From: Anaerolineaceae bacterium
GTDB lineage: Bacteria; Chloroflexota; Anaerolineae; Anaerolineales; Villigracilaceae
DNA length: 64,000 bases
Assembly (NCBI GenBank): GCA_009885945.1
Contig: VFJR01000004.1
Location: forward strand, 1-64,000
Reading direction: 5' to 3'
Shown: in pieces, positions 1 through 64,000 of the stretch
How the letters are laid out: every line of letters starts with the position of its first letter
Numbering within the stretch: the stretch's first letter is position 1
Notes under the pieces: generated by a model
Databases searched by the model: none
Told to the model about the DNA's origin: nothing
What the model saw: the letters and a program-made list of their open reading frames with translations, nothing else
Translations under genes and position numbers: made by a program

Positions 1-2
1 GT

Positions 3-422
3 TATAACGTAAACACTTTTTGGAGCAAACCCACCAAGTGGGTTGATGGACTTCAACAGGAGACTTGCCGCGACAATGGGCATCACGCTCAGTTCGGACT
101 TGGATCAGCGCTTCATGCCGCCGAAGTTGCCTGGCATCAAGGCATGGACATTTACACAACTGAGACTGACCGCTTCACAGCCGCATTAGAACTCCTCGCA
201 ACGCAACTTGTTACCGGAGATATGCAAGGAACCTGCGCCGATAACACGCCTAGCCTTGATCGCTATAACACCTGGGAAATCGGCTACAACCATTATCACA
301 ATCGTATGGGTATTAACTTGCCGAACACCGAACAGTTGATCTTAGCCCAAATTAGACCGAGGGCATCCAGGACCGATTGGAATCTGGTTTGGGAGACACT
401 GACTCATGCAGGAGTGAAGTAA
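3..422 (+). CDS. Alginate-lyase-family protein, C-terminal part (5' end outside window)
   Basis: The open frame runs in from the left edge, so only about 139 C-terminal residues are present; the first internal ATG at 144 is not a plausible start because conserved sequence precedes it. The segment RDNGHH..FGLGSALHAAEVAWHQG, followed by a YNTWEIGYNHYHNR motif, resembles the end of the alginate-lyase domain (Pfam PF05426), an all-alpha fold that beta-eliminates uronic-acid polysaccharides and leaves 4,5-unsaturated ends. The next genes encode a GH88 unsaturated-uronyl hydrolase and KduI/KduD-like enzymes, which fits. The true substrate (alginate or another polyuronate) and any signal peptide cannot be judged from the fragment. 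Confidence 0.75.
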   Translation, partial: YNVNTFWSKPTKWVDGLQQETCRDNGHHAQFGLGSALHAAEVAWHQGMDIYTTETDRFTAALELLATQLVTGDMQGTCADNTPSLDRYNTWEIGYNHYHNRMGINLPNTEQLILAQIRPRASRTDWNLVWETLTHAGVK

Positions 423-525
423 GCGTGGTCTTGACGACCCTGGTCAGATGTAATCCACCAACGTTAGGAACAAGAATTACCAGACTGATGAAATCAATAC
501 TATAAATTATAAGGAGCTGTCAAGC

Positions 526-1269
526 ATGATATCTGTAAAAGGGAAGTGGGCGCTTATTACCGGCGCAAGCCGTGGGGTTGGTTATCTCACTGCTTTGTTC
601 ATGGCAAAACAAGGCTGTAATATAGTATTACATAGCCGAAGTCTTGAGCATACAAAGAAAATCATGGAAGAGGTCAAGGCGCTTGGCGTAGATGTATATT
701 GTGTTCAAGCAGAACTTGCAAATCATCAGGAAGTTGTTAGCATGCTTGACGAAATCGAAGCAAAGGGAATCGCAATCGATATTATTTTCAACAATGCTGC
801 GGTTCAACTTACCTACCGCCAAGATTACTGGGAAACGCCCGTTGAGGATCTTGATTTAAGCCTGCGCATTAACTTTATTGCCATAACCACAATTTGTTAC
901 CGACTGATACCTAAAATGATCGAACGTGGTTTTGGGCGAGTGATCAACCTTACCAGTGGCATTAAGGACCAACCCGAACAGGCCGGATACTCAGCCAGCA
1001 AAGCGGCGTTGGATAAATTCACGAACGATCTCGGCACGAAATTAAATGGTACAAATGTTTTGATCAACCTCACAGATCCGGGCTGGCTGCGTACTGACTT
1101 GGGCGGACCTCGTGCTCCGAATCCACCGGAAGACTGTATGCCCGGTGCAGTTGTCGCTGCTTTTATCAACGACAAAAAAAGCAGTCGCTGGTTTAATGCG
1201 ACCGACTATATCGGTATGTCATTAGAAGATGCAGTCAAAAAAGGTGAAGCATTGGAAGCTTTAAGATGA
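526..1269 (+). CDS. SDR-family oxidoreductase of the uronate cluster
   Basis: A 247-residue classical short-chain dehydrogenase. The N terminus carries the nucleotide-binding motif TGASRGVG (about residues 13-20), then the NNAA structural motif and the active-site pair YSASK (Tyr-x3-Lys) preceded by a Ser in NLTSG. A good ribosome site (AAGGAG, 510-515) lies upstream of the ATG. Its stop overlaps the GH88 start by four bases (ATGA), so the two are translationally coupled. A role in reducing or oxidising a keto-uronate or deoxy-sugar acid from the neighbouring lyase/hydrolase is inferred from context; SDR substrate cannot be read from sequence alone. Confidence 0.85.
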   Translation: MISVKGKWALITGASRGVGYLTALFMAKQGCNIVLHSRSLEHTKKIMEEVKALGVDVYCVQAELANHQEVVSMLDEIEAKGIAIDIIFNNAAVQLTYRQDYWETPVEDLDLSLRINFIAITTICYRLIPKMIERGFGRVINLTSGIKDQPEQAGYSASKAALDKFTNDLGTKLNGTNVLINLTDPGWLRTDLGGPRAPNPPEDCMPGAVVAAFINDKKSSRWFNATDYIGMSLEDAVKKGEALEALR

Positions 1270-2414
1270 AAAATCAAACATTGAGCACTCTCATCAACCC
1301 ATCACATTGGCTTAATGATGCAATCGAATTTTCCATTGCCAAAACGCGTGATAATCTCGCCCATCTCTCTAGCTTCCCAGAGCGAACAGAAAACGGGCAA
1401 TGGATACAAACAGATCCAAACTTAAATGGTTGGTGGGTCGGTGGGCATTGGGTCGGATTACTCTGGCTGGCTTATGCCGCAACGGGTGATGTATCACTTA
1501 CACTTGCTGCACGTGATTGGGCGAATCGGTTGTTACCGCGCCGTCCTGAATTAGATGATCACGATCTAGGATTTCTCTTCGAATTGGGATTTGTACTTGG
1601 CTACCAATTGACCGGAGATGAAGCGCTTAAGCAGCCAGCATTGCTTGTCGCTTCAATTCTCAGCCAGCGCTTTAATCCCCGTGGAAAATTTATTCAAGCC
1701 TGGGGCTTACTCGATGCGTCGCCCGAACTGCGCGGACGCACCATTATGGATACCATGATGAATCTCGACTTACTTTTCTGGGCTGGCAAAGAAATCAATG
1801 ACCCGCGCTATGTTGAGATTGCATCTGCCCACGCCCATACAACTTTGAAATATCATCTTCGCCCAGACAATAGCACATCTCACGCCTGCGACTTTAACCC
1901 AGATACAGGGGCATTCATCAAACAAGATACACACCAAGGAATGAGCGCCACATCTTGCTGGAGCCGTGGACAAGCTTGGGGTGTGTATGGTTTTGCAGAT
2001 TGCTACCGCGCAACGGGCGATCCTGAATTTTTGAATGCAAGCCACCGCCTTATAGAATATATCTGGCCGCGCCTGCCTACTGATCTGATCCCATTTTGGG
2101 ATTTCGACAGCCCTCTCATTCCCAATGATGTACGTGATAGTTCTGCGGCTTCGATCTTGGCGGCAGGCTTGCTTAATTTAGCGTCCGTAGAAAACGACCC
2201 CAAACTTGCTGTGCTTTGGCGAGACCGGGCAGTCAATATTCTCGATTCTCTCTGGAAAAACTACTCCAGTCGAGATACGAAGGAAGCCAGTCTACTATTG
2301 CACGGAACTCGTTCCAAACCGCATAACATGATGGATCACGGATTGATCTATGGCGATTATTACTTTGTCGAAGCGCTGATGCGTTTATCCAAACCAGAAC
2401 TAACCATTTCGTAA
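1266..2414 (+). CDS. GH88 unsaturated glucuronyl/galacturonyl hydrolase
   Basis: A 382-residue protein with the alpha/alpha-barrel signatures of glycoside hydrolase family 88: WWVGGHWVGLLWLAY near residue 56, HDLGFLFE at 99-106, IMDTMMNL at 160-167 and the terminal HNMMDHGLIYGDYYF block. Asp100 and Asp162 line up with the two catalytic aspartates of this family, which hydrates the 4,5 double bond of unsaturated uronyl termini so that the sugar leaves as 4-deoxy-5-keto-uronate. No signal peptide is visible, so it should act in the cytoplasm on imported unsaturated oligosaccharides. The start overlaps the preceding SDR stop by four bases. Confidence 0.9.
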   Translation: MKNQTLSTLINPSHWLNDAIEFSIAKTRDNLAHLSSFPERTENGQWIQTDPNLNGWWVGGHWVGLLWLAYAATGDVSLTLAARDWANRLLPRRPELDDHDLGFLFELGFVLGYQLTGDEALKQPALLVASILSQRFNPRGKFIQAWGLLDASPELRGRTIMDTMMNLDLLFWAGKEINDPRYVEIASAHAHTTLKYHLRPDNSTSHACDFNPDTGAFIKQDTHQGMSATSCWSRGQAWGVYGFADCYRATGDPEFLNASHRLIEYIWPRLPTDLIPFWDFDSPLIPNDVRDSSAASILAAGLLNLASVENDPKLAVLWRDRAVNILDSLWKNYSSRDTKEASLLLHGTRSKPHNMMDHGLIYGDYYFVEALMRLSKPELTIS

Positions 2415-2427
2415 ACTAGGAGTATTC

Positions 2428-3249
2428 ATGAAATATCATTCCCACCTTACGTCCAACCCCGGCATTAATACCCTGCCAATCAATCCCTGCAAACTACTTG
2501 ACTTCAACTTGCTCAAATTAGAGAATGGCGAAAAGCACAGAGCCAGCAGCGGAAATCGAGAATTTCTAGCCGTTATCCTTGGTGGCAAAGCCACCTTCAC
2601 CATCAACGGAACAAAATTCGAGAAAGTTGGAGGGCGTGCTAATGTTTTTAATGGAAAGCCACATTCGGTTTATATCCCTACCGGAGCTGACTACAGTATT
2701 CAAGCAGAGGGTGCAGTTGAGATCGCCCTGCCCAGCGCGCCCAGCAATGAACCCGATATCAAGCCCTACGTGATCTCTCCTTCGCAGGTAGCAAATGGGG
2801 TTTGGGGTGCAGCCAATTTCAAACGAAACTTTCATCAGATCCTCACTCTCGCAGCCCAACCCGAGTTACCTGCTCATCGCCTGATCGTTGGCGAAACTTT
2901 CACGCCCAGCGGCAATTGGAGCACCTACCCTCCTCACAAACATCAAGAGGATGATTTGCCTCGTCAGGCTTTTCACGAAGAAATGTACTACTTCAAAGTT
3001 AATCCCGGCGAAGGATTTGGAATTTGCCACTACTACAACGAAGAAGGCGAAGATGAAAACTTTACCATCCGCGACAACAGCATTCACATGCTGCCCCGCG
3101 GTTATCACACTGTAGTTAGCGCCCCAGGTTACACCACTTATTATTTGTGGTTCCTTGCAGGCAATCAGCGCATTCAAGCTACTGTAGATGACCCTGCTGT
3201 AGGATGGGTTAATAAATCGGTTGCTATGTTAAAAGAATTAGGACACTAA
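2428..3249 (+). CDS. KduI/IolB-family isomerase (IolB type)
   Basis: A 273-residue double-cupin of Pfam PF04962. The C-terminal cupin has the motif SGNWSTYPPHKHQEDD, then EEMYYFKVNPGEGFG and MLPRGYHTV, so the His/His/Glu/His metal ligands of the family are all present. The length and these motifs are closer to 5-deoxy-glucuronate isomerase (IolB) than to canonical KduI. No inositol genes are nearby; KduD starts three bases after the stop and a GH88 precedes it. I therefore infer that it isomerises 4-deoxy-5-keto-hexuronate to the 2,5-diketo acid, the KduI step. AGGAG lies just upstream of the ATG at 2428. Confidence 0.85.
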   Translation: MKYHSHLTSNPGINTLPINPCKLLDFNLLKLENGEKHRASSGNREFLAVILGGKATFTINGTKFEKVGGRANVFNGKPHSVYIPTGADYSIQAEGAVEIALPSAPSNEPDIKPYVISPSQVANGVWGAANFKRNFHQILTLAAQPELPAHRLIVGETFTPSGNWSTYPPHKHQEDDLPRQAFHEEMYYFKVNPGEGFGICHYYNEEGEDENFTIRDNSIHMLPRGYHTVVSAPGYTTYYLWFLAGNQRIQATVDDPAVGWVNKSVAMLKELGH

Positions 3250-3252
3250 GCC

Positions 3253-4017
3253 GTGATTCTAGATCTCTTCAAACTTGACGGAAAAGTTGCCCTGGTCACC
3301 GGCGCAGGACGCGGATTAGGACAAGCGATGGCAATTGCACTTGCTGAAGCCGGCGCTGACGTAGCCGGATTGGGCAGTAGCTCATTAGATGAAACAGCCA
3401 CGCAAGTCAAAGCCTTAGGGAGAAAGTTTCTACCACTTAAAGTTGACCTGCTCCAAGTGCATGCCAAAGATGTGACTAAGCTTGTTGAGCAAGTGGTGAC
3501 TGGCTTGGGAAGTTTAGATATTCTTGTCAACAACGCTGGCATTGTCCGCCGCGCGCCAGTTATGGAATTCACCGAAGAAGATTGGGACGATGTAATGCAA
3601 GTTAATTTGAAATCTGCCTTCCTGCTTTCGCAAGCCGCCGGAAGAGAAATGGTGAAACATGGCAAGGGCAAGATCATCAATATCGCCTCGATGCTTTCCT
3701 TTCAGGGCGGCATCCGCGTGGTATCTTACGCCGCCGCGAAAAGCGGGCTGGCGGGTATAACTCGCCTCATGGCAAATGAACTGGCACCTAAAGGACTCAA
3801 TGTCAATGCCATTGCACCCGGTTATATGGCAACAGATAATACTGCCGCCCTGCGTACCGATCCTGATCGTGCTCCTGCCATCCTTGAGCGTATTCCAGCC
3901 GGACGTTGGGGTAAACCCGCTGACTTGATGGGCGCGGTTGTCTTTCTCGCCTCCTCTGCATCTGATTATATGAACGGCTCAATTATCCCAGTAGATGGCG
4001 GTTGGCTAACTCGGTAA
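3253..4017 (+). CDS. kduD: 2-dehydro-3-deoxy-D-gluconate 5-dehydrogenase (KduD-like SDR)
   Basis: A 254-residue SDR that starts with GTG three bases after the isomerase stop. The N-terminal pattern MILDLFKLDGKVALVTGAG and the GLGQAMAIALAEAGADV block are characteristic of KduD; NNAG and YAAAK active-site motifs follow, and the protein ends with the typical PVDGGWLTR. KduD reduces 3-deoxy-D-glycero-2,5-hexodiulosonate to 2-keto-3-deoxygluconate with NAD(P)H in the cytoplasm. The gene order isomerase-KduD supports this. The next two steps (KDG kinase, KDPG aldolase) are not in the window. Confidence 0.88.
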   Translation: MILDLFKLDGKVALVTGAGRGLGQAMAIALAEAGADVAGLGSSSLDETATQVKALGRKFLPLKVDLLQVHAKDVTKLVEQVVTGLGSLDILVNNAGIVRRAPVMEFTEEDWDDVMQVNLKSAFLLSQAAGREMVKHGKGKIINIASMLSFQGGIRVVSYAAAKSGLAGITRLMANELAPKGLNVNAIAPGYMATDNTAALRTDPDRAPAILERIPAGRWGKPADLMGAVVFLASSASDYMNGSIIPVDGGWLTR

Positions 4018-4106
4018 ACTATCATAATTTCCCTCTTACTTAGCCCAAAGGTAGTTCAACCGAATACAATCGCTTATAGCTTTATCATCTAGTGTAGAGG
4101 TTACTC

Positions 4107-6341
4107 ATGACAATATCCCGCCGCTTTCAATTACTCGAACAACGCGACATCAATCGCGAGACATTTGTTGAACCGTGGCCTGAAGCCGGCCTGATTGTGG
4201 CTGATAGTCCCGCTGACCCTCAACCCAGCCTGCGTATCGAAGCAGGCCGCGTGATAGAGCTAGATGGACGACCCCGAGCCGAGTTTGATATTTTGGATTA
4301 CTTCATCGCGGATCACGGCATCGATCTTGCCACAGCCGAGGTTGCAATGGCCACCCCATCCATTGACCTAGCTCGGAAGCTGGTAGATATCAATGTACCG
4401 CGCGCCGAGCTTCTGCGCCTCGCAAGTGGTTGTACGCCAGCCAAGCTTGTAGACATTATTCGACATATGAACGTCCTCGAAATGATGATGGGGTTGGGTA
4501 AAATGAGAGCTCGTCGTACACCAGCCAATCAGGCACATGTCACTAACCGGCGTGAGCATCCTGCACTCCTTGCCGCAGATGCAGCGGAAGCAGCCTTGCG
4601 CGGGTTTGCCGAAATTGAGACCACAGTAGGTGTGGCACGTTACGCGCCATTCAGTGCATTGGCTATTTTAGTTGGCAGTCAAACAGGGAGAGGCGGGGTC
4701 CTAACACAATGTGCAGTCGAAGAATCGCTGGGGTTGGAATTGGCGATGAAAGGTCTCACTACTTACGCCGAGACACTCTCGGTTTATGGCACCGAAGGTA
4801 CCTTCGTGGATGGCGACGATACCCCGTGGTCGAAAGCTTTTCTTTCGGCGGCATACGCCTCACGCGGAGTCAAGATCCGCTTCACGTCAGGGACTGGGTC
4901 AGAAGCGCTCATGGGTCACGCACAGGGATATTCAATGTTGTATCTCGAAGCACGCTGTTTGATCGTGACGCGCGGAGCTGGAAGTCAGGGTGTGCAAAAC
5001 GGTTCCATTTCTTGCATCGCCCTACCTGAGTCACTACCTGGTGGAGTGCGTGCTGTGCTAGCTGAGAATCTGCTGGCTACGATGCTAGGGTTGGAGGTTG
5101 CCTCTGGTAACGATGCACTAGCCTCACATTCTGATATCCGCAAAGCCGCCAAGCTCATGCTGCAATTTATACCTGGCACCGATTTTATTACCTCAGGTTA
5201 TAGCGCCATGCCCCGGCGTGAAAACCTGTTCGGCGGCGGTAATTTCGACGCCGATGATTTTGATGATTACAACGTTCTGCAACGCGATATGCAAATAGAT
5301 GGCGGCAATCATCCCATTTCTGAAAAAGAAGCTTTGGACATACGCACGGAGGCTGCGCGTGCTATTCAAGCAGTCTACGCTGAGTTGGGATTTCCAGCCA
5401 TAACCGATGCGGAAGTGGAAGCAGCTGTTCTCGCCCACGGGAGCGAAAACATGCCCGTGCGGGACGTGGTTGCCGACCTCGCCGCCGCCGATAAATTTTT
5501 GCCCAGCGAGCAAAACATCCTGACCGTGGTGCGTGCCTTACAAGTGCGTGGCTTTGAAAAAGTAGCTTCCAACTTATTGGAGATGGGGCGTCAGCGTGTG
5601 GCTGGTGATTACCTGCAAACCTCCGCGATTTTTGATCGAAACTTCAAAGTCCAAAGTGCGATCAATGATGTCAATAATTACACGGGCCCCGGCACTGGTT
5701 ATCGCATGAGCACAGAACGTTGGCATGAAATTCAAAATCTGCCGTCGGTTAAATCTCCACGCGATTTTATTGCTGACCAGATAGGGGCACCATGTCCGCG
5801 CCTCGCAGAACTCGGTCCGGCGCAGGCAGGCACAAACCTCGAAGTTATTGTAGCGGTTGGTCCAGCCTTTGGCACTGAGTTAATTCGAACGATTAATGGA
5901 CTCGACCACGAGGAAGTATTGGAAGCAATTCTCACTGGCATTGCGAGCGAGGGTTTGATTGCACGAGTAATAAAGGTTTATCACACTTCAGACTGTGCCG
6001 CCATTGGGCATATAGGCGCACAACTTAGCAGCTCCGGCATAGCGATTGGCATCCAATCGCGGGGAACCACGGTTATTCACAAACGTGGTTTAGCTCGGCT
6101 CAGTAATTTGGAATTGTTTCCCCAATCACCAAGCCTGACTTTAGAAGCTTATCGAGCCATCGGGGTTAATGCTGCTCGTTATGCGCTTGGCAAGACCACC
6201 ACGCCAGTTCCTGTTCAAGTTGACAACTGGGCACGATTAAGGCTCATTGTCAAAACTGCGTTATTACACCGCCACGAAACAGAGCAGATACTTGACCAGC
6301 CGCCAATGGAAATGCGTTTTGATTGGGAACCAGATTTATAA
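4107..6341 (+). CDS. Adenosylcobalamin-dependent diol/glycerol-type dehydratase, large and medium subunits fused
   Basis: A 744-residue fusion. Residues 1 to about 550 match the TIM-barrel large subunit of propanediol/glycerol dehydratase; about 560-744 match the medium subunit (GPAFGTEL, GIQSRGTTVIHKRGL, LELFPQSPSLTLE). With an offset of +1, the residues known to bind substrate and metal in Klebsiella diol dehydratase are all kept: Gln142, His144, Glu171, Glu222, Gln297, Asp336 and Ser363. It should therefore be an active AdoCbl radical enzyme that removes water from a vicinal diol to give an aldehyde. The gene begins 89 bases after kduD on the same strand and is followed by the small subunit. 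No reactivase or microcompartment shell gene is nearby. The substrate is unknown; glycerol, propanediol or a deoxy-sugar acid are all possible. Confidence 0.93.
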   Translation: MTISRRFQLLEQRDINRETFVEPWPEAGLIVADSPADPQPSLRIEAGRVIELDGRPRAEFDILDYFIADHGIDLATAEVAMATPSIDLARKLVDINVPRAELLRLASGCTPAKLVDIIRHMNVLEMMMGLGKMRARRTPANQAHVTNRREHPALLAADAAEAALRGFAEIETTVGVARYAPFSALAILVGSQTGRGGVLTQCAVEESLGLELAMKGLTTYAETLSVYGTEGTFVDGDDTPWSKAFLSAAYASRGVKIRFTSGTGSEALMGHAQGYSMLYLEARCLIVTRGAGSQGVQNGSISCIALPESLPGGVRAVLAENLLATMLGLEVASGNDALASHSDIRKAAKLMLQFIPGTDFITSGYSAMPRRENLFGGGNFDADDFDDYNVLQRDMQIDGGNHPISEKEALDIRTEAARAIQAVYAELGFPAITDAEVEAAVLAHGSENMPVRDVVADLAAADKFLPSEQNILTVVRALQVRGFEKVASNLLEMGRQRVAGDYLQTSAIFDRNFKVQSAINDVNNYTGPGTGYRMSTERWHEIQNLPSVKSPRDFIADQIGAPCPRLAELGPAQAGTNLEVIVAVGPAFGTELIRTINGLDHEEVLEAILTGIASEGLIARVIKVYHTSDCAAIGHIGAQLSSSGIAIGIQSRGTTVIHKRGLARLSNLELFPQSPSLTLEAYRAIGVNAARYALGKTTTPVPVQVDNWARLRLIVKTALLHRHETEQILDQPPMEMRFDWEPDL

Positions 6342-6352
6342 GGAACTATGCT

Positions 6353-6763
6353 ATGTCAACACGAACTTTAAAATACCCCTTAAGTGAGAGCGCCGCCGAA
6401 ATATTACAAGCAGCCAGCGGGCGCCGTCTCGCAGATATTACTGCTGAAACCGCACGAGCCGGCGAATTATCAATGACGGATTTCCAGATCAGCGCTGATA
6501 CTTTGCGGGCGCAAGCCGAAGTAGCACGGCAAGCAGGTTACCCACAACAAGCATCAAACCTGATTCGCGCCGCCGAATTGACTGCTGTTCCTAATGCCGA
6601 AGTGCTGCGGATGTACAACATTCTGCGCCCTGGGCGGGCTACTCACGCTGAATTGGCAGCTTTGGCTGAATTATTAGAGACATACTATCATGCGCCGGAA
6701 TGCGCAAGTTTGGTACGTGAAGCAGCTGCAATTTATCAGACGCGCAACTTGTTGCAGAAATAA
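6353..6763 (+). CDS. Diol/glycerol dehydratase small subunit
   Basis: A 136-residue protein matching the PduE/DhaE small subunit, with YPLSESAAE at the N terminus, then ISADTLRAQAEVARQAG, RAAELTAVPN and the RPGRATHAEL region. The frame is open further upstream into the large-medium gene, but the ATG at 6353 is preferred because an AAGGAAC ribosome site (6340-6346) sits upstream and family similarity begins there. It completes the apoenzyme with the fused subunit, from which it is separated by 11 bases. Confidence 0.9.
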   Translation: MSTRTLKYPLSESAAEILQAASGRRLADITAETARAGELSMTDFQISADTLRAQAEVARQAGYPQQASNLIRAAELTAVPNAEVLRMYNILRPGRATHAELAALAELLETYYHAPECASLVREAAAIYQTRNLLQK

Positions 6764-6827
6764 CGCAAAGCATCACCCGCGTCGATTGAAATCTGTGTGT
6801 TTTGTACTTCATGTCTCTAAATTTTTT

Positions 6828-7313
6828 TTATAAGGCAAGCCACTGTTCCAAGCCTCGAACTGCAAGGGCGTGATCCTCCCACCCCTGGAGGCCTGAGACA
6901 ATTAAGGTACCCACGCGCCCTTTGCCGCGAACATTCAAAGGCACAGCACCGCCTTCAGCGCGGAACAATTCGGGGTCAAGTCCGGTCTCGCTCTGAAAGT
7001 CGGCATTACGTTCAAGGAATTCCAACCGAACTCTCCACGAACTGCGATCAAATTTTCTGGTCACATTCTTTTTCTTGGTGATCCAATCCACGTTGCCAGC
7101 GCCAGTTCCATCCATGAAATAAACAAATAATGGGTGTTCGTCGGTTTCTAGTTGAATAGCCACTGGCCTGCCTGGAACTAAACTTGATGCCAGCTCAAGT
7201 ATTGATAAACCGATCCCCTTGGCGTCTACGGCGGTCAAGCCTTCAAGAACGAATGATGCTTCTTCGTCTGCACATTCAGCAGCAGTGGCGGGAGCTTTTA
7301 ATGCTTTATTCAT
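6828..7313 (-). CDS. UPF0303 / GlcG-HbpS-like (haem-degrading domain family) protein
   Basis: A 161-residue protein of the UPF0303 type, in the superfamily that includes GlcG, HbpS and the PduO C-terminal domain (PF03928). Visible family patterns are MDGTGAGNVDWITKK, FDRSSWRVRL, GLDPELFRAEGGAVPL and GTLIVSGL near the C terminus. The biochemical role of these proteins is poorly defined; related domains bind haem or cobalamin-type cofactors and often sit beside diol-dehydratase genes. Here it lies tail-to-tail with the B12 dehydratase and 13 bases downstream of the aldehyde dehydrogenase, so a cofactor-handling role is plausible but only inferred. Confidence 0.8.
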   Translation of the reverse strand: MNKALKAPATAAECADEEASFVLEGLTAVDAKGIGLSILELASSLVPGRPVAIQLETDEHPLFVYFMDGTGAGNVDWITKKKNVTRKFDRSSWRVRLEFLERNADFQSETGLDPELFRAEGGAVPLNVRGKGRVGTLIVSGLQGWEDHALAVRGLEQWLAL

Positions 7314-7326
7314 AATAATCTATCCT

Positions 7327-8778
7327 TTATTTATTGAGATTGACCCAAACATTCTTCAGACGCGTGTAGGCTAAGACTGCTTCAGGACCGCCCTCACGTC
7401 CAAGACCGCTGAGCTTGACACCACCGAATGGAACTTCAAAGCCAAAGGCGGCAGAACCGTTTATCGTGACATGACCAACATCCAGCTTGGAAGCGAGCGT
7501 ATGGGCTGTTGTCAAATCTCTAGTCCATATCTCTGCTGAAAGTCCGAAAGAATTATCATTGGCAAAAGCAACAGCTTCATCAATACTATCGACCGGAATA
7601 ACTGTAATGACGGGCCCGAAAATTTCTTCGTCAACAATGCGCATGCCGTTGTGACAGTCTGCAAAAACAGTTGGGGCGATGAAATATCCACGCTCATCGA
7701 ATCCTTCGGGTCTGCCACCACCAGCAATTAATCGAGCACCCTCTTCAATGCCCACTTGGATATAGCTCATGACTTTCTCGTAATGTCTTTTCGATGCTAA
7801 TGGACCAAGATTAACTCCAGGTTGAGTACCCGGACCAGGTTTGAGATTACGAACGCGCACAGCTAATTGTTCAAGGAAGGGCCCGTAAAGATCGCGACGC
7901 ACATACCAGCGTGAGCGCTGACCACATGATTGTCCTGCATTCCATGCGAGCGTTCCCGCCGCATTGCCGACAGGTCCATCCAATTCCGTCGCGTCTTTGA
8001 CGAATACCAGCGCGGCGGCTTTTCCACCGAGTTCCATCGAAATCACCGGCGTGATGTTGCGCGCCGCAGCTTCGAGCACAGCCCGCCCCGTAGCAACAGA
8101 TCCGGTGAAGACAATACCGCGCACACGCGAATCTTCGGTCAAAACCTTTCCAAGCTGCGGCCCGCCAGGAATTACATTTAGCACGCCAGCTGGAATACCT
8201 TCTTCTTGAAATAAACTCGCGAGCGCAAGTGTGACGAGGGATATTTCAGGCGCAGGCTTGACCACACAGGTGTTGCCCGCTGCCAAAGCCGGTGCAACGC
8301 TGCGGCAAAAAATATCCAGCGGATAGTTCCACGGTGCGATGTGAACTGTAACCCCCAACGGCTCACGCAGAACATAATCAAGTTGACCTTTTCCAAGATC
8401 AATCGTCATGCCTGTTAATTTATCTGCCAATCCGCCAAAATATTCCAGATAACGTGCCGCGTCCTCAACCTCGGAAGAGGCTTGATTAAGCGGTTTTCCT
8501 TGCTCATTCGTTAAAAGCAAAGCGAGTTCTGAACTATTTCGCCGGACAGCTGCTGCTACAGATGAAAGAAAACGACCCCTGCGAGTCGGAGTCCAAGTAG
8601 ACCACTCACCAGAAAGCGCCCGTTGAGCTGCTTCCAACGCCAAATTGGCATCCTCTGCTGTGCCCCAACTTACTTCGGCAAAGGTTTCTTCGGTGGCAGG
8701 GTTGACGACCGAAACTTTTGTACCATCCGAGCCTTCACGCCAGACACCGTCAATAAAAACTTGATACGAATTATTCAT
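7327..8778 (-). CDS. NAD(P)-dependent aldehyde dehydrogenase
   Basis: A 483-residue full-length ALDH. It shows the oxyanion Asn in PWNYP (Asn151), the cofactor-binding Lys174 in VKPAPE, FTGSVATG of the Rossmann loop, general-base Glu249 in MELGGK and the nucleophile Cys285 in NAGQSCGQRS. It oxidises an aldehyde to the acid in the cytoplasm; the substrate is not predictable, but the aldehyde released by the neighbouring diol dehydratase is an attractive candidate. It is followed by the UPF0303 gene in the same operon and is divergent from the SDR/ThuA pair. Confidence 0.92.
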   Translation of the reverse strand: MNNSYQVFIDGVWREGSDGTKVSVVNPATEETFAEVSWGTAEDANLALEAAQRALSGEWSTWTPTRRGRFLSSVAAAVRRNSSELALLLTNEQGKPLNQASSEVEDAARYLEYFGGLADKLTGMTIDLGKGQLDYVLREPLGVTVHIAPWNYPLDIFCRSVAPALAAGNTCVVKPAPEISLVTLALASLFQEEGIPAGVLNVIPGGPQLGKVLTEDSRVRGIVFTGSVATGRAVLEAAARNITPVISMELGGKAAALVFVKDATELDGPVGNAAGTLAWNAGQSCGQRSRWYVRRDLYGPFLEQLAVRVRNLKPGPGTQPGVNLGPLASKRHYEKVMSYIQVGIEEGARLIAGGGRPEGFDERGYFIAPTVFADCHNGMRIVDEEIFGPVITVIPVDSIDEAVAFANDNSFGLSAEIWTRDLTTAHTLASKLDVGHVTINGSAAFGFEVPFGGVKLSGLGREGGPEAVLAYTRLKNVWVNLNK

Positions 8779-8902
8779 ATAGTGATTTACTCCAAGGAAA
8801 ACTAAGTTGACGAAATATTAAAAAGTTTTGATTAAAGATATTGTAATTCAACGTTAAATCATGGTCTAGGTTTTGATATTTATTAATAATAGAGAGAATA
8901 TT

Positions 8903-8931
8903 TTGAAGTATCCAAATACACAAGCTATAAT
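8903..8931 (+). promoter_or_regulatory. Sigma-70-type promoter for the SDR/ThuA operon
   Basis: TTGAAG (8903-8908) and a perfect TATAAT (8926-8931) are separated by 17 bases in an A/T-rich stretch between the divergent aldehyde dehydrogenase and SDR genes. Transcription would begin near 8938, just ahead of the AAAAGGA ribosome site and the ATG at 8955. Confidence 0.7.
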
Positions 8932-8954
8932 TTACCTTGAAAAGGAAATTACAT

Positions 8955-9659
8955 ATGATTAAAACTGTCTTCATTACTGGCGCAGGAAAAGGACTCGGGT
9001 TTTCGTTGGCTCAAAAGTTTCTTCGCGCGGGAACGCGTGTCTTTGCGGGTCACTATCAACCTAGCAATGAACTAAATGATTTAGCAAAATCTTTTCCGCA
9101 GACTCTCACGCAAATTCCCCTTGATGTTACAAATTTAGATTCTGTTAAATACGCTGCAAAACTTTTTTCAAGGTCAGCACTCCATCTAGATATTCTTATT
9201 AACAACGCGGGCGTAATGCTGGAAACACGCGCGCCGCTGCTCGAGCTTGACCTTTCAAATCATCCGCTTTTTGAAACGCTGGATGTAAATACCTTTGGTC
9301 CACTGCGCATGGTGCAACAATTTCTACCTTTGCTAGAAAAAGGCGAGCATAAACTTATTATCAATATTTCTTCCGAAGCCGGTAGTATCACCAATTGCTG
9401 GCGCGAATCGGAATTTGCCTACAGCATGTCCAAGGCGGCGCTGAATATGCAATCCAAGATCCTGCAAAATCATCTCAAGCCGCACGGCTTCAAAATCTTG
9501 GCTGTCCACCCCGGCTGGATGCGGACAGAGATGGGCGGAGCCGATGCAGATATCCACGCGGATGAAGCGGCTGAAGGGATTTTCAATCTGTCTATGAAAA
9601 AATGGAATCTGGATGATACTATCTACATGGATTACAACGCACAACCAATCAACTGGTAA
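8955..9659 (+). CDS. SDR-family oxidoreductase
   Basis: A 234-residue short-chain dehydrogenase: TGAGKGLG cofactor motif near the N terminus, NNAG, Ser in NISSEAG and catalytic YSMSK. The ATG at 8955 is chosen over an upstream in-frame TTG (8937) because a clear AAAAGGA ribosome site (8940-8946) precedes it. It resembles the SDR branch with a C-terminal HPGWMRTEMGG motif, often annotated as carbonyl or C-factor-like reductase. It is followed after 12 bases by the ThuA-like gene, with which it shares the promoter at 8903. The substrate is unknown; a part in sugar-acid metabolism is suggested only by neighbours. Confidence 0.85.
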   Translation: MIKTVFITGAGKGLGFSLAQKFLRAGTRVFAGHYQPSNELNDLAKSFPQTLTQIPLDVTNLDSVKYAAKLFSRSALHLDILINNAGVMLETRAPLLELDLSNHPLFETLDVNTFGPLRMVQQFLPLLEKGEHKLIINISSEAGSITNCWRESEFAYSMSKAALNMQSKILQNHLKPHGFKILAVHPGWMRTEMGGADADIHADEAAEGIFNLSMKKWNLDDTIYMDYNAQPINW

Positions 9660-9671
9660 AGGAATTGATAT

Positions 9672-10346
9672 ATGACTAAAAATAAAAAAAGGGCGCTCAT
9701 TCTGCTTGGCGGGCTATGGCATGATTTTGACGGTTTCGCTAGTGCCATGAAAGCTGTGCTAGAGCCGCATGGCTTTCAAGTTGAATCTACTTACGATCTG
9801 GATATTCTGCTAGACCTTGAAAAGAGTAATTATGATGTAGTGATCAGTTACACCTGCTTTTCTGCACATCGCGATGGCTATAACGACACTACTCCAGAAA
9901 AACTCAATAACGCCCAAATTAATGGCTTGGCAAACTGGGTTCGTAAAGGCGGCGCACTTTTGGCGGCTCACTCGGCAACTGTAATGGGGCAATCAGACGC
10001 GGCGCTGGGTGAACTGATCGGCGGAGTCTTTGTTTCGCATCCCCCAGCGTTTACCTTCACTGTTTGCCCTGTTTTCGGAGAACATCCTATAACGCAAGGC
10101 ATTGAAGCCTTCACCATCCACGATGAATTCTATATGGAAACGCATATGTCAGATACTCAAGTTCACATGGCAGCATTTGACCGCGGCGTGGTATATCCTA
10201 TGGTTTGGAGCAAAGTTGAAGGACTGGGACGCGTGGCTCACCTTGCACCAGGTCATTTTCGTGAAGTATGGGAGCATAAGTCGTATCAACAACTTTTTTT
10301 ACAGGCGATCAACTGGTTGATGAAACGCACTACAGAGACAGGTTAA
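9672..10346 (+). CDS. ThuA-like domain protein
   Basis: A 224-residue protein matching the ThuA family (PF06283, class I glutamine amidotransferase-like fold). Visible are RALILLGGLWHDF at the N terminus, a GGALLAAHS segment at the usual nucleophile-elbow position, HPITQGIEAFTIHDEFY and the terminal GRVAHLAPGHF. ThuA is linked to trehalose/sucrose utilisation in rhizobia, and relatives are frequent in carbohydrate clusters, but no firm reaction is assigned. It ends the plus-strand half of the uronate island and is followed by a terminator hairpin. Confidence 0.85.
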   Translation: MTKNKKRALILLGGLWHDFDGFASAMKAVLEPHGFQVESTYDLDILLDLEKSNYDVVISYTCFSAHRDGYNDTTPEKLNNAQINGLANWVRKGGALLAAHSATVMGQSDAALGELIGGVFVSHPPAFTFTVCPVFGEHPITQGIEAFTIHDEFYMETHMSDTQVHMAAFDRGVVYPMVWSKVEGLGRVAHLAPGHFREVWEHKSYQQLFLQAINWLMKRTTETG

Positions 10347-10438
10347 ATCACCGATAATTTTCTCATCTTATCCTTAACAAAAATTCAGGCATTTCTTAAG
10401 TTGCCAACTATAATAGGAATTACATTCTCCTGTGTGAG

Positions 10439-10479
10439 CCGCTTTCGAGTCTGGGCAGACTTGAAAGCGGTTTGCCTTT
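10439..10479. terminator. Hairpin terminator between ThuA-like and YHYH genes
   Basis: A 15-bp stem (CCGCTTTCGAGTCTG with CAGACTTGAAAGCGG, one G-T pair, very short loop) at 10439-10470, followed by TTTGCCTTTT. It lies between convergent genes and may stop transcription from both sides. Confidence 0.65.
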
Positions 10480-10518
10480 TAAACACAAAATACTCTTATA
10501 ACAACGTGATCTGCAAAT

Positions 10519-11757
10519 TTATGGGGGCGGACCGCCGGCTGGTACACATGCAAGTTGACTTGACGCAGGTGTTATTCTACATAAGCCTGCTATTGAGCCA
10601 ATGGGGGTGTTCACCGAACAGGATGCTCCTTCCGATAAACCATTACATGCTGTAAACGCTTCTTGAGGAGGCTGCCCCTGCCCCCCGCCCGTTGGTTGAC
10701 CACCAGATTGAGGCTGGCCTTGCTCAGTGCTCGTTGGCTGCCCGCCGCCTTGATTGGAAAGCCCGCGAATTGAAGGCGTACCATGGAAACAACCAACTAC
10801 ATACGGAAACTCGTGCGTAGCATGATAATGATACATTTCGATCATTTGCTCATCCCATTCGATCATATGACTGTGACCATGACAAACATCCAAATCTTCG
10901 TTGGTCACTTCTGTTCCATCAATATCATAATAGCCATAAATACCATATCCATCAAAAGCATAACCCATCAACGCTGAATGACCTGTTTCTGTGTCTTCAA
11001 AACAATCACTCAAATTATGATAATGATAGAACCCTGAAACTTGCGGATGACCATCACAACTATCCTGCACCTCATGCGCAGCTGCATCACGACCCTCTGA
11101 ATCAAAGGCGCTAAATATCACCACACCCGAAAGCATAATACCCACTTCACCGCCTATGCAATTGGGTTGGTTTGCCGCAGTAGGAATTGCTGGCAAATTA
11201 AAAGAAACAGATTGCTCACGAATTGAATTGGGATTGCGATCATATGCATATGCATCATCGCTTGAAGAAACAGGATAATTTCCAGTTGGATGGTTTGGCA
11301 GATCGTTCCCAACAAACACACGTTCACTGCCTTGTAGCGTCACAATAAAAGAATGGGACCAATTCACAGAACCATCTATCACTGCCTTCTTTGTCGCATC
11401 CCATGTGCCATCACCGTTCATCCAATTACCTGTCCCCTGTGCGCCGCCGCCATTGAAAGAAGTCATACAGCTATAGACATACCCAATTTGCGGAGATGTC
11501 GAATACTTACCATCACCTACTTCAAGATGAGTCAAATCCACATCAGATGTATGCGCCGCATCACTTACAACAGGAGCAGAGGAAGATGGCTGACTCTGTG
11601 CATCATTAGATGAAGCCCCGCCTCCTTGATTCGCTGGAGACTGATTCTGTCCATTAGGCGCGCCCTGCCCCTCAGGCGCAGCAGCAGACGGCAACAAACA
11701 CGCAGAGAGTATTACTGCAACAATCATCAACATCACAAAAACTTTATATTTCAACAT
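10519..11757 (-). CDS. YHYH-domain lipoprotein
   Basis: About 412 residues. The start at 11757 is chosen because GGAGAA precedes it; the frame is open a little further. A signal peptide ends in a lipobox (ILSAC, Cys20), followed by a Gln/Asn/Pro/Gly/Ser-rich linker. The body carries the YHYH domain (PF14240): FYHYHNLSDC, CHGHSHMIEW and MYHYHATHEFPYVVGCFHG, a His/Cys-rich surface that probably binds metal. The C terminus has a four-cysteine module (CNGLSEGASC..GLC..QLAC) that recurs in the GT39 protein encoded just upstream. It would sit on the outer face of the membrane. Function of the YHYH family is not established. Confidence 0.85.
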   Translation of the reverse strand: MLKYKVFVMLMIVAVILSACLLPSAAAPEGQGAPNGQNQSPANQGGGASSNDAQSQPSSSAPVVSDAAHTSDVDLTHLEVGDGKYSTSPQIGYVYSCMTSFNGGGAQGTGNWMNGDGTWDATKKAVIDGSVNWSHSFIVTLQGSERVFVGNDLPNHPTGNYPVSSSDDAYAYDRNPNSIREQSVSFNLPAIPTAANQPNCIGGEVGIMLSGVVIFSAFDSEGRDAAAHEVQDSCDGHPQVSGFYHYHNLSDCFEDTETGHSALMGYAFDGYGIYGYYDIDGTEVTNEDLDVCHGHSHMIEWDEQMIEMYHYHATHEFPYVVGCFHGTPSIRGLSNQGGGQPTSTEQGQPQSGGQPTGGGQGQPPQEAFTACNGLSEGASCSVNTPIGSIAGLCRITPASSQLACVPAGGPPP

Positions 11758-11792
11758 AAGATTCTCCATTTGGATCATTCAACAATTTTGGA

Positions 11793-11814
11793 GTCTATCA
11801 TCTTGCTGATAGAC
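11793..11814. repeat. Short inverted repeat between GT39 and YHYH genes
   Basis: GTCTATCA (11793-11800) and TGATAGAC (11807-11814) form an 8-bp stem with a 6-base loop in the 59-base gap between the two minus-strand genes, immediately after the GT39 stop. It has no U-tract and may be a processing or attenuation hairpin inside an operon. Confidence 0.4.
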
Positions 11815-11816
11815 AT

Positions 11817-12548
11817 TCATTGACAAAGATACAACACCAACACCTCTTGCTGACCCTTAGGCTGATTCTGTCCATCACTTTGATTCTGCGCTGGAGGCGC
11901 TTGCCGCCCGGCGCTCACACTAGCAAACTCCGGCACAACTGCGCAAGAAGTTTTCAGCCAAGCGGCAATCTCTTGCTTATTGCCGCGCTCGCCGCCATAG
12001 AGCACATAACGCAATTCGTGATTCGCAATCATTTGAGCAAGATCGCCAGAATCTACCACATCATCCTGCCCGCCGAAGCCACCCATCAACAACACTGGGC
12101 GTCCCGTTGCGATCACCATAGGCGAGCCTTGCATCGAAGAAGGCACAGCCACAAGATATTCCACGTCTTGAGTATTGGCTTGCAAGTACGTAATTAACTC
12201 TGGATTCACATTCGAGTTACGCCCGCCATCTTGCTGACGAGCACGTCCGTCTTGCTGATTGCCACCGTTATAAGCAGTGGGTAAATTTTGATCGGGACTG
12301 GCAACCGTCGTCATCACTGTCCAATACGCAGGGATGATTAACATGGCAGATAATATTAATACATAAGCACTGCGCTTGCTAATGAACATCAGTACAATAC
12401 CTGCCAACAATAAAATTCCAGCAACGATCATCCACAGTGATTTTTCGCCGTATTGATAACTAGCAAAAATCTGAAAGGCAAAAGTAACAACTGCTGAGAT
12501 GATCAATGCAACATTAGCCCATCTCTTTTCTTGACCCCATGCCCACAA
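11817..12548 (-). CDS. GT39-type glycosyltransferase, C-terminal part (separated by frameshift)
   Basis: These 243 residues hold four hydrophobic segments and then a soluble domain (LITYLQANTQDVEYLVAVPS, TGRPVLLMGGFGG, NHELRYVLYGG) that is the normal C-terminal half of YkcA/YkcB/ArnT-like membrane mannosyltransferases. On its own it has no good start. In another frame the bases between the upstream stop (12569-12571) and this ORF encode VVGLGFAQLWAWG, which joins the two parts seamlessly if one G is restored in the run at 12572-12574. The protein ends in a Gln/Asn-rich stretch like that of its YHYH neighbour. Confidence 0.75.
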   Translation of the reverse strand: MWAWGQEKRWANVALIISAVVTFAFQIFASYQYGEKSLWMIVAGILLLAGIVLMFISKRSAYVLILSAMLIIPAYWTVMTTVASPDQNLPTAYNGGNQQDGRARQQDGGRNSNVNPELITYLQANTQDVEYLVAVPSSMQGSPMVIATGRPVLLMGGFGGQDDVVDSGDLAQMIANHELRYVLYGGERGNKQEIAAWLKTSCAVVPEFASVSAGRQAPPAQNQSDGQNQPKGQQEVLVLYLCQ

Positions 12549-12568
12549 TTGAGCAAAGCCCAGTCCAA

Positions 12569-13963
12569 CTACCCACCTAAAGGCGGTGCAAGCATAATGG
12601 CATAGTAAGCGTGAAAAATTCCAGAGACCATGCTAAAGAAGATAATACACGTTATTAGCCAGCCGCCCCAAATAATCAGCACCTTATGAATGCCAGATTC
12701 AACGGGCAATTTAATGCGCGCAGCAAATAAAGCCAGCAGAATGCTGATTAGCGCAAACGGTAACAACCAAGACATTTGCTTGGATAACGGCTGAGTAAAG
12801 AAGCGCAGTACGCTTGGCGAGCCTGTCTCTTGGCTGAATGGAGAACCGCTGCCGTTAGGTTGACTCTGCCCATTTTGAGGAATCATGCCTTGAGGCGCAC
12901 ATGCCAATTGAGCAATATTTGGAGGCGTGATGCAACTTCCATTAATAGTGTTTCCATTAGGCAAAGAAAATGAACAGGCTGAACCTTGCGCTGAGTTTGC
13001 ACAGGCAGTAATTGCTTCGGGCGGAGGTGCGTTGCGCAGACCAGGTTGAGGCTGAGATGATGAATCAGATGGCTGGGCAGGCTGAGGCACAGAAAGAGGC
13101 GCTTGCCCTTGAGCAGGATTCTGCCCATCGGGTTGAGCATTTCCATTGGGTGCGCTGCCGCCTACGAGTCGGGATCCTCCATTATGTTCGAGAATCAGAC
13201 TCATCACAGAATTATCTTGACTTGAGCCAACATAAGGGCGCGAGTCAGCGGGCACAAGATCAACCACAACTGCCCAAGAAAGTGAAACTGCTATTAACAA
13301 AACTGTTGCGATGCCAAGGTGGAAAATTTTACGAAGCCAATTTTCTTTTGAACCCAAAAAGTATAAAGCGTAAAATGCAGGTAAAGGCAAAAGCGCCTGT
13401 GACATTTTGATATTGAAACCTAGCCCAACAATAAACGCGCCAAGCAAAACCCAACGAAGTTTTCCAGTTTCACTTGCTTGAATAAATGCCCAAGCCGCAA
13501 GCAACAAAGTAAAGACTAACATGCCATCCATGGTGTTATTGCGATTGGTGGCAACATAAACGGGCGTAAGCGACATTGCCAAGGCGGCAGTTAAACCTGC
13601 AAGTTCGCCAAGGTGTTTTTTGACGAGATAATATAAAAGAGGCACGCCCAGCACGCCCGCAAGAATATTGGGCAATGAAACGCTAAAGCCGCTCACGCCG
13701 AGAAAATATGCGAACACGGCTTCGATCCATAATCCCAGCGGAGGCTTATCCACGCTGACAGAACCGCCAGGCTCTGCCGCAATGAAAAAGAAATTGCTCC
13801 ACGATTGCAGCATGGATTTCACAGCGGCGGTGTAGTATGCATTCGCATCGCCGATAGATTGGATATTGTAGAGATGCAATCCAAGCGAAAGAATTGTGAT
13901 TGCAGCAATAAGAATAGTTGCAATGCTGACATAAGGAAAAATATTTTTCTTGAGGGTTATCAT
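12569..13963 (-). CDS. GT39-type membrane glycosyltransferase, N-terminal part (frameshifted gene)
   Basis: The ATG at 13963, preceded by AAGGAA, gives about 464 residues before a premature TAG. The N terminus has the ArnT/PMT-like pattern: TM1, an acidic loop with DANAYYTAAVKSM, then SVDKPPLGLWIEAVFAYFLG and NRNNTMDGML. Such enzymes transfer sugars from polyprenyl-phosphate carriers to extracytoplasmic acceptors. A Gln/Pro/Ser-rich insert in an outer loop (about residues 270-390) contains a four-Cys module (CANSAQGSACSF..GSC..QLAC) like the one in the YHYH protein. The reading frame ends at MLAPPLGG, where a one-base loss removes the last third; with the base restored the whole gene (11817-13963) encodes about 715 residues, the usual family length. 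Confidence 0.8.
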   Translation of the reverse strand: MITLKKNIFPYVSIATILIAAITILSLGLHLYNIQSIGDANAYYTAAVKSMLQSWSNFFFIAAEPGGSVSVDKPPLGLWIEAVFAYFLGVSGFSVSLPNILAGVLGVPLLYYLVKKHLGELAGLTAALAMSLTPVYVATNRNNTMDGMLVFTLLLAAWAFIQASETGKLRWVLLGAFIVGLGFNIKMSQALLPLPAFYALYFLGSKENWLRKIFHLGIATVLLIAVSLSWAVVVDLVPADSRPYVGSSQDNSVMSLILEHNGGSRLVGGSAPNGNAQPDGQNPAQGQAPLSVPQPAQPSDSSSQPQPGLRNAPPPEAITACANSAQGSACSFSLPNGNTINGSCITPPNIAQLACAPQGMIPQNGQSQPNGSGSPFSQETGSPSVLRFFTQPLSKQMSWLLPFALISILLALFAARIKLPVESGIHKVLIIWGGWLITCIIFFSMVSGIFHAYYAIMLAPPLGG

Positions 13964-14098
13964 TTTTGATTCCTTTTTAACCTTGATGAACGGAGATACT
14001 CTTCTTTGGTACATTGCTAATCTTATAGTTTTCCCCAAATCATCAAGAGTGCAGGTAGTCACTATTTCTCATTTTCATCAATGAAGTCTCGCATCCTC

Positions 14099-14120
14099 AC
14101 CCATGACAATTGTCATGGGT
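14099..14120. promoter_or_regulatory. Perfect 22-bp palindrome, candidate operator
   Basis: ACCCATGACAA followed immediately by its exact reverse complement TTGTCATGGGT, in the 220-base divergent region between the GT39 gene and the histidine kinase gene. The length and position fit a dimer site for the LuxR/NarL-type regulator encoded at 15681, or for another repressor controlling both directions. There is no loop and no U-tract, so a terminator is unlikely. Confidence 0.6.
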
Positions 14121-14183
14121 CATTTAGGATACTCATGACTGCAAGCACGATACTCACGCTTACCTTCGTGATAAGATTTACCC

Positions 14184-15485
14184 ATGCAAACATCACAAAA
14201 CTCAACACGCATTTTACGAATCGCCGCGTGGATCTGGATCGGCTTTTTACTTGCCATGCTGGTGATGGATTTTGTCTTGTACACGCCGCAAATGCAACGA
14301 CTATTAGGTCATAATGCGCCCCCATCCAATCAAGGTTTTCAACCGATCAATCCGCCGCCGCAAGGTGTGCGCGGGTTATTTCCCATATTTTTATATTATT
14401 TTTCTAATCTTTCAGTAGCCGTACTTTTTCTCGCCATCACCTATTGGAATTGGATTCAACAAAAACTTGGCAAATATTATTATCCTGTTTTGCTATTGAT
14501 GATCAGCTCCGTGCCGATTCTGATCAACGTCTTGGTTGTGCCGCGCTTCCCGCCAGGTCCATTGGCAAACGCAGAGGGCATGGCGCTGCGGCAACTGCCT
14601 GTTTTATTTGTCGCGCTGGCGCTGGTCGCATGGGCATATCGCATGGGGCATATTGTTCTCTTTAGCATTGCAACCGCTGTACTTGAGCTTGGACTCATCT
14701 TCGCAAGCGCATTTGAATATCAAAATCTTGTGGTCTTTATTTTTATCGCTATTATTCGCTCAATCAGCTTTGTTGCGCTGGGAATTTTTATCAACTTACT
14801 AGTCACACAATTACGTCAACAGGGTGAATCATTAAGCAAGGCAAATTCTAATCTGGCACATTATGCATCTACCTTAGAACAACTCACCGTAAGCCGCGAA
14901 CGCAATCGCCTAGCGCGTGAATTACATGACACGCTGGCGCATTCTCTTACTGCACTTTCTGTTTCACTAGAAACCGCAAAAGCATATTTTGATATTGACA
15001 AAGAAAAGACCCGCGAACTCATCGACAGATCGCTAGAGTCAACTCGTCAAGGCATAGATGAAACACGCCGCGCCCTCAAAGCCTTGCGCGCCAACGCGCT
15101 GGAAGATATGGGGCTCGGGCTCGCCATCCAACGCGCCGCTGAATCTGCCGCATCCCGCTTCAACCTTAATCTGAAACTTGATCTTAAAAATCCCCTGCCC
15201 TCTCTCAGCCCAGACGTGGAGCAAACCATCTATCGCATTGCCCAAGAGGCGATAGAAAATATCGTCAATCATGCCCGCGCAAAAAACTTTAATGTACAAC
15301 TTACCAGCAATGAGCAGATCACATTAACCGTTGAAGATGACGGCATCGGCTTTGACACAAAATCCAAAGAGCCCAGTGGTCACTTCGGCTTGGTTGGTAT
15401 GCACGAACGCGCCGAACTTGCAGGAGGAGAATTGAAGATTGAAAGTGAAAAGGGAAAAGGGACGAAGGTGGTGTTGAAGATATAA
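14184..15485 (+). CDS. NarL-type sensor histidine kinase
   Basis: A 433-residue membrane kinase. Several hydrophobic segments occupy residues about 12-210, with an extracytoplasmic Pro/Asn-rich loop after TM1. A short coiled coil leads into the HisKA_3 domain with phosphoacceptor His248 in RELHDTLAHSL, then an HATPase domain (RIAQEAIENIVNHA, VEDDGIGFD, GLVGMHERAELAGG). It autophosphorylates and passes phosphate to the response regulator at 15681. The signal is unknown; the divergent YHYH/GT39 genes and the shared palindrome suggest a cell-envelope cue. Confidence 0.92.
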   Translation: MQTSQNSTRILRIAAWIWIGFLLAMLVMDFVLYTPQMQRLLGHNAPPSNQGFQPINPPPQGVRGLFPIFLYYFSNLSVAVLFLAITYWNWIQQKLGKYYYPVLLLMISSVPILINVLVVPRFPPGPLANAEGMALRQLPVLFVALALVAWAYRMGHIVLFSIATAVLELGLIFASAFEYQNLVVFIFIAIIRSISFVALGIFINLLVTQLRQQGESLSKANSNLAHYASTLEQLTVSRERNRLARELHDTLAHSLTALSVSLETAKAYFDIDKEKTRELIDRSLESTRQGIDETRRALKALRANALEDMGLGLAIQRAAESAASRFNLNLKLDLKNPLPSLSPDVEQTIYRIAQEAIENIVNHARAKNFNVQLTSNEQITLTVEDDGIGFDTKSKEPSGHFGLVGMHERAELAGGELKIESEKGKGTKVVLKI

Positions 15486-15535
15486 TTTCAAGAAAAGACC
15501 TGACAGATCTCATGAGAGTGTTTCATAAGTCTAAT

Positions 15536-15645
15536 TAACCATGATAAACGGGGATAAACAGAGATTTTTTGAGCGTTCCTTCAAAAATGCTGTATAGTTC
15601 GTAGTGCTTTTAAAGGTTTTCCTTCGTGTTCTTTGTGTTAAAAAA
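15536..15645. repeat. Degenerate intergenic repeat between kinase and regulator genes
   Basis: The 195-base gap after the kinase gene contains TTAACCATGATAAACGGGG and, further on, TTCCTTCGTGTTCTTTGTGTT. These words resemble segments in other gaps of the window (42698, 52089, 54671), so this looks like a worn copy of a dispersed dyad repeat. No gene is seen in the gap. Confidence 0.5.
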
Positions 15646-15680
15646 ATCTTAAAGAAATAGTCTCTAAAAGGTTTAATCCG

Positions 15681-16313
15681 ATGAAAATCCTACTCTGTGA
15701 CGACCAAGCTGTAATCCGCGACGGGCTTGAAATGCTGCTCAAGCTTGAGCAAGACTTTCAAATCGTTGGCTCTGCCTGCGACGGCGCCGAGGCTATCGAA
15801 CTCGCCACCCAAAAACAACCTGACATTATTTTGATGGATTTAAAAATGCCCGGCACAAATGGCATCGAAGCTACCCGTCAGATTCGCGCAAAATTCCCTC
15901 ACATCAAAATCCTTGTACTCACCACCTATGATGACGACGAGTGGGTTTTTGACGCTATCCGCGCAGGGGCGTCGGGCTATTTGCTCAAAGATACATCGCG
16001 CCAAAAAATTATAGAAGCCATTCGCGGGACAATGGATGGCAAGTTTTTTGTTGACCCCAACGTAGCGGGCAAGCTAATGAATCAAGTTGTCACCAACCAA
16101 AAGCAACCCACATCTTTATTGACTGAAAAATTAACCGAACGCGAACTGGATGTTCTGCGCTTAATCGCCAAAGGGTTCAACAACAGCGATATTGCGAAGC
16201 AATTACATCTATCCGAAGGGACGGTCAGAAACCACGTCAGCGGAATTTTGGAAAAGCTGAGCGTATCAGACAGAACGCAAGCCGCTGTGATCGCAATTCA
16301 GCATGGGTTATAG
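15681..16313 (+). CDS. NarL/LuxR-family response regulator
   Basis: A 210-residue regulator. The receiver domain has the acidic pair in LLCDDQ, phosphoacceptor Asp53 in LMDLKMPG, Thr in VLTTYDDD and Lys in LLKDTS. The C-terminal GerE/LuxR helix-turn-helix ([35 protein letters not shown], broken here only for description) ends with the typical [11 protein letters not shown]. It is the natural partner of the kinase encoded 195 bases upstream. A likely target is the palindrome at 14099, which lies before both the kinase and the divergent GT39 gene; this is inference. Confidence 0.93.
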
Positions 16314-16375
16314 TAAAATTAAAAAGTATATGCTCAAAAAATAATTGATAAGTCAACTCATGAAGGAAATAAAGC

Positions 16376-17563
16376 ATGAAACATAGTATTAAATTTATTC
16401 TAGGGATAATATTATTTTCCGCATGTGCTCCAGCAGTTGCCGCTACCCAACAAATATCCCCTACAGCCAATAACTCGCCCGCAAATACAAGCATTTCCAC
16501 CCAAACAGCCACCAGTACGCCACGCCCGTCACCAACGCCAAATTATCCAATATACATAAATACGCCTGTTTTAAATTTACTTGCTCTTACGTTAGATAAT
16601 ATCGCCGAAATTCGTCCTTTGCAAAGTTTGACAAAAGACGGATCTCCCCCAATATTCAAAATTGCGGCATCGGGTCCACGCAAACCACCCTGGGCTTTTT
16701 CCGCAGACCTGAGTCTGATGGCATTTGTTGAAGGACACAATTTCTCCATTATTGGTATTAATGGCAACGGCAAACCTGCTCAATCTATACTTGCGACTGG
16801 AAAAGAATCATGGAGCGATGGAGCATTTTTGAAAGACAATAAATTTTTAGTTATTGGGCAAGGAAATTTAACAATCTTTGATTTAGAGAGCAACAGTGAA
16901 ATCAAAAAAGCCGAGTTATATTGCTGTTTAGACAAAAAAATCTTTGTGTTACCAGATGGCGAGCGGGCTCTCATCCCATCAAGAACTGGTTTAGATTTAT
17001 ACAACTTAGCCACACTAAAGCGTATTCAAGGCTATGACGCCCCCGGAAATAGCACGATGGTTTGGGATGTAAGCGCTGACGGCAAACTCCTTGCAGCAGC
17101 AGGAGAACGCAACCCTAGCGTATTTATTTTTGACGTCGAAAGGCCCTTTGTTTTACACACACTTACCATAGAGCGCTTTGTAGCCGTTAATTTAAAATTC
17201 TTCCCTGATGGAAAACAGATTGTTTTGACAGATGAATTAGGCGCATATAAATTAATGCAATTCTGGGACACAGAAACAGGAAAGAAAGCCCGTGAAATCC
17301 AACTCACAAATGAAATGCTGACTGTGCCCGCCGATTATCCCTTCCGCGTCGCATCTATTGCAATTCACCCCTCAGGAAAAATTTTTGTCCTAGCTATTTC
17401 TTCAAACAACCCCCTGCTTGTCTTTTGGGAAACAGGCGCAGACAAACCTTTCTTAATCCTAAATGCAACTTCATTTGGGGTTCCATCTTTTAATTATGCA
17501 ACCAAAACAGATTTTATGGAGTTTATTGACGAATCTAGATTATTAATCATAGACAAAATTTAG
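16376..17563 (+). CDS. Beta-propeller-like lipoprotein
   Basis: A 395-residue secreted lipoprotein. The signal peptide ends in a lipobox (LFSAC, Cys17), then a Thr/Ser/Pro-rich linker (TATSTPRPSPTPN). The rest has WD40/TolB-like repeats such as WAFSADLSLMAFVEG, VWDVSADGKLLAAAGE and FFPDGKQIVL, pointing to a beta-propeller on the cell surface. AAGGAA precedes the ATG. It follows the two-component genes by 62 bases on the same strand and may belong to their regulon. No catalytic motif was recognised, so no function is assigned. Confidence 0.75.
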   Translation: MKHSIKFILGIILFSACAPAVAATQQISPTANNSPANTSISTQTATSTPRPSPTPNYPIYINTPVLNLLALTLDNIAEIRPLQSLTKDGSPPIFKIAASGPRKPPWAFSADLSLMAFVEGHNFSIIGINGNGKPAQSILATGKESWSDGAFLKDNKFLVIGQGNLTIFDLESNSEIKKAELYCCLDKKIFVLPDGERALIPSRTGLDLYNLATLKRIQGYDAPGNSTMVWDVSADGKLLAAAGERNPSVFIFDVERPFVLHTLTIERFVAVNLKFFPDGKQIVLTDELGAYKLMQFWDTETGKKAREIQLTNEMLTVPADYPFRVASIAIHPSGKIFVLAISSNNPLLVFWETGADKPFLILNATSFGVPSFNYATKTDFMEFIDESRLLIIDKI

Positions 17564-17610
17564 GGGGTTGTGCAGTAAATAAAGAATCTCTCTTTTATAA
17601 CACTTACAAT

Positions 17611-17656
17611 TTATTAAACAAGGCAGATCATATACGTGACCTGCCTTGTTTAATAA
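17611..17656. terminator. Perfect inverted repeat, probable terminator
   Basis: TTATTAAACAAGGCAG (17611-17626) and its exact complement (17641-17656) form a 16-bp stem around a 14-base loop. The outer A/T pairs supply U residues after the GC core, as in a Rho-independent terminator of the lipoprotein gene. It also lies 44 bases ahead of the transporter gene, so a leader role cannot be excluded. Confidence 0.6.
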
Positions 17657-17700
17657 AGTACAATGCTCACCTAAAGCAAATCGCCAAAAAAGGTTAACTC

Positions 17701-18408
17701 ATGCGTCAATATAAATATCTCGACCTCGTCATGGCCATATTCGTCACTGTATTGATAGTCAGCAATGTGGCTTCATCTGCAAAGATCATTGATCTCGGCT
17801 TTAGCTTATTTAGCCTGCCAGCTATCTTTGATGCGGGCACGATTCTTTTCCCGCTTAGTTATATCTTCGGTGATATTCTCACTGAAGTATATGGCTATAA
17901 AAATTCACGGCGCGTGATTTGGACTGGGTTTGCATGTCTCGCATTAAGCGCAGGCGTATTTTGGGCAGTGCAAAATTTACCCGGCGAATCTTCTTGGCAA
18001 GGATATGCAGGCGATAACGCTTACTCTGCCATTCTTGGCGGCATGAGCACAGGCGGCATTGTGATCGCCAGCCTCGCCGCCTATTGGCTGGGAGAATTCA
18101 CCAACTCGTTCACACTCGCCAAAATGAAAATTGTCATGCAAGGCAAAAAGTTATGGGCGCGCACCATTGGCAGTACCCTGATTGGCGAGTTGATCGACTC
18201 GGTTGGCTTTTACGGCATCGCGATTCTTTTCAACGTATTCCCTGCCGAGATTTTTCTACCACTGATGCTAACCAGCTATGTCTTCAAAGTATTAATTGAG
18301 GTTCTGATGACGCCAGTTACTTATCTTGTGGTTAACTATTTGAAGCGCGTTGAAAACGAAGATTATTATGATAGAGAAACAGATTTCAATCCATTTAAAA
18401 TCTCGTAA
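17701..18408 (+). CDS. Queuosine precursor transporter (YhhQ / VUT family)
   Basis: A 235-residue integral membrane protein with about six hydrophobic segments. The N-terminal VLIVSNVASSAKIIDLG, the FDAGTILFPLSYIFGDILTEVYGY motif and IGELIDSVGFY are characteristic of the YhhQ family (PF02592), which imports queuosine precursors such as preQ0/preQ1 for tRNA modification. It precedes nadC by 30 bases on the same strand and may be co-transcribed, although queuosine and NAD synthesis are not metabolically linked. Confidence 0.9.
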   Translation: MRQYKYLDLVMAIFVTVLIVSNVASSAKIIDLGFSLFSLPAIFDAGTILFPLSYIFGDILTEVYGYKNSRRVIWTGFACLALSAGVFWAVQNLPGESSWQGYAGDNAYSAILGGMSTGGIVIASLAAYWLGEFTNSFTLAKMKIVMQGKKLWARTIGSTLIGELIDSVGFYGIAILFNVFPAEIFLPLMLTSYVFKVLIEVLMTPVTYLVVNYLKRVENEDYYDRETDFNPFKIS

Positions 18409-18438
18409 TGCGGAATTAATTCCACAATACATTAACAA

Positions 18439-19275
18439 ATGCAAAATATCTCTCCCGAAATTCTAACGTCAATTCAACGCGCGCTGGATGAAGATATCCG
18501 CACGGGCGATGTAACCACGAATAGTATTGTGTCTGAAGATGCGACTATGCGCGGGCAGATCATTGCCAAACAAAGTGGAATCATAGCCGGTCTCGACGTA
18601 GCCGAGGCTTGCTTCAGTCTCGTTGACGTTCGCGTCGCCTTTGCCTCTCAGATAGAAGAAGGCGCTCGCGTACAAGATCGTCAGTTGCTGGCAACAATAG
18701 AAGGACCAGCGCGCGCTTTACTAACTGGCGAACGAACCGCGCTTAATTTTCTTGGGCGCATGTCTGGCATCGCCACACTGACGCGCCAATTTGTGGATGC
18801 TGTCGCTGGCACAAAGGCGGTTATTCTAGACACACGCAAAACTGCGCCGGGACTGCGTGCGGCTGATAAATTGGCGGTACTACGCGGCGGCGGGCAAAAT
18901 CATCGCATTGGTTTATATGACATGATTTTGATCAAAGATAATCACATTGACTTTGCAGGCGGAATGGAAGAAGCCGTCCGCCTCGCAAAAGAATCAGGAA
19001 ACGGAATCCAGATTGAAGTTGAGGCGCGTAGCGTGCAGGATGTTAAAATCGCGCTGGGATTGGGCATCGAAAGAATCTTGCTAGACAATATGTCTAATGA
19101 AATGATGAAAGAAGCTGTGAAGCTTACGAATGGTAAAGCAAAGCTTGAGGCATCGGGCAATGTAACATTGGAGACTGTTCGTCAAATTGCTGAAACAGGT
19201 GTAGACTATATTTCATCGGGCGCGTTGACACACTCGGCAAAAGTGTTTGATGTAAGTTTGCAATGGATAAAATAA
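18439..19275 (+). CDS. nadC: Nicotinate-nucleotide pyrophosphorylase (carboxylating)
   Basis: A 278-residue full-length quinolinate phosphoribosyltransferase. Conserved stretches include EDIRTGDVTTNS at the N terminus, GERTALNFLGRMSGIAT, LDTRKTAPGLR, GGGQNHRIGLYDMILIKDNH and the C-terminal EASGNV..YISSGALTHS. It condenses quinolinate with PRPP to give nicotinate mononucleotide and CO2 in the cytoplasm. First gene of the nadC-nadA-nadB set, which covers the whole de novo route from aspartate to NaMN. Confidence 0.97.
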   Translation: MQNISPEILTSIQRALDEDIRTGDVTTNSIVSEDATMRGQIIAKQSGIIAGLDVAEACFSLVDVRVAFASQIEEGARVQDRQLLATIEGPARALLTGERTALNFLGRMSGIATLTRQFVDAVAGTKAVILDTRKTAPGLRAADKLAVLRGGGQNHRIGLYDMILIKDNHIDFAGGMEEAVRLAKESGNGIQIEVEARSVQDVKIALGLGIERILLDNMSNEMMKEAVKLTNGKAKLEASGNVTLETVRQIAETGVDYISSGALTHSAKVFDVSLQWIK

Positions 19276-19341
19276 TTTAAAATAAGAAGCTTGCTTCTGG
19301 CATTTGAATAGCCTGCGGTTCAAATGCAAAATGAGGAATTG

Positions 19342-20379
19342 ATGAATACTGAAGAAATGTACCAAAGTATGAAATTAAAATTGGAACGAGTTGTTCCAGA
19401 TGTTGAACTGCGCATCAAGGCAGAGCTTGCGGTTGAGATTAATCGTTTGAAAAAAGAACGAAACGCAGTCATCCTTGGACATAATTATATGGAACCCGCT
19501 TTGTTCAATTCGATCCCTGACTTTGTGGGCGACTCACTAGAGCTAAGCCGTAAAGCCGCACAGACTGAGAAGGATATTATTGTTTTTTGCGGTGTAAAAT
19601 TTATGGCAGAAACCGCCAAAATTTTAAACCCGAGTAAAACCGTTTTGGTGCCTTCTGCCAAAGCGGGTTGTTCATTGGCGGCAAGTATTACGGCAGATGA
19701 TGTGCGCGCCTTAAAGAAAAAATTCCCTGGTGTACCTGTAGTAACTTATATCAACACGTACGCAGATGTAAAAGCGGAATCTGATATTTGCTGTACATCG
19801 GGCAACGCCAAGGCAGTTGTGGAATCGCTAAAAACAGACACTATTATCTTTTTACCTGATGAGTACCTGGCGGGCAATGTAGCGCGCGAAACAGGCAAGC
19901 ATGTGATCTTTCCTACTCAAGGAATGGGCAATTTGCAATTTGATACCACATTAGATTATCAAATGGTGGGCTGGAACGGACGCTGTGAAGTACATGATAA
20001 ATTCACTGTACAAGATATCAAAAATGTGCGCGAACAATTTCCTGATGTGATTATTCTCGCACATCCTGAATGTAGTCCGGCGGTGGTTGAGGCTTCGGAT
20101 TATTCTGGCAGTACGACAGCAATGATCCGCTATGTGAAAGAGACCAAAGCGCCGCATTATTTAATTCTGACAGAGTGCTCCATGGGTGATAATATCGCCG
20201 CCGAAAACCCTGATAAAGAAATGCTGAGATTATGCACCGTGCGCTGTCCGCACATGAATACGATCACTATGGAAGATACGCTGGAGGCGTTGAAACAGAC
20301 GCGCTACGTAATCGAAATCCCAGAAGAAATTCGCGCAAAGGCTTTTATAGCCGTGGACAGAATGATAAAAATTGGGTAA
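19342..20379 (+). CDS. nadA: Quinolinate synthase
   Basis: A [4Fe-4S] enzyme of about 345 residues that condenses iminoaspartate with dihydroxyacetone phosphate. Recognisable blocks are ILGHNYMEPALFN, FCGVKFMAETAKILNP, TSGNA near DICC, FLPDEYLAGNVA, HPECSPAVV and ECSMGDN; cysteines expected to bind the cluster are present in the FCGVK, DICCTSGN and ECSMGDN segments. The ATG at 19342 is chosen because GAGGA (19333-19337) precedes it; an in-frame ATG at 19324 is the alternative. It lies between nadC and nadB and works with both. Confidence 0.96.
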   Translation: MNTEEMYQSMKLKLERVVPDVELRIKAELAVEINRLKKERNAVILGHNYMEPALFNSIPDFVGDSLELSRKAAQTEKDIIVFCGVKFMAETAKILNPSKTVLVPSAKAGCSLAASITADDVRALKKKFPGVPVVTYINTYADVKAESDICCTSGNAKAVVESLKTDTIIFLPDEYLAGNVARETGKHVIFPTQGMGNLQFDTTLDYQMVGWNGRCEVHDKFTVQDIKNVREQFPDVIILAHPECSPAVVEASDYSGSTTAMIRYVKETKAPHYLILTECSMGDNIAAENPDKEMLRLCTVRCPHMNTITMEDTLEALKQTRYVIEIPEEIRAKAFIAVDRMIKIG

Positions 20380-20453
20380 AAGAAAATTATGAATGCTGAA
20401 GGATGAATTATGAAGTCCTTTTATCGAATTCAAAAATCAAGCCATCTATAAAA

Positions 20454-22061
20454 ATGATTCAAACTGACGTACTTATTATAGGCACGGGAATTGCAGGTGC
20501 AACTGCGGCATTGCGTTTGGCGGAAAACCCCAAGCGGCGTATTACGATTATCACACGCGATCCTGATGCACATGAATCCAATACGAATTGGGCGCAAGGC
20601 GGTATCATTCACCGCGGGGTGGGTGATAGCGCAGAGCTATTGGTAAAGGATATTTTAGAAGCAGGCGCCGGCGCGAGCTTGCCATCTGCGGCGCGCATCT
20701 TGGCAGAAGAAGGTCCGCGCTTGTTGCAGGAAATTTTAGTAGAAACATCCGGTGTTCACTTTGACGAGGATGGTCCGGGCAAATTAGCATATGGTCAAGA
20801 AGCCGCACATTCGGTGCGCAGAATTTTACATGTGGGCGACGGCACAGGCGCGGCGATCAGCAAAGGATTGATTGCGGCGCTCAAGAAAAAGCCTAATATT
20901 GAATGGTTCACCAACGCAACAGCTGTAGATTTAATTACCTATCCACATCATGCACGTGACCCGTTAGCGGCTTACCAACCAGTGAGCTGTTACGGCGCTT
21001 ATGTGTTTGATCGCAGTGGCGGGCTTGTGCATCGTACGCTTGCTTCTGCAACTATATTAGCCACTGGCGGCTTAGGAAGAATCTTTCGCAATACCACCAA
21101 CCCGCGCGGGGCACGCGGAGACGGCTTAGCAATGGCTTATCGCGCAGGTGCGCGCATTAGCAACGCAGAGTATGTTCAATTTCACCCAACAGCGCTGGCT
21201 GTTCCGGGCGCAGAGGGATTCCTTATCTCTGAGGCAGTACGCGGCGAGGGCGGCGCACTGCTCACGCCAAACGGGCGTGCCTTTATGGAAGATTACTCCC
21301 CTCAATGGAAAGACCTTGCGCCGCGCGATGTAGTGGCGCGCGCTATTCATCATCAAATGGAAACCAATGGGTTTTCGCATGTGCTATTGGATATTGGCTC
21401 ACACATGGAAGCCAGTGCAATCCAAGAAAGATTCCCAAATATTTATGCGGCTTGTAAAAAAGTAGGCATTGATATAACGCGCGAACCAATCCCAGTGGTA
21501 CCTGCCGCGCATTATTTTTGCGGAGGTGTATGGGTGAATGAATGGGGACAGACAACGATCGAAAATTTATATGCCGTGGGCGAAGTGAGCTGCACCGGCT
21601 TGCACGGCGCCAATAGACTCGCATCCACATCCTTGCTGGAAGGTTTGGTATGGGGAGACCGCGCCGCACGCCAGATTGAAGATGTGCTCAACAACAACCC
21701 GCCCAAAAATTTACCGGGACGCGACAATGTTCCGCCCTGGGACGAAAGCGCACTCACATCAGATGCTGACCCTGCGCTGATACAGGGTGATATGCAAACC
21801 ATTCAAAATATTATGTGGCATTATGTGGGCTTGGTGCGTAGTGCAGACCGTTTATCGCGCGCTATTCGCGAATTGCGTCATTTGCAGAATGAAATTGAGA
21901 CTTTTTATCGAAGCACAAAAATCAACGATGGGCTGATCGGCTTACGCAATGCAGTTGAAGTGGCTCTGATAGTGGCGCAGGCGGCGCGGCATAATCGTCA
22001 GAGCAGGGGCTGTCATTATCGGCAAGATTCGGTAATTAATGAAGGTGATCGGTTGATATAA
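20454..22061 (+). CDS. nadB: L-aspartate oxidase
   Basis: About 535 residues. The FAD-binding motif GTGIAGATAALRL comes at once after the chosen ATG; an earlier in-frame ATG (20403) would add 17 residues without similarity, so 20454 is preferred although its ribosome site is weak. Other family landmarks are SNTNWAQGGI, the HSVRRILHVGDGTG region, ATGGLGRIFRNTTNP, QFHPTAL, HYFCGGVWV and GLHGANRLASTSLLEG. It oxidises aspartate to iminoaspartate, which NadA uses directly. Last gene of the operon, followed by a strong terminator. Confidence 0.96.
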   Translation: MIQTDVLIIGTGIAGATAALRLAENPKRRITIITRDPDAHESNTNWAQGGIIHRGVGDSAELLVKDILEAGAGASLPSAARILAEEGPRLLQEILVETSGVHFDEDGPGKLAYGQEAAHSVRRILHVGDGTGAAISKGLIAALKKKPNIEWFTNATAVDLITYPHHARDPLAAYQPVSCYGAYVFDRSGGLVHRTLASATILATGGLGRIFRNTTNPRGARGDGLAMAYRAGARISNAEYVQFHPTALAVPGAEGFLISEAVRGEGGALLTPNGRAFMEDYSPQWKDLAPRDVVARAIHHQMETNGFSHVLLDIGSHMEASAIQERFPNIYAACKKVGIDITREPIPVVPAAHYFCGGVWVNEWGQTTIENLYAVGEVSCTGLHGANRLASTSLLEGLVWGDRAARQIEDVLNNNPPKNLPGRDNVPPWDESALTSDADPALIQGDMQTIQNIMWHYVGLVRSADRLSRAIRELRHLQNEIETFYRSTKINDGLIGLRNAVEVALIVAQAARHNRQSRGCHYRQDSVINEGDRLI

Positions 22062-22092
22062 ACTTTATATTAACCTTGATGTACAGAGATTG

Positions 22093-22135
22093 AAAATAAA
22101 AGCCGCCAAGAGTTTTTCTTGGCGGCTTTTATTTT
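22093..22135. terminator. Bidirectional terminator after nadB
   Basis: AAAATAAAAGCCGCCAAGA (22093-22111) pairs with TCTTGGCGGCTTTTATTTT (22117-22135) around a 5-base loop. The A-tract on one side and T-tract on the other serve both nadB and the convergent DUF4173 gene. Confidence 0.9.
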
Positions 22136-22143
22136 AGAATAAG

Positions 22144-23757
22144 CTAATCAAAAAAATCTGATGAGCAAGAAAAATCGTTTCCAGCAGGCGATGATACTAT
22201 GATGGGCCAGTCAGATGAATCAATTTTATATTGATCCAAATCTTTTTTTAGGCTGACGAGTTCTTTATCGGCGTAGAAACGCGAAAGGTGGAAAGATTGC
22301 CATTCGAGCGGGCGATCCTCTTGGCGGGTATAGCGCAGACAAGCCAAAGATGCGCCTAACTTCTCTCGGACAGAATCAGGCAAAGACTGAGTCTGATACG
22401 CGGCGGAGATGGCGGGAATCGCATCATCGGAGAGTTGCACAAAGTATTGAGAATCTAAATCGGCACGATTATAAAAATCATCTACTTGTTCTTGCTGGCC
22501 GCGCAGTTCACGAGCAATATTTTGATCTACGATAAATTGATCCACATTTAATAAAGTAAGAGAAACAGCAAATCCAAACGAAGCAACCAGCATCGCGAAT
22601 CCAAACGTACGCTCTTTTCTTGTGATCTCTAATGCAATCACTGCTATTAAAAGTAAGCCGATCCAAATGAGGAAGACGTGAGTATAGGTGCGCAGACGCG
22701 AGAAGCCGTAAACCGCTTCATACAAGCCGAGACGTTGAAACGCCGAAACAAGCATGACCAACACGAGGGCAACCAAGGCAACCCCCAAGCCAGAATATAT
22801 TTTTCTTTGCGATTCTGTTTCGCGGCGTGTGACGGCGCTTAAGCTAAGCAACATAAGCAGGGAGAAAAATGCGACTGCTACCAATTCTCCAAAGCCGCGC
22901 CGCGCATATTCTGAATAGGTGAAGCCCTCAATGCGAATGTTTGTGTGACCGCCAAAGAAGTATTGAAATTGAACGATCACGAACATGGCAAAAAGAAATA
23001 CAACGCTGCTTAAAACAATATATGATTCGATAAAGCCGAGAAATGCTGGGATAAGTGGTTTTTCTTCGCCGATCATTTTTTCGTCTTTAGATTGAGTTGC
23101 AGAATGCAGGAAAGTCCCCGCCAAGGCATAAGCAACCCCAAGAATATAAATAAGACGGAAAATATATTCTGGCAGGTTTTCTAATTTAAATAATTCAATA
23201 AAATTCGCTAATTTTTGATCAAAGACCACATCTGCTGAGGCGAGCAGAGATGCGAAGATGGCAACAATGGGCAAGGCAATGATCACACCGCGCAAGACGG
23301 GACCAATATTGATTCTCGATTTTTTCTCGCCGCTCTCGGTTTGAGTATTGCGAACTTCTACACCATAAGTGATGGGACGTGCGATCATACTGCCGATTAA
23401 ATTTATAAAATTAACAATGTAATTCAAAATGTTATATTGAATCCACTTGCCGCCGAGGTATGTCACTGCTAAGACACCTAAGGTAAACAAGGTGAATACA
23501 ACTGAAAGAAATGTAGTCATAGGCTCTGCGCGCACAAAGGAACTAACAGCGAAGAAAACAAAAAGCGGAAGCAATATCAAGCTGGCGGGCGCAGGCTTTA
23601 GTCCCTCGCCAAGTAAAAGATATAAACCGGCAATCAGGCAGAAGGTTGAAAAAATAGCGAAGTTGATACCAGGGGCTTGCTTCCAAAAGAGAAAGTCTAA
23701 TAGCCAGCCGAGGAAAATGGCGGTTATCCAAAGTTTATTTGCATTTGTGGTTTTCAT
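22144..23757 (-). CDS. DUF4173/DUF4153-type multi-pass membrane protein
   Basis: A 537-residue protein with about a dozen hydrophobic segments and a soluble C-terminal region of about 130 residues rich in charged residues (RELRGQQEQVDDFYNRADLDSQY, ending with a Cys-containing tail). The internal motif around FTYSEYARRGFGELVAVA is typical of the DUF4173 family (PF13777). Function is not known. AAGGAG precedes the ATG. It is a single gene between the bidirectional terminator and a 413-base intergenic region. Confidence 0.75.
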   Translation of the reverse strand: MKTTNANKLWITAIFLGWLLDFLFWKQAPGINFAIFSTFCLIAGLYLLLGEGLKPAPASLILLPLFVFFAVSSFVRAEPMTTFLSVVFTLFTLGVLAVTYLGGKWIQYNILNYIVNFINLIGSMIARPITYGVEVRNTQTESGEKKSRINIGPVLRGVIIALPIVAIFASLLASADVVFDQKLANFIELFKLENLPEYIFRLIYILGVAYALAGTFLHSATQSKDEKMIGEEKPLIPAFLGFIESYIVLSSVVFLFAMFVIVQFQYFFGGHTNIRIEGFTYSEYARRGFGELVAVAFFSLLMLLSLSAVTRRETESQRKIYSGLGVALVALVLVMLVSAFQRLGLYEAVYGFSRLRTYTHVFLIWIGLLLIAVIALEITRKERTFGFAMLVASFGFAVSLTLLNVDQFIVDQNIARELRGQQEQVDDFYNRADLDSQYFVQLSDDAIPAISAAYQTQSLPDSVREKLGASLACLRYTRQEDRPLEWQSFHLSRFYADKELVSLKKDLDQYKIDSSDWPIIVSSPAGNDFSCSSDFFD

Positions 23758-23882
23758 AACACTGCTCCTTTATTAGATTTCAGTGTAGCATATCAAGGGT
23801 TGGCTGACAGATGCTCTCAATTGCTATCAAATATTCACAGTTTTTAATTATTACAAACAGCTTAGAAAATAAAGCCAAGCCA

Positions 23883-23910
23883 TTGACATTCAATTTGAGG
23901 TGTGTAATAC
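23883..23910 (+). promoter_or_regulatory. Candidate promoter of the micro-ORF unit
   Basis: A perfect TTGACA (23883-23888), a 16-base spacer and TAATAC (23905-23910) as a -10-like element. It lies about 55 bases ahead of the strong ribosome site at 23959. Confidence 0.5.
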
Positions 23911-23970
23911 TACACTTATTATTCGGGGGGCAAGCCAACAATTTTGCCATCCTATCGAAAGGAGGAGGTG

Positions 23971-24030
23971 ATGTCTATTATGAAAAGTAGTAAACACCCC
24001 AGCGCTGTGGCATCCCTCCTCAAGATCTAA
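23971..24030 (+). CDS. Candidate 19-residue peptide with very strong ribosome-binding site
   Basis: ATG at 23971 gives MSIMKSSKHPSAVASLLKI then TAA; a second in-frame ATG at 23980 would give a 16-residue form better spaced from the ribosome site. The preceding GAAAGGAGGAGGTGATG is almost a complete complement of a 16S rRNA 3' end, much stronger than any other site in the window. The second half of the ORF and its stop codon lie in a long hairpin (24002-24045). I do not recognise the peptide. It may be a leader or a small secreted or regulatory peptide, or the ORF may be incidental to a structured RNA. Confidence 0.45.
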   Translation: MSIMKSSKHPSAVASLLKI

Positions 24031-24079
24031 AGGACGCCACAGCGCACCACCAACGCCATCCGCAAGGGTGGCGTTGTGG
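24002..24079 (+). other. Two consecutive RNA hairpins downstream of the micro-ORF
   Basis: Hairpin 1: GCGCTGTGGC (24002-24011) pairs with GCCACAGCGC (24036-24045) and extends inward by TCC/GGA after one mismatch; it encloses the ORF stop. Hairpin 2: CAACGCCA (24051-24058) pairs with TGGCGTTG (24069-24076), with further outer pairing CCA/TGG. Together with the third hairpin at 24096 they form a compact structured transcript. Confidence 0.6.
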
Positions 24080-24095
24080 ATTCTGCCCCACCCTT

Positions 24096-24133
24096 CCTCT
24101 TCCCAAATCCTGCGGATTTGGGAAGAGGATTTT
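24096..24133 (+). terminator. Terminator of the micro-ORF unit
   Basis: CCTCTTCCCAAATCC (24096-24110) pairs perfectly with GGATTTGGGAAGAGG (24114-24128) around a 3-base loop, followed by ATTTTG. The T-tract is on the plus-strand side, so it ends the small plus-strand transcript rather than the convergent pfkA gene. Confidence 0.7.
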
Positions 24134-24170
24134 GTACGCTTGCAAACATCGTGATGTTTAGATTTGAATT

Positions 24171-25253
24171 TTATTCATCGCCAAACGAGATGCCCATGCC
24201 GCGGGCGGTGAGTACAGCCTCATCCTTGGGGTTAACACGTTTAAGTGTAGAAGTCGCTTCTACCAGGGAAATATCCGTAATGACGCCAGCTTGCAAGGCT
24301 ACCATGCGATCAAAGCCGCCGCGCGCCGCCAAGCGAACTGCTGCTGCGCCGTAACGAGTGGCAAGAAAACGGTCAAAGGCGGTGGGCGTACCGCCGCGTT
24401 GTAAATGACCGAGCACAGTCACGCGCGATTCGAAGCCGTGTTGTTCAATATACTCACCGATTTTTTGCCCGATCCCACCAAGACGCGGCACATACACTTC
24501 ATCGCCTTTGCGCGAAAAAACCTGCCCGCCATCTTGTGATTTTGCGCCCTCTGAAACAGCCAAGATGCTAAAGTTATAACCTTTCGCTACACGTTCGCGC
24601 ACTTTGGCAAGCACACTCTCAAACTTGAACGGAATCTCTGGAATCAGTATCACATCTGTTCCGCCCGCGATACCTGCATGCAATGTGATAAAGCCCGCAT
24701 CACGTCCCATTAATTCCAAAATCATGGCGCGATGATGAGACTCGGCGGTGGTATGCAAACGATCAATCGCCTCAGATGCGATATTGAGCGCGGTATCAAA
24801 CCCAAAGGTAGCTTCTGTGCCGCCAATGTCGTTATCAATTGTTTTTGGCACGCCAATAATGGGTACACCTTTTTGAGCAAGTTCATGCGCGATCTTTAGC
24901 GTGCCATCCCCGCCCAAGACTAGCAAGGCATCTAGTTTTTGTTTTTCAATCCCTTTGACAATTTCATCTGAAACATCAATGGTGATCTCTTTGCCATCCC
25001 GTATCACTTTACGCGCGTAAGGGTTTCCGCGATTCGCCGCGCCCAAGATGGTGCCGCCGCGCGGCAAAATTCCGCGCACTGACTCTATGCCCAACGGAAT
25101 GATTCCATCTTCTGTTAAAAAGCCATCGTATCCGTCTTTGATGCCGAACACTTTGCAGTCGTAGACGAAAAGTGCCGTCTTCACTACCGCGCGGATAACT
25201 GCGTTTAAGCCCGGGGCGTCACCGCCACCAGTTAGGATTCCGATTCGTTTCAT
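24171..25253 (-). CDS. pfkA: 6-phosphofructokinase
   Basis: A 360-residue enzyme of the PfkA family, slightly longer than the E. coli form. It has TGGGDAPGLNAVIR (residues 8-21), GGDGTL (114-119), catalytic PKTIDND (136-142), LMGRDAGF and GHLQRGGTPTAFDR. Gly117 at the position that separates ATP from pyrophosphate users suggests ATP use, while Lys137 (Gly in E. coli) is the residue usually seen in PPi-dependent members, so the phosphoryl donor should be tested. It starts two bases after the PLP-enzyme stop and is co-transcribed with it. Confidence 0.93.
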   Translation of the reverse strand: MKRIGILTGGGDAPGLNAVIRAVVKTALFVYDCKVFGIKDGYDGFLTEDGIIPLGIESVRGILPRGGTILGAANRGNPYARKVIRDGKEITIDVSDEIVKGIEKQKLDALLVLGGDGTLKIAHELAQKGVPIIGVPKTIDNDIGGTEATFGFDTALNIASEAIDRLHTTAESHHRAMILELMGRDAGFITLHAGIAGGTDVILIPEIPFKFESVLAKVRERVAKGYNFSILAVSEGAKSQDGGQVFSRKGDEVYVPRLGGIGQKIGEYIEQHGFESRVTVLGHLQRGGTPTAFDRFLATRYGAAAVRLAARGGFDRMVALQAGVITDISLVEATSTLKRVNPKDEAVLTARGMGISFGDE

Positions 25254-25255
25254 GG

Positions 25256-26722
25256 TTACCCCAGTCCCACTTCTCTGTTAAATGCCACGATCAACTCATC
25301 AATTTCATCTGCCTGCGCCTGCACCTCGTTCCAATAATCGGGCTGATACCATTGATTTTGAATCTCTTCATAGGTGCGCCCTTGTTGTTCTACCCAAGTA
25401 TAGTATTTTAGGTTATGCACACGGCGGCGGTCGTTGTAACGCAGTTCGAGCATGTTATCGGTGGATTGTCCATGCAGGTAGCGCGCAAAATCTGCGGCGG
25501 CATTTTGCTCGGTATATTCGCCAAATTCTGCGTGCATCTCATGCAAACGCGAACGATATAAATCCATCGAATCGGTCAGCATGGTGATCATCACATCGTT
25601 CTCATCCATCTCATAATATTTTGCAGTCTTGATACAAGAAAGCACGTTAGAAATACCAGAGAAACCCAATAAATCGAGATTAGAGATTAAGGATTCGGAA
25701 ACGCCCTTTTCCGCAAGGTAAGCGCGTCCATTTTCTTCATTGAATAGACGCGCAATGTTGACCACGGCGTTATCGTCAATGGCTGTCACAATATCGGTAT
25801 TCTTAACGTTGTGTACCCACGGCACATGTTTATCACCGATGCCTTCAATGCGATGTGCGCCGAATCCATTTTCAAGTAAGGTTGGGCATTGCAAAGCTTC
25901 ACTCGCCACAATTTTACTTTCAGGGAAAATCTGCTTTAGATAATCTCCGCTGGCAATGGTACCAGCTGAACCCGTAGCAGATGCCATGCCGCGGAAACGG
26001 TCTTTGGGTCGCATTGCCTGCTTTAATGCCTCTGCCATGGCGTGACCGGTCACTTCGTAATGCCATAAATAATTTCCAAATTCTTCAAATTGATTGAAGA
26101 TCATTAAATCTTGTCCAGATTTTTTCAACTCCCAGCATTTGTCGAAGATTTCTTTAACGTTCGATTCTGAACCCGGGGTTTTAATCGTTTCTCCTGCTAC
26201 TTTTGCTAGCCACTCGAATCTTTCCTGAGACATGCCCTCGGGCAAAATCGCAATCGATTCGCATCCCAACAACGCCGAATCATACGCGCCGCCTCGGCAG
26301 TAATTTCCCGTAGAGGGCCAGACTGCCTTTTGAGTAGTTGGGTCAAACTGACCAGTCACTAGGCGCGGCACCAAACAACTGAACGCCGCGCCCACTTTAT
26401 GCGCCCCGGTAGGAAACCACTTGCCCACCAAGGCAATAATACGCGCCGGCACACCCGTCAGTGAGGAGGGCAGCTCAATGGTGTTGACCCCGCCAAACGT
26501 CCCGCCTGAAGCGCTGGGTTGGTTATGCCAGTTGATCCGAAACAAATTGCGCGGATCAATATCCCACAGCCCAATATTCTTTAAATCCGCTTTTATTTTT
26601 GCAGGGATTTTAGAAGGGTCCTTCATCTGCGCGTAAGTGGGAATAATAATATTGCGCTCCTTTGCTCGTTGAATGGCGCGCGCGCGGCGATCTTTGTGAA
26701 TGGTCAAGTCAATGGTGGTCAT
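25256..26722 (-). CDS. Fold-type II PLP-dependent enzyme (cysteine synthase-like)
   Basis: A 488-residue PLP enzyme. The Schiff-base lysine is Lys109 in PTGAHKVGAA, the phosphate-binding Gly/Ser loop is TGSAGTIASGDYL, and STGNYCRGGAY binds the substrate carboxylate in relatives. Similarity is to cysteine synthase/threonine dehydratase-like proteins, but the extended N terminus and about 130-residue C terminus mark a distinct subfamily of unknown reaction. GGAG lies six bases before the ATG. Upstream partner of pfkA in a two-gene operon; no sulfur or amino-acid genes nearby help to assign it. Confidence 0.85.
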   Translation of the reverse strand: MTTIDLTIHKDRRARAIQRAKERNIIIPTYAQMKDPSKIPAKIKADLKNIGLWDIDPRNLFRINWHNQPSASGGTFGGVNTIELPSSLTGVPARIIALVGKWFPTGAHKVGAAFSCLVPRLVTGQFDPTTQKAVWPSTGNYCRGGAYDSALLGCESIAILPEGMSQERFEWLAKVAGETIKTPGSESNVKEIFDKCWELKKSGQDLMIFNQFEEFGNYLWHYEVTGHAMAEALKQAMRPKDRFRGMASATGSAGTIASGDYLKQIFPESKIVASEALQCPTLLENGFGAHRIEGIGDKHVPWVHNVKNTDIVTAIDDNAVVNIARLFNEENGRAYLAEKGVSESLISNLDLLGFSGISNVLSCIKTAKYYEMDENDVMITMLTDSMDLYRSRLHEMHAEFGEYTEQNAAADFARYLHGQSTDNMLELRYNDRRRVHNLKYYTWVEQQGRTYEEIQNQWYQPDYWNEVQAQADEIDELIVAFNREVGLG

Positions 26723-26748
26723 AAGGTCTCCAGAATGTATTTTTAAAT

Positions 26749-26792
26749 ATTATACACCTGCTAAATTTTACAGCTTGTCTCTAATGTATAAT
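26749..26792. promoter_or_regulatory. Divergent promoter region with two TATAAT boxes
   Basis: The 77 bases between the PLP-enzyme and subtilase genes contain a plus-strand TATAAT (26787-26792) and a minus-strand TATAAT (26754-26749). The plus-strand start point would fall at or just before the subtilase ATG at 26800, which has no ribosome site. Neither box has a convincing -35. Confidence 0.5.
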
Positions 26793-26799
26793 CTAACCC

Positions 26800-28467
26800 A
26801 TGCAGGTTAAAAAAATCCTTACGTCACTTACCTTAATCTTAACCATCTTCGCATGGATGTTTTCATCCGCCCCGATCGTGCACGGACAGGACGAGCCGCC
26901 TGCCACAAATGAACCCGCCCAAGATGTGGAAACTGAGACAGAAACAGCTACCGCAAGCGCGACAAGTACAGAGACTGCCACTTCAACAGCAATTCCCAGC
27001 CTTACCCCCACTGAATTTATCGCTAAAAAAAATCAACCCGTTTTTATATCTGATGAATATGTAAATGACGAAGTATTAATCCGCTTCCACTCTACACGCG
27101 CAAAAGAAAGCTTGAACGCAGATATGAAATTATTAGGCGGAGAAATAATTGATGAAATAGAAGAACTAGATGTTATACGCCTCAAAATTCCCTATGGAAC
27201 AGTGGAAGCTTTTATTGCCGAAATGCGCAATAAAAGCGGTGTCGTTTATGTGGAGCCGAATTATTATCTTCAAGCGCTAGACACCCTCCCCAACGACACA
27301 TCCTACCCATCTCAATATGGCTTGGCCAACATCCGTGCGCCGCAAGGTTGGGATATTTCTACGGGTTCCAACAGCGTCATCATTGCTATTATAGATTCGG
27401 GCGTGGATATTAATCATCCAGACCTTGCCGGGAAAATTGTCGGCGGCGTTTTAGGCAAAGGAAAGGATTTTGTAAACAACGACGATAATGCACAAGATGA
27501 TTTTGGGCATGGAACGCATGTAGCAGGCATTGCCGCCGCATCCAGTAACAACGGCTTTGGGGTCAGCGGTGTAAGTTGGGGCGCAAAAATTATGCCAGTA
27601 AAAGTGTTAAATTCTGGCGGCGGGGGCACATTTGCAAACGCCGCCAATGGAATCATCTGGGCGGCAGATAGCGGCGCACAAATTATTAACCTAAGTTTGG
27701 GCAGCACTTCTCCTTCGATCACTCTTCAAAACGCAATTAATTATGCCTACGGACAAGGCGTAACGATTGTTGCCGCAGCAGGCAATGATAACGGAGCTGT
27801 CCGATACCCCGCTGCATATTCAAATGTCATTGCAGTCGGCGCAACAGACTCGGCAAACGCGCGCTACGGCAGTTCAAACTACGGCACAGAGTTAGATGTA
27901 GTAGCACCTGGCGTTAATATTTATTCCACTAGGCTAGGCGGCACATACGGAAACAACACAGGCACTTCCATGTCTGCCGCATATGTAGCAGGCGCAGCGG
28001 CAATCTTAAGAAATTATATTTCATCGCCATCCGCAATTCAAACACGATTAGAAAGCACTGCGCTCGATCTGGGCGCGGCAGGTTATGATACTTCAACTGG
28101 ATTTGGATTAATTCAACTGGATGCCGCATTATTAAACATTCCATCACCACCCCCAAACCCCGCTCCAAACTCCGCTTCAGGCTGGTCGCCGTTTAATCAA
28201 CCTTTTCCCACACTAACGTTTTCCCCAACTTCCTCAAACATCACCATCACTCAAGCTTCTACATTGACAAGTGCCGCAACACAAACACCAACGCATGCCA
28301 GTATAGATACCCCAACTTCTACAATCACCCCAACAAATATTCCTTTCATTAAAGAGCAAAGTGCTGCAAATTACTGGCTTCCCTGTCTGGGTATTCTTTG
28401 CCTTCTAGCGGGATTATTAATATTATTCCTAGTGAGAAACAGCCGCGCTCGCAGCCGCCTGCTCTAA
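26800..28467 (+). CDS. Secreted, membrane-anchored subtilisin-like serine protease (S8)
   Basis: A 555-residue subtilase. A signal peptide (to about residue 30) is followed by a Thr/Ser/Glu-rich linker, an inhibitor-like propeptide (about 85-160) and the peptidase domain with Asp199 (IIDSGVD), His237 (GHGTHVAG), oxyanion Asn329 (AAGND) and Ser390 (GTSMSAAYVAG). A Thr/Pro-rich stalk leads to a C-terminal TM segment (about 525-548) and a basic tail, so the protease is displayed outside the cell. The ATG lies about eight bases after a TATAAT, suggesting a leaderless mRNA. The 3' end overlaps the convergent cyclase gene by four bases. Confidence 0.93.
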   Translation: MQVKKILTSLTLILTIFAWMFSSAPIVHGQDEPPATNEPAQDVETETETATASATSTETATSTAIPSLTPTEFIAKKNQPVFISDEYVNDEVLIRFHSTRAKESLNADMKLLGGEIIDEIEELDVIRLKIPYGTVEAFIAEMRNKSGVVYVEPNYYLQALDTLPNDTSYPSQYGLANIRAPQGWDISTGSNSVIIAIIDSGVDINHPDLAGKIVGGVLGKGKDFVNNDDNAQDDFGHGTHVAGIAAASSNNGFGVSGVSWGAKIMPVKVLNSGGGGTFANAANGIIWAADSGAQIINLSLGSTSPSITLQNAINYAYGQGVTIVAAAGNDNGAVRYPAAYSNVIAVGATDSANARYGSSNYGTELDVVAPGVNIYSTRLGGTYGNNTGTSMSAAYVAGAAAILRNYISSPSAIQTRLESTALDLGAAGYDTSTGFGLIQLDAALLNIPSPPPNPAPNSASGWSPFNQPFPTLTFSPTSSNITITQASTLTSAATQTPTHASIDTPTSTITPTNIPFIKEQSAANYWLPCLGILCLLAGLLILFLVRNSRARSRLL

Positions 28468-29498
28468 AGCACTGCAAAAATATTAACCGGCTGATTTTTC
28501 CCCCGAAACAAAACAGGACCCAGATCTTCTACGGTAAAGTCAGCGGGCAAGCCATTGCGCGTATCTTCATCGATCAAAAATGGGCGTAATGCTATTTTGG
28601 TATGGCTTTCCATACGTGAGGCAAGATTGACCGTATCACCAATACAAGTATAAATAGCGCGCGCTTGTGTGCCCGTATACCCTGCGATCATCTTCCCAGA
28701 AGCAATACCAACCCCAATTTGAATATGAGATTTACCCTGCGCGCTCAATTGGGCATTAAAAACTTTTAATTGCTTGAGCATTTCAATGCCTGCGCGCACA
28801 GCACGCTCACGATGATTTTCATAAAACTTTGGCGCACCAAAGACCGCCATCAGCCCATCCCCCACCATTTGATTAACCGCCCCGCCGTTATGATTGATTG
28901 CGTCGAACATTAATGCAAAATAATTATTAAGCAAATCAATTGTTTCAGATGGATCCTGAGATTCTGCGAGTGTAGTAAAAGATCGAATATCAGTGAACAT
29001 AATAGAAGCATTAACATACTTGCCCCCTAAAGAGAAACCATCCCGTAATAACTCTTCAGCAACTTCCTCGGTGGCAAATGTACGAAATAATTTTCTTTGC
29101 TCATCGCGCAGTCGTTTCTTTTCCAGACTGGCATTTACGCGCGCGCGCAATAAAATCGCGTTCACAGGCTTGGTTAAGTAATCCTCTGCGCCAAGTTCTA
29201 CGCATTTAACCACAGCATCCAACTCATCCATGGCAGAAGTCATAATAATGGGGATTTGGCGCAAACCTACGTCTTTCAAACAGGCTTCTAACACTTCAAA
29301 ACCATTCATCTCTGGCATTTCAATATCCAGCAAAACAAGATCAAATGAACCTGTGCGAATCTTCTCTAAGCCTTCCTTGCCATCGTTGGCAGTTTCCACT
29401 TTATGCCCTTGTTGCTCAAGACTACGCGAGAGCACCATGCGATTAACTTTATTATCGTCTACAACCAATAAACGGGCAGGTTCTGATGCTATGACCAT
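28464..29498 (-). CDS. Response regulator with class III nucleotide cyclase output
   Basis: A 344-residue protein. Receiver domain (about 8-125): acidic pair DD14-15, phosphoacceptor Asp58 (LLDIEMPEMNG), Lys110 (LTKP). Class III cyclase domain (about 160-344): metal Asp170 in FTDIRSFT and Asp214 in GDGLMAVFGAP, transition-state Asn291 and Arg295 in VNLASR. The usual substrate-selecting Lys is Gln210 (VNQMVGD) and the partner position is Thr284, so nucleotide preference cannot be stated with confidence. Last gene of the minus-strand phosphorelay operon, 13 bases after the HPt gene, so it is the expected output: second-messenger synthesis controlled by phosphorylation. Confidence 0.93.
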   Translation of the reverse strand: MVIASEPARLLVVDDNKVNRMVLSRSLEQQGHKVETANDGKEGLEKIRTGSFDLVLLDIEMPEMNGFEVLEACLKDVGLRQIPIIMTSAMDELDAVVKCVELGAEDYLTKPVNAILLRARVNASLEKKRLRDEQRKLFRTFATEEVAEELLRDGFSLGGKYVNASIMFTDIRSFTTLAESQDPSETIDLLNNYFALMFDAINHNGGAVNQMVGDGLMAVFGAPKFYENHRERAVRAGIEMLKQLKVFNAQLSAQGKSHIQIGVGIASGKMIAGYTGTQARAIYTCIGDTVNLASRMESHTKIALRPFLIDEDTRNGLPADFTVEDLGPVLFRGKNQPVNIFAVL

Positions 29499-29511
29499 TT
29501 TATTTTCCTTA

Positions 29512-29847
29512 TTATTTCAAAGCATTTAAGTCGCTGGCTACGCGACTTAAGGTTTCGTTCATAACCTGAATCTTATTACCCACTACAAGATTATTGCCGC
29601 GCGCTATGCTTTCCAATTCCTTCGCCTGGGCAGAAAGTTCCATGGCGCCAAAAGTAGCAGCATTGGATTTCATTGAATGCGCCGCGCGGCGGAAACTATC
29701 CACATCTGTTTTTGCAAGCGCATCTTGCATTTGTTGAATCAAACTGGGGGCATCATCAAGGAATGTATCAATTAATTCACTGATGAAATCTGCTCCGGTC
29801 GCATCTTTAAGGTCATTAAAGGTATTCATATCAATTTGAGAAGACAT
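29512..29847 (-). CDS. Stand-alone HPt phosphotransfer protein
   Basis: A 111-residue helical protein with the HPt signature RRAAHSMKSNAATFGA; His57 (numbered from the ATG at 29847) is the phosphorylated residue. The ATG is chosen over an in-frame TTG at 29859 because GGAG lies seven bases before it. It sits between a hybrid kinase and the receiver-cyclase, the order expected for a His-Asp-His-Asp relay, and could accept phosphate from either hybrid kinase in the operon. Confidence 0.9.
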   Translation of the reverse strand: MSSQIDMNTFNDLKDATGADFISELIDTFLDDAPSLIQQMQDALAKTDVDSFRRAAHSMKSNAATFGAMELSAQAKELESIARGNNLVVGNKIQVMNETLSRVASDLNALK

Positions 29848-29868
29848 TAAGGGCTCCAATAATAATGT

Positions 29869-32800
29869 TCAGTCCAATATTCTGACTTTTTCCAAAGCGG
29901 TGACCAACTCATTAATTCGAATTGGCTTACTGATGTAATCATTCATTCCAGCGGCGAGACACATTTCACGGTCTCCTTGCATGGCATTGGCGGTCATGGC
30001 GATAATTTGCGGCTGTTTAATAGATGAGCTCAAACGGATCTGACGAGTTGCTTCCAGTCCGTCCATTTCTGGCATTTGCACATCCATCAAAACAACATCG
30101 TACAATTGATGCGCGCAAAATGCCAACGCTTCTAGTCCATTTGAGGCAATCTCAATTTGATATCCCATTTGTTCTAGAATTTTCGAGGCTAATTTTTGAT
30201 TCACTAAATTATCTTCTGCCAATAAAATCTTGAGCGGATGCCTAACGCCCATAGAAGAATCCAGCGCAGGCGTTGACGGAAGCGTTTGCAGGGTAGTATG
30301 GTCCTTATCGAAGAGCCCGATCAAAGCATCGAAAAGGAGCGATTGTTTAAGCGGCTTCGATAGATAAGCATCAAAAAGCTCCTTACCCGAATCCATCTCA
30401 TTTTGCCTCAAGGATGAAAACAAAATGATGGGAACTCCAGGATTGTGTTTGTGAATTTCACGGGCGAGTGTAACTCCATTAATATCTGGCATAAACATAT
30501 CTAGAATAAAAAGATCGAATTTTTCGCCGCGCTCTATTTTACCCAGCGCTTCACGAGGATGTTCAGTGTCCTGCGCGATCATGCCCCACTTTTCAATTTG
30601 CGAACGCATTACGCGACGACTGGTTTCATTGTCATCCACAATCAGGAGACGCTTGCCTTGTAATATTAAATCTGAATCGGGCTGTTGCGCGCGGGGTTCA
30701 TTTATCAATGCTGGCTCAGCCGCAATCCTAAAACGGAAAGTTGTGCCTTTGCCGGCAATTCCATCACTCTCTACCCAAATTTCGCCACCCATGATCTCTG
30801 TAAGTCGTTTGCTGATTACTAATCCCAAACCTGTACCGCCATATTTTCGGGTTGTAGATGCGTCTACTTGCGAGAATGATTCAAAGAGGCGATCCGTGCG
30901 GTCTTTGGGAATTCCAATACCTGTATCGCGCACCTCAAACTGAATAAAATTATGCAGACCGTTTTTCTCCATCTCCTTATCACCCATGACTCTCACAACC
31001 ACTTCACCGCTTTCAGTAAATTTGACAGCGTTGCTTAATAGATTTAACAAAATCTGCCGCACACGTGTTACATCGCCATATATAGCCAGCGGCAAATCAT
31101 CATCCAAAAGAAAAGCTAGGTCAAGATGATGTTGGGCAGCATGATGCGCCACCAAATCCAGCGCGCTTTCAACACAGTCACGAATGACAAATGGCTGATA
31201 TTCCAGTTCGAGCTTACCTGATTCGATTTTGCTAAAGTCTAGAATATCATTAATAATTGTCAACAGAGTTTCGCCGCTATTACGAATGGTCTCAGTAAAA
31301 TCCTGTTGTTCGTGCGAAAGTTGCGTTTCCAGTAATAAGCCTGTCATGCCGATAATGCCATTCATAGGCGTGCGGATTTCATGGCTCATTGTCGCCAAGA
31401 AATCACTCTTCGCAGAAGTTGCCGCCTCTGCCTCGTGACGGGCACGTTGTAATTCATTAAACAAACGCGCATTTTCAACTGCAACGGCGGCTTGCTGAGT
31501 GAACAGGTTTAACTTACGAGTATCTATGTCTGTAAATCGGCGCAGCGGATCCGAATCTGCAATGGTGATAGCGCCCACCAAATGCCCGCTTACGATCAAA
31601 GGAGCCGCGATCATGCCGTGCAAGGAATCGGCTTGATACTGAAGCGAACGACCCGTCCAGGTTGAATAATCTTCAACGATTATGGGTAGTAATGTTTTAG
31701 CGACATGTCCCATTGCGCCTTCTCCAATAGCAAGGCGTGTACCGGTATATCCAGCATTTTGATTTATTTTTTTGGTGTTGTAACTAACGACGATTTCCAA
31801 AAACTTTTGTTTATCATCGTAAATGGCAAATTCACCATCACTGGCATTTAACAAAGAAACAGCTCTTTCAACGATTGTTTGAAGCAAACGTGAAATATCA
31901 AGCTCAACAGAAAGTTCGGTTACATTTTTATACAATACTTCAAGGTACTCATTTTGCTCAAGCAGACTTTCTTCTATACGAGTACGCTCAATTACTTCTA
32001 GTTGAAGCTCCTGATAGGCATTGGTTAAAGCCGCAGTACGCTCACGCACCTGTTCTTCAAGATTTTCATAAAACGTACGTAATTGAGCCGTCATCTTGTT
32101 AAATGCCTGCGCTAGAATACCAACCTCATCCTGCGTCATAACAGGCGCACTTTTGGTTAGATCTCCGCCCGCCACTTGAATGGCGGTATGAGTGATCGCC
32201 AAAATAGGAATAGCGATCTGCCGTGCAAATAAATACGAAGCAAAAGTTAATAACAAAGCAGAAATAAAACCGATCAAAAGAGTACTGTACGCAAGCGAGC
32301 GTGCAGGCGCAAACGCTTCATCCTGACTAATCTCTGCCAGTAAAGCAACTTCTTGGTCATCCACCCAGCGGTATACACCAATAACAGGCACACCTGCATA
32401 GTTATCATATAGGTTAAAACCATCTTTACCTTGTAGTGCATTCTCAATGCCTATGGAGTGAACGCCATCCGGGTAATCCTGCTGGTTAAGCAAAAATTCA
32501 GCAGACACAAGCACATGATTTTTATCTACGAGATACGATTCGCTCGTTTTACCTACTTCTACATTTTCCTGCACCAGACGGTCGATGCGCGCCAAATCGA
32601 GATGAGTCACTAAAACCCCTACGCGACGCCCCTTATCATCAAAAAAAGGATTAGAAATCGTAATAGCAGGCTCCCCCGTATCAGGCGCTGTATATATATA
32701 TTCCACCAAACGATCCTGCCCGTTAATAAAATAAGGAGTATCAGCGTAGGTTAAACCTTCATGCTCTTTATTGGTTGAAACAATCGCATTACCTTCAAGG

Positions 32801-33168
32801 TCAAGGATCAGATACTCAGCCGAATCAAATCCGCTTGTAACTACATATTCTAAATATTCAGAGAGCGCGTTATATGCCCCTTGATATTCCGCATCGCTTT
32901 CTTCATGATTTGCGAGTATACCCACCTGTGCGCGAACCTCAGGAAGCCAAACAATAAAAACCAGATTACGCCGCTGATCATCCACCCAACGGCTGAATTC
33001 ATCTTCTTTAAGAGTGGCTACGGTTTCAAGACGATCTACAACCGATTGCAAAAGCGCCTCACGCGCGCGGCGAAAAGCAATATAACCAACAAGACTGACC
33101 GTCACTAAAGATAACAGCAGGAAAAAACCCGCCAGCCGCGCTGTCAGACTCCTCTTCCAAAAACTCAT
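29869..33168 (-). CDS. Membrane hybrid histidine kinase (Cache-HAMP-GAF-HisKA-HATPase-REC-REC)
   Basis: 1099 residues from the ATG at 33168. TM1 (about 10-32), a large extracytoplasmic Cache-type sensor (about 40-285; a segment [16 protein letters not shown] is typical), TM2 (about 292-315), HAMP, coiled coil, GAF (about 420-570), HisKA with His596 in [10 protein letters not shown], HATPase ([26 protein letters not shown]) and two receivers ([26 protein letters not shown]). It probably senses an external ligand and feeds the HPt protein 21 bases downstream. Its last receiver is nearly identical in key segments to that of the upstream five-GAF kinase, indicating duplication. Confidence 0.94.
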
Positions 33169-33199
33169 GCTATATTGCTCCAATACAATTTCATTTATA

Positions 33200-33219
33200 C
33201 AATTACCTTAAGGTAATTG
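33200..33219. repeat. Perfect 20-bp palindrome at the end of the solute-binding protein gene
   Basis: CAATTACCTT followed by its exact complement AAGGTAATTG. It spans the stop codon of the solute-binding protein gene and part of the gap before the membrane kinase gene. Being loop-less it is not a typical terminator; it may be chance or a binding site. Confidence 0.4.
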
Positions 33220-34149
33220 ACCTAAAGGCTTAACGTCAAATTGACTGGCAATCGTTGCATAATCTACATCGTAATATTTCATAGAAATCTCTACGAGCGC
33301 GCCATCTGTGTGCATTTCTCTAATAATTTCTGTGATGCGCACCGCCAACCCTAAAGAGTCCAGACCGCTCTTTTTATCCACCGCAGCCGCAAGATATTCA
33401 AAATAAACCGGGTCCCCCAACAGCTTGATCGGCAATCCGTTTTTGATTGCTTCCAAGCCAGTAGGCTGGCCAGTCAAAACACCATCTACATTAACGCCAT
33501 CGCCAATCGCCAAATCCTCCAGCGCGGGCAGGTCAATTTGATAACCAACAATTTCAGCATCTATAACAACATACTCTATCGGATTATTAGGCATCACCAA
33601 TTTGCCGCGCAGATAATCCTCATATCCACAACCAGTACAAGCTCCTACGCGCTTACCAGACAAATCTGCAGGAGTTGAAAATGTTGTATTATCTTTATGC
33701 ACAAAGATAGAAGCAGGGGTTGAATAATAGGGCTGGGTAAAATAAAGCGCCTTCATACGTTCTTCGGTGATAGCCATAGAGCCGATGCTTATATCCCAGC
33801 GATCATCCCAATTTCCAGAAATAAGCTGGCTCCATTGCGGCGTTACAAAACACGCTTCCACACCAAGCCTAGTTGCGATCTCAATGGCTGAATCCACATC
33901 AAAACCTGTAAATTGATTGGCTGTAGATTCGTTTTGTGAGCATTTTGTATTTTCAAGTCGCTTTGCACCCGGCACACTCACCGACTGCGGAGGATATTCA
34001 GAGTCAGTGGCAATGACAATTGTCCCTCGCGCAAGAATTTTCGCAAGCAAATCATTTACCGGCACAGGGGTTGGCGTACTTTTTTCAGCGCAAGCAGTAA
34101 TAATTACTGATAGAACAATTAGTACAGGCAGGCATATTCGTTTAAACAT
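33208..34149 (-). CDS. Solute-binding lipoprotein (SBP family 3) inside a signalling operon
   Basis: A 313-residue periplasmic-type binding protein fold (PF00497). Signal peptide with lipobox IITAC (Cys20), a Thr/Pro linker, then the domain start LAKILARGTIVIATDSEYPP, GFDVDSAIEIATRLG, PYYSTPASIFVHKD and LSGKRVGACTGCGYEDYL. These proteins normally deliver amino acids to ABC permeases, but no permease or ATPase gene is near; instead it lies between two hybrid kinases and its ATG overlaps the upstream kinase stop (TAATG). I infer a sensory role, presenting ligand to the Cache kinase encoded next. Confidence 0.9.
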   Translation of the reverse strand: MFKRICLPVLIVLSVIITACAEKSTPTPVPVNDLLAKILARGTIVIATDSEYPPQSVSVPGAKRLENTKCSQNESTANQFTGFDVDSAIEIATRLGVEACFVTPQWSQLISGNWDDRWDISIGSMAITEERMKALYFTQPYYSTPASIFVHKDNTTFSTPADLSGKRVGACTGCGYEDYLRGKLVMPNNPIEYVVIDAEIVGYQIDLPALEDLAIGDGVNVDGVLTGQPTGLEAIKNGLPIKLLGDPVYFEYLAAAVDKKSGLDSLGLAVRITEIIREMHTDGALVEISMKYYDVDYATIASQFDVKPLGQLP

Positions 34150-37100
34150 TAATTATTCTCCATCTTGCGATTGATATTTTTCAAAGCATTTACTAACTCT
34201 TCAACCCGAATTGGCTTTGTAATATAGTCATTCATACCCGCCGCAAGGCACATTTCACGATCACCGTACATTGCATTAGCAGTCATAGCAATAATATGTG
34301 GCTGTTTCAATTTATCATTCTTCCTAATTTGGCGCGTTGCCTCCAATCCATCCATTTCAGGCATTTGCACATCCATTAAAACAACATCATAACTTTGTCT
34401 TTCAAGCGAACCAATGGTTTCAATACCATTTGACGCAACATCTGCTCGATATCCCATTTGCTGCAGCAAACGCATTGCTAATTTTTGATTGACAGCATTA
34501 TCCTCTGCCACCAAAATTTTGAGAGGGTTCTGAGAAGCCATCGTCTGATCAATTTTGAATCGGTCGGATGCGCGTTTTTCACCGCGGCTAGAAATATCCA
34601 TAAATATTGAAGCAATTGCATCAAACAATTGAGATTGCTTAATTGGCTTGCTTAAATATGCGCTAAATAAATTATTTTCATCGCCAATTTCACGCCGCCC
34701 CAATGAACTAAACAACACCAAAGGCAAAATTGTATTTGATTTTCGAATTTCACCCGCCAACGCAAGCCCGTCCATTTCTGGCATGTGCATATCCAAAATA
34801 GCCAGGTCAAATTTCTCTCCGCTTTGAATCCATTGAACTGCCTCAAGCGGCGATTGCGTATCACGAGAAGTCATACCCCATTTGGATGTTTGCGTAGCAA
34901 GGATTCGTCGATTGGTTTCATTATCATCTACAATTAAAATCCGCTTCTGACTCAAGACAGGCTGGATACTACCCATTTCACTTTTCTTTAACTCGGGCAT
35001 GTCAGCAGGCTCAACCTGAATAGTAAAGGTAATGATCGAACCTTTACCCAACCCTGCGCTTTCTGCCTTCATCATGCCGCCCATCATTTCAGTCAGGCGT
35101 TTGCTAATTGCCAGTCCCAAACCAGTGCCGCCATATTTTCTGGTCGTGGATGCATCAGCTTGCGAAAAAGATTGAAAAAGATGTTTCATTCCATCTGCTG
35201 ACATACCAATCCCGGTATCATGCACTGCAAAGGTTAATTCAACTTGTTTTACCGAAAGCACCTTGGCGGTAACCCGCAAAACAACTTCACCCCTTTCGGT
35301 AAATTTCACAGCATTACTAAACAAATTCAATAATATCTGGCGCAATCTCGTCAAGTCACTTTTAATTACTGTAGGGACCGAGTCGTCCAAAATATAAGCA
35401 GTATCAATTCCTTTTTCAACGGCTCGCGCAGTGATAAGGTCCAGTGCCGATTCGATACATTCGCGTAAATCAAAAGGCTGAGACTCAATATCCATCCTGC
35501 CGGCTTCAATCTTGGAAAAATCCAAAATATCGTTAATGATCGAAAGAAGCCCATCACCCGAATTACGAATTGTTTCTGCATAATCTTTTTGTTCAGGGTT
35601 TAAATTTGTATCAAGCAATAAACCACTCATCCCAATCACGGCATGGAGCGGTGTTCGAATTTCGTGACTCATATTTGCAAGAAATGAACTTTTGGCTTCG
35701 TTAGCGGCTTCAGCCGCGGCGCGGGCTTCACGTGCAGCATCAAACAAGCGTGCATTTTCAAGTGCAGTGCCTACATTTGCAGCAATCGTACTTAACAAAC
35801 GCTGATCATCTTTATCAAACATGCCTTCTTGGCTAACACTTTGAACACTAATGACGCCAATAGATTCACCGCCAGACAAAATCGGCACACCCAAATACGA
35901 AAGTGCATCTCGTCCAATTTTATTCACACCCATTGCCTTGCTCTGGGTGTCCAAATCCTCATTCATCAGCAAGGGCATACCAGTTTTAATGATTTTCCCC
36001 GTCAACCCTTCCCCTTCGTTCATTGGCGGGTATTGCTGACCATATTCATATGGAAAATTAATTTTCCCTTGCTGTTTATCAAGTAAAGCAATATAAGCAA
36101 TATCGGCGCTGAAAGTCTGACGAATTAATGTGCCCACTAAAGTAATCAAAGAGCTTGTGTCCACTTCGTTCACCAAAGCTTCGCTGACCATATTGATGGT
36201 GCTTAATTCAGCTGCTCGTTGTTCTGACTCTGAGAACAAGCGTGCATTTTCAATTGCGACCGTCGCCTGTTGAGACAATCCAATCAAAAACTCCATCTCA
36301 GCAGCATCAAAAGGCTTACCACCTGTCCGCCAAACCACCATCATCCCTTTTACTATCGAATCCGCCAGTAAAGGCACAGCCATTAATCGTTCTTCACTTT
36401 TTGTTTCAGTACCTGGAATGATGCGAGCACGCGGATCATGGTTGGTATCATTTATAAATTCAGCTTTACCCAGTTGAGCCACTGAGCCAATAATGCCGCT
36501 GCCGATTATCACTGAGAAGTTTTTAATCTCATCGGCAGCTTCGCCTAATGCCACGATCGGATTGATTTTTTTGCCAGTTTCATCTGGTAAATAAATGGCG
36601 CTGCTATCTCCATATAATAATTCGCGGGCATGGCGGGCAATACGCTCCATCACAATCGAAAAATCCAAAGTAGACGAGATATCCCGTCCTACTTCTGCCA
36701 ATGCAGCAGTCTCTCTGGCGCGCCGCTGAGTCTCATCAAACAGCCGAGCTTTTTCCAAAGCAACACCCATGCTGTTTGCAAGAGTTGTCAAAAGACTTAC
36801 ATCTGAATCGCTGAAAGCATTTTCTTTTTTATTTTCAAGTGTAATAACGCCGATCACTTGCTCGTCCACAAGCACTGGAATGCCTAAAAACGAAAGAGAC
36901 GGCACAGGTTCTTCGCCAATCGTAAAACTACCGAGAGCCTTGCTGACTTCATCCAAATTTGTGTTTACCAACAAGGTTTGTTGTGTACGTACAATTTCGC
37001 CAGTAAACCCGGGACCCAACGGAATTGGATCAACAAAGAGTCTTTTTCCTCCATCAATCATGTAAGGAAACCGTACTGTTTTTGATGTGTGATCAATAAT

Positions 37101-38468
37101 ACGAATGCTCATTTCCTGCGAATCAAATATCTCACTGATCTTCTTGCCTAATAAGTCAGCCATCTCCTGCAATTCAAGCTTTGATGCCAATCCTTCTTGA
37201 ACGCTATTGATGATGGCAAGTTCTTCAGCACGTTTTTTTTCTTCTTTAAGCAGCCGTTGAGTCTCGTCAAACAAGCGCGTATTTTCAAACGCTGCACTCA
37301 TTGAGTGAGCCAGTGTAGAAAGCAAGCGTACATCACCATCACTAAAAGCATGTTCGCGATCAATATTCTGTAAGCTGATATAGCCACTAACCATTTTTTC
37401 GACAATCAAAGGTACATATAATACAGATTTGGGAGCCTCTGTTCCAGGAGCAACATTTGGCTTCGCACCAATTGCCGTTAAGCCCTCTTCAAAGTTTTCA
37501 TTGATCAGCAAGAGTTGCTGTGTATTAATAATATGATATCGAATCTTATCTAATGGACGAGGTCCTATGAAAAAACGCTCCCCTTTCTCAATGACATAAT
37601 CGAAAAATTCTTGGTCTGTTTTGTGGTTAAAAGTAGCGATCAAAACGACCTGCGCATCAAAAATATCCCGAATCTTATCTCCGACCAAATCATAGACTGC
37701 CTGCAGCTCCATGTCAGCAGACAACCCTTCTTGTACGCTATTAATAATCGCAAGTTCAATTGCGCGTTGTTCGGTCTCTTTCATAAGGCGCTGCGTTTCA
37801 CTAAATAAGCGGGCATTTTCAAAAGCTACACTTAAACTGCTAGCTAGCGTACCTAGTAAGTGAAAATCAGATTCAGTAAAAGCATTTTCATGATCTACAT
37901 TTTGAATAGAGATCAATCCACGCGCATCCTTCCCAATCACAAGCGGAACGTAAATGGCAGATTTCGCTGTTTTACTGCCACCTTTTACAGCCAAAGCACC
38001 TACTTTAGCTGCTTGTTTTTCAAAATCTCGATTGATCATGATCGCTTTACGAGTACGAATCACTTGCGAAGAAAAGCCTTTATCGCTAAGTTGAACAGGG
38101 TCTTGAAACAGCCTTTTCCCCTTTTCGATAATATAACGCCAATTAATTAAGTTAGATTCGCGTTCGTAGGTAGCCAAACCAACAGATTGTGCATTAAACG
38201 CATCTTTGATCATGCCGCCTACAAGATCAAAAAGTGCTTGTATATCCATTTGTGCAACCAGCCCAACTTGAACTTTATTGATAACGGCTAATTCTTTATT
38301 GCGCTGTTTTAGCTCGTCTTTAATCGAAATAGGCTTCGAGTCTATAGTCTTTGACAGCTTTAAACCTATGCCAGAAACTGCTTTGGGTATTTTTTTCGAA
38401 GCAGTCTTTTTAATTTTAGGCGCAAGCGATTTCTTAGCTATTTTTTCGGGTTTTTGTTTTGTCTTCAT
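34149..38468 (-). CDS. Cytoplasmic hybrid histidine kinase with five GAF domains
   Basis: A 1439-residue protein with no clear TM segment. A Lys-rich N terminus is followed by five GAF domains (about 60-222, 238-400, 416-577, 588-745, 755-908) linked by short coiled coils ([11 protein letters not shown]-type repeats), HisKA with His935 ([10 protein letters not shown]), HATPase ([23 protein letters not shown]) and two receivers ([26 protein letters not shown]). GAF1, 2, 3 and 5 are clearly similar to each other, so the array grew by tandem duplication; GAF4 differs. It is the first gene of the operon and is translationally coupled to the solute-binding protein. The ligand is unknown. Confidence 0.93.
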
Positions 38469-38622
38469 ATATATCTCAATAGTGCAAAAGGTAATGAATA
38501 TCTTTAAGTTTAATAGGATTCGGTTTAACTTTTTTTAGTTTTTTATTGGTTACCATGCAAAAACTCTAATAATAAATCATTTGGCAATATAATCATTATG
38601 ACATTGCCAGTTAGCAAAATTC

Positions 38623-38654
38623 AATACCTTGCTTCGATCTCGCAGCAAGGTATT
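38623..38654 (-). terminator. Terminator of the HEAT/cNMP-binding membrane protein gene
   Basis: AATACCTTGCT (38623-38633) pairs with AGCAAGGTATT (38644-38654); reading on the minus strand the hairpin is followed by GAATTTTGC. It separates this gene from the kinase operon. Confidence 0.7.
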
Positions 38655-38664
38655 TAGATTAACT

Positions 38665-41600
38665 CTATTTTGTAATCGAACTCATTACTTCTCTTAATCT
38701 TCCAGCCAAAACACGGATAATTCCCTGCGCCACTTCGGCACGATCGGCAATCAACTCGAACAAGGGCGCGCGATCCAGTTTTAGCAAATAGGTTTGCGCA
38801 CGAGTTGTTGCAGATGCAGAACGCGTTGACAAATCAAGCAATGCCATTTCGCCGACAATATCTCGCGCTCCAAGGCGGTCAAATTCACGATCACCATCAT
38901 GAATACTCACTTCTCCACTCACGATAATATACATACAAGTAGCAGAATCGCCTTTTGTAATAAAGGTCTCTCCAGTTTTAATATTCTGTTCGTCAAGCAG
39001 ATCAGCAACTTCCGCCAGTAAATAATCAGGGGTCTCGCCAAAAATACTAACTGTTTTTAAAATCATTACACGTTCAATTATAGAGAGCATTTTCTTCTCC
39101 TTTGTTTTAGAGAGAAATGCCTGCGCCCATACTAATGTATCCTGCACCAGTTCATTATCATCTCTCAAAATACTTATTTTTTCTTTATAGCGCGGGTCAT
39201 TGATTAATGCTTGAATAACACAACTTTTAACCCACGGTGTAAGGCATTCCTTACTATAGTCAGCTTTTGCGTCCAAAATTAAATTGATTTTCTGTAAATC
39301 TGAAATTCCAAGTAAGCCAAAGGATCGATTCCAAAGCTCAAGCCGCTGCGCAATGCTGACATCTTCAAGTAAAGGAAAAATCAACGGCTTGAATTCATCT
39401 GCCAGTGTATTATCCAATACTTCAATTGCATAAGCCTTCTTTTCGCGAGAGCCTGCAAGGATGCTATCACTAACTCTTTGAATAACGGATGGATCATAGA
39501 GCATCCTTAAAATTAAAAATAGCCGCTCACGATGATGCTTCCATGAAACATCCAAAGCTTCATACAAGAGCATTGGATTGTCGATTGCTTCTACTTCAGC
39601 CTGCAAAGATGCTGTTTGGATTGCGTCTGCAATTTCCAAATAAAGCGCTTTTTTAAAACGCTCGAGATTACGAGCATCAAACCGATAATGACAGCGAAAC
39701 AAAGCAAATAGAGCTTCATGCCTTACTTCCACATTAGCACTTTCCATATGCGTCAGTAAATCAGGAACTGCATCAGAATTTTGCAAACGTCCCAAGACAC
39801 GCAAACAGGCAACACGCGCAGTATGAGATATAGATGGGGATAATAAATACTGACGGATATGCGGAAAAACTATTTCTTTTTTGGAAAGTAATGCTACCAT
39901 AACAGCACCGCGAATATACACATCATTCAAGGATTCAAAAACTGCAGCCCATAAATCAGTTTGATTCAACTGCACGGCAGTCCATACGGCAGCGCTGCGC
40001 ACTTCTATTACAGTATCTTTCATAGCATCACGGACAATGGATGCATATTTTTCCACATAGCCTAACTCTGCGACAATTTGCAAGCCAACGCCACGCTCTG
40101 ATGCCTTAGGTGATACCAAGAGAGCATTCAATTGGTCTGTCAAATCTTTACGATCATTATTTTTTCGGATCAGATTCGCCATTGAGCCGATAAAAATAGA
40201 CGGGGTAGTGTCATCCAGATGCAATTCCATATTCGAAGAGCTTAATTCGTCGGATAAAGCAGAAAGAGCATGAACACCTGCAGCTTTTACAATAGCATCT
40301 TTCTCATCCGCCAATGCATTACGGACTAGATCATACATACCTTGCGGCTTCAAACGTGCAATCCTCATTAATGCATCACGACGAATCGCAGGCGCGGAGT
40401 GATTTAACAATTTTGGAAGTTCATCCTGAATTGGATACTCCATTTCTTCCAATGTATTTAATGCATAGGTTACTGCTTCTGGATATGGGCTTTGTAATTC
40501 GCGTAAAAATATAGATCGAGATGCAGGATCGTTCAACACCAAAGATTGATTATTCAATTTTAACGTGCGCTTTGATAAAACTTCGAGCAGAACAGGGGCA
40601 TAGGATTTTCCCAGCGAAAAAGCGGCAAGGGTTAAACCAAACAATATGACTATTAATATCCAGTTGATTTGCACACTGGCATATCCAAGCGCGCCTAAAC
40701 CAGCCAGAGCAAGACCCGCTATGCCCTGGGCATAAGGCATGACAATACTTTCAATTTGGGTTTGTGTTTTGGTGCGCACCGAGGGAGGCAATGGCTGGTA
40801 TAAAATAAGAACTGAGGAGCGCGATATTGAATCTCGTAAAATCCAATCCAGCATACTATTGAATATTGCAACTCGAAACAGAAACAGAGCAGGCGCATCA
40901 AACAAGCTGCCAATGCCAAAAGTTAATGCAACCAACGCGGTCAGAACAGGCATTAATAGCAGACTAACTCGCACGCCTAATTTATTAATTAGCGGAGCTA
41001 CCAAGAAAAAATTGGTAACCAAGACAATTAGATTCATCACTGCAAGATAGTTGCCTAAAAAGCTGGCTACTTTTATTTCTGACGATTCTGGAATACGAAT
41101 AATATTTTCTTCTACGCGGAGCTCGCCTAACGGATAGTTCACCAAACCATCTTGGGATGAAAACTGGATTTGTATTTGATCGTAGAATATCATGTCTACA
41201 AAATAGAAAGATGCCTCTGCCGCCATTGCCATGACAATGATCAAGTTAATATAACGGCGCGGGACCTGCCAGGTGGAAGATGCTGAGGCGTCCGATTCGT
41301 CTTCGGATGCTGAATCAGCTAAATTTCCAGAATAGAGGCGCCCGATCGTAATCAATAATCCAATCACACCCGCTAGGGCAATCATCACGAGTAAAAGCAA
41401 GTTGGGTACATCAATCGCATTTACAATGCCTGAGATAAAAAATCCTACGCTAATTGTTGCCAAACCACCGACCGCACCAATCACGCCAAAAAGGCGTTTT
41501 GCCTGACGAACATTTAGCAAACGACCCGCCAAACCCCACAACATTAAGCTGAGCAATATCCAGCCTATCTCGGACCAGATAAAGTAAATGAAAACGGGCC

Positions 41601-41934
41601 AGCCCGCATCGGTTAGTGACATGGCAAGGCGAATAGCGCCCAAAATAGTTAGATAGGCAATAATGTTGTATAAATGCAAACGCGCAAAAGGAACGCGCGT
41701 TTCAAGGCGCGTATTAAGGAAACCAATCAGCGGCGCAACGACCGCCATAGAAATATATGTATATGGAAGAACAGATGCATCAAATGTTGAAAGAAAAAGC
41801 GTGCTGGAGGCTGTGGTGTTGAATAAACGCGCCAGACTAACCAAGCTAGATAAACCCAGCAATAACCCCAATAAGCGCTCTTCACCGGGCTGAATACTTA
41901 ATAACTGGAAAATAGAGCGTTGTATTTTTTTCAT
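38665..41934 (-). CDS. Translocase-like membrane protein with HEAT repeats and a cyclic-nucleotide-binding domain
   Basis: A 1089-residue three-part protein. Residues about 1-460 are multi-spanning and resemble ATP/ADP-translocase (NTT/MFS-like) proteins, with RLFNTTASSTLFLSTFDASVLPYTYI near the N terminus. About 480-940 are HEAT-like helical repeats (for example LLNHSAPAIRRDALMRIARL, IEVRSAAVWTAV). The C-terminal domain (about 965-1085) is a CAP-type cNMP-binding fold whose phosphate cassette VGEMALLDLSTRSASATT keeps the key Glu and Arg. Transport activity could thus be gated by cAMP or cGMP. A nucleotide cyclase is encoded about 10 kb away in the adjoining operon. The gene starts 22 bases after the transaldolase gene on the same strand. 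Confidence 0.85.
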   Translation of the reverse strand: MKKIQRSIFQLLSIQPGEERLLGLLLGLSSLVSLARLFNTTASSTLFLSTFDASVLPYTYISMAVVAPLIGFLNTRLETRVPFARLHLYNIIAYLTILGAIRLAMSLTDAGWPVFIYFIWSEIGWILLSLMLWGLAGRLLNVRQAKRLFGVIGAVGGLATISVGFFISGIVNAIDVPNLLLLVMIALAGVIGLLITIGRLYSGNLADSASEDESDASASSTWQVPRRYINLIIVMAMAAEASFYFVDMIFYDQIQIQFSSQDGLVNYPLGELRVEENIIRIPESSEIKVASFLGNYLAVMNLIVLVTNFFLVAPLINKLGVRVSLLLMPVLTALVALTFGIGSLFDAPALFLFRVAIFNSMLDWILRDSISRSSVLILYQPLPPSVRTKTQTQIESIVMPYAQGIAGLALAGLGALGYASVQINWILIVILFGLTLAAFSLGKSYAPVLLEVLSKRTLKLNNQSLVLNDPASRSIFLRELQSPYPEAVTYALNTLEEMEYPIQDELPKLLNHSAPAIRRDALMRIARLKPQGMYDLVRNALADEKDAIVKAAGVHALSALSDELSSSNMELHLDDTTPSIFIGSMANLIRKNNDRKDLTDQLNALLVSPKASERGVGLQIVAELGYVEKYASIVRDAMKDTVIEVRSAAVWTAVQLNQTDLWAAVFESLNDVYIRGAVMVALLSKKEIVFPHIRQYLLSPSISHTARVACLRVLGRLQNSDAVPDLLTHMESANVEVRHEALFALFRCHYRFDARNLERFKKALYLEIADAIQTASLQAEVEAIDNPMLLYEALDVSWKHHRERLFLILRMLYDPSVIQRVSDSILAGSREKKAYAIEVLDNTLADEFKPLIFPLLEDVSIAQRLELWNRSFGLLGISDLQKINLILDAKADYSKECLTPWVKSCVIQALINDPRYKEKISILRDDNELVQDTLVWAQAFLSKTKEKKMLSIIERVMILKTVSIFGETPDYLLAEVADLLDEQNIKTGETFITKGDSATCMYIIVSGEVSIHDGDREFDRLGARDIVGEMALLDLSTRSASATTRAQTYLLKLDRAPLFELIADRAEVAQGIIRVLAGRLREVMSSITK

Positions 41935-41955
41935 ATGAGTAGAGTAATTTTACTA

Positions 41956-42672
41956 TTAAAGGGAAAAGCCCGCCTTTATTGCGTCTTCGCGAAACATCTT
42001 AACTGTGTCCAGCGAGTATTCGTCCAATGATTTACCAAGCAAACTTAATTTCTTCAAAATATCGTGAGTCACTGTGATGACATGGCAGCCAATTTGTTCT
42101 GCATGGAAAATATTTAATAGCTCGCGAGGGCTTGCCCAAATTAATTCCTGTTGATTATACGATGACATAATTTCCACAGCATTCTTCATTAAGGGCATGG
42201 GGTCAACGCCTGTATCTGCAATGCGCCCTGCAAATACTGATATATAGGATGGAGCATAATTCTTCAAAGCGGATGACGTTAACCGAACCTGATCCAGCGT
42301 CATCAGCGCAGTCACATTCAACTGGATGCCTGATTCTGCCAATCGGCGAATCAGCCCCTCGGCAGATTCGCGGCGTGTGTTGGTGACAGGGATTTTGACA
42401 AAGACATTTTTCCCCCAGCCTGCAATTTTGCGGGCTTGCCTTTCCATTTCGTCAAATTCATCTGAAAAAACTTCGAACGAAATAGGGCGGTCTGCAATAT
42501 GCTCAAGCATGGCACGAGAAAATTTCTCGTAATCCGTAATGCCGCTTTTGTTCATTAAGGTTGGATTTGTCGTAAAACCTCGAATATATTTATTCTTATA
42601 AAGCTCAAGAATTGCTGACAAATCTGCGCCATCGGCAAATATTTTTATTTTTAGATTATCAAGCTGATTCAT
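41956..42672 (-). CDS. Transaldolase (small, TalC/FSA-like type)
   Basis: A 238-residue TIM barrel with FADGADLSA (Asp15), GFTTNPTLMNKSG and the Schiff-base Lys93 in VFVKIPVTNT, all typical of the transaldolase/fructose-6-phosphate aldolase family. Short members catalyse transaldolase or aldol cleavage reactions. Here it follows the heptose genes gmhB-gmhA-hddC-hddA, so it probably adjusts the supply of sedoheptulose 7-phosphate for heptose synthesis; that link is inferred from the operon only. Confidence 0.88.
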   Translation of the reverse strand: MNQLDNLKIKIFADGADLSAILELYKNKYIRGFTTNPTLMNKSGITDYEKFSRAMLEHIADRPISFEVFSDEFDEMERQARKIAGWGKNVFVKIPVTNTRRESAEGLIRRLAESGIQLNVTALMTLDQVRLTSSALKNYAPSYISVFAGRIADTGVDPMPLMKNAVEIMSSYNQQELIWASPRELLNIFHAEQIGCHVITVTHDILKKLSLLGKSLDEYSLDTVKMFREDAIKAGFSL

Positions 42673-42694
42673 TATGCCTCTTTTTGAAAATCTT

Positions 42695-43249
42695 TTAACC
42701 AGAGATTAACAGAGATAAACGGGGGTTTAAAATAATTCCAGAAAGCTCAACCATATCGCTCATCACATAATTAGCAGGGACGCCTTGGTATATCTCTTGA
42801 TAATTATAATTAATGAAAATTGTTCTTACCCCAGCAGATTTACCAGCGGCGATATCCTTCCAGCGATCCCCTACCATCCAGCTTTGAGATAAGTCAATGT
42901 TATATTTTTCTGCAGCTTGTAGAATTAAGCCTGGCTTTGGTTTGCGGCAGGTACATCCGTCTTGGTCGTCATGATAACAGGTAAAAAATTCTTTGATGGG
43001 CATTTTGTCCATAATAGCTGAATTAATTAATTCAACGGCTTGGCGGACCTGAGTTCCACGAGCTACATCGGGTTGGTTGGTTACGCCAATTAAGAGATAG
43101 CCTGCTTCGAATAATTTTTGCATTGCTTGAATAGCGCCAGGGATAATTTCAAGTTCATCAACAGAAGCAGGAGGATATGGCTTCCCATTACGGATCACAG
43201 CATGATTTATAACGCCATCACGGTCTAAGAAAACCGCTTTTAATCCCAT
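42695..43249 (-). CDS. gmhB: D-glycero-D-manno-heptose-1,7-bisphosphate 7-phosphatase
   Basis: A 184-residue HAD-IIIA phosphatase. Motif I is FLDRDGVIN (nucleophile Asp9, acid/base Asp11), followed by VTNQPDVARG, the zinc-binding loop CYHDDQDGCTCRKPKPG and WMVGDRWKDIAAGKSAG (motif IV), the pattern of GmhB. It removes the 7-phosphate from heptose 1,7-bisphosphate after HddA. Its start abuts the gmhA stop with no gap. Confidence 0.92.
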   Translation of the reverse strand: MGLKAVFLDRDGVINHAVIRNGKPYPPASVDELEIIPGAIQAMQKLFEAGYLLIGVTNQPDVARGTQVRQAVELINSAIMDKMPIKEFFTCYHDDQDGCTCRKPKPGLILQAAEKYNIDLSQSWMVGDRWKDIAAGKSAGVRTIFINYNYQEIYQGVPANYVMSDMVELSGIILNPRLSLLISG

Positions 43250-43846
43250 TTACTTAACAGATTCCCATTTGGTTTGAACAGCTTTAAGCTTAGGGTGTGT
43301 GACCAACAAGTGAAGGACTACCGATTGAAATGCTTCCGTGTGCGGCGTAACATGCTCTGCGTTGATTGTGGGAATAATGATGCATACATCAGCTACTTGA
43401 GCAGTATATCCGCCGTCACGCCCTACAATTCCAATAATGCTTGAGCCGATTTCTTTTGCATATTGCAAAGCCATCACAAGATTTGGGCTGACATTTTTTT
43501 CTAGATTACCTCCGCCAACAGATAGCACCATCACAGCGTCATTGGCATTTAAACGGCTACCTGCAAGCCAAGCTTTAAAAACAGATGCCCAACCTTCATC
43601 ATTGGTACGCGCGGTTAATTCTGCGACATTATCGGTAGGCGCGTAGGTTTCGATACCTGTAATTTTGCGAAAGTCATTCACTGCATGAGATGCATTTGCG
43701 GCGCTCCCGCCTACCCCCAATACAAATAGCCTGCCGCCGCGCTGGCGTGTTTCAACCAAAATATCCACCATTTGTTCGATAACAGCAACGTCAAGTTTGC
43801 GCAAAATTTCAATTGTTTCTTCAATATAAGTTTCAGAAAAATTCAT
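43250..43846 (-). CDS. gmhA: Sedoheptulose-7-phosphate isomerase-like SIS protein
   Basis: A 198-residue single SIS-domain protein with GVGGSAANASHAVNDFRK, AELTARTNDEGWASVF and LSVGGGNLEKN. GmhA converts sedoheptulose 7-phosphate to D-glycero-D-manno-heptose 7-phosphate. The family is broad (phosphoheptose isomerases and DiaA-like proteins), but its position between hddC and gmhB strongly supports the heptose role. Confidence 0.88.
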   Translation of the reverse strand: MNFSETYIEETIEILRKLDVAVIEQMVDILVETRQRGGRLFVLGVGGSAANASHAVNDFRKITGIETYAPTDNVAELTARTNDEGWASVFKAWLAGSRLNANDAVMVLSVGGGNLEKNVSPNLVMALQYAKEIGSSIIGIVGRDGGYTAQVADVCIIIPTINAEHVTPHTEAFQSVVLHLLVTHPKLKAVQTKWESVK

Positions 43847-43848
43847 CT

Positions 43849-44574
43849 TTATTCCTTTGTTAAAAACCGATTCGGGTTTTCCGTTAACAAAATATCCAAT
43901 TCGCTCAATCCATCAAAAGAACCTGCCTCGTAAAATCTTTTTTTCACTTCATAAGTTGATAATTGATTGGCTTCTACAAGTCTTTTGTAAACATCCGCAA
44001 GGTCGACAGGTTGATCTTGCGATATATTTTTGAAAACATCAGGGGCAAAAATTCCCAGCCCGTAGTCAATATATCGCATACGGGGATTGCGTTCTTTTTT
44101 GTCGTATTTTATTATTTTTCCAGCAGACATCTCCACATTGCTGGTATCCCATTTATCTTGATTATAGTAGATGGTCATTAATCCAAGGTTTTGTTGTGCG
44201 TCAAAGGTAGTTTGAATAGCCTGATAATCACAGGGAAGATAGGAATCGCCATATAAAACAAAAAAGGGAGTTGATAAATTCTTAATTGCTTTTTTTACCG
44301 CCCCGCCTGTACCCAGTGGAACATCCCCATCAAAAACATATTCAACATTCAAGCCAAATTCTCTGCCATCACCCACAACATCTTGAATCATTTCAGCGCG
44401 ATACCATGCCGAGATAATGACATCTTTGATCCCTCGTGAATACAACAGCCTTAATTGATGCTCAATGAAAGGCTTTCCTGCAACTTCAACAAGAGCCTTT
44501 GGGATTTTTTCTGTGACGGGGCGCAAACGAGTAGCCAATCCGCCCGCAAGAATTACCACTGGATATAAATTCAT
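43849..44574 (-). CDS. hddC: Heptose-1-phosphate guanylyltransferase-like nucleotidyltransferase
   Basis: A 241-residue nucleotidyltransferase with VVILAGGLATRLRPVTEKIPKAL at its N terminus (signature Gly-rich loop and Arg/Lys), GKPFIEHQLRLL, PLGTGGAVKKA and VLYGDSYLPCD (metal Asp). It best fits HddC, which makes GDP-D-glycero-alpha-D-manno-heptose; an ADP- or CDP-using relative is possible. Its ATG overlaps the hddA stop by four bases. Confidence 0.85.
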   Translation of the reverse strand: MNLYPVVILAGGLATRLRPVTEKIPKALVEVAGKPFIEHQLRLLYSRGIKDVIISAWYRAEMIQDVVGDGREFGLNVEYVFDGDVPLGTGGAVKKAIKNLSTPFFVLYGDSYLPCDYQAIQTTFDAQQNLGLMTIYYNQDKWDTSNVEMSAGKIIKYDKKERNPRMRYIDYGLGIFAPDVFKNISQDQPVDLADVYKRLVEANQLSTYEVKKRFYEAGSFDGLSELDILLTENPNRFLTKE

Positions 44575-45551
44575 CCAATCATTACCTTTGAGCCTTCAAA
44601 ATCAAAACGAAAGCGAACTTCCTCTAAACCAGCTTTGGTCATTGCCTGACGCAGTTTCGCACGGTCGTTTGCATAAAACATTAAAAAGCCGCCGCCGCCC
44701 GCACCAACTAACTTCCCGCCTGCTGCGCCATTCTTCATGCCCAATTCATACCACTCGTCAATTTGAGAATTGCTCATGCCCTTTGAGCGTTTTCTTTTAT
44801 GCTCCCAATGTTCATGCATTAATTCGCCAAACTTTAACATATCGCCGCTCATCAAAGCATCTCTGCTGCGCAGACCAAGGTCTTTTACATAATGCAGGTT
44901 ATTTAGCATCTCTTCGTCCATTTCTTTACTGCGTTTGTCCTGATCTTTTAGAATTTCTGACGCACTGCGCGCAAAGCCAGTAAAAAACAGGAGCAGGTTA
45001 TCTTCCAGATCAAGAAGCGTGTTCATATCAATAGGTAAAGGATGCGCATCCACGCTATCATCTTGATTAAACTCAAAACAGGTAATGCCGCCATAAGCCG
45101 CAATATATTGATCCTGCTTGCCAATAGGTTCTTTTAAAATATCAATTTCAATTTCGCAAGCAAGCCGCGCCAACTCATCAGGCAAAATCATACGGCGGCG
45201 ATGCGTATAAAGCGCTTTTAGTAATGCGGTTGTAAAACTACCCGATGAGCCAAGACCCGTACCAGACGGAATATCTGCTAGTGTGGTAATTTCAATTTGG
45301 GGAGTTTTAAAATTAAGCAGTCGAATTGCCTCTCGAATGATCGGATGTTGAACATCCTCTACATTTTGAATTTTTTCAAGTTGTGAATATTTTAGAAAAA
45401 TCCCAGCCGTGAATGGTCTCATAACGGTAACGTACACATATTTATCAATTGCCGCCGAGATCAAAAAGCCGCCGTGCTGTCGATAATAGGATGGCAAATC
45501 GGTTCCGCCGCCGCCTAATGTAATTCGCAATGGACTACGCGTTATGATCAT
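44571..45551 (-). CDS. hddA: GHMP-family heptose-7-phosphate kinase
   Basis: About 326 residues. GHMP kinase motifs: RSPLRITLGGGGTDLPSYY near the N terminus, the ATP loop GTGLGSSGSFTTALL and the C-terminal VGAGGGGFLMFY. This set is that of HddA (D-glycero-alpha-D-manno-heptose 7-phosphate 1-kinase). The start at 45551 follows AAGGA; the frame is open upstream, but the extra residues are within the preceding gene and show no family similarity. It overlaps the Gfo/Idh gene by 17 bases. Confidence 0.88.
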   Translation of the reverse strand: MIITRSPLRITLGGGGTDLPSYYRQHGGFLISAAIDKYVYVTVMRPFTAGIFLKYSQLEKIQNVEDVQHPIIREAIRLLNFKTPQIEITTLADIPSGTGLGSSGSFTTALLKALYTHRRRMILPDELARLACEIEIDILKEPIGKQDQYIAAYGGITCFEFNQDDSVDAHPLPIDMNTLLDLEDNLLLFFTGFARSASEILKDQDKRSKEMDEEMLNNLHYVKDLGLRSRDALMSGDMLKFGELMHEHWEHKRKRSKGMSNSQIDEWYELGMKNGAAGGKLVGAGGGGFLMFYANDRAKLRQAMTKAGLEEVRFRFDFEGSKVMIG

Positions 45552-46536
45552 ATCCAGAGTCCTTATAAATTTTTTCGACAATAAGTAAAGCTTCACGAGC
45601 ATCATTCAAATTCGCCGATGGCGTTCTGCCTAGTTGAATATCTTCCACAAATTCGGCAAACTCCAACTTCCAGGATTCATCTGCGCGCGGGTATTCCCAT
45701 ATTGTAGTTTCAGGCGGACCCATCTGCGGCGACATTTTATAACATGAAAGTTTCTCCACACCATAACTGCCGCCCAAGCCCTCAATATGCAATTTGGCAT
45801 TACGCCCATAAATTTCAAGCGAAAATAAATTTTTCCATTCAGTACAACTAACATGTAAAAAAGCTGTCTGTTTTTTTTGCGTCTTCAATGTCATAAAACA
45901 ATTATCATCTACTGGCATATCCCAAAAATAGGTGTGCGCAGAACCCTGCGCCTCAACAAATTCACCCATAAACCAGCGCGATAGATCAATCAAATGCACA
46001 CCTTGATCGATCAATTCACCGCCTCCAGACAAGCTGGGGTCTGCCCGCCATTCCCGATCATATCCTACCCTGCCACCATGACCATACCTGCCGCGCACAA
46101 ACATTAACTCGCCCAATTCGCCATAACGAAATAGCTCATGCGCTTTCAACAAAGCAGGATGATAACGATGATTAAAGCCAACGCGTGCTTGCACATTATT
46201 TTTCTGAACTGCATCCAATAACAAATCAAGCTCTTTAATATTTCGCGCGGCAGGCTTTTCTACTAAGATATGCTTATCCGCTTGAACAGCCTCAAGGCAA
46301 ACTTCAACTAACGCATTATTGGTAACAGATACAATCACAAGATCAACATCTTTTCGATGAACAGCAAAACGCCAATCTGTTGTGCCAATACAATCTGGAA
46401 ACATACTTGCTAAAGATTTTGCGCGTTCTTCATTAATATCCGCGCAAGCAATCAACTTTGCAGCCCCTAAAGCCTTGGATCGTTTTTGCCCGATCAAACC
46501 ACAGCCAATAATTGCCGCGCCTAATTCTTTTTTCAT
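45535..46536 (-). CDS. Gfo/Idh/MocA-family oxidoreductase
   Basis: About 333 residues. N-terminal Rossmann motif AAIIGCGLIGQKRSKAL, EKPAARN (the usual catalytic-lysine EKP motif) and a C-terminal alpha/beta domain with GGGELIDQGVHLIDLSRWF. Such enzymes oxidise or reduce sugars, often as nucleotide-linked or free sugars, with NAD(P). ATG at 46536 overlaps the SDR stop (ATGA). Within the heptose operon it may make a modified sugar for the surface glycan. Confidence 0.9.
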   Translation of the reverse strand: MKKELGAAIIGCGLIGQKRSKALGAAKLIACADINEERAKSLASMFPDCIGTTDWRFAVHRKDVDLVIVSVTNNALVEVCLEAVQADKHILVEKPAARNIKELDLLLDAVQKNNVQARVGFNHRYHPALLKAHELFRYGELGELMFVRGRYGHGGRVGYDREWRADPSLSGGGELIDQGVHLIDLSRWFMGEFVEAQGSAHTYFWDMPVDDNCFMTLKTQKKQTAFLHVSCTEWKNLFSLEIYGRNAKLHIEGLGGSYGVEKLSCYKMSPQMGPPETTIWEYPRADESWKLEFAEFVEDIQLGRTPSANLNDAREALLIVEKIYKDSGYDHNA

Positions 46537-47408
46537 TTCTGCCCCCAATCCATACCTCGATCTTTAGGAACAATTCTGCGCAAAGTATAAACATCACTGT
46601 TCTGTAGATCATCCAAGTGCTTATTTAAATCTTCCCATGGATCCCAAACCGCACTGATCAATTTTCCGCTGATGCCGTCACTGGCAGAAGATGCTAAGAA
46701 TGTGCAAAAATCAGCAGCACGTTTCAGTGAAGCGCCCCTGTCATTTTTTTGTTTCAAAAATTTTTCGTAAGTTTCATTGCCAAGTTTTTCAGGTCCTGCC
46801 TCTAAAACATCATCCAACATGCGTGTGTTAAGGGCGCCGGGCGCAACCGAATTAACGTCAATACCAAAATCTTTTACTTCCATTGCCAGCGTTTCCATAA
46901 AGCGCACAATGCCCGCCTTTGATGCGGCGTAGGCACTCATAAACGGTGACGGCGCAGTCGCGCCTCCGCCTGAAAGTTGAATGATCTTTCCACAGTGATT
47001 CTTTTTAAAATGCGGCAAAAAAGTTTTAGCCATTAAGACAGAACCCAATAAATTAATATTAATCGCGCGCACCCACTCATCCCAATCCACTTCATCAATA
47101 TGCCCCTTTGCTCCAAGCACGCCTGCATTATTAACTAGAATATGGATTTTAGGAAATAGATTCAAAGCATCAGCGTAGAATTTCTCAATATCTTGCTGAT
47201 TCGAAACATCCACACGCATCACTTCTACCCTTTGGCCTGGATTGCAAAAACCACGCAGCTTTTTCTGCACTTCAAGCAGTTTCGCATCGTCTCGCGCGCA
47301 CAGAAACACGCTCGCGCCCGCCTGCACGAACGACAACGCAATCGCTTCTCCCAATCCTTGATTTGCGCCTGTGATAATCGCAACGCGTTCACTTAAAGAA
47401 ATGTTCAT
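46533..47408 (-). CDS. SDR-family oxidoreductase of the glycan operon
   Basis: About 291 residues. TGANQGLG cofactor loop, NNAG, Ser in LSGGGA and catalytic YAASK. The start at 47408 has AAGGA seven bases upstream. It has a longer C-terminal tail than typical SDRs, with SDGISGKLISAVWDPWEDL. The four-base overlap with the Gfo/Idh gene suggests two successive redox steps on the same sugar; the substrate is not known. Confidence 0.88.
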   Translation of the reverse strand: MNISLSERVAIITGANQGLGEAIALSFVQAGASVFLCARDDAKLLEVQKKLRGFCNPGQRVEVMRVDVSNQQDIEKFYADALNLFPKIHILVNNAGVLGAKGHIDEVDWDEWVRAININLLGSVLMAKTFLPHFKKNHCGKIIQLSGGGATAPSPFMSAYAASKAGIVRFMETLAMEVKDFGIDVNSVAPGALNTRMLDDVLEAGPEKLGNETYEKFLKQKNDRGASLKRAADFCTFLASSASDGISGKLISAVWDPWEDLNKHLDDLQNSDVYTLRRIVPKDRGMDWGQK

Positions 47409-47462
47409 CGGTAAATCCTTCAAACCAAGATTTAAGCTTGGGCGCAGATTCCAACTATCAGC

Positions 47463-48371
47463 TTATGAGAGAAGCGCAGGTTTTTCTTCAACTCGCGCAA
47501 GAGGATGCGTAGAAATTTTCATAATACGATCAATCAATGGCGTAATCCACTTCCATGGAATTATTTTTTCGAGCCAGTTGATCTGGCGCATCTTTAAATT
47601 TTTCAATACTTTAAACCGAATGATATCTGACCATCCAGAGTAATGTTGCGACGAAAATATCATTTGAAAGCCTGTTTTTCCAAGCGCAATTTTCATAGTG
47701 CGCGGCTCATATAATGAAATATGAATTTCGGGAGTGAAATAGCTCCAGCTTATTAAATTATGATGATGTGCCTCAGCGTTGCCAGTGGTATAAAAAAACA
47801 ATCCGCCGGGCGCCAATAACTCTCTGATTTCCTTCAACACATCCAACGGATTCTCAACATGCTCAAGCACCTCTATCGCAGTCACAATCTGATACTTTGA
47901 TTTTTCAAGTTGAGTTTTATCACGCGTGATGGGTATTCCGTGCTCAATTGCTTTTTCAACGATCCAGCCTTCATCGTACCCGATCATTTCACAATCTGTT
48001 TTTGAGCGAACATAACGAACCAACCCGCCGTTTCCGCATCCATAATCCAGCCAGTGAACATTTTTATTTAAAGGTTTTGCAAACAAAGCTTGGATCAAAG
48101 TAAGAACGCCCTGCCATTCATAAGCACGCACCGTATTATGCGGGTTTTCCAGCTCATATACATAATCCACCAAAGGGTCAATACCCGCTCCTCGATAATA
48201 TGCCTCGGAATAAATATTGGCATAATCGGTGCGCGGATTTTCTACAAATGAAAAAAAACATTTTGTACAACGACACAAAAAATATTCGCTTTTATTTTCC
48301 TTGCCTCGCTTTGCGCCTATTCTTTCAACAGGCGCTTGGCATATTTTGCAAACAAGCTGATTAGCGGGCAT
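47463..48371 (-). CDS. Zinc-ribbon class I SAM-dependent methyltransferase
   Basis: About 302 residues from the ATG at 48371, which overlaps the epimerase stop by 11 bases; longer forms would run far into that gene. An N-terminal four-Cys zinc ribbon (CKIC and CRCTKC) precedes the methyltransferase fold with motif I WLDYGCGNGG, then EVLEHVENPLDVLKE and LLAPGGLFFYTT. The arrangement is that of sugar C- or O-methyltransferases in surface polysaccharide clusters. Confidence 0.87.
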   Translation of the reverse strand: MPANQLVCKICQAPVERIGAKRGKENKSEYFLCRCTKCFFSFVENPRTDYANIYSEAYYRGAGIDPLVDYVYELENPHNTVRAYEWQGVLTLIQALFAKPLNKNVHWLDYGCGNGGLVRYVRSKTDCEMIGYDEGWIVEKAIEHGIPITRDKTQLEKSKYQIVTAIEVLEHVENPLDVLKEIRELLAPGGLFFYTTGNAEAHHHNLISWSYFTPEIHISLYEPRTMKIALGKTGFQMIFSSQHYSGWSDIIRFKVLKNLKMRQINWLEKIIPWKWITPLIDRIMKISTHPLARVEEKPALLS

Positions 48372-49314
48372 ACAACACCCATTGATTTTCCTGCAGATAT
48401 TCAATCGTTTTAATAATACCCTGCCGAATCGTAAGCTTTGGCTTCCAGCCAAGTGCACGAACTTTGCTAGTATCCAAATAAATAAATGGATTATCCCCAA
48501 TCCAGCCACGTTCTCCGCCTGCATACATCTTTTGCGGGTTTACTTTTAAATGCTCACAAAGCCAACCGATCGAATCGTTCACTTCACAATATTCATCTGT
48601 GCCAAGATTATAAATATTCACTTTCTCTTTTGCATGTTCAACGACATGCAGGATTGCATCCATACAATCTTGAATATACAAATAGGATTTTCGCTGTTTA
48701 CCATTGCCAAGAATATGCAGTTCGCTTGGATTTTCGACAAGTTGTTTGTAAAAATCAAAAACATGACCATGTGTATAACGCTCGCCAAGAATCGATACAA
48801 AACGAAAAATATATCCCGTAAACCCAAAGCCTTCACAATAAGCAGAGATCAAGCCTTCCCCTGCAAGTTTGGATGAACCATACAGCGATGTCTGAATTGG
48901 GAATGGCGCATCTTCAGGCGTAGGAATCATTTTCGCTTCACCATATACAGAACCTGTGGAAGAAAAAGCTATATTTTTTATGCCGTTAGCGCGCATGGCT
49001 TCCAGCACGTTGAAAGTAGCGATCGTATTTTGCTCCAAATCTTTACTTGGGTGTTCAGTGCCAAAGCGCACATCTGCATTTGCGGCTAGATGAAAAACAA
49101 AATTCGAGTCTGCCATTGCATTTGTCAGGCTCGGCACATCCAACAAATCTGCGCGAACAAGTTTAAAATTTGGATTTTCAAGGGCAGATGTAATAAACTG
49201 TTGCTGCCCCGTGGTGAAATTATCGTAACCAGTTACCTCATGCCCTAAAGAAAGCAATCGGTCTACGAGATTGCTAGCAATAAAGCCCGCCGCGCCTGTG
49301 ACAAAGTATTTCAT
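48361..49314 (-). CDS. NAD-dependent nucleotide-sugar epimerase/dehydratase
   Basis: A 317-residue extended SDR. FVTGAAGFIASNLVDRLL (Rossmann loop), FHLAANADVRFG, Ser in SSTGSVYGE, the catalytic Tyr/Lys in LYGSSKLAGE and RFVSILGERYTHGHVFDF are standard for sugar-nucleotide epimerases. It may act on the GDP-heptose made by this operon or on a UDP-sugar. Its start overlaps the GT2 stop by four bases. Confidence 0.92.
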   Translation of the reverse strand: MKYFVTGAAGFIASNLVDRLLSLGHEVTGYDNFTTGQQQFITSALENPNFKLVRADLLDVPSLTNAMADSNFVFHLAANADVRFGTEHPSKDLEQNTIATFNVLEAMRANGIKNIAFSSTGSVYGEAKMIPTPEDAPFPIQTSLYGSSKLAGEGLISAYCEGFGFTGYIFRFVSILGERYTHGHVFDFYKQLVENPSELHILGNGKQRKSYLYIQDCMDAILHVVEHAKEKVNIYNLGTDEYCEVNDSIGWLCEHLKVNPQKMYAGGERGWIGDNPFIYLDTSKVRALGWKPKLTIRQGIIKTIEYLQENQWVLYAR

Positions 49315-50036
49315 TTTGTTGCTCGATGTATATAGCGAATCTTCAAAACATCTTTAACATTTCGGATGTTTCCAGCGATCAAATCCAAACGCGAATCGCC
49401 ATCATCTTTCCAACGGATTGGGATTTGCTTAATGCGATACCCCAACTTTTGCGCCAAATATAAAATCTCCACATCAAACATGTAGCCGTCAATTAATTGG
49501 CGTGAAAATAAATCTCTGGCAGCATTTGCTTTGAAAAACTTAAAGCCGCACTGTGTATCAGAAATTTTCCACAACCCAACCGACAAATGCATAAAAACAG
49601 AAAAACCTTTTGATCCAATTTGCCGATATATCGGTTGTCGCCTTTCAATTTTGCTTTCACGTTCACCGCGCGTCCCGATCACCAAGTCATTTTCATTTAA
49701 TTGTAAAAATGGCAAAAAATTATCGAACTCAGTAATTGGAGTTTTATCATCCGCATCTGAATAGCCGATCACATCCCCGCTGGCAATTTTCACAGCCTGA
49801 CGAATTCCATATCCTTTTCCGCGCCGCTCCATGCCACCCAGCACAATCACACGAGGATTTTTCTGGCGAATCTCTGCCGCAATTTCGCGCGTGCCGTCAT
49901 TTCCATCTGCAGAAACAATAATTTCATAATTTAAATTCTTAGACTCAAAATATGAACAAGCATCCAAAATCGTTTTTTGAATCACCCTAGCTTCATTATA
50001 TGCAGGAAAAATAAGCGAGATTTTTATCTCTTTCAT
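49311..50036 (-). CDS. Family 2 glycosyltransferase (polyprenyl-phosphate glycosyltransferase-like)
   Basis: A 241-residue GT-A fold enzyme. FPAYNEARVIQKTI at the N terminus, ADGNDGTREIA, GKGYGIRQAV and the metal-binding YSDADDKTP resemble dolichyl/undecaprenyl-phosphate hexosyltransferases. No membrane segment is present, unlike some DPM homologues, so it is peripheral. First gene of the minus-strand glycan operon that runs to the transaldolase. Confidence 0.9.
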   Translation of the reverse strand: MKEIKISLIFPAYNEARVIQKTILDACSYFESKNLNYEIIVSADGNDGTREIAAEIRQKNPRVIVLGGMERRGKGYGIRQAVKIASGDVIGYSDADDKTPITEFDNFLPFLQLNENDLVIGTRGERESKIERRQPIYRQIGSKGFSVFMHLSVGLWKISDTQCGFKFFKANAARDLFSRQLIDGYMFDVEILYLAQKLGYRIKQIPIRWKDDGDSRLDLIAGNIRNVKDVLKIRYIHRATK

Positions 50037-50103
50037 AAACCATCCATTCTATTTGAAATTTTATCATCCTTGCGAATGATTATCCCCCAACAGAATTGAA
50101 TGG

Positions 50104-51075
50104 TTATATTAAATTTTTGATATTGCTGATCGGACTTTGCGGGACAAGATCACAGCCAGGCCAGACGGCGTCCACACCCGCCTCTTTCGCGCTGATAACT
50201 GCCTCAGCGACTTGAGCCTCATCTCCGCGATAGAGAGTCCCTACGGGGTCAAGGTTGCCAAATAGCAAGGTATCTTTCAACGCCTCACGCGCCGCATTGA
50301 GATCAACGGTCTGGTCAATGGAAATCCCCGTTGCGCCCGTTTGCGCGAGTAAATGAAGCGATTTGGTCACATTGCCGCACACAGATAAAACGGTCGGCTT
50401 GGGCAAATTCTCGATTAACAATTTCTCAGCTGGCAAAACAAATTGCTCATATTTTACTGGACCTATAAAAGCGGGCGAACCGCCCATATCGTGTATTGTG
50501 ATGAAGTCGGCGCCAGCGGCAAGATAGATTTTTCCAATTTGCGAAAGGAAAGCAGATAACTGAAATAAAGCCTCTGTAACCATTTGCGGTTCTTTCTTCA
50601 TTTCAACAAATAAGTTTTTTGGATTGCAAAGATATAAAAGTAAAGTATATGCGCCGGGAATCATGCCAGAAATCACAACATCTTTGCCAATATCTGCTTT
50701 TACCAAAGAGATGGCTTCGCAGATCATCTCCAATCTGCCTGCATCCCATTGTTCGATGTTTATCTGGTTAACGCTTTCAACCGTTCCCCGCTTTACCTGC
50801 GGAAACAAAAACTCTTCGCCTTCATAATAATTTAACTCAGCTCCCAGGGCTTCGGCTGGGGCGCATAAATCCAAAGGCAATGTTGCCGAAGGCATCCCTG
50901 TTAACTTAAATGTGCTCGCCGCCGCCTTTGCCATCTTTTGCGCATCTTTGTGAATTTCGTGAAAGATAAGCCCTTCATGCTCTAAACCCTGTGCAGTCAC
51001 ATGTATCAACCCGCTGAAAGCAGGCTGAAAATCTATTTTCTTTCCAGAAAGCAAATCCATTATTTTTTCACGCAT
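50104..51075 (-). CDS. Uroporphyrinogen decarboxylase-family methyltransferase (MtaA/CmuA-like)
   Basis: A 323-residue URO-D fold protein. SGLIHVTAQGLEHEG near the N terminus, GMPSATLPLDLCAPAEALGA, FITIHDMGGSP, TVLSVCGNVTKSL and FGNLDPVGTLYRG match corrinoid-dependent methyltransferases such as MtaA/MtbA rather than HemE; the His in IHDMGG and Cys in VCGN are likely zinc ligands. It would move methyl groups between a corrinoid protein and an acceptor. It is separated by 121 bases from the homocysteine methyltransferase gene upstream, in the same direction. Confidence 0.85.
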   Translation of the reverse strand: MREKIMDLLSGKKIDFQPAFSGLIHVTAQGLEHEGLIFHEIHKDAQKMAKAAASTFKLTGMPSATLPLDLCAPAEALGAELNYYEGEEFLFPQVKRGTVESVNQINIEQWDAGRLEMICEAISLVKADIGKDVVISGMIPGAYTLLLYLCNPKNLFVEMKKEPQMVTEALFQLSAFLSQIGKIYLAAGADFITIHDMGGSPAFIGPVKYEQFVLPAEKLLIENLPKPTVLSVCGNVTKSLHLLAQTGATGISIDQTVDLNAAREALKDTLLFGNLDPVGTLYRGDEAQVAEAVISAKEAGVDAVWPGCDLVPQSPISNIKNLI

Positions 51076-51196
51076 GATTATGCCTTTTAAGAAATTACAG
51101 ATTACGTCTCACGTTATCCGTAACTCGTAACCCGTAACTATTTTCCACTTTCTACTTTCTACACTTCGAAAACCTCAGTGCATTGCATTCCACTCA

Positions 51197-52075
51197 CTAC
51201 TTCACCGCTTTCACAATCGCCGCAATATGCTCTGGCGTATTTCCGCAACAACCGCCTACTACTTTTGCGCCTAAAGCAACATATCTCTTGGCAAAATCCG
51301 CCATATCTGCAGGACCCATGTCATATACACCTTGCTCAGTCTCAATATCCATATGTGGAACGCCAGCATTCGGCTTGACCCACATCGGGAAATTTGGCAC
51401 AGTCGCAGCATATTCCTGCACAACCAATTCCATGTTGGCGAGTGTGTTTCCGCAATTTGCGCCAACAAGAGTCGCGCCCATTTCAGAGTAACGCTTCATT
51501 ACATCCTTTGGCTTGACGCCCATCATGGTGCGTGTGCCGCGATCATAACTAAACGAGATCACAATCGGCAAATCGGTGGCAGATTTTGCGCCTTCAAATG
51601 CGGCGGTGGTCTCTTCAAACGAAAACATTGTTTCGATCAACAACAAATCCACGCCACCATCTGCTAATGCTTTGGCTTGTTCTGCAAATGTTGCGCGCAC
51701 ATCATCCGCTTCCAATGGACCGTAAGGTTTAAGAATCGCACCGACAGGTCCCATCGAGCCGGCAACCAGCCCCCCGTTGAGAGAAGCGGCTTTGCGCGCA
51801 ATTTCTGCCGCGCGTATGTTTACTTCCGGGGTGCGATCCTGATATTTAGAATCTTTCATTCGCATTCTCGTGCCGCCGAAAGTGCAGGTCAAAATAATAT
51901 CCGAACCTGCCAATGCAAATGAACTGGCGAGCTTCAGCAAAGTATCTGAATCGTCAATAATCAAATCTTCTGGCGGCTTGCCGGGTTTGAGCCCCATCTT
52001 TTGCAAGTTGGAACCCGTAGCGCCATCTGCCACCAAAATTTCACCGCTATTTAATCGTTCAAGAAATTTATTCAT
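51197..52075 (-). CDS. Homocysteine S-methyltransferase-family protein (stand-alone MetH N-terminal domain)
   Basis: About 292 residues from the ATG at 52075, preceded by GGAGATAGG. VADGATGSNLQKMG, CTFGGTR and the zinc ligands Cys208 (GANCGN), Cys276 and Cys277 (GGCCGN) mark the homocysteine-binding domain of methionine synthase. No cobalamin- or folate-binding domain is attached, so it needs a separate methyl donor, such as a corrinoid protein. Part of the corrinoid cluster with the ASKHA activator. Confidence 0.88.
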   Translation of the reverse strand: MNKFLERLNSGEILVADGATGSNLQKMGLKPGKPPEDLIIDDSDTLLKLASSFALAGSDIILTCTFGGTRMRMKDSKYQDRTPEVNIRAAEIARKAASLNGGLVAGSMGPVGAILKPYGPLEADDVRATFAEQAKALADGGVDLLLIETMFSFEETTAAFEGAKSATDLPIVISFSYDRGTRTMMGVKPKDVMKRYSEMGATLVGANCGNTLANMELVVQEYAATVPNFPMWVKPNAGVPHMDIETEQGVYDMGPADMADFAKRYVALGAKVVGGCCGNTPEHIAAIVKAVK

Positions 52076-52088
52076 CCTATCTCCATTT

Positions 52089-52158
52089 TTAACCACAAAG
52101 GGTCACAAAGATACACAAAGGTTTTCCTTAGTGACCCTTTGTGTACCTTTGTGGTTAA
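52089..52158. repeat. Imperfect palindromic intergenic repeat (ACACAAAGG type)
   Basis: TTAACCACAAAGGGTCACAA at 52089 is mirrored by GTGTACCTTTGTGGTTAA ending at 52158, giving a long stem with few mismatches around TTTTCC. It fills the gap between the ASKHA and homocysteine methyltransferase genes and is the best preserved of several related copies. Confidence 0.75.
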
Positions 52159-52164
52159 TTTTTT

Positions 52165-54216
52165 TTATTTGCTCATAAAATTTTTCGCCATCGGATCCGC
52201 CACACGATTGGGAATCAAATGTGCAATATGCGGGAACGGCTCGCTCATGTGCGGAAAACTCGTCGCCAGCATAAATTGATTTTGAAATTCAGGATCAGTC
52301 GGCAACTCAAAGCGTTCTACCTTGCGCGTCACTTCATCAATCTCGTTGCGTTTTTCAATATTCAACAGCGCAATGCGCGCACCATCACCAGCCGCATTCC
52401 CAACTGCATAAACATTATCCAACACACAATCAGGGATCAAGCCGATCAGCATCGCTTTTTCTTTATCAATAAAACTACCAAAGCCGCCCGCCAAAATTAC
52501 TTTATCGGGGTCTTGCAAACCAAAACGCTTCAACAATGTGCGCGCCGCAGTAAACAACGCCGCCTTCGCCAATTGAATTTGTCTTACATCCTGCTGAGTC
52601 ATGGGGATGTCTCGACCTATGGAAGTCTCCTCAGCCCAAGCGATTACGTACTCCCAGCCGCTTTCTCCCTTTCGAATGCGCTTCGATTCCAGCCCCTGCT
52701 TGAACTTGCCTCGAGAATCCACGATCCCAGCCCGGAACAATTCCGCCACGCCGTCAATGATCGCAGAACCGCAAATCCCTTTAACCTTGCCAATAAATTC
52801 AACGTGATCTGTATTCCAACCATCCACGCCAATGACTTTATATTTAGGCTCAAGCGTTTTCTCATCAATCACAATGCGTTCCATCGCACCAGGAGCGGCA
52901 CGCATTCCATATTCCACATGCGCGCCTTCAAGCGCAGGTCCTGTTGGCGTAGAAGTGCAAACCAAACGTTTGCGATTTCCCAAGACGAGTTCCGCATTTG
53001 TGCCTACATCGATCAACAACCAATTCTCATCCTGCTTATGCGGTTCTTCGGCAACGATCATCGCACTGGTATCAGCGCCAACAAAAGAAGCGATAGTTGG
53101 AAGCACATGAATGTTGCCAGATGGATTAATGTGCAATCCCAATTCGCGCGCCTTGATGTCCATTGACCTATGAATTGCGGGCACAAACGGCGCAAGTCCT
53201 AAATCCTTCGGATGTAAATTTAATAAAACATGGTGCATGGTGGAATTTCCCACTAGAACCATTTCCAATATTTCACTGGTCTTTATCTTCGCTTCGTGAG
53301 CCGCTTGCTTCAATAATTTATTCAGCGTAGAAATAATCGCCTTGTGTAATTTCTCCAAGCCGTCTTTATTTTCAATCGCATATTGAATGCGCGACATCAC
53401 ATCTTCGCCATACACGATCTGCGGATTCATCTCCGACTCAGCGGCGAGCATTTCGCCAGTACGCAGGTTGCATAAATATAATGCTACCGTTGTTGAGCCA
53501 ATATCCACAGCCGCGCCATAGCTATCTTCTACATAGCCTGCCTGAACTTCAATCACTTCCTTATCTTGCCAAACAGAAACAGTGACATTCCAATTACCTC
53601 CCTTTTGAGTTGGAGAGGAACGCAATATGGCTGATAAGCCGCGCAGACATTGATAATCAACGGTGAAGTCATACCAGCGTGGAAGTTTTGCCTCGGCGCC
53701 GCGCACCAACGCCATAGATGTTTCTAACCCTTTGGCGAGTCGTTCCCAATCTGCGATCGGACGCTCCAAAGTAGGCGGAGTCATCGAAACGAGATATTTG
53801 CGCACCGATGGCTTGACTTCAATTGCACGATTGCTGGCGCTCTTGCGCACAATTTGTTTATTACCGCGGCTTTCTTCAGGCACATTGATCAATACATCCC
53901 CGCAAATTTTTGACTGACAAGAAAGCCTAACCTGCCCCACTTCCCAGCCTTTATCTTTTAATAACTTGGGTCTGCGTGCAAAATACGCGGCTTCTTCAGC
54001 TGAAACTGGCGAAAGATGTTCCCGTTTTGAATCAATATTATATTTTTCGAACCTGCCCTCTTCGATTAAAACCATGCACTTGCCGCAAGTGGCATTCTCG
54101 GCGCAAATCGATTCGATCTCTACGCCCAGATCGCGCGCGGCAGAGCGAACCGACATGCCCTCGTCTATTTGCCCGCGAGAACCCGAAGGTTGCAAAATAA
54201 TGTTATGTTTTGTCAC
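52165..54216 (-). CDS. Corrinoid-protein reductive activator (2Fe-2S + ASKHA/DUF4445, RACo-like)
   Basis: A 683-residue protein. Residues 1-110 form a plant-type ferredoxin domain with Cys38, Cys44, Cys47 (CAENATCGKC) and Cys100 (LSC). The rest is the DUF4445/ASKHA ATPase with AAVDIGSTTVALYL, VLVGNSTMHH, LLIDVGTNAELVLG, GPALEGAHVEYGMRAAPGA, GICGSAIIDGVAELF and ILAGGFGSFID. Such proteins use ATP to return oxidised Co(II) corrinoids to the Co(I) state. Its start overlaps the stop of the small upstream gene (ATGA). Confidence 0.93.
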   Translation of the reverse strand: MTKHNIILQPSGSRGQIDEGMSVRSAARDLGVEIESICAENATCGKCMVLIEEGRFEKYNIDSKREHLSPVSAEEAAYFARRPKLLKDKGWEVGQVRLSCQSKICGDVLINVPEESRGNKQIVRKSASNRAIEVKPSVRKYLVSMTPPTLERPIADWERLAKGLETSMALVRGAEAKLPRWYDFTVDYQCLRGLSAILRSSPTQKGGNWNVTVSVWQDKEVIEVQAGYVEDSYGAAVDIGSTTVALYLCNLRTGEMLAAESEMNPQIVYGEDVMSRIQYAIENKDGLEKLHKAIISTLNKLLKQAAHEAKIKTSEILEMVLVGNSTMHHVLLNLHPKDLGLAPFVPAIHRSMDIKARELGLHINPSGNIHVLPTIASFVGADTSAMIVAEEPHKQDENWLLIDVGTNAELVLGNRKRLVCTSTPTGPALEGAHVEYGMRAAPGAMERIVIDEKTLEPKYKVIGVDGWNTDHVEFIGKVKGICGSAIIDGVAELFRAGIVDSRGKFKQGLESKRIRKGESGWEYVIAWAEETSIGRDIPMTQQDVRQIQLAKAALFTAARTLLKRFGLQDPDKVILAGGFGSFIDKEKAMLIGLIPDCVLDNVYAVGNAAGDGARIALLNIEKRNEIDEVTRKVERFELPTDPEFQNQFMLATSFPHMSEPFPHIAHLIPNRVADPMAKNFMSK

Positions 54217-54503
54217 GCTGATTCGCTATCCCGCCGCGGAATCTCTATTTTTGCAAACTCAGTCTCCAGTTGAGAAAGAAGCGCTTCGGCAACTTCTTCG
54301 GGCGTACCTTCTTGTTCAACCCAGGGACCGCGTTTGTATTCTTTGGCATAGTCACTTGTAGATGTTGCGCCAACCGCCATGGCATAGGCATCAATTTTGT
54401 TCTGAATTTTTTCAGAGAGTTGTTTTTTGATCGTGCGTCCATCGCCTTCAACAGTAAACGATTGAGGAATGTGCTTCCAATACATAATACGATATTTCGA
54501 CAT
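54213..54503 (-). CDS. Small 'virulence factor' domain protein
   Basis: A 96-residue protein. YRIMYWKHIPQSFTVEGDG, IQNKIDAYAMAVGATST and YAKEYKRGPWVEQEGTPEEVAEALL match the small domain named Virulence_fact (PF13769). Despite the name, it is mostly found beside corrinoid and one-carbon genes, as here, where it is coupled by a four-base overlap to the ASKHA activator. Its biochemical role is not known. Confidence 0.8.
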   Translation of the reverse strand: MSKYRIMYWKHIPQSFTVEGDGRTIKKQLSEKIQNKIDAYAMAVGATSTSDYAKEYKRGPWVEQEGTPEEVAEALLSQLETEFAKIEIPRRDSESA

Positions 54504-54807
54504 TGCTTTTTCCTTTTAAAATTATATATAATTTGCTGTGGGATTTTACGGCATGAACGGCTGTGGGTCAATGAAATAATTCATGCTTTTAGCAGTCTAG
54601 CTATGGCACTGAGTTTCGTAAGACGACAAGAAGAGCCCTTGGTGTCTTAGAGACTGTTTCTTACAGACTGTTTCACCGCTGAGATCACAAAGATCACCGA
54701 GAAAAACCTCTGTGGGCTCCGTGTTCTCTGTGGTGAATGCTTTTTTCCTGCCGCTATTCGTACTTAAGAAACGCTCTCCGACGAAACTTGGCAGTTTGCG
54801 CGTAATG
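54504..54807. repeat. 304-base gene-free gap with degenerate dyad repeat
   Basis: No gene is supported here. The centre (about 54671-54736) is an imperfect palindrome, starting TTCACCGCTGAGATCACAAA and ending GTGTTCTCTGTGGTGAA, built from words like those at 52089. Just before it GACTGTTTC occurs twice (TTAGAGACTGTTTC, ACAGACTGTTTC). The left part is A/T-rich and precedes the start of the small 'virulence factor' gene on the minus strand, so its promoter should lie there. Confidence 0.55.
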
Positions 54808-55239
54808 TCAGTTGCTAAAATACTTAAACAGTGACGAAGCCAAAATAGCAATTCCTACTCCGCCAAATATCAACCCGAGGAAACCAAGCAGTAAAGGCAC
54901 AAAATACAGATTGAACCATTTGTTGATGCGCGCCTTATTTGGGTTTTGCGGATCATACAGTACATCAATGATCTGGCCTTCTTTAAATTGCGGCGGGTTG
55001 CTGGACATGTTATCGTGTATTTCTATCGTCTGCCCGCTGATTGTTCTAAAACTGTATACAGGCGAGTACCCTCCGCCTCCATCTGAATCACGCGTATATA
55101 CCATGCGAATGACAGTGCCTTGTGCTTTCTCAGCAGTGCCAAGGAATGCACGCGTGCGCAACCAGAAAAAGAGCGCGAGAGCTGGTAGAAGAAATCCAAC
55201 AAAACAAAAAACAATTGCGACGATCAAAGTTTCAGACAT
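54808..55239 (-). CDS. DUF3592 membrane protein
   Basis: A 143-residue protein with one TM segment at each end (about 5-27 and 112-137) enclosing a beta-rich extracytoplasmic or cytoplasmic loop: AQGTVIRMVYTRDSDGGGGYSPVYSF and EGQIIDVLYDPQNPNKARIN. This is the DUF3592 pattern (PF12158). No function is known. It lies 88 bases downstream of the flavoprotein gene. Confidence 0.8.
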   Translation of the reverse strand: MSETLIVAIVFCFVGFLLPALALFFWLRTRAFLGTAEKAQGTVIRMVYTRDSDGGGGYSPVYSFRTISGQTIEIHDNMSSNPPQFKEGQIIDVLYDPQNPNKARINKWFNLYFVPLLLGFLGLIFGGVGIAILASSLFKYFSN

Positions 55240-55327
55240 TGTTTATTTTCCTTTTCAAATAAGGTTGTAAATGATTCTTCTATTAAATCCTGAAGTAATC
55301 AAATATTGATCAACAGATTCAAAAAAA

Positions 55328-56566
55328 TCACGAACCAACCGCACTACCTGCCAACCAGCCTGTCGTCCACGAAGATTGAAAATTAAACCCACCTGTAATA
55401 CCGTCAATATCCAATACTTCGCCAGCGAAGAACAAATCATCCACAACACGGCTTTGCATCGTTTTAAAATCCACTTCACTTAATTTCACACCGCCGCATG
55501 TGACAAACTCTTCTTTGAAAGCGCCCTTGCCTTCAATCATAAATTCACCTGCGGTTAATCCCTGTGCAAGTTTTTGCATTTCACTTTTCGAGATATCACC
55601 CCAATTTTTATTATTCGTAAATTCAGTTAATTGTTTCCATAAGCGCGCAGGGATTTGCGAAAACGCGGGCGTAATGTTAATTCTTCTGCGCGCGCTTTCT
55701 TTCCATTCTTTACTGCGCTGTAAAACTTCCAGCGTAGATTCAAGCTTATAGTCGCCGAGCCAATTTACGGTTAAGGGGGAACGGTATTTCTTATCAAATA
55801 AAATGCGCGCGCCCCAGGCAGAGCATTTCAACACGGCGGGTCCACTTAATCCCCAATGCGTGATCAGCAATGCTCCTTGCGTTGTAACAGAATCCATTTT
55901 CAAGGTTACATTTTCAACAGCCACACCCGCCAAACCGTCAATGCGTTTATCTTTCACATTGAAGGTAAATAAGGATGGTACGGGCTCTTCCAATGAATGC
56001 CCAAGCGATTTAACCAGCTCACGCGTTTTAGAATCACTGCCAGTGGCGAATACTAATTTTTTTGTCTGCAGATGAAAAACCTGCGCTTCTTTCTTAACCT
56101 CCAGTTTGAATCCACCTTTTGGGTTTTTATCTACGTTGAGCAGAGTCGTACTACCGTGCACTTCCACTCCAGCCTTTTGCGCCGCTTCACGCAAACAATC
56201 CGCGATCGTCTTGGAAGAATCGGTAACTGGGAAAACACGTTTATCTGATTCTGTTTTCAGCTTGACGCCGCGACTCTCAAACCATTTGATCGTATCTGCA
56301 GGTTGAAAACGTGTGAAAGCGCCGCGTAATTCTACGCCCCCGCGCGGATAAAAATTAATCAATTGCGCAGGCTCAAAGCAAGCATGAGTCACATTACAAC
56401 GCCCGCCTCCAGAAATAATCACCTTGCCTAATGTTTGAACAGCCTTCTCAACGATCAATACGCTCAACTTCGGATTCAACTCAGCGCAGCGAATCGCTGC
56501 AAAAAAACCCGCAGGTCCCCCACCCGCGACAACAACATCCCAATTGGTATTAATATATTTTGACAT
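55328..56566 (-). CDS. HI0933-family FAD-dependent oxidoreductase
   Basis: A 412-residue flavoprotein (YhiN/HI0933 family, PF03486). VVVAGGGPAGFFAAIRCAE is the FAD-binding loop; SGGGRCNVTHACFEP, VFPVTDSSKTIADCL, HWGLSGPAVL, TCGGVKLSEVDFKTMQSR and FFAGEVLDIDGITGGFNFQ are family hallmarks. Related proteins are annotated as aminoacetone oxidases or as possible RNA-dihydrouridine dehydrogenases; the substrate here is not known. Confidence 0.93.
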   Translation of the reverse strand: MSKYINTNWDVVVAGGGPAGFFAAIRCAELNPKLSVLIVEKAVQTLGKVIISGGGRCNVTHACFEPAQLINFYPRGGVELRGAFTRFQPADTIKWFESRGVKLKTESDKRVFPVTDSSKTIADCLREAAQKAGVEVHGSTTLLNVDKNPKGGFKLEVKKEAQVFHLQTKKLVFATGSDSKTRELVKSLGHSLEEPVPSLFTFNVKDKRIDGLAGVAVENVTLKMDSVTTQGALLITHWGLSGPAVLKCSAWGARILFDKKYRSPLTVNWLGDYKLESTLEVLQRSKEWKESARRRINITPAFSQIPARLWKQLTEFTNNKNWGDISKSEMQKLAQGLTAGEFMIEGKGAFKEEFVTCGGVKLSEVDFKTMQSRVVDDLFFAGEVLDIDGITGGFNFQSSWTTGWLAGSAVGS

Positions 56567-56642
56567 AGAACGTGATTATATTCCAATAAAACAAGCTATA
56601 TAAAACAAAAAAAATAGAATGTGTATAATATAGGTTTAAAAA

Positions 56643-56679
56643 ATTTACACAGATTTTTTCCTGAAAAATCTGTGTAAAT
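56643..56679. repeat. Hairpin repeat upstream of the flavoprotein gene
   Basis: ATTTACACAGATTTTT (56643-56658) pairs with AAAAATCTGTGTAAAT (56664-56679) around a short loop. The following bases (ATCCGTTTAATCCGTGTTCT) are typical of the dispersed repeat words in this genome. It might also end the CarD transcript. Confidence 0.6.
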
Positions 56680-56734
56680 CCGCCCAATCCGTTTAATCCG
56701 TGTTCTATTTCAACATTAAACTTCAATTAGTTTT

Positions 56735-57232
56735 TTAACTATTAACCTTGAGCGACTCAACTCCCAACAAATTTCTTAATTCAAGCTCAGCCTGCTCTAC
56801 TGGCACAGAGCGAACAAATGACCATTCTGCCAGCAAAGCGCTGCGCGCCTGATCAAGAAAAGACTGATCATTATCATTTAGACGATTATCTTTTTTAAAC
56901 CCAGTAAGGTCGCGAATAATCTGACAAAGCGATTCGGCGCTGCCGCCTTTGGTTAATTCCAGTAATTTTGCCTTACGCAGCTGTTTATCTTCGGGTAAAG
57001 GCTTTGCAGGCAAAGCGAATATTGCGAGTAGTTTTTTAAACGCTGATTGAGTTGTGGGTGTTCTGAGGCGGGTGCCCAAATTACTATCTGCTGGTACCCA
57101 AACCGTAAGTTCACGCACCTTAACTGCGTAGTACATGCTAATAGAACCTGCTAAATCCCGTTCTTCTAAACGAAGAATCTGCCCCAGACCATAGGACCAG
57201 TGCATCACAGTGTCACCTGCTTGAAAGTTCAT
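56735..57232 (-). CDS. CarD/CdnL-family transcriptional regulator
   Basis: A 165-residue protein. The N-terminal RNA-polymerase-interaction domain has FQAGDTVMHWSYGLGQILRLEERDL and VWVPADSNLGTRLR; the helical C-terminal part (about 65-160) would contact promoter DNA. CarD proteins bind the RNAP beta subunit and stabilise open promoter complexes, notably at rRNA promoters. It is a single gene 150 bases downstream of recQ. Confidence 0.9.
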   Translation of the reverse strand: MNFQAGDTVMHWSYGLGQILRLEERDLAGSISMYYAVKVRELTVWVPADSNLGTRLRTPTTQSAFKKLLAIFALPAKPLPEDKQLRKAKLLELTKGGSAESLCQIIRDLTGFKKDNRLNDNDQSFLDQARSALLAEWSFVRSVPVEQAELELRNLLGVESLKVNS

Positions 57233-57382
57233 GAGAATCTCCTGTTGCGATATTCAATTTTCTCAAGAATATCTTTGAGTGCCACTCGTCTCTTTTATGG
57301 ATGCTTAGCAAAACATGCTCCACGCCCCCGAATTAATGAAAAGTTTTTATAAAGTGCCTGTAATAGTGTAGCACATAATGGT

Positions 57383-59584
57383 TTAGCTTTGGCGGGAGAT
57401 TAAATATAACAAACGCAAAGTTCTTAATTGGTCATAATTCAACGTTCCATTTAACTTTTCGAAGACTGGCTTTAGCAAAGCAGGGCTCAATTCATCAAAC
57501 GCGGCAAAAGCGGTTTTTTGCTGTTCTACCGATGCCGCTGACATTTCTTTTAAGTCATCGCCGTTTCGTAAAGTATTGCCTGCCAAAATATATTTTGTTA
57601 AGTGCTCAAGAATGGTTCCTTGCACCACATGATATAACTCCATCAAACTTTGAATCGTAGCACCAGCGTTATACGCATCCGCAATCACACGCGTACGCTC
57701 GCCGATCTCCTCTGCGCCAACTCTCTTGCTCCTAGAAGAAGGGAGCCTGTTCTGTTGCGGCACGGTCAGCGGATGTACATATTCTTTTAGATTATTCTTC
57801 TCACAAAACTGTGTAATAATTTCTAAAAACGGATCACCGTATTGACGCAGTTTCACTTGTCCCACACCTGAGATCTTCAATAAACTTTCCATAGATTGCG
57901 GGTAATAGGTAGAAATTTCTACTAATGTTCTATCTGAGAAAATGACATAAGGAGGAACTCCTGCCACATCTGCCAAGTCTTTGCGTTTTTGGCGAAGCAA
58001 GCCAAAGAGTTCTTGATTGTATTCAACATCCTCTTTCTTCTTGCCATCTTTTCTAACTCTTTCCGCTTCTTGAATTACGCCGAAAATTACTCCCCGCTTC
58101 TTGAGCGCTTCTATCGCCTTGGCAGTCAGGCTAAGGGTGTGATACTCCCCTTCCTGAGATAAATATCCTGTCATCAAAAGTTGACGCGCAAGGTGCATCC
58201 ATTGTTTTTTGGTTAACTCTTTGCCAATGCCATAGGTAGAAAGTTTCTCGTGCTCCCAGCGGATGATCTTTTCATTTTTAGAACCCAGCAAAATATCAAC
58301 GATGTGTCCTGCGCCAAATTTTTCGTCGGCGCGTTTGACACATGAGAGGAATTTCTGCGCAAAAACGGTGATGTCTACTAACTCGGCTGGGGCTGAGGTG
58401 CAGTTGTCGCAGGAGGAGCAGTTGTCGGCTTGGTATGATTCGCCGAAGTAATCCAGTAGAGGTTTGCGGCGGCAAGTTGTCTCATCTTCTGCGTAACGCA
58501 CGATCGCATTCAAATGCTGAACCGCGACGCGTTTTTCTTCGCCTTCTTTCTGTTCAATAAAATAATTAAGCTTGGCAACATCGCCATAACTGTACAGTAA
58601 AAGACAATGCGCGGGCAAGCCATCACGACCAGCGCGCCCAATTTCTTGATAATATCCTTCAATGCTTTTCGGCAAATCAAAATGAATCACAAAGCGCACA
58701 TTCGGTTTATTGATGCCCATGCCAAATGCGATGGTGGCGACAATGATCTGCACATCGTCACGAATAAACGCTTCTTGATTTCTGGCGCGCTGGGCATCTT
58801 CTAAACCTGCATGATACGGACGCACAGAATATCCTTTTGATAAAAGATATGCGGCGAGTTCATCCACTTGTTTACGCGAGAAGCAATAAATAATGCCTGA
58901 TTGATCTTTATAACGGTCAAGCATTTTCACTGCCTGAAGAGTGGGATCACTTTTTTTTGCAACTTCAATAAAAAGATTATCACGATTAAAGCTCGCGACA
59001 AATTCATTGGTGGTTGCAAATTTAAGGCTAGCGCGAATATCCTGGCGTACTCTGCTGGTGGCTGTGGCAGTCAATGCCATACAAACCGCTTTAGGGAAGC
59101 GCTTGCGAACTTCAATCAGTTGGCGATATTCAGGGCGAAAATCATGCCCCCATTCTGAGATACAGTGCGCTTCGTCAATGGTTAGGCAATCTACTTTCAC
59201 AGAATCAAGCAGGGCGAGAATGCGCGGAGCAAGCAATGTCTCTGGTGCGACGTATAACAACTTCACTTCGCCGCGTTTCACATACTCCATATTCTCTTGA
59301 TATTCTTGCGGCGAAAGGGAACTATTCAAAAAAAGAGAGGGCACGCCAAAGGCGCGCAACTGCTCCACTTGATCTTTCATCAAAGCGATCAACGGAGAAA
59401 TCACAACCGTGAGTCCGTCAAACATCAGCGCTGGGATTTGATAACACAATGATTTTCCGCCGCCAGTGGGCATCACTGCCAGCGTATCGCGGCGCGCCAA
59501 TACATTTTCGATCACCTCACGTTGAAGCGGGCGATATGAGTCGTAGCCGAATGTGTCTTTTAGAATAGATGCAGGAAGAGACAT
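57383..59584 (-). CDS. recQ: ATP-dependent DNA helicase RecQ
   Basis: A 733-residue RecQ. The helicase core has PTGGGKSLCYQIPAL (Walker A), TIDEAHCISEWGHDFRPEY (DEAH box plus aromatic loop), ALTATAT and GRAGRDG motif VI. The zinc site lies in the RQC region (CRRKPLLDYFGESY..CSSCDNC), followed by a winged helix and an HRDC domain (about 530-605), then an extra helix-turn-helix-like C terminus. It unwinds forked and recombination DNA 3' to 5'. Confidence 0.97.
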   Translation of the reverse strand: MSLPASILKDTFGYDSYRPLQREVIENVLARRDTLAVMPTGGGKSLCYQIPALMFDGLTVVISPLIALMKDQVEQLRAFGVPSLFLNSSLSPQEYQENMEYVKRGEVKLLYVAPETLLAPRILALLDSVKVDCLTIDEAHCISEWGHDFRPEYRQLIEVRKRFPKAVCMALTATATSRVRQDIRASLKFATTNEFVASFNRDNLFIEVAKKSDPTLQAVKMLDRYKDQSGIIYCFSRKQVDELAAYLLSKGYSVRPYHAGLEDAQRARNQEAFIRDDVQIIVATIAFGMGINKPNVRFVIHFDLPKSIEGYYQEIGRAGRDGLPAHCLLLYSYGDVAKLNYFIEQKEGEEKRVAVQHLNAIVRYAEDETTCRRKPLLDYFGESYQADNCSSCDNCTSAPAELVDITVFAQKFLSCVKRADEKFGAGHIVDILLGSKNEKIIRWEHEKLSTYGIGKELTKKQWMHLARQLLMTGYLSQEGEYHTLSLTAKAIEALKKRGVIFGVIQEAERVRKDGKKKEDVEYNQELFGLLRQKRKDLADVAGVPPYVIFSDRTLVEISTYYPQSMESLLKISGVGQVKLRQYGDPFLEIITQFCEKNNLKEYVHPLTVPQQNRLPSSRSKRVGAEEIGERTRVIADAYNAGATIQSLMELYHVVQGTILEHLTKYILAGNTLRNGDDLKEMSAASVEQQKTAFAAFDELSPALLKPVFEKLNGTLNYDQLRTLRLLYLISRQS

Positions 59585-59621
59585 GTTATCAAATCATCTT
59601 TCGTAAAATTAAAATCTTTTT

Positions 59622-59697
59622 TTACCGCCAAGCAGCCATGACGCCAAGGGTAAATAAAGGTCGCCAAGTGCTTTTCTCGGCGCCTTGGCGATTAATT
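59622..59697. repeat. Degenerate dyad repeat between HAD-DinB and recQ
   Basis: The word CGCCAAG occurs repeatedly on the left (ACCGCCAAGCAG, GACGCCAAGGG, GTCGCCAAGTG) and CGCCTTGGCG on the right, forming an imperfect stem. It lies downstream of the HAD-DinB start on the plus-strand map, in the 120-base gap. Confidence 0.55.
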
Positions 59698-59704
59698 CTT
59701 AAGG

Positions 59705-60895
59705 TCAGTTATTAGACGGGTTTAATAATTTCCAAACTTGATGAACGTGCAATCGATCATGTTCGACCATAAAGGCAATAATTTCTTGTAAATTTGTCGG
59801 TCCAAAAATAGAGTGACGCGCTGTTCTTTTTAACTGATCTTCGGTTAATTTCTCGATCAGGCTTATTAGTTCCATGCGCTTCGTTATAAAATCCTGCAAA
59901 GCGGTTGTAGCATTTTGGTTGACATATTTACGTTTTTCTGCCCATTGATGCGTATCTGGCAAAGATAAAAATGGATCCTGTTCTTTTAGGGTGCGTAAAA
60001 TATGGTCTGTATTAATTTCTACTTCAACATCACGGAAATGGCAAAGGATTTCAGCAAATGCCCACTCGTCAGAAGCAGGCTTGAGCTTGAGTGTTGAGGC
60101 GCTGTTGACAAGGGAAGATAATGCGGCAGGCGTGGCGGTCAAAATTGGAATAAAAGCATCCATCGCTTTGATATCCGGCTCTAACATTTTGAGATCTATC
60201 GATTCGAGCCAGCTGCGCAAATCTGAAAAGGTGCCCTGCCCGCTCGCTTCATGTTCTGACCTTTGGGCTGGGTCACTGATCAAATGATAGGTAGCCAACC
60301 CAATTTTTTTCGCAGGGCTAATATCTCGTTGAGGATCATTACCAACCATTAAGACGGGTCCTTGGGGCCAGCCAAGCCGCCCAAGAATTTCTGCATAATA
60401 AGCTGGATATGTTTTGCTAAAATGAAAATCTTCAAAAGAAGAGATCAGCTCAAATTTTTTTGGATCAAAACCTGCCCACTGCAAACGCTGATAAGCGGCT
60501 TTGCGCGGCAGTAAGGGGTCTGTGGCAATCGCAACTTTGTAGCCCATTGAAAATGCCCAATCCATAAACGAAATAGCATCGGGGCGGTGTGACGTTAAAT
60601 TACGCAGTGTTGGAAAAAATTCGTCATAAAAATGTTCGACATCTTTTATCACACTTTCTTTAAGTATGTTTATTTGAGGATAAAAATACGATTCGAAAAC
60701 ATCCTGCATGGTGCGCGAAGGGTCTGCGCTTTCATTCATCAAGCGCGTGCCTTCTCGAATAGCAGGCGCAAATTTTTCGGTTGCGATTCCTTTAAATGGC
60801 TGACTCGCCAACCCGCTAAAATAAGCAGGGGCAAAAGCAGGAACGTTCGTATCCAGCAATGTATCATCGAGGTCAAGCAGAAGGGTTAAGGTCAT
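59705..60895 (-). CDS. HAD hydrolase fused to a DinB-like domain
   Basis: A 396-residue two-domain protein. Residues 1 to about 225 are a HAD phosphatase: LLLDLDDTLLD (nucleophile Asp8, Asp10), VAIATDPLLPRKAA and VGNDPQRDISPAKKIG. Residues about 235-396 are a DinB_2-type four-helix bundle with a His triad pattern (ILCHFRDVE and EHDRLHVHQVW), a metal site known in DinB-like proteins such as thiol transferases. The combination is unusual; the partners' substrates are unknown. The phosphatase lid regions are intact, so both halves may be active. Confidence 0.85.
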   Translation of the reverse strand: MTLTLLLDLDDTLLDTNVPAFAPAYFSGLASQPFKGIATEKFAPAIREGTRLMNESADPSRTMQDVFESYFYPQINILKESVIKDVEHFYDEFFPTLRNLTSHRPDAISFMDWAFSMGYKVAIATDPLLPRKAAYQRLQWAGFDPKKFELISSFEDFHFSKTYPAYYAEILGRLGWPQGPVLMVGNDPQRDISPAKKIGLATYHLISDPAQRSEHEASGQGTFSDLRSWLESIDLKMLEPDIKAMDAFIPILTATPAALSSLVNSASTLKLKPASDEWAFAEILCHFRDVEVEINTDHILRTLKEQDPFLSLPDTHQWAEKRKYVNQNATTALQDFITKRMELISLIEKLTEDQLKRTARHSIFGPTNLQEIIAFMVEHDRLHVHQVWKLLNPSNN

Positions 60896-60920
60896 TGAGT
60901 TCCCCGCATCAAAATAATTA

Positions 60921-61250
60921 TTATTCTTTCACCACAAATGTAAATGGCAGGTCATGACATTCGCCGCAGCCAATTTGAGGCTCTGCCACATTTCGCTTTG
61001 ATTTATCGCAATAGGCGCTAATTTGTACACGGCGTTGAAAGACTGCAGTAATAGGTCGGCTGATATATGGGCGTAATTTTATAAATTGACAGGCATTTGC
61101 GTTTGCAATGGCTGGCACGGGGCATGTTTTGCATAAATCTGCTGACCACTGCAAGTTGGATGCTTTAAGCAAACGGCACTCCTCCGCGTTGCGGCCTCGG
61201 TAGTAGTCTCCGTAAAAATATGAGCATTCATGCCCGGCGGGTGTTTTCAT
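60921..61250 (-). CDS. Small eight-cysteine protein, function unknown
   Basis: A 109-residue protein with Cys9, 25, 40, 43, 54, 81, 95 and 98 and His99. The pairs CKTC and CGEC suggest a zinc or iron-sulfur site. The start MKTPAGHECSYFYGDYYRGR and the block LCKTCPVPAIANANACQF look like a conserved protein of Chloroflexota, but I cannot assign a named family. No signal peptide or TM segment. It lies 76 bases downstream of efp on the same strand. Confidence 0.7.
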   Translation of the reverse strand: MKTPAGHECSYFYGDYYRGRNAEECRLLKASNLQWSADLCKTCPVPAIANANACQFIKLRPYISRPITAVFQRRVQISAYCDKSKRNVAEPQIGCGECHDLPFTFVVKE

Positions 61251-61267
61251 AAGTCTTATATATGGAA

Positions 61268-61304
61268 CGAGGCGAATCGGCTTTTCTTACTGCGATTCGC
61301 CTCG
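61268..61304. terminator. Hairpin after efp
   Basis: CGAGGCGAATCG (61268-61279) and its perfect complement (61293-61304) form a 12-bp GC-rich stem with a 13-base loop in the gap after the efp stop. The U-tract on the minus side is weak, so termination may be incomplete. Confidence 0.55.
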
Positions 61305-61326
61305 GATAATTCTTGTTCAGATCAAG

Positions 61327-61884
61327 TTATATGCGGGTAACATATCCGCCGTCACGGGTATCCACGCGGATAGTGTCGCCTACTTTTACAAATTGAGGGC
61401 ATTGCACTTCCAAACCAGTATCTGTTTTAACTTTTTTGGTAACACCGGTAGCGGTATCACCACGAATAGCGACTTCGGCTTCGACCACTTCCATATCTAC
61501 AGTGGTGGGAAGTTCAACATCCAAAGGTTCGCCATTATAAAAAGTAAGTTTTACTTCCATGTCTGCTTTTAGATAGAAGGCATTATCCCCCATCGCTTCT
61601 GCTTTGATGGCTGGCTGTTCAAAGGTTACTTTGTCCATAAAGTAGAAAAAATCACCATCAGAGTATAAGTAGGAAACGTTGTTAAATTCAAGCTGAACGT
61701 CTTGAACGGATGCGCCGGAGCTGAAGGTTCGTTCAATGTTCGCGCCCGTGATCATATTGCGGGCTTTTACGCGGATATTAGCATTCCCGCGCCCAGTTTT
61801 ATTATGGCTGTATTCAATCACTTTATAAAGATTACCGTCCAATTCAAAAGTGACGCCTTTGCGAAGTTCATTTACATCTATCAT
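61327..61884 (-). CDS. efp: Elongation factor P
   Basis: A 185-residue EF-P with the three OB-like domains: N-terminal KOW-like domain with MIDVNELRKG and KVIEYSHNKTGRGNANIRVK, the middle OB domain and the C-terminal domain with TKKVKTDTGLEVQCPQFVKVGDTIRVDTRDGGY. EF-P relieves ribosome stalling at polyproline. The loop tip that enters the peptidyl-transferase centre carries Arg32 rather than Lys, as in EF-Ps that are rhamnosylated by EarP, although no earP is in the window. Confidence 0.97.
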   Translation of the reverse strand: MIDVNELRKGVTFELDGNLYKVIEYSHNKTGRGNANIRVKARNMITGANIERTFSSGASVQDVQLEFNNVSYLYSDGDFFYFMDKVTFEQPAIKAEAMGDNAFYLKADMEVKLTFYNGEPLDVELPTTVDMEVVEAEVAIRGDTATGVTKKVKTDTGLEVQCPQFVKVGDTIRVDTRDGGYVTRI

Positions 61885-61968
61885 ATCTTGCTTCTTTCCT
61901 TAAATTTGTATTTTATGTATCAAGCGGCGGGATTATAGTCCATGCCCAAAGGCGTGGCAAGGGAAGGG

Positions 61969-62463
61969 TCAGGTGTGCTGCTCTGCATCGGGTGATTCGT
62001 TTAATAAATGAATGGCGTGAGTCAAAACGGGGATAATGATTTGCAAGCTTTCTTCTGCACCTTTAGGACTGCCCGGTACATTGACAATCAATGTTTTTTT
62101 GCGAATGCCAGAAACTGCACGAGAGAGCATGGCATGCTGTGTTTTCGCCAAACTTGCGGCGCGAATCGCTTCTGATATGCCGGGCGCTTCACGCTCGATT
62201 ACGGCACGGGTGGCTTCGGGTGTGACGTCGCGCGGAGAAAAACCCGTACCGCCGGTAGTGAGAATAACGTCATAAAGTCCGCTGTCGCACCACTCTATGA
62301 GCGTTGAGCGAATGGCAGATTCATTGTCAGCTAGAATCAACTGGATGGCGACAGACCAGCCTTGGGCTTGGATAAGACGCGCGAGGGCGGGTCCAGAGAG
62401 GTCATCTCGTTCGCCGCGTGCAGAGCGGTCAGATAAAGTTAAAATCCCAAATCGAATGGTCAT
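61969..62463 (-). CDS. mog: Molybdopterin adenylyltransferase (MogA/MoaB family)
   Basis: A 164-residue MogA/MoaB-type protein. TTGGTGFSPRDVTPEAT is the molybdopterin-binding signature, followed by APGISEAIRAASL, LSRAVSGIRKKTLIVNVPGSPKGAEESL. It activates molybdopterin by adenylylation before metal insertion. Its ATG overlaps the stop of the GNAT gene (TAATG). No other Mo-cofactor gene is in the window. Confidence 0.92.
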   Translation of the reverse strand: MTIRFGILTLSDRSARGERDDLSGPALARLIQAQGWSVAIQLILADNESAIRSTLIEWCDSGLYDVILTTGGTGFSPRDVTPEATRAVIEREAPGISEAIRAASLAKTQHAMLSRAVSGIRKKTLIVNVPGSPKGAEESLQIIIPVLTHAIHLLNESPDAEQHT

Positions 62464-62878
62464 TAAAATTCTTTCATAAAGATGACGTTATCGGTATGTT
62501 TCCAGCCGCGATTTTCATAAAAAGGGAAAGCTTGTATGTTATCTGCATTGACAAGCAGATAAGATTTAATGCAACCCAACTGCCGTAAACGCATTTCAAG
62601 TTCTTTCAAAAGTTGCGTGGCGATATTTTGATTGCGATGAGACATTAAAACGGATAAGTGATAAATTGTGCCGCGCCGTCCATCAAACCCGCCCAAAACA
62701 GAGCCGACAATCTGCCCATCTGATTCTGCTATGAGAAATAATTCGGGATCACGCTGTAGTTTTTTTCTATTTCCGCAGCAGTATCAGAAGGTCCAACACG
62801 CACACCTTTTTCCATGCTTTCCCATACCTTAAGCACTGCGGGATAATCTGCAGGGTATTGAAATTGGCGTACAAGCAT
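62463..62878 (-). pseudogene. GNAT acetyltransferase with a one-base frameshift
   Basis: The ATG at 62878 opens a frame (MLVRQFQYPADYPAVLKVWE) that leaves phase at an A-run on the minus strand (plus-strand T-run 62760-62766) and soon stops. In the next frame the protein goes on as LQRDPELFLIAESDGQIVG, then the GNAT acetyl-CoA motif LSVLMSHRNQNIATQLLKELE and FYENRGWKHTDNVIFMKEF. Restoring one base in the run gives a normal protein of about 138 residues. The damage may be a sequencing error. Substrate unknown; it overlaps mog by one base. Confidence 0.75.
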
Positions 62879-62880
62879 AT

Positions 62881-63240
62881 TTAAGCGGAATTAATATTTT
62901 GACGCAGAAGATTGATTAAGTCATCCGGCATAAAAGGCTTGAGCAAAAAAGCATTGGCGCCGCGCCTGAGGCAATCTTCTTTTACATTCAAACCAGATGC
63001 CATAACAACTGGGACGCTGGCTGTGCCTTTATCACTACGGATTTCATCCAAGATTTCTAATCCATTTTTATTGAATAAATGAACATCCAATAAAACTACA
63101 TCTGGCTTCTCGCGTTTGATCACAGCAACAACATCATCGTTTAATTTTATAGAAACCGTTTCAAGCCCTTCCATTTTGAGCAAGGTCTTCAACAGTCCCA
63201 CCATGGTTACGTCATCTTCGGCGAGTAGGATTTTTGACAT
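62881..63240 (-). CDS. Single-domain response regulator
   Basis: A 119-residue receiver domain alone: ILLAEDD (acidic pair at 8-10), phosphoacceptor Asp52 in VVLLDVHLFNKNG, and Lys in LLKPFMPDDLI. Phe replaces the Pro usually found after the phosphorylation site. No output domain. Its start lies inside the 3' end of lon (29-base overlap), so it is co-translated with it; the partner kinase is not nearby. Confidence 0.9.
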   Translation of the reverse strand: MSKILLAEDDVTMVGLLKTLLKMEGLETVSIKLNDDVVAVIKREKPDVVLLDVHLFNKNGLEILDEIRSDKGTASVPVVMASGLNVKEDCLRRGANAFLLKPFMPDDLINLLRQNINSA

Positions 63241-64000
63241 TTTTCTTTTTTTCTTTCTTTATATTTAACTTCATTGGTTTGGCTTTTGCGGCACGCGCAT
63301 TTTTTGCAGGAGGAGGTGCTGGCTCAAGCGCGGCTTTAAGAACATCATCCATACTCTCTACAAAAATAAATTTCATCACTTTGCGGATTTCATCAGCTAC
63401 ATCTTCTACGTCCATTTTGTTGCGCTGCGGCAAAATGACGGTGGTTAATCCGTTGCGATGCGCAGCAAGCACCTTCTCTTTTACGCCGCCAATGGGCAAT
63501 ACCTGACCGCGCAAAGTGATCTCACCTGTCATCGCCATGCGCGGTTTTACTTTTCTGCCAGTGGCTAAGGAAACGAGCGCAGTAGTAATCGTAATGCCAG
63601 CGGAGGGTCCATCTTTTGGCTGGGCGCCAGATGGGATGTGCATATGAATATCATTTTTATCGAAAAAGGCAGGATTAATACCGATCTCCTCTGCGTGCGA
63701 GCGGATATAAGACAATGCGGCACGAGCCGATTCCTGCATAACATTGCCAATGGAACCAGTGACCTGAAAGCCCCGCCCACCGGGCATATTGGTAGCTTCG
63801 ATAAAAAGAATTTCACCGCCAAAGGATGTCCAAGCCAAGCCCGGCACAACGCCAGGAATAGAAGTGCGTTTGTTGAACTCTTCGGGTCCATGATAGATTG
63901 GGTGGTCTAAAAATTCTTCGACCATTTCAGGGGTGACAATAAACGATGTGCCTTTTCCTTCTGCAATGCGTGTGCCTGCCTTGCGGCAGACTGCGCCAAT
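63212..64000 (-). CDS. lon: Lon protease, C-terminal part (5' end outside window)
   Basis: The frame continues upstream past the window edge; IGAVCRKAGTRIAEGKG..VTPEMVEEFL precedes the first internal ATG, so the gene is simply cut. The visible 262 residues hold the proteolytic domain: PGLAWTSFGGEILFIEA, catalytic Ser in PKDGPSAGIT and catalytic Lys in GGVKEKVLAAHR. The protein ends in an Ala/Lys/Arg-rich tail of about 40 residues (KAKPMKLNIKKEKKK), longer and more basic than in most Lons, perhaps for nucleic-acid binding. ATP-dependent degradation of damaged and regulatory proteins. Confidence 0.96.
   Translation of the reverse strand: MGAVCRKAGTRIAEGKGTSFIVTPEMVEEFLDHPIYHGPEEFNKRTSIPGVVPGLAWTSFGGEILFIEATNMPGGRGFQVTGSIGNVMQESARAALSYIRSHAEEIGINPAFFDKNDIHMHIPSGAQPKDGPSAGITITTALVSLATGRKVKPRMAMTGEITLRGQVLPIGGVKEKVLAAHRNGLTTVILPQRNKMDVEDVADEIRKVMKFIFVESMDDVLKAALEPAPPPAKNARAAKAKPMKLNIKKEKKKNVKNPTRRR

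Follow-up and report, generated by a model that had tools for sequence, protein, structure and literature searches.

A small genetic unit lying between two genes of an Anaerolineaceae genome proved to be a real, free-standing, single-copy mini-gene that occurs across much of Chloroflexota. Our leading, if tentative, explanation is that it constitutes a free-standing RNA gene (about 200 nt, with its own promoter and terminator) that would act as a self-contained translation switch. The comparative sequence analysis described below demonstrates the pairing, the ORF geometry and the autonomy of the unit, and from these constraints we infer that it is transcribed and translated.

Architecture of the unit

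The window, meaning the whole 64,000-nt stretch of DNA that was analysed, lies on contig C162 of a 3.43-Mb genome. The unit stands isolated at positions 23883 to 24133, between two minus-strand genes, and its parts and neighbours are as follows.

22144 to 23757, minus strand: divergent membrane-protein gene, named by eye from its translation.
23883 to 23911, plus strand: promoter with -35 TTGACA, a 17-nt spacer and extended -10 TG..AATACT, matching 10 of 12 consensus positions.
23946 to 23951, plus strand: 5' element GCYATC (here GCCATC); its G, C, A and T are the same in all 143 of the Anaerolineae members.
23957 to 23973, plus strand: extended Shine-Dalgarno (SD) sequence GAAAGGAGGAGGTGATG, which doubles as the 5' strand of the SD:anti-SD helix; GGAGGTG is invariant in 143 of 143 members.
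23971 to 24030, plus strand: mini-ORF MSIMKSSKHPSAVASLLKI, 19 codons, ATG at 23971 and stop codon TAA at 24028 to 24030, open in 143 of 144 members.
23986 to 23991, plus strand: tandem AGT AGT codons, an instance of a class-wide in-frame NGT bias.
24002 to 24045, plus strand: stem P1, 10 bp, pairing GCGCTGTGGC (24002 to 24011) with GCCACAGCGC (24036 to 24045), with covariation.
24011 to 24021, plus strand: anti-SD CATCCCTCCTC, complement of GAGGAGG-T-GATG (23962 to 23973), inside the ORF.
24028 to 24030, plus strand: stop codon of the mini-ORF, 5 nt before the P1 3' arm.
24051 to 24076, plus strand: terminator hairpin directly after P1; a terminator-like hairpin is present in 140 of 143 members versus 29 of 143 shuffled sequences.
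24095 to 24129, either strand: second, bidirectional-looking terminator shared with the convergent pfkA, a 16-bp stem followed by TTTTGT.
24171 to 25253, minus strand: convergent phosphofructokinase gene (pfkA), named by eye from its translation.

Every part named in the original prediction, a compact unit of promoter, ribosome site, 19-codon ORF, hairpins and terminator, is thus present. The scanned region held four promoter sites, compared to 1.1 expected, and a single weak antisense promoter-like site at 23977 to 23949. Promoters matching at least 9 of the 12 consensus positions were found in 120 of 143 members (6 in shuffled sequences), and those matching at least 10 in 114 of 143 (3 in shuffled sequences). 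The predicted fold energy of positions 23917 to 24136 was -106 kcal/mol, while shuffled sequences reached -63 ± 4 (z, -9.9), and a scan for tRNA and tmRNA gave no match. The ribosome site is also, as had been claimed, stronger than those of its neighbours, with a 10-nt anti-SD complement, whereas the window's 31 long ORFs have 3 to 7 nt.

The second terminator is a near-perfect 16-bp inverted repeat between the unit and pfkA, with a T tail on the plus strand. It lies outside the conserved core, as DNA matches in relatives mostly stop before this repeat, and it is probably a shared bidirectional terminator particular to the genome of the window.

Distribution and family status

A DNA search recovered the unit in 39 of 61 relatives, representing 31 of 47 genera. 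A covariance model (R1), built from 30 of the relatives found in this way, had hits in 221 of 396 Anaerolineae genomes, almost invariably one per genome. When a second model (R2) and a pattern search carried the analysis to further families and classes of Chloroflexota, three genomes (L225 to L227) were found to have the complete architecture. The unit or a close analogue also occurs in other Chloroflexota, including Herpetosiphon aurantiacus 114-95T, a sequenced type strain whose chromosome has been published (PMC3368417) and carries it at positions 5,443,380 to 5,443,474. Weak matches such as L148 may be non-homologous, and a stricter pattern search at the phylum level added no further members. 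An exact-pattern scan of 84,980 GTDB species returned 39 matches, all from Chloroflexota as judged by record title, although the pattern spelled out the Anaerolineae-type anti-SD and absence from other phyla is therefore only suggestive. The 144 members counted below were collected with sequence-built models and are hence biased toward look-alikes, and the shuffles with which they are compared leave shared ancestry in.

Searches against Rfam 15 at gathering and E-value thresholds gave no match in the window; the locus and 20 homologues returned only sub-threshold chance matches. In the open-access literature on Anaerolineae, Chloroflexota and Herpetosiphon, we found no description of such an element. 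As the unit belongs to no Rfam family and we found no paper describing it, we classify it as a new family of RNAs and as a new variant among those that switch an SD.

Pairing of the Shine-Dalgarno sequence and stem P1

The SD is near-perfect across members (GGAGGTGATG), and the extended form GAAAGGAGGAGGTGATG has its sole exact copy in the window at 23957 to 23973. In Anaerolineae members the GCYATC element sits 14 to 18 nt upstream of GGAGG; no covariation supported its pairing with any other segment.

The pairing of the SD with the anti-SD inside the ORF is conserved at both short and long evolutionary range. In an alignment of 30 close members (A1), 99.4% of the cells of this helix were paired, and in 99 divergent members 10.3 of 11 positions were paired. 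The pairing total among these divergent members was 1023, compared to 1008.7 ± 1.8 for 500 shuffles, the highest of which reached 1014. Position 8 of the SD covaries with its partner, being A-T in 72, G-C in 19 and G-T in 8 of the 99, and sliding the partners by 1 to 3 columns abolished the pairing signal. The SD:anti-SD helix is absent from the structure of the covariance model.

Stem P1 likewise covaries, with one pair read as CG in 87 members, TA in 47, GC in 3, AT in 2 and TG in 3, and another as GC in 74 and AT in 67. Taken together with the SD helix, P1 forms a predicted H-type pseudoknot of 20 pairs in two crossing helices, in which 99.7% of cells were paired across 30 sequences. In Anaerolineae, P1 and SD:anti-SD are thus predicted to be compatible, giving an H-type pseudoknot in which the SD is closed and hardly any loop separates the helices. 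The arrangement differs in other Chloroflexota. In L146, L151, L225 and L227, the P1 3' arm duplicates the SD-start sequence (GGTGATGC; GTGATGCCC in L227), and therefore the anti-SD must choose between the SD (closed) and P1 (open); the two helices are mutually exclusive in L151, L225 and L227. Predicted energies were -21 to -22 kcal/mol for SD:anti-SD, -19.6 kcal/mol for the SD with the 16S tail and -27 to -28 kcal/mol for the P1 hairpin. Since the predicted strength of P1 exceeds that of SD:anti-SD, the default state may be open and not closed where the two exclude each other.

Two further hairpins were seen in this region. A mini-hairpin (P2) between the anti-SD and the stop codon, with at least 5 bp in 47 of 99 members compared to about 23 in shuffles, was considered and not accepted as an established element, its excess over shuffles being only moderate. 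In three loci (L011:1564-1692, L014:211-338 and L016:1452-1581), an extra hairpin such as GCAGGAAGTGCACCTGCACCTCC, with another CACCTCC, separates the stop codon from the P1 3' arm.

The mini-ORF and its codons

An ORF of 15 to 20 codons, counted from the second start, is present in 143 of 144 distinct members and begins 7 to 11 nt after GGAGG. The exception is L074, in which the ORF stops early, in P1. That translation starts at the first ATG (inside GGTGATG) was considered and rejected: many members have this codon in frame, whereas L031, L064, L061 and L077 do not. On comparison of these sequences, translation more probably begins at the in-frame ATG at 23980, which would give the peptide MKSSKHPSAVASLLKI.

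The frame of the ORF relative to P1 is common to 141 members, and in the GTDB scan the match lengths were 2 modulo 3 in 33 of 39, that is, of one frame class. The position of the stop codon is similarly constrained, ending 1 to 5 nt before the P1 3' arm in 95 of 143 members, most commonly at a distance of 2; in five members of one family it lies inside the arm. The original prediction had placed the stop within a long stem. It does lie within the P1 hairpin, in the loop 5 nt ahead of the 3' arm, but not in the paired part. More broadly, the ORF, the stems and the SD are all retained in relatives with compensatory changes, and the prediction withstood this comparison.

Two members, L190 and L195, have a frame that is shifted relative to P1, yet they keep the start, the length, the stop position and the in-frame NGT codons. 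Like the members from other classes, they would encode unrelated peptides with the same geometry. The frame in which the anti-SD is read also differs by lineage, being GGC-ATC-AC in other classes versus GCA-TCA-C in Anaerolineae.

A marked codon bias accompanies this geometry. Before P1, NGT codons, in the RNA AGU, CGU, UGU and GGU, make up 34.5% of codons in frame 0, compared to 0.9% and 0.3% in the other two frames, and to 4.9% of codons in the genes of the window, which are the only codon-usage reference used here. Serine is encoded by AGT in 220 of 265 cases and by TCN in 20. Ser, Arg, Cys and Gly interchange at the NGT sites, 83 of these codons specifying a residue other than Ser. Given that these four residues swap at NGT and that TCN is avoided for Ser, it is the codon that is constrained rather than the residue. 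Such an in-frame constraint on NGU strongly implies that the mini-ORF is translated. Across lineages, the alignments show conservation of the ORF geometry, the stop position and the in-frame NGU codons, and no conservation of the peptide sequence. The peptides, such as MDHSSKNSAVASPPFVS, are by inspection polar or hydrophilic, 15 to 20 aa long and devoid of a hydrophobic span.

A translation-sensing RNA as the proposed explanation

The original prediction had offered a peptide gene, a translation-sensing RNA and a dual-function RNA as possible readings. This interpretation is supported in part. Our results favor the second reading over a peptide gene, because a segment within the ORF covaries with the SD and because the position of the stop codon next to the P1 3' arm is fixed. 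Under the proposed mechanism, the 30S subunit and the internal anti-SD would be rivals for the SD, with near-equal predicted energies (about -20 versus -21 kcal/mol). A translating ribosome would unwind the anti-SD and P1, end beside the P1 3' arm and hold both open, while an RNA without translation would close. The fold of the RNA would in this way report its own translation, and with it free 30S subunits, the rate of initiation or elongation, or possibly the speed of ribosomes over the NGU codons.

Switching in vivo and the output of the RNA are steps that we infer from the same constraints. The output, the least certain part of this proposal, would most likely be the RNA itself in one of two states, acting through its stability or a trans-bound partner, rather than the peptide. 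To our knowledge, no such regulator is known in Chloroflexota. The wider claim is one we hold less firmly: the family may be a stand-alone, phylum-wide and previously undescribed class of translation-sensing RNAs in which the act of translation, and not the peptide, is the product, with the fold serving as a gauge of free ribosomes or of elongation speed over NGU codons. If translation is the signal, the unit would be a natural ribosome gauge, and with translation itself as the output it would be of a new kind; if translation is not the signal, the unit represents a family of small mRNAs or small RNAs (sRNAs) that is absent from Rfam. The presence of the unit in the type strain H. aurantiacus 114-95T makes this question directly testable.

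Alternative explanations

The unit could instead be a trans-acting dual-function sRNA, whose P1 loop would display the anti-SD as a mimic of the 16S 3' end and bind the SDs of other mRNAs, with translation of the mini-ORF turning it on or off. The free-standing architecture of the transcript fits this explanation, as does the absence of a downstream gene to be regulated in cis, and the loop of the P1 hairpin exposes GCATCACCTC, a sequence similar to the 16S 3' tail. The anti-SD, however, covaries with the unit's own SD, as cis pairing predicts. The exact partner, the 10-mer GGAGGTGATG, has only 5 copies in the 3.43-Mb genome, which is about chance level and thus favors cis pairing over broad trans action. 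In addition, Hfq was not detected in 21 relatives, in a search in which control genomes behaved as expected, though sRNAs can work without Hfq. We consider a trans-acting function unlikely, while still giving it appreciable weight.

Slightly less probable, and in our judgment doubtful, is a micropeptide gene, whose product would be the 15- to 20-aa peptide itself (MDxSS...AVASP in most Anaerolineae), with the SD and anti-SD autoregulating its synthesis. The motifs MDxSS and SAVASP/SAVASL do recur in Anaerolineae peptides, and conserved residues of this kind could mean that the peptide has a function; the ORF is open in nearly all members and is preceded by the strongest SD of the region. The codons for SAVASP, however, fall in P1 and the anti-SD, where RNA pairing accounts for their conservation, and the interchange of residues at NGT codons, the avoidance of TCN for Ser and the unrelated peptides of L190, L195 and other classes all argue against this explanation. 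In its strict sense, the peptide-gene reading of the original prediction is weakened, since neither the peptide sequence nor the frame in which the anti-SD is read is constant from lineage to lineage.

A leader or attenuator of a downstream gene is very improbable, even though an SD, an anti-SD and an anti-anti-SD combined with a short ORF make up the anatomy of a ribosome-mediated attenuator. Conservation of the downstream neighbors does not reach beyond the family, and many of them are convergent, as pfkA is in the family of the window; synteny thus largely refutes a leader for pfkA or another neighbor, and the terminator closes the unit in nearly every member. Also in favor of a leader is an AIR-synthase/HypE-like gene (named by eye, about 337 aa), which follows the unit on the same strand in ten loci of divergent lineages (L062, L063, L066, L075, L078, L079, L091, L094, L095 and L097).

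That terminator hairpins and an accidental ORF merely came together by chance might be suggested by the position in a gap before the convergent pfkA, where terminators are expected. Class-wide conservation, covariation and frame retention refute this explanation; conservation in 39 of 61 relatives by DNA search and 221 of 396 Anaerolineae genomes by covariance model is the decisive evidence against chance, and we regard its probability as negligible.

Comparison with known systems

The unit fits none of the usual boxes of leader peptide, riboswitch, toxin or sRNA, as it combines a single copy, a sequence-independent ORF and a covarying SD switch with the lack of a downstream gene. In ribosome-mediated attenuator leaders such as those of ermC and cat, a short ORF with an SD is accompanied by alternative stems, and a ribosome on the ORF decides which stem forms. 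The unit shares with them the short ORF and mutually exclusive stems that involve the SD. Unlike these leaders, it has no downstream gene, has its own terminator, sequesters the SD of the mini-ORF itself and lacks a conserved stalling peptide.

SAM-II and preQ1-II riboswitches sequester the SD in an H-type pseudoknot, and the predicted H-type pseudoknot of the unit similarly includes the SD. In the unit, however, the first helix has the SD as its 5' strand, and all other parts of the pseudoknot are located downstream, in the ORF and past its end. None of the riboswitch families in Rfam 15 matched the unit.

Dual-function sRNAs such as SgrS/SgrT and RNAIII are free-standing small transcripts with a promoter, a terminator and a short ORF. 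The unit resembles them in its independent promoter (120 of 143) and terminator (140 of 143), both recognized by sequence only. It differs in that its core pairing is intramolecular, its ORF fills the structured core and Hfq was not detected in the 21 relatives. That sRNAs can code for peptides has been described (PMC5521070).

The type I toxin mRNAs timP and tisB are small and monocistronic, and their translation is set by mutually exclusive folds, one of which is a pseudoknot (PMC11228461). The unit is similar to these in being a small mRNA with a sequestered SD and competing folds (PMC11228461). In contrast, its anti-SD is inside the ORF, its peptides are hydrophilic and unconserved instead of hydrophobic and membrane active, and it is near-universal and single copy in its class. 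As a sign of an antisense RNA, the promoter scan showed only the one weak site at 23977 to 23949.

The downstream-peptide motif, or yfr6, of cyanobacteria pairs a conserved RNA with a short conserved ORF in a short transcript (PMC2864571). There, the structured 5' untranslated region lies upstream of the ORF (PMC2864571), whereas the structure of the unit overlaps it.
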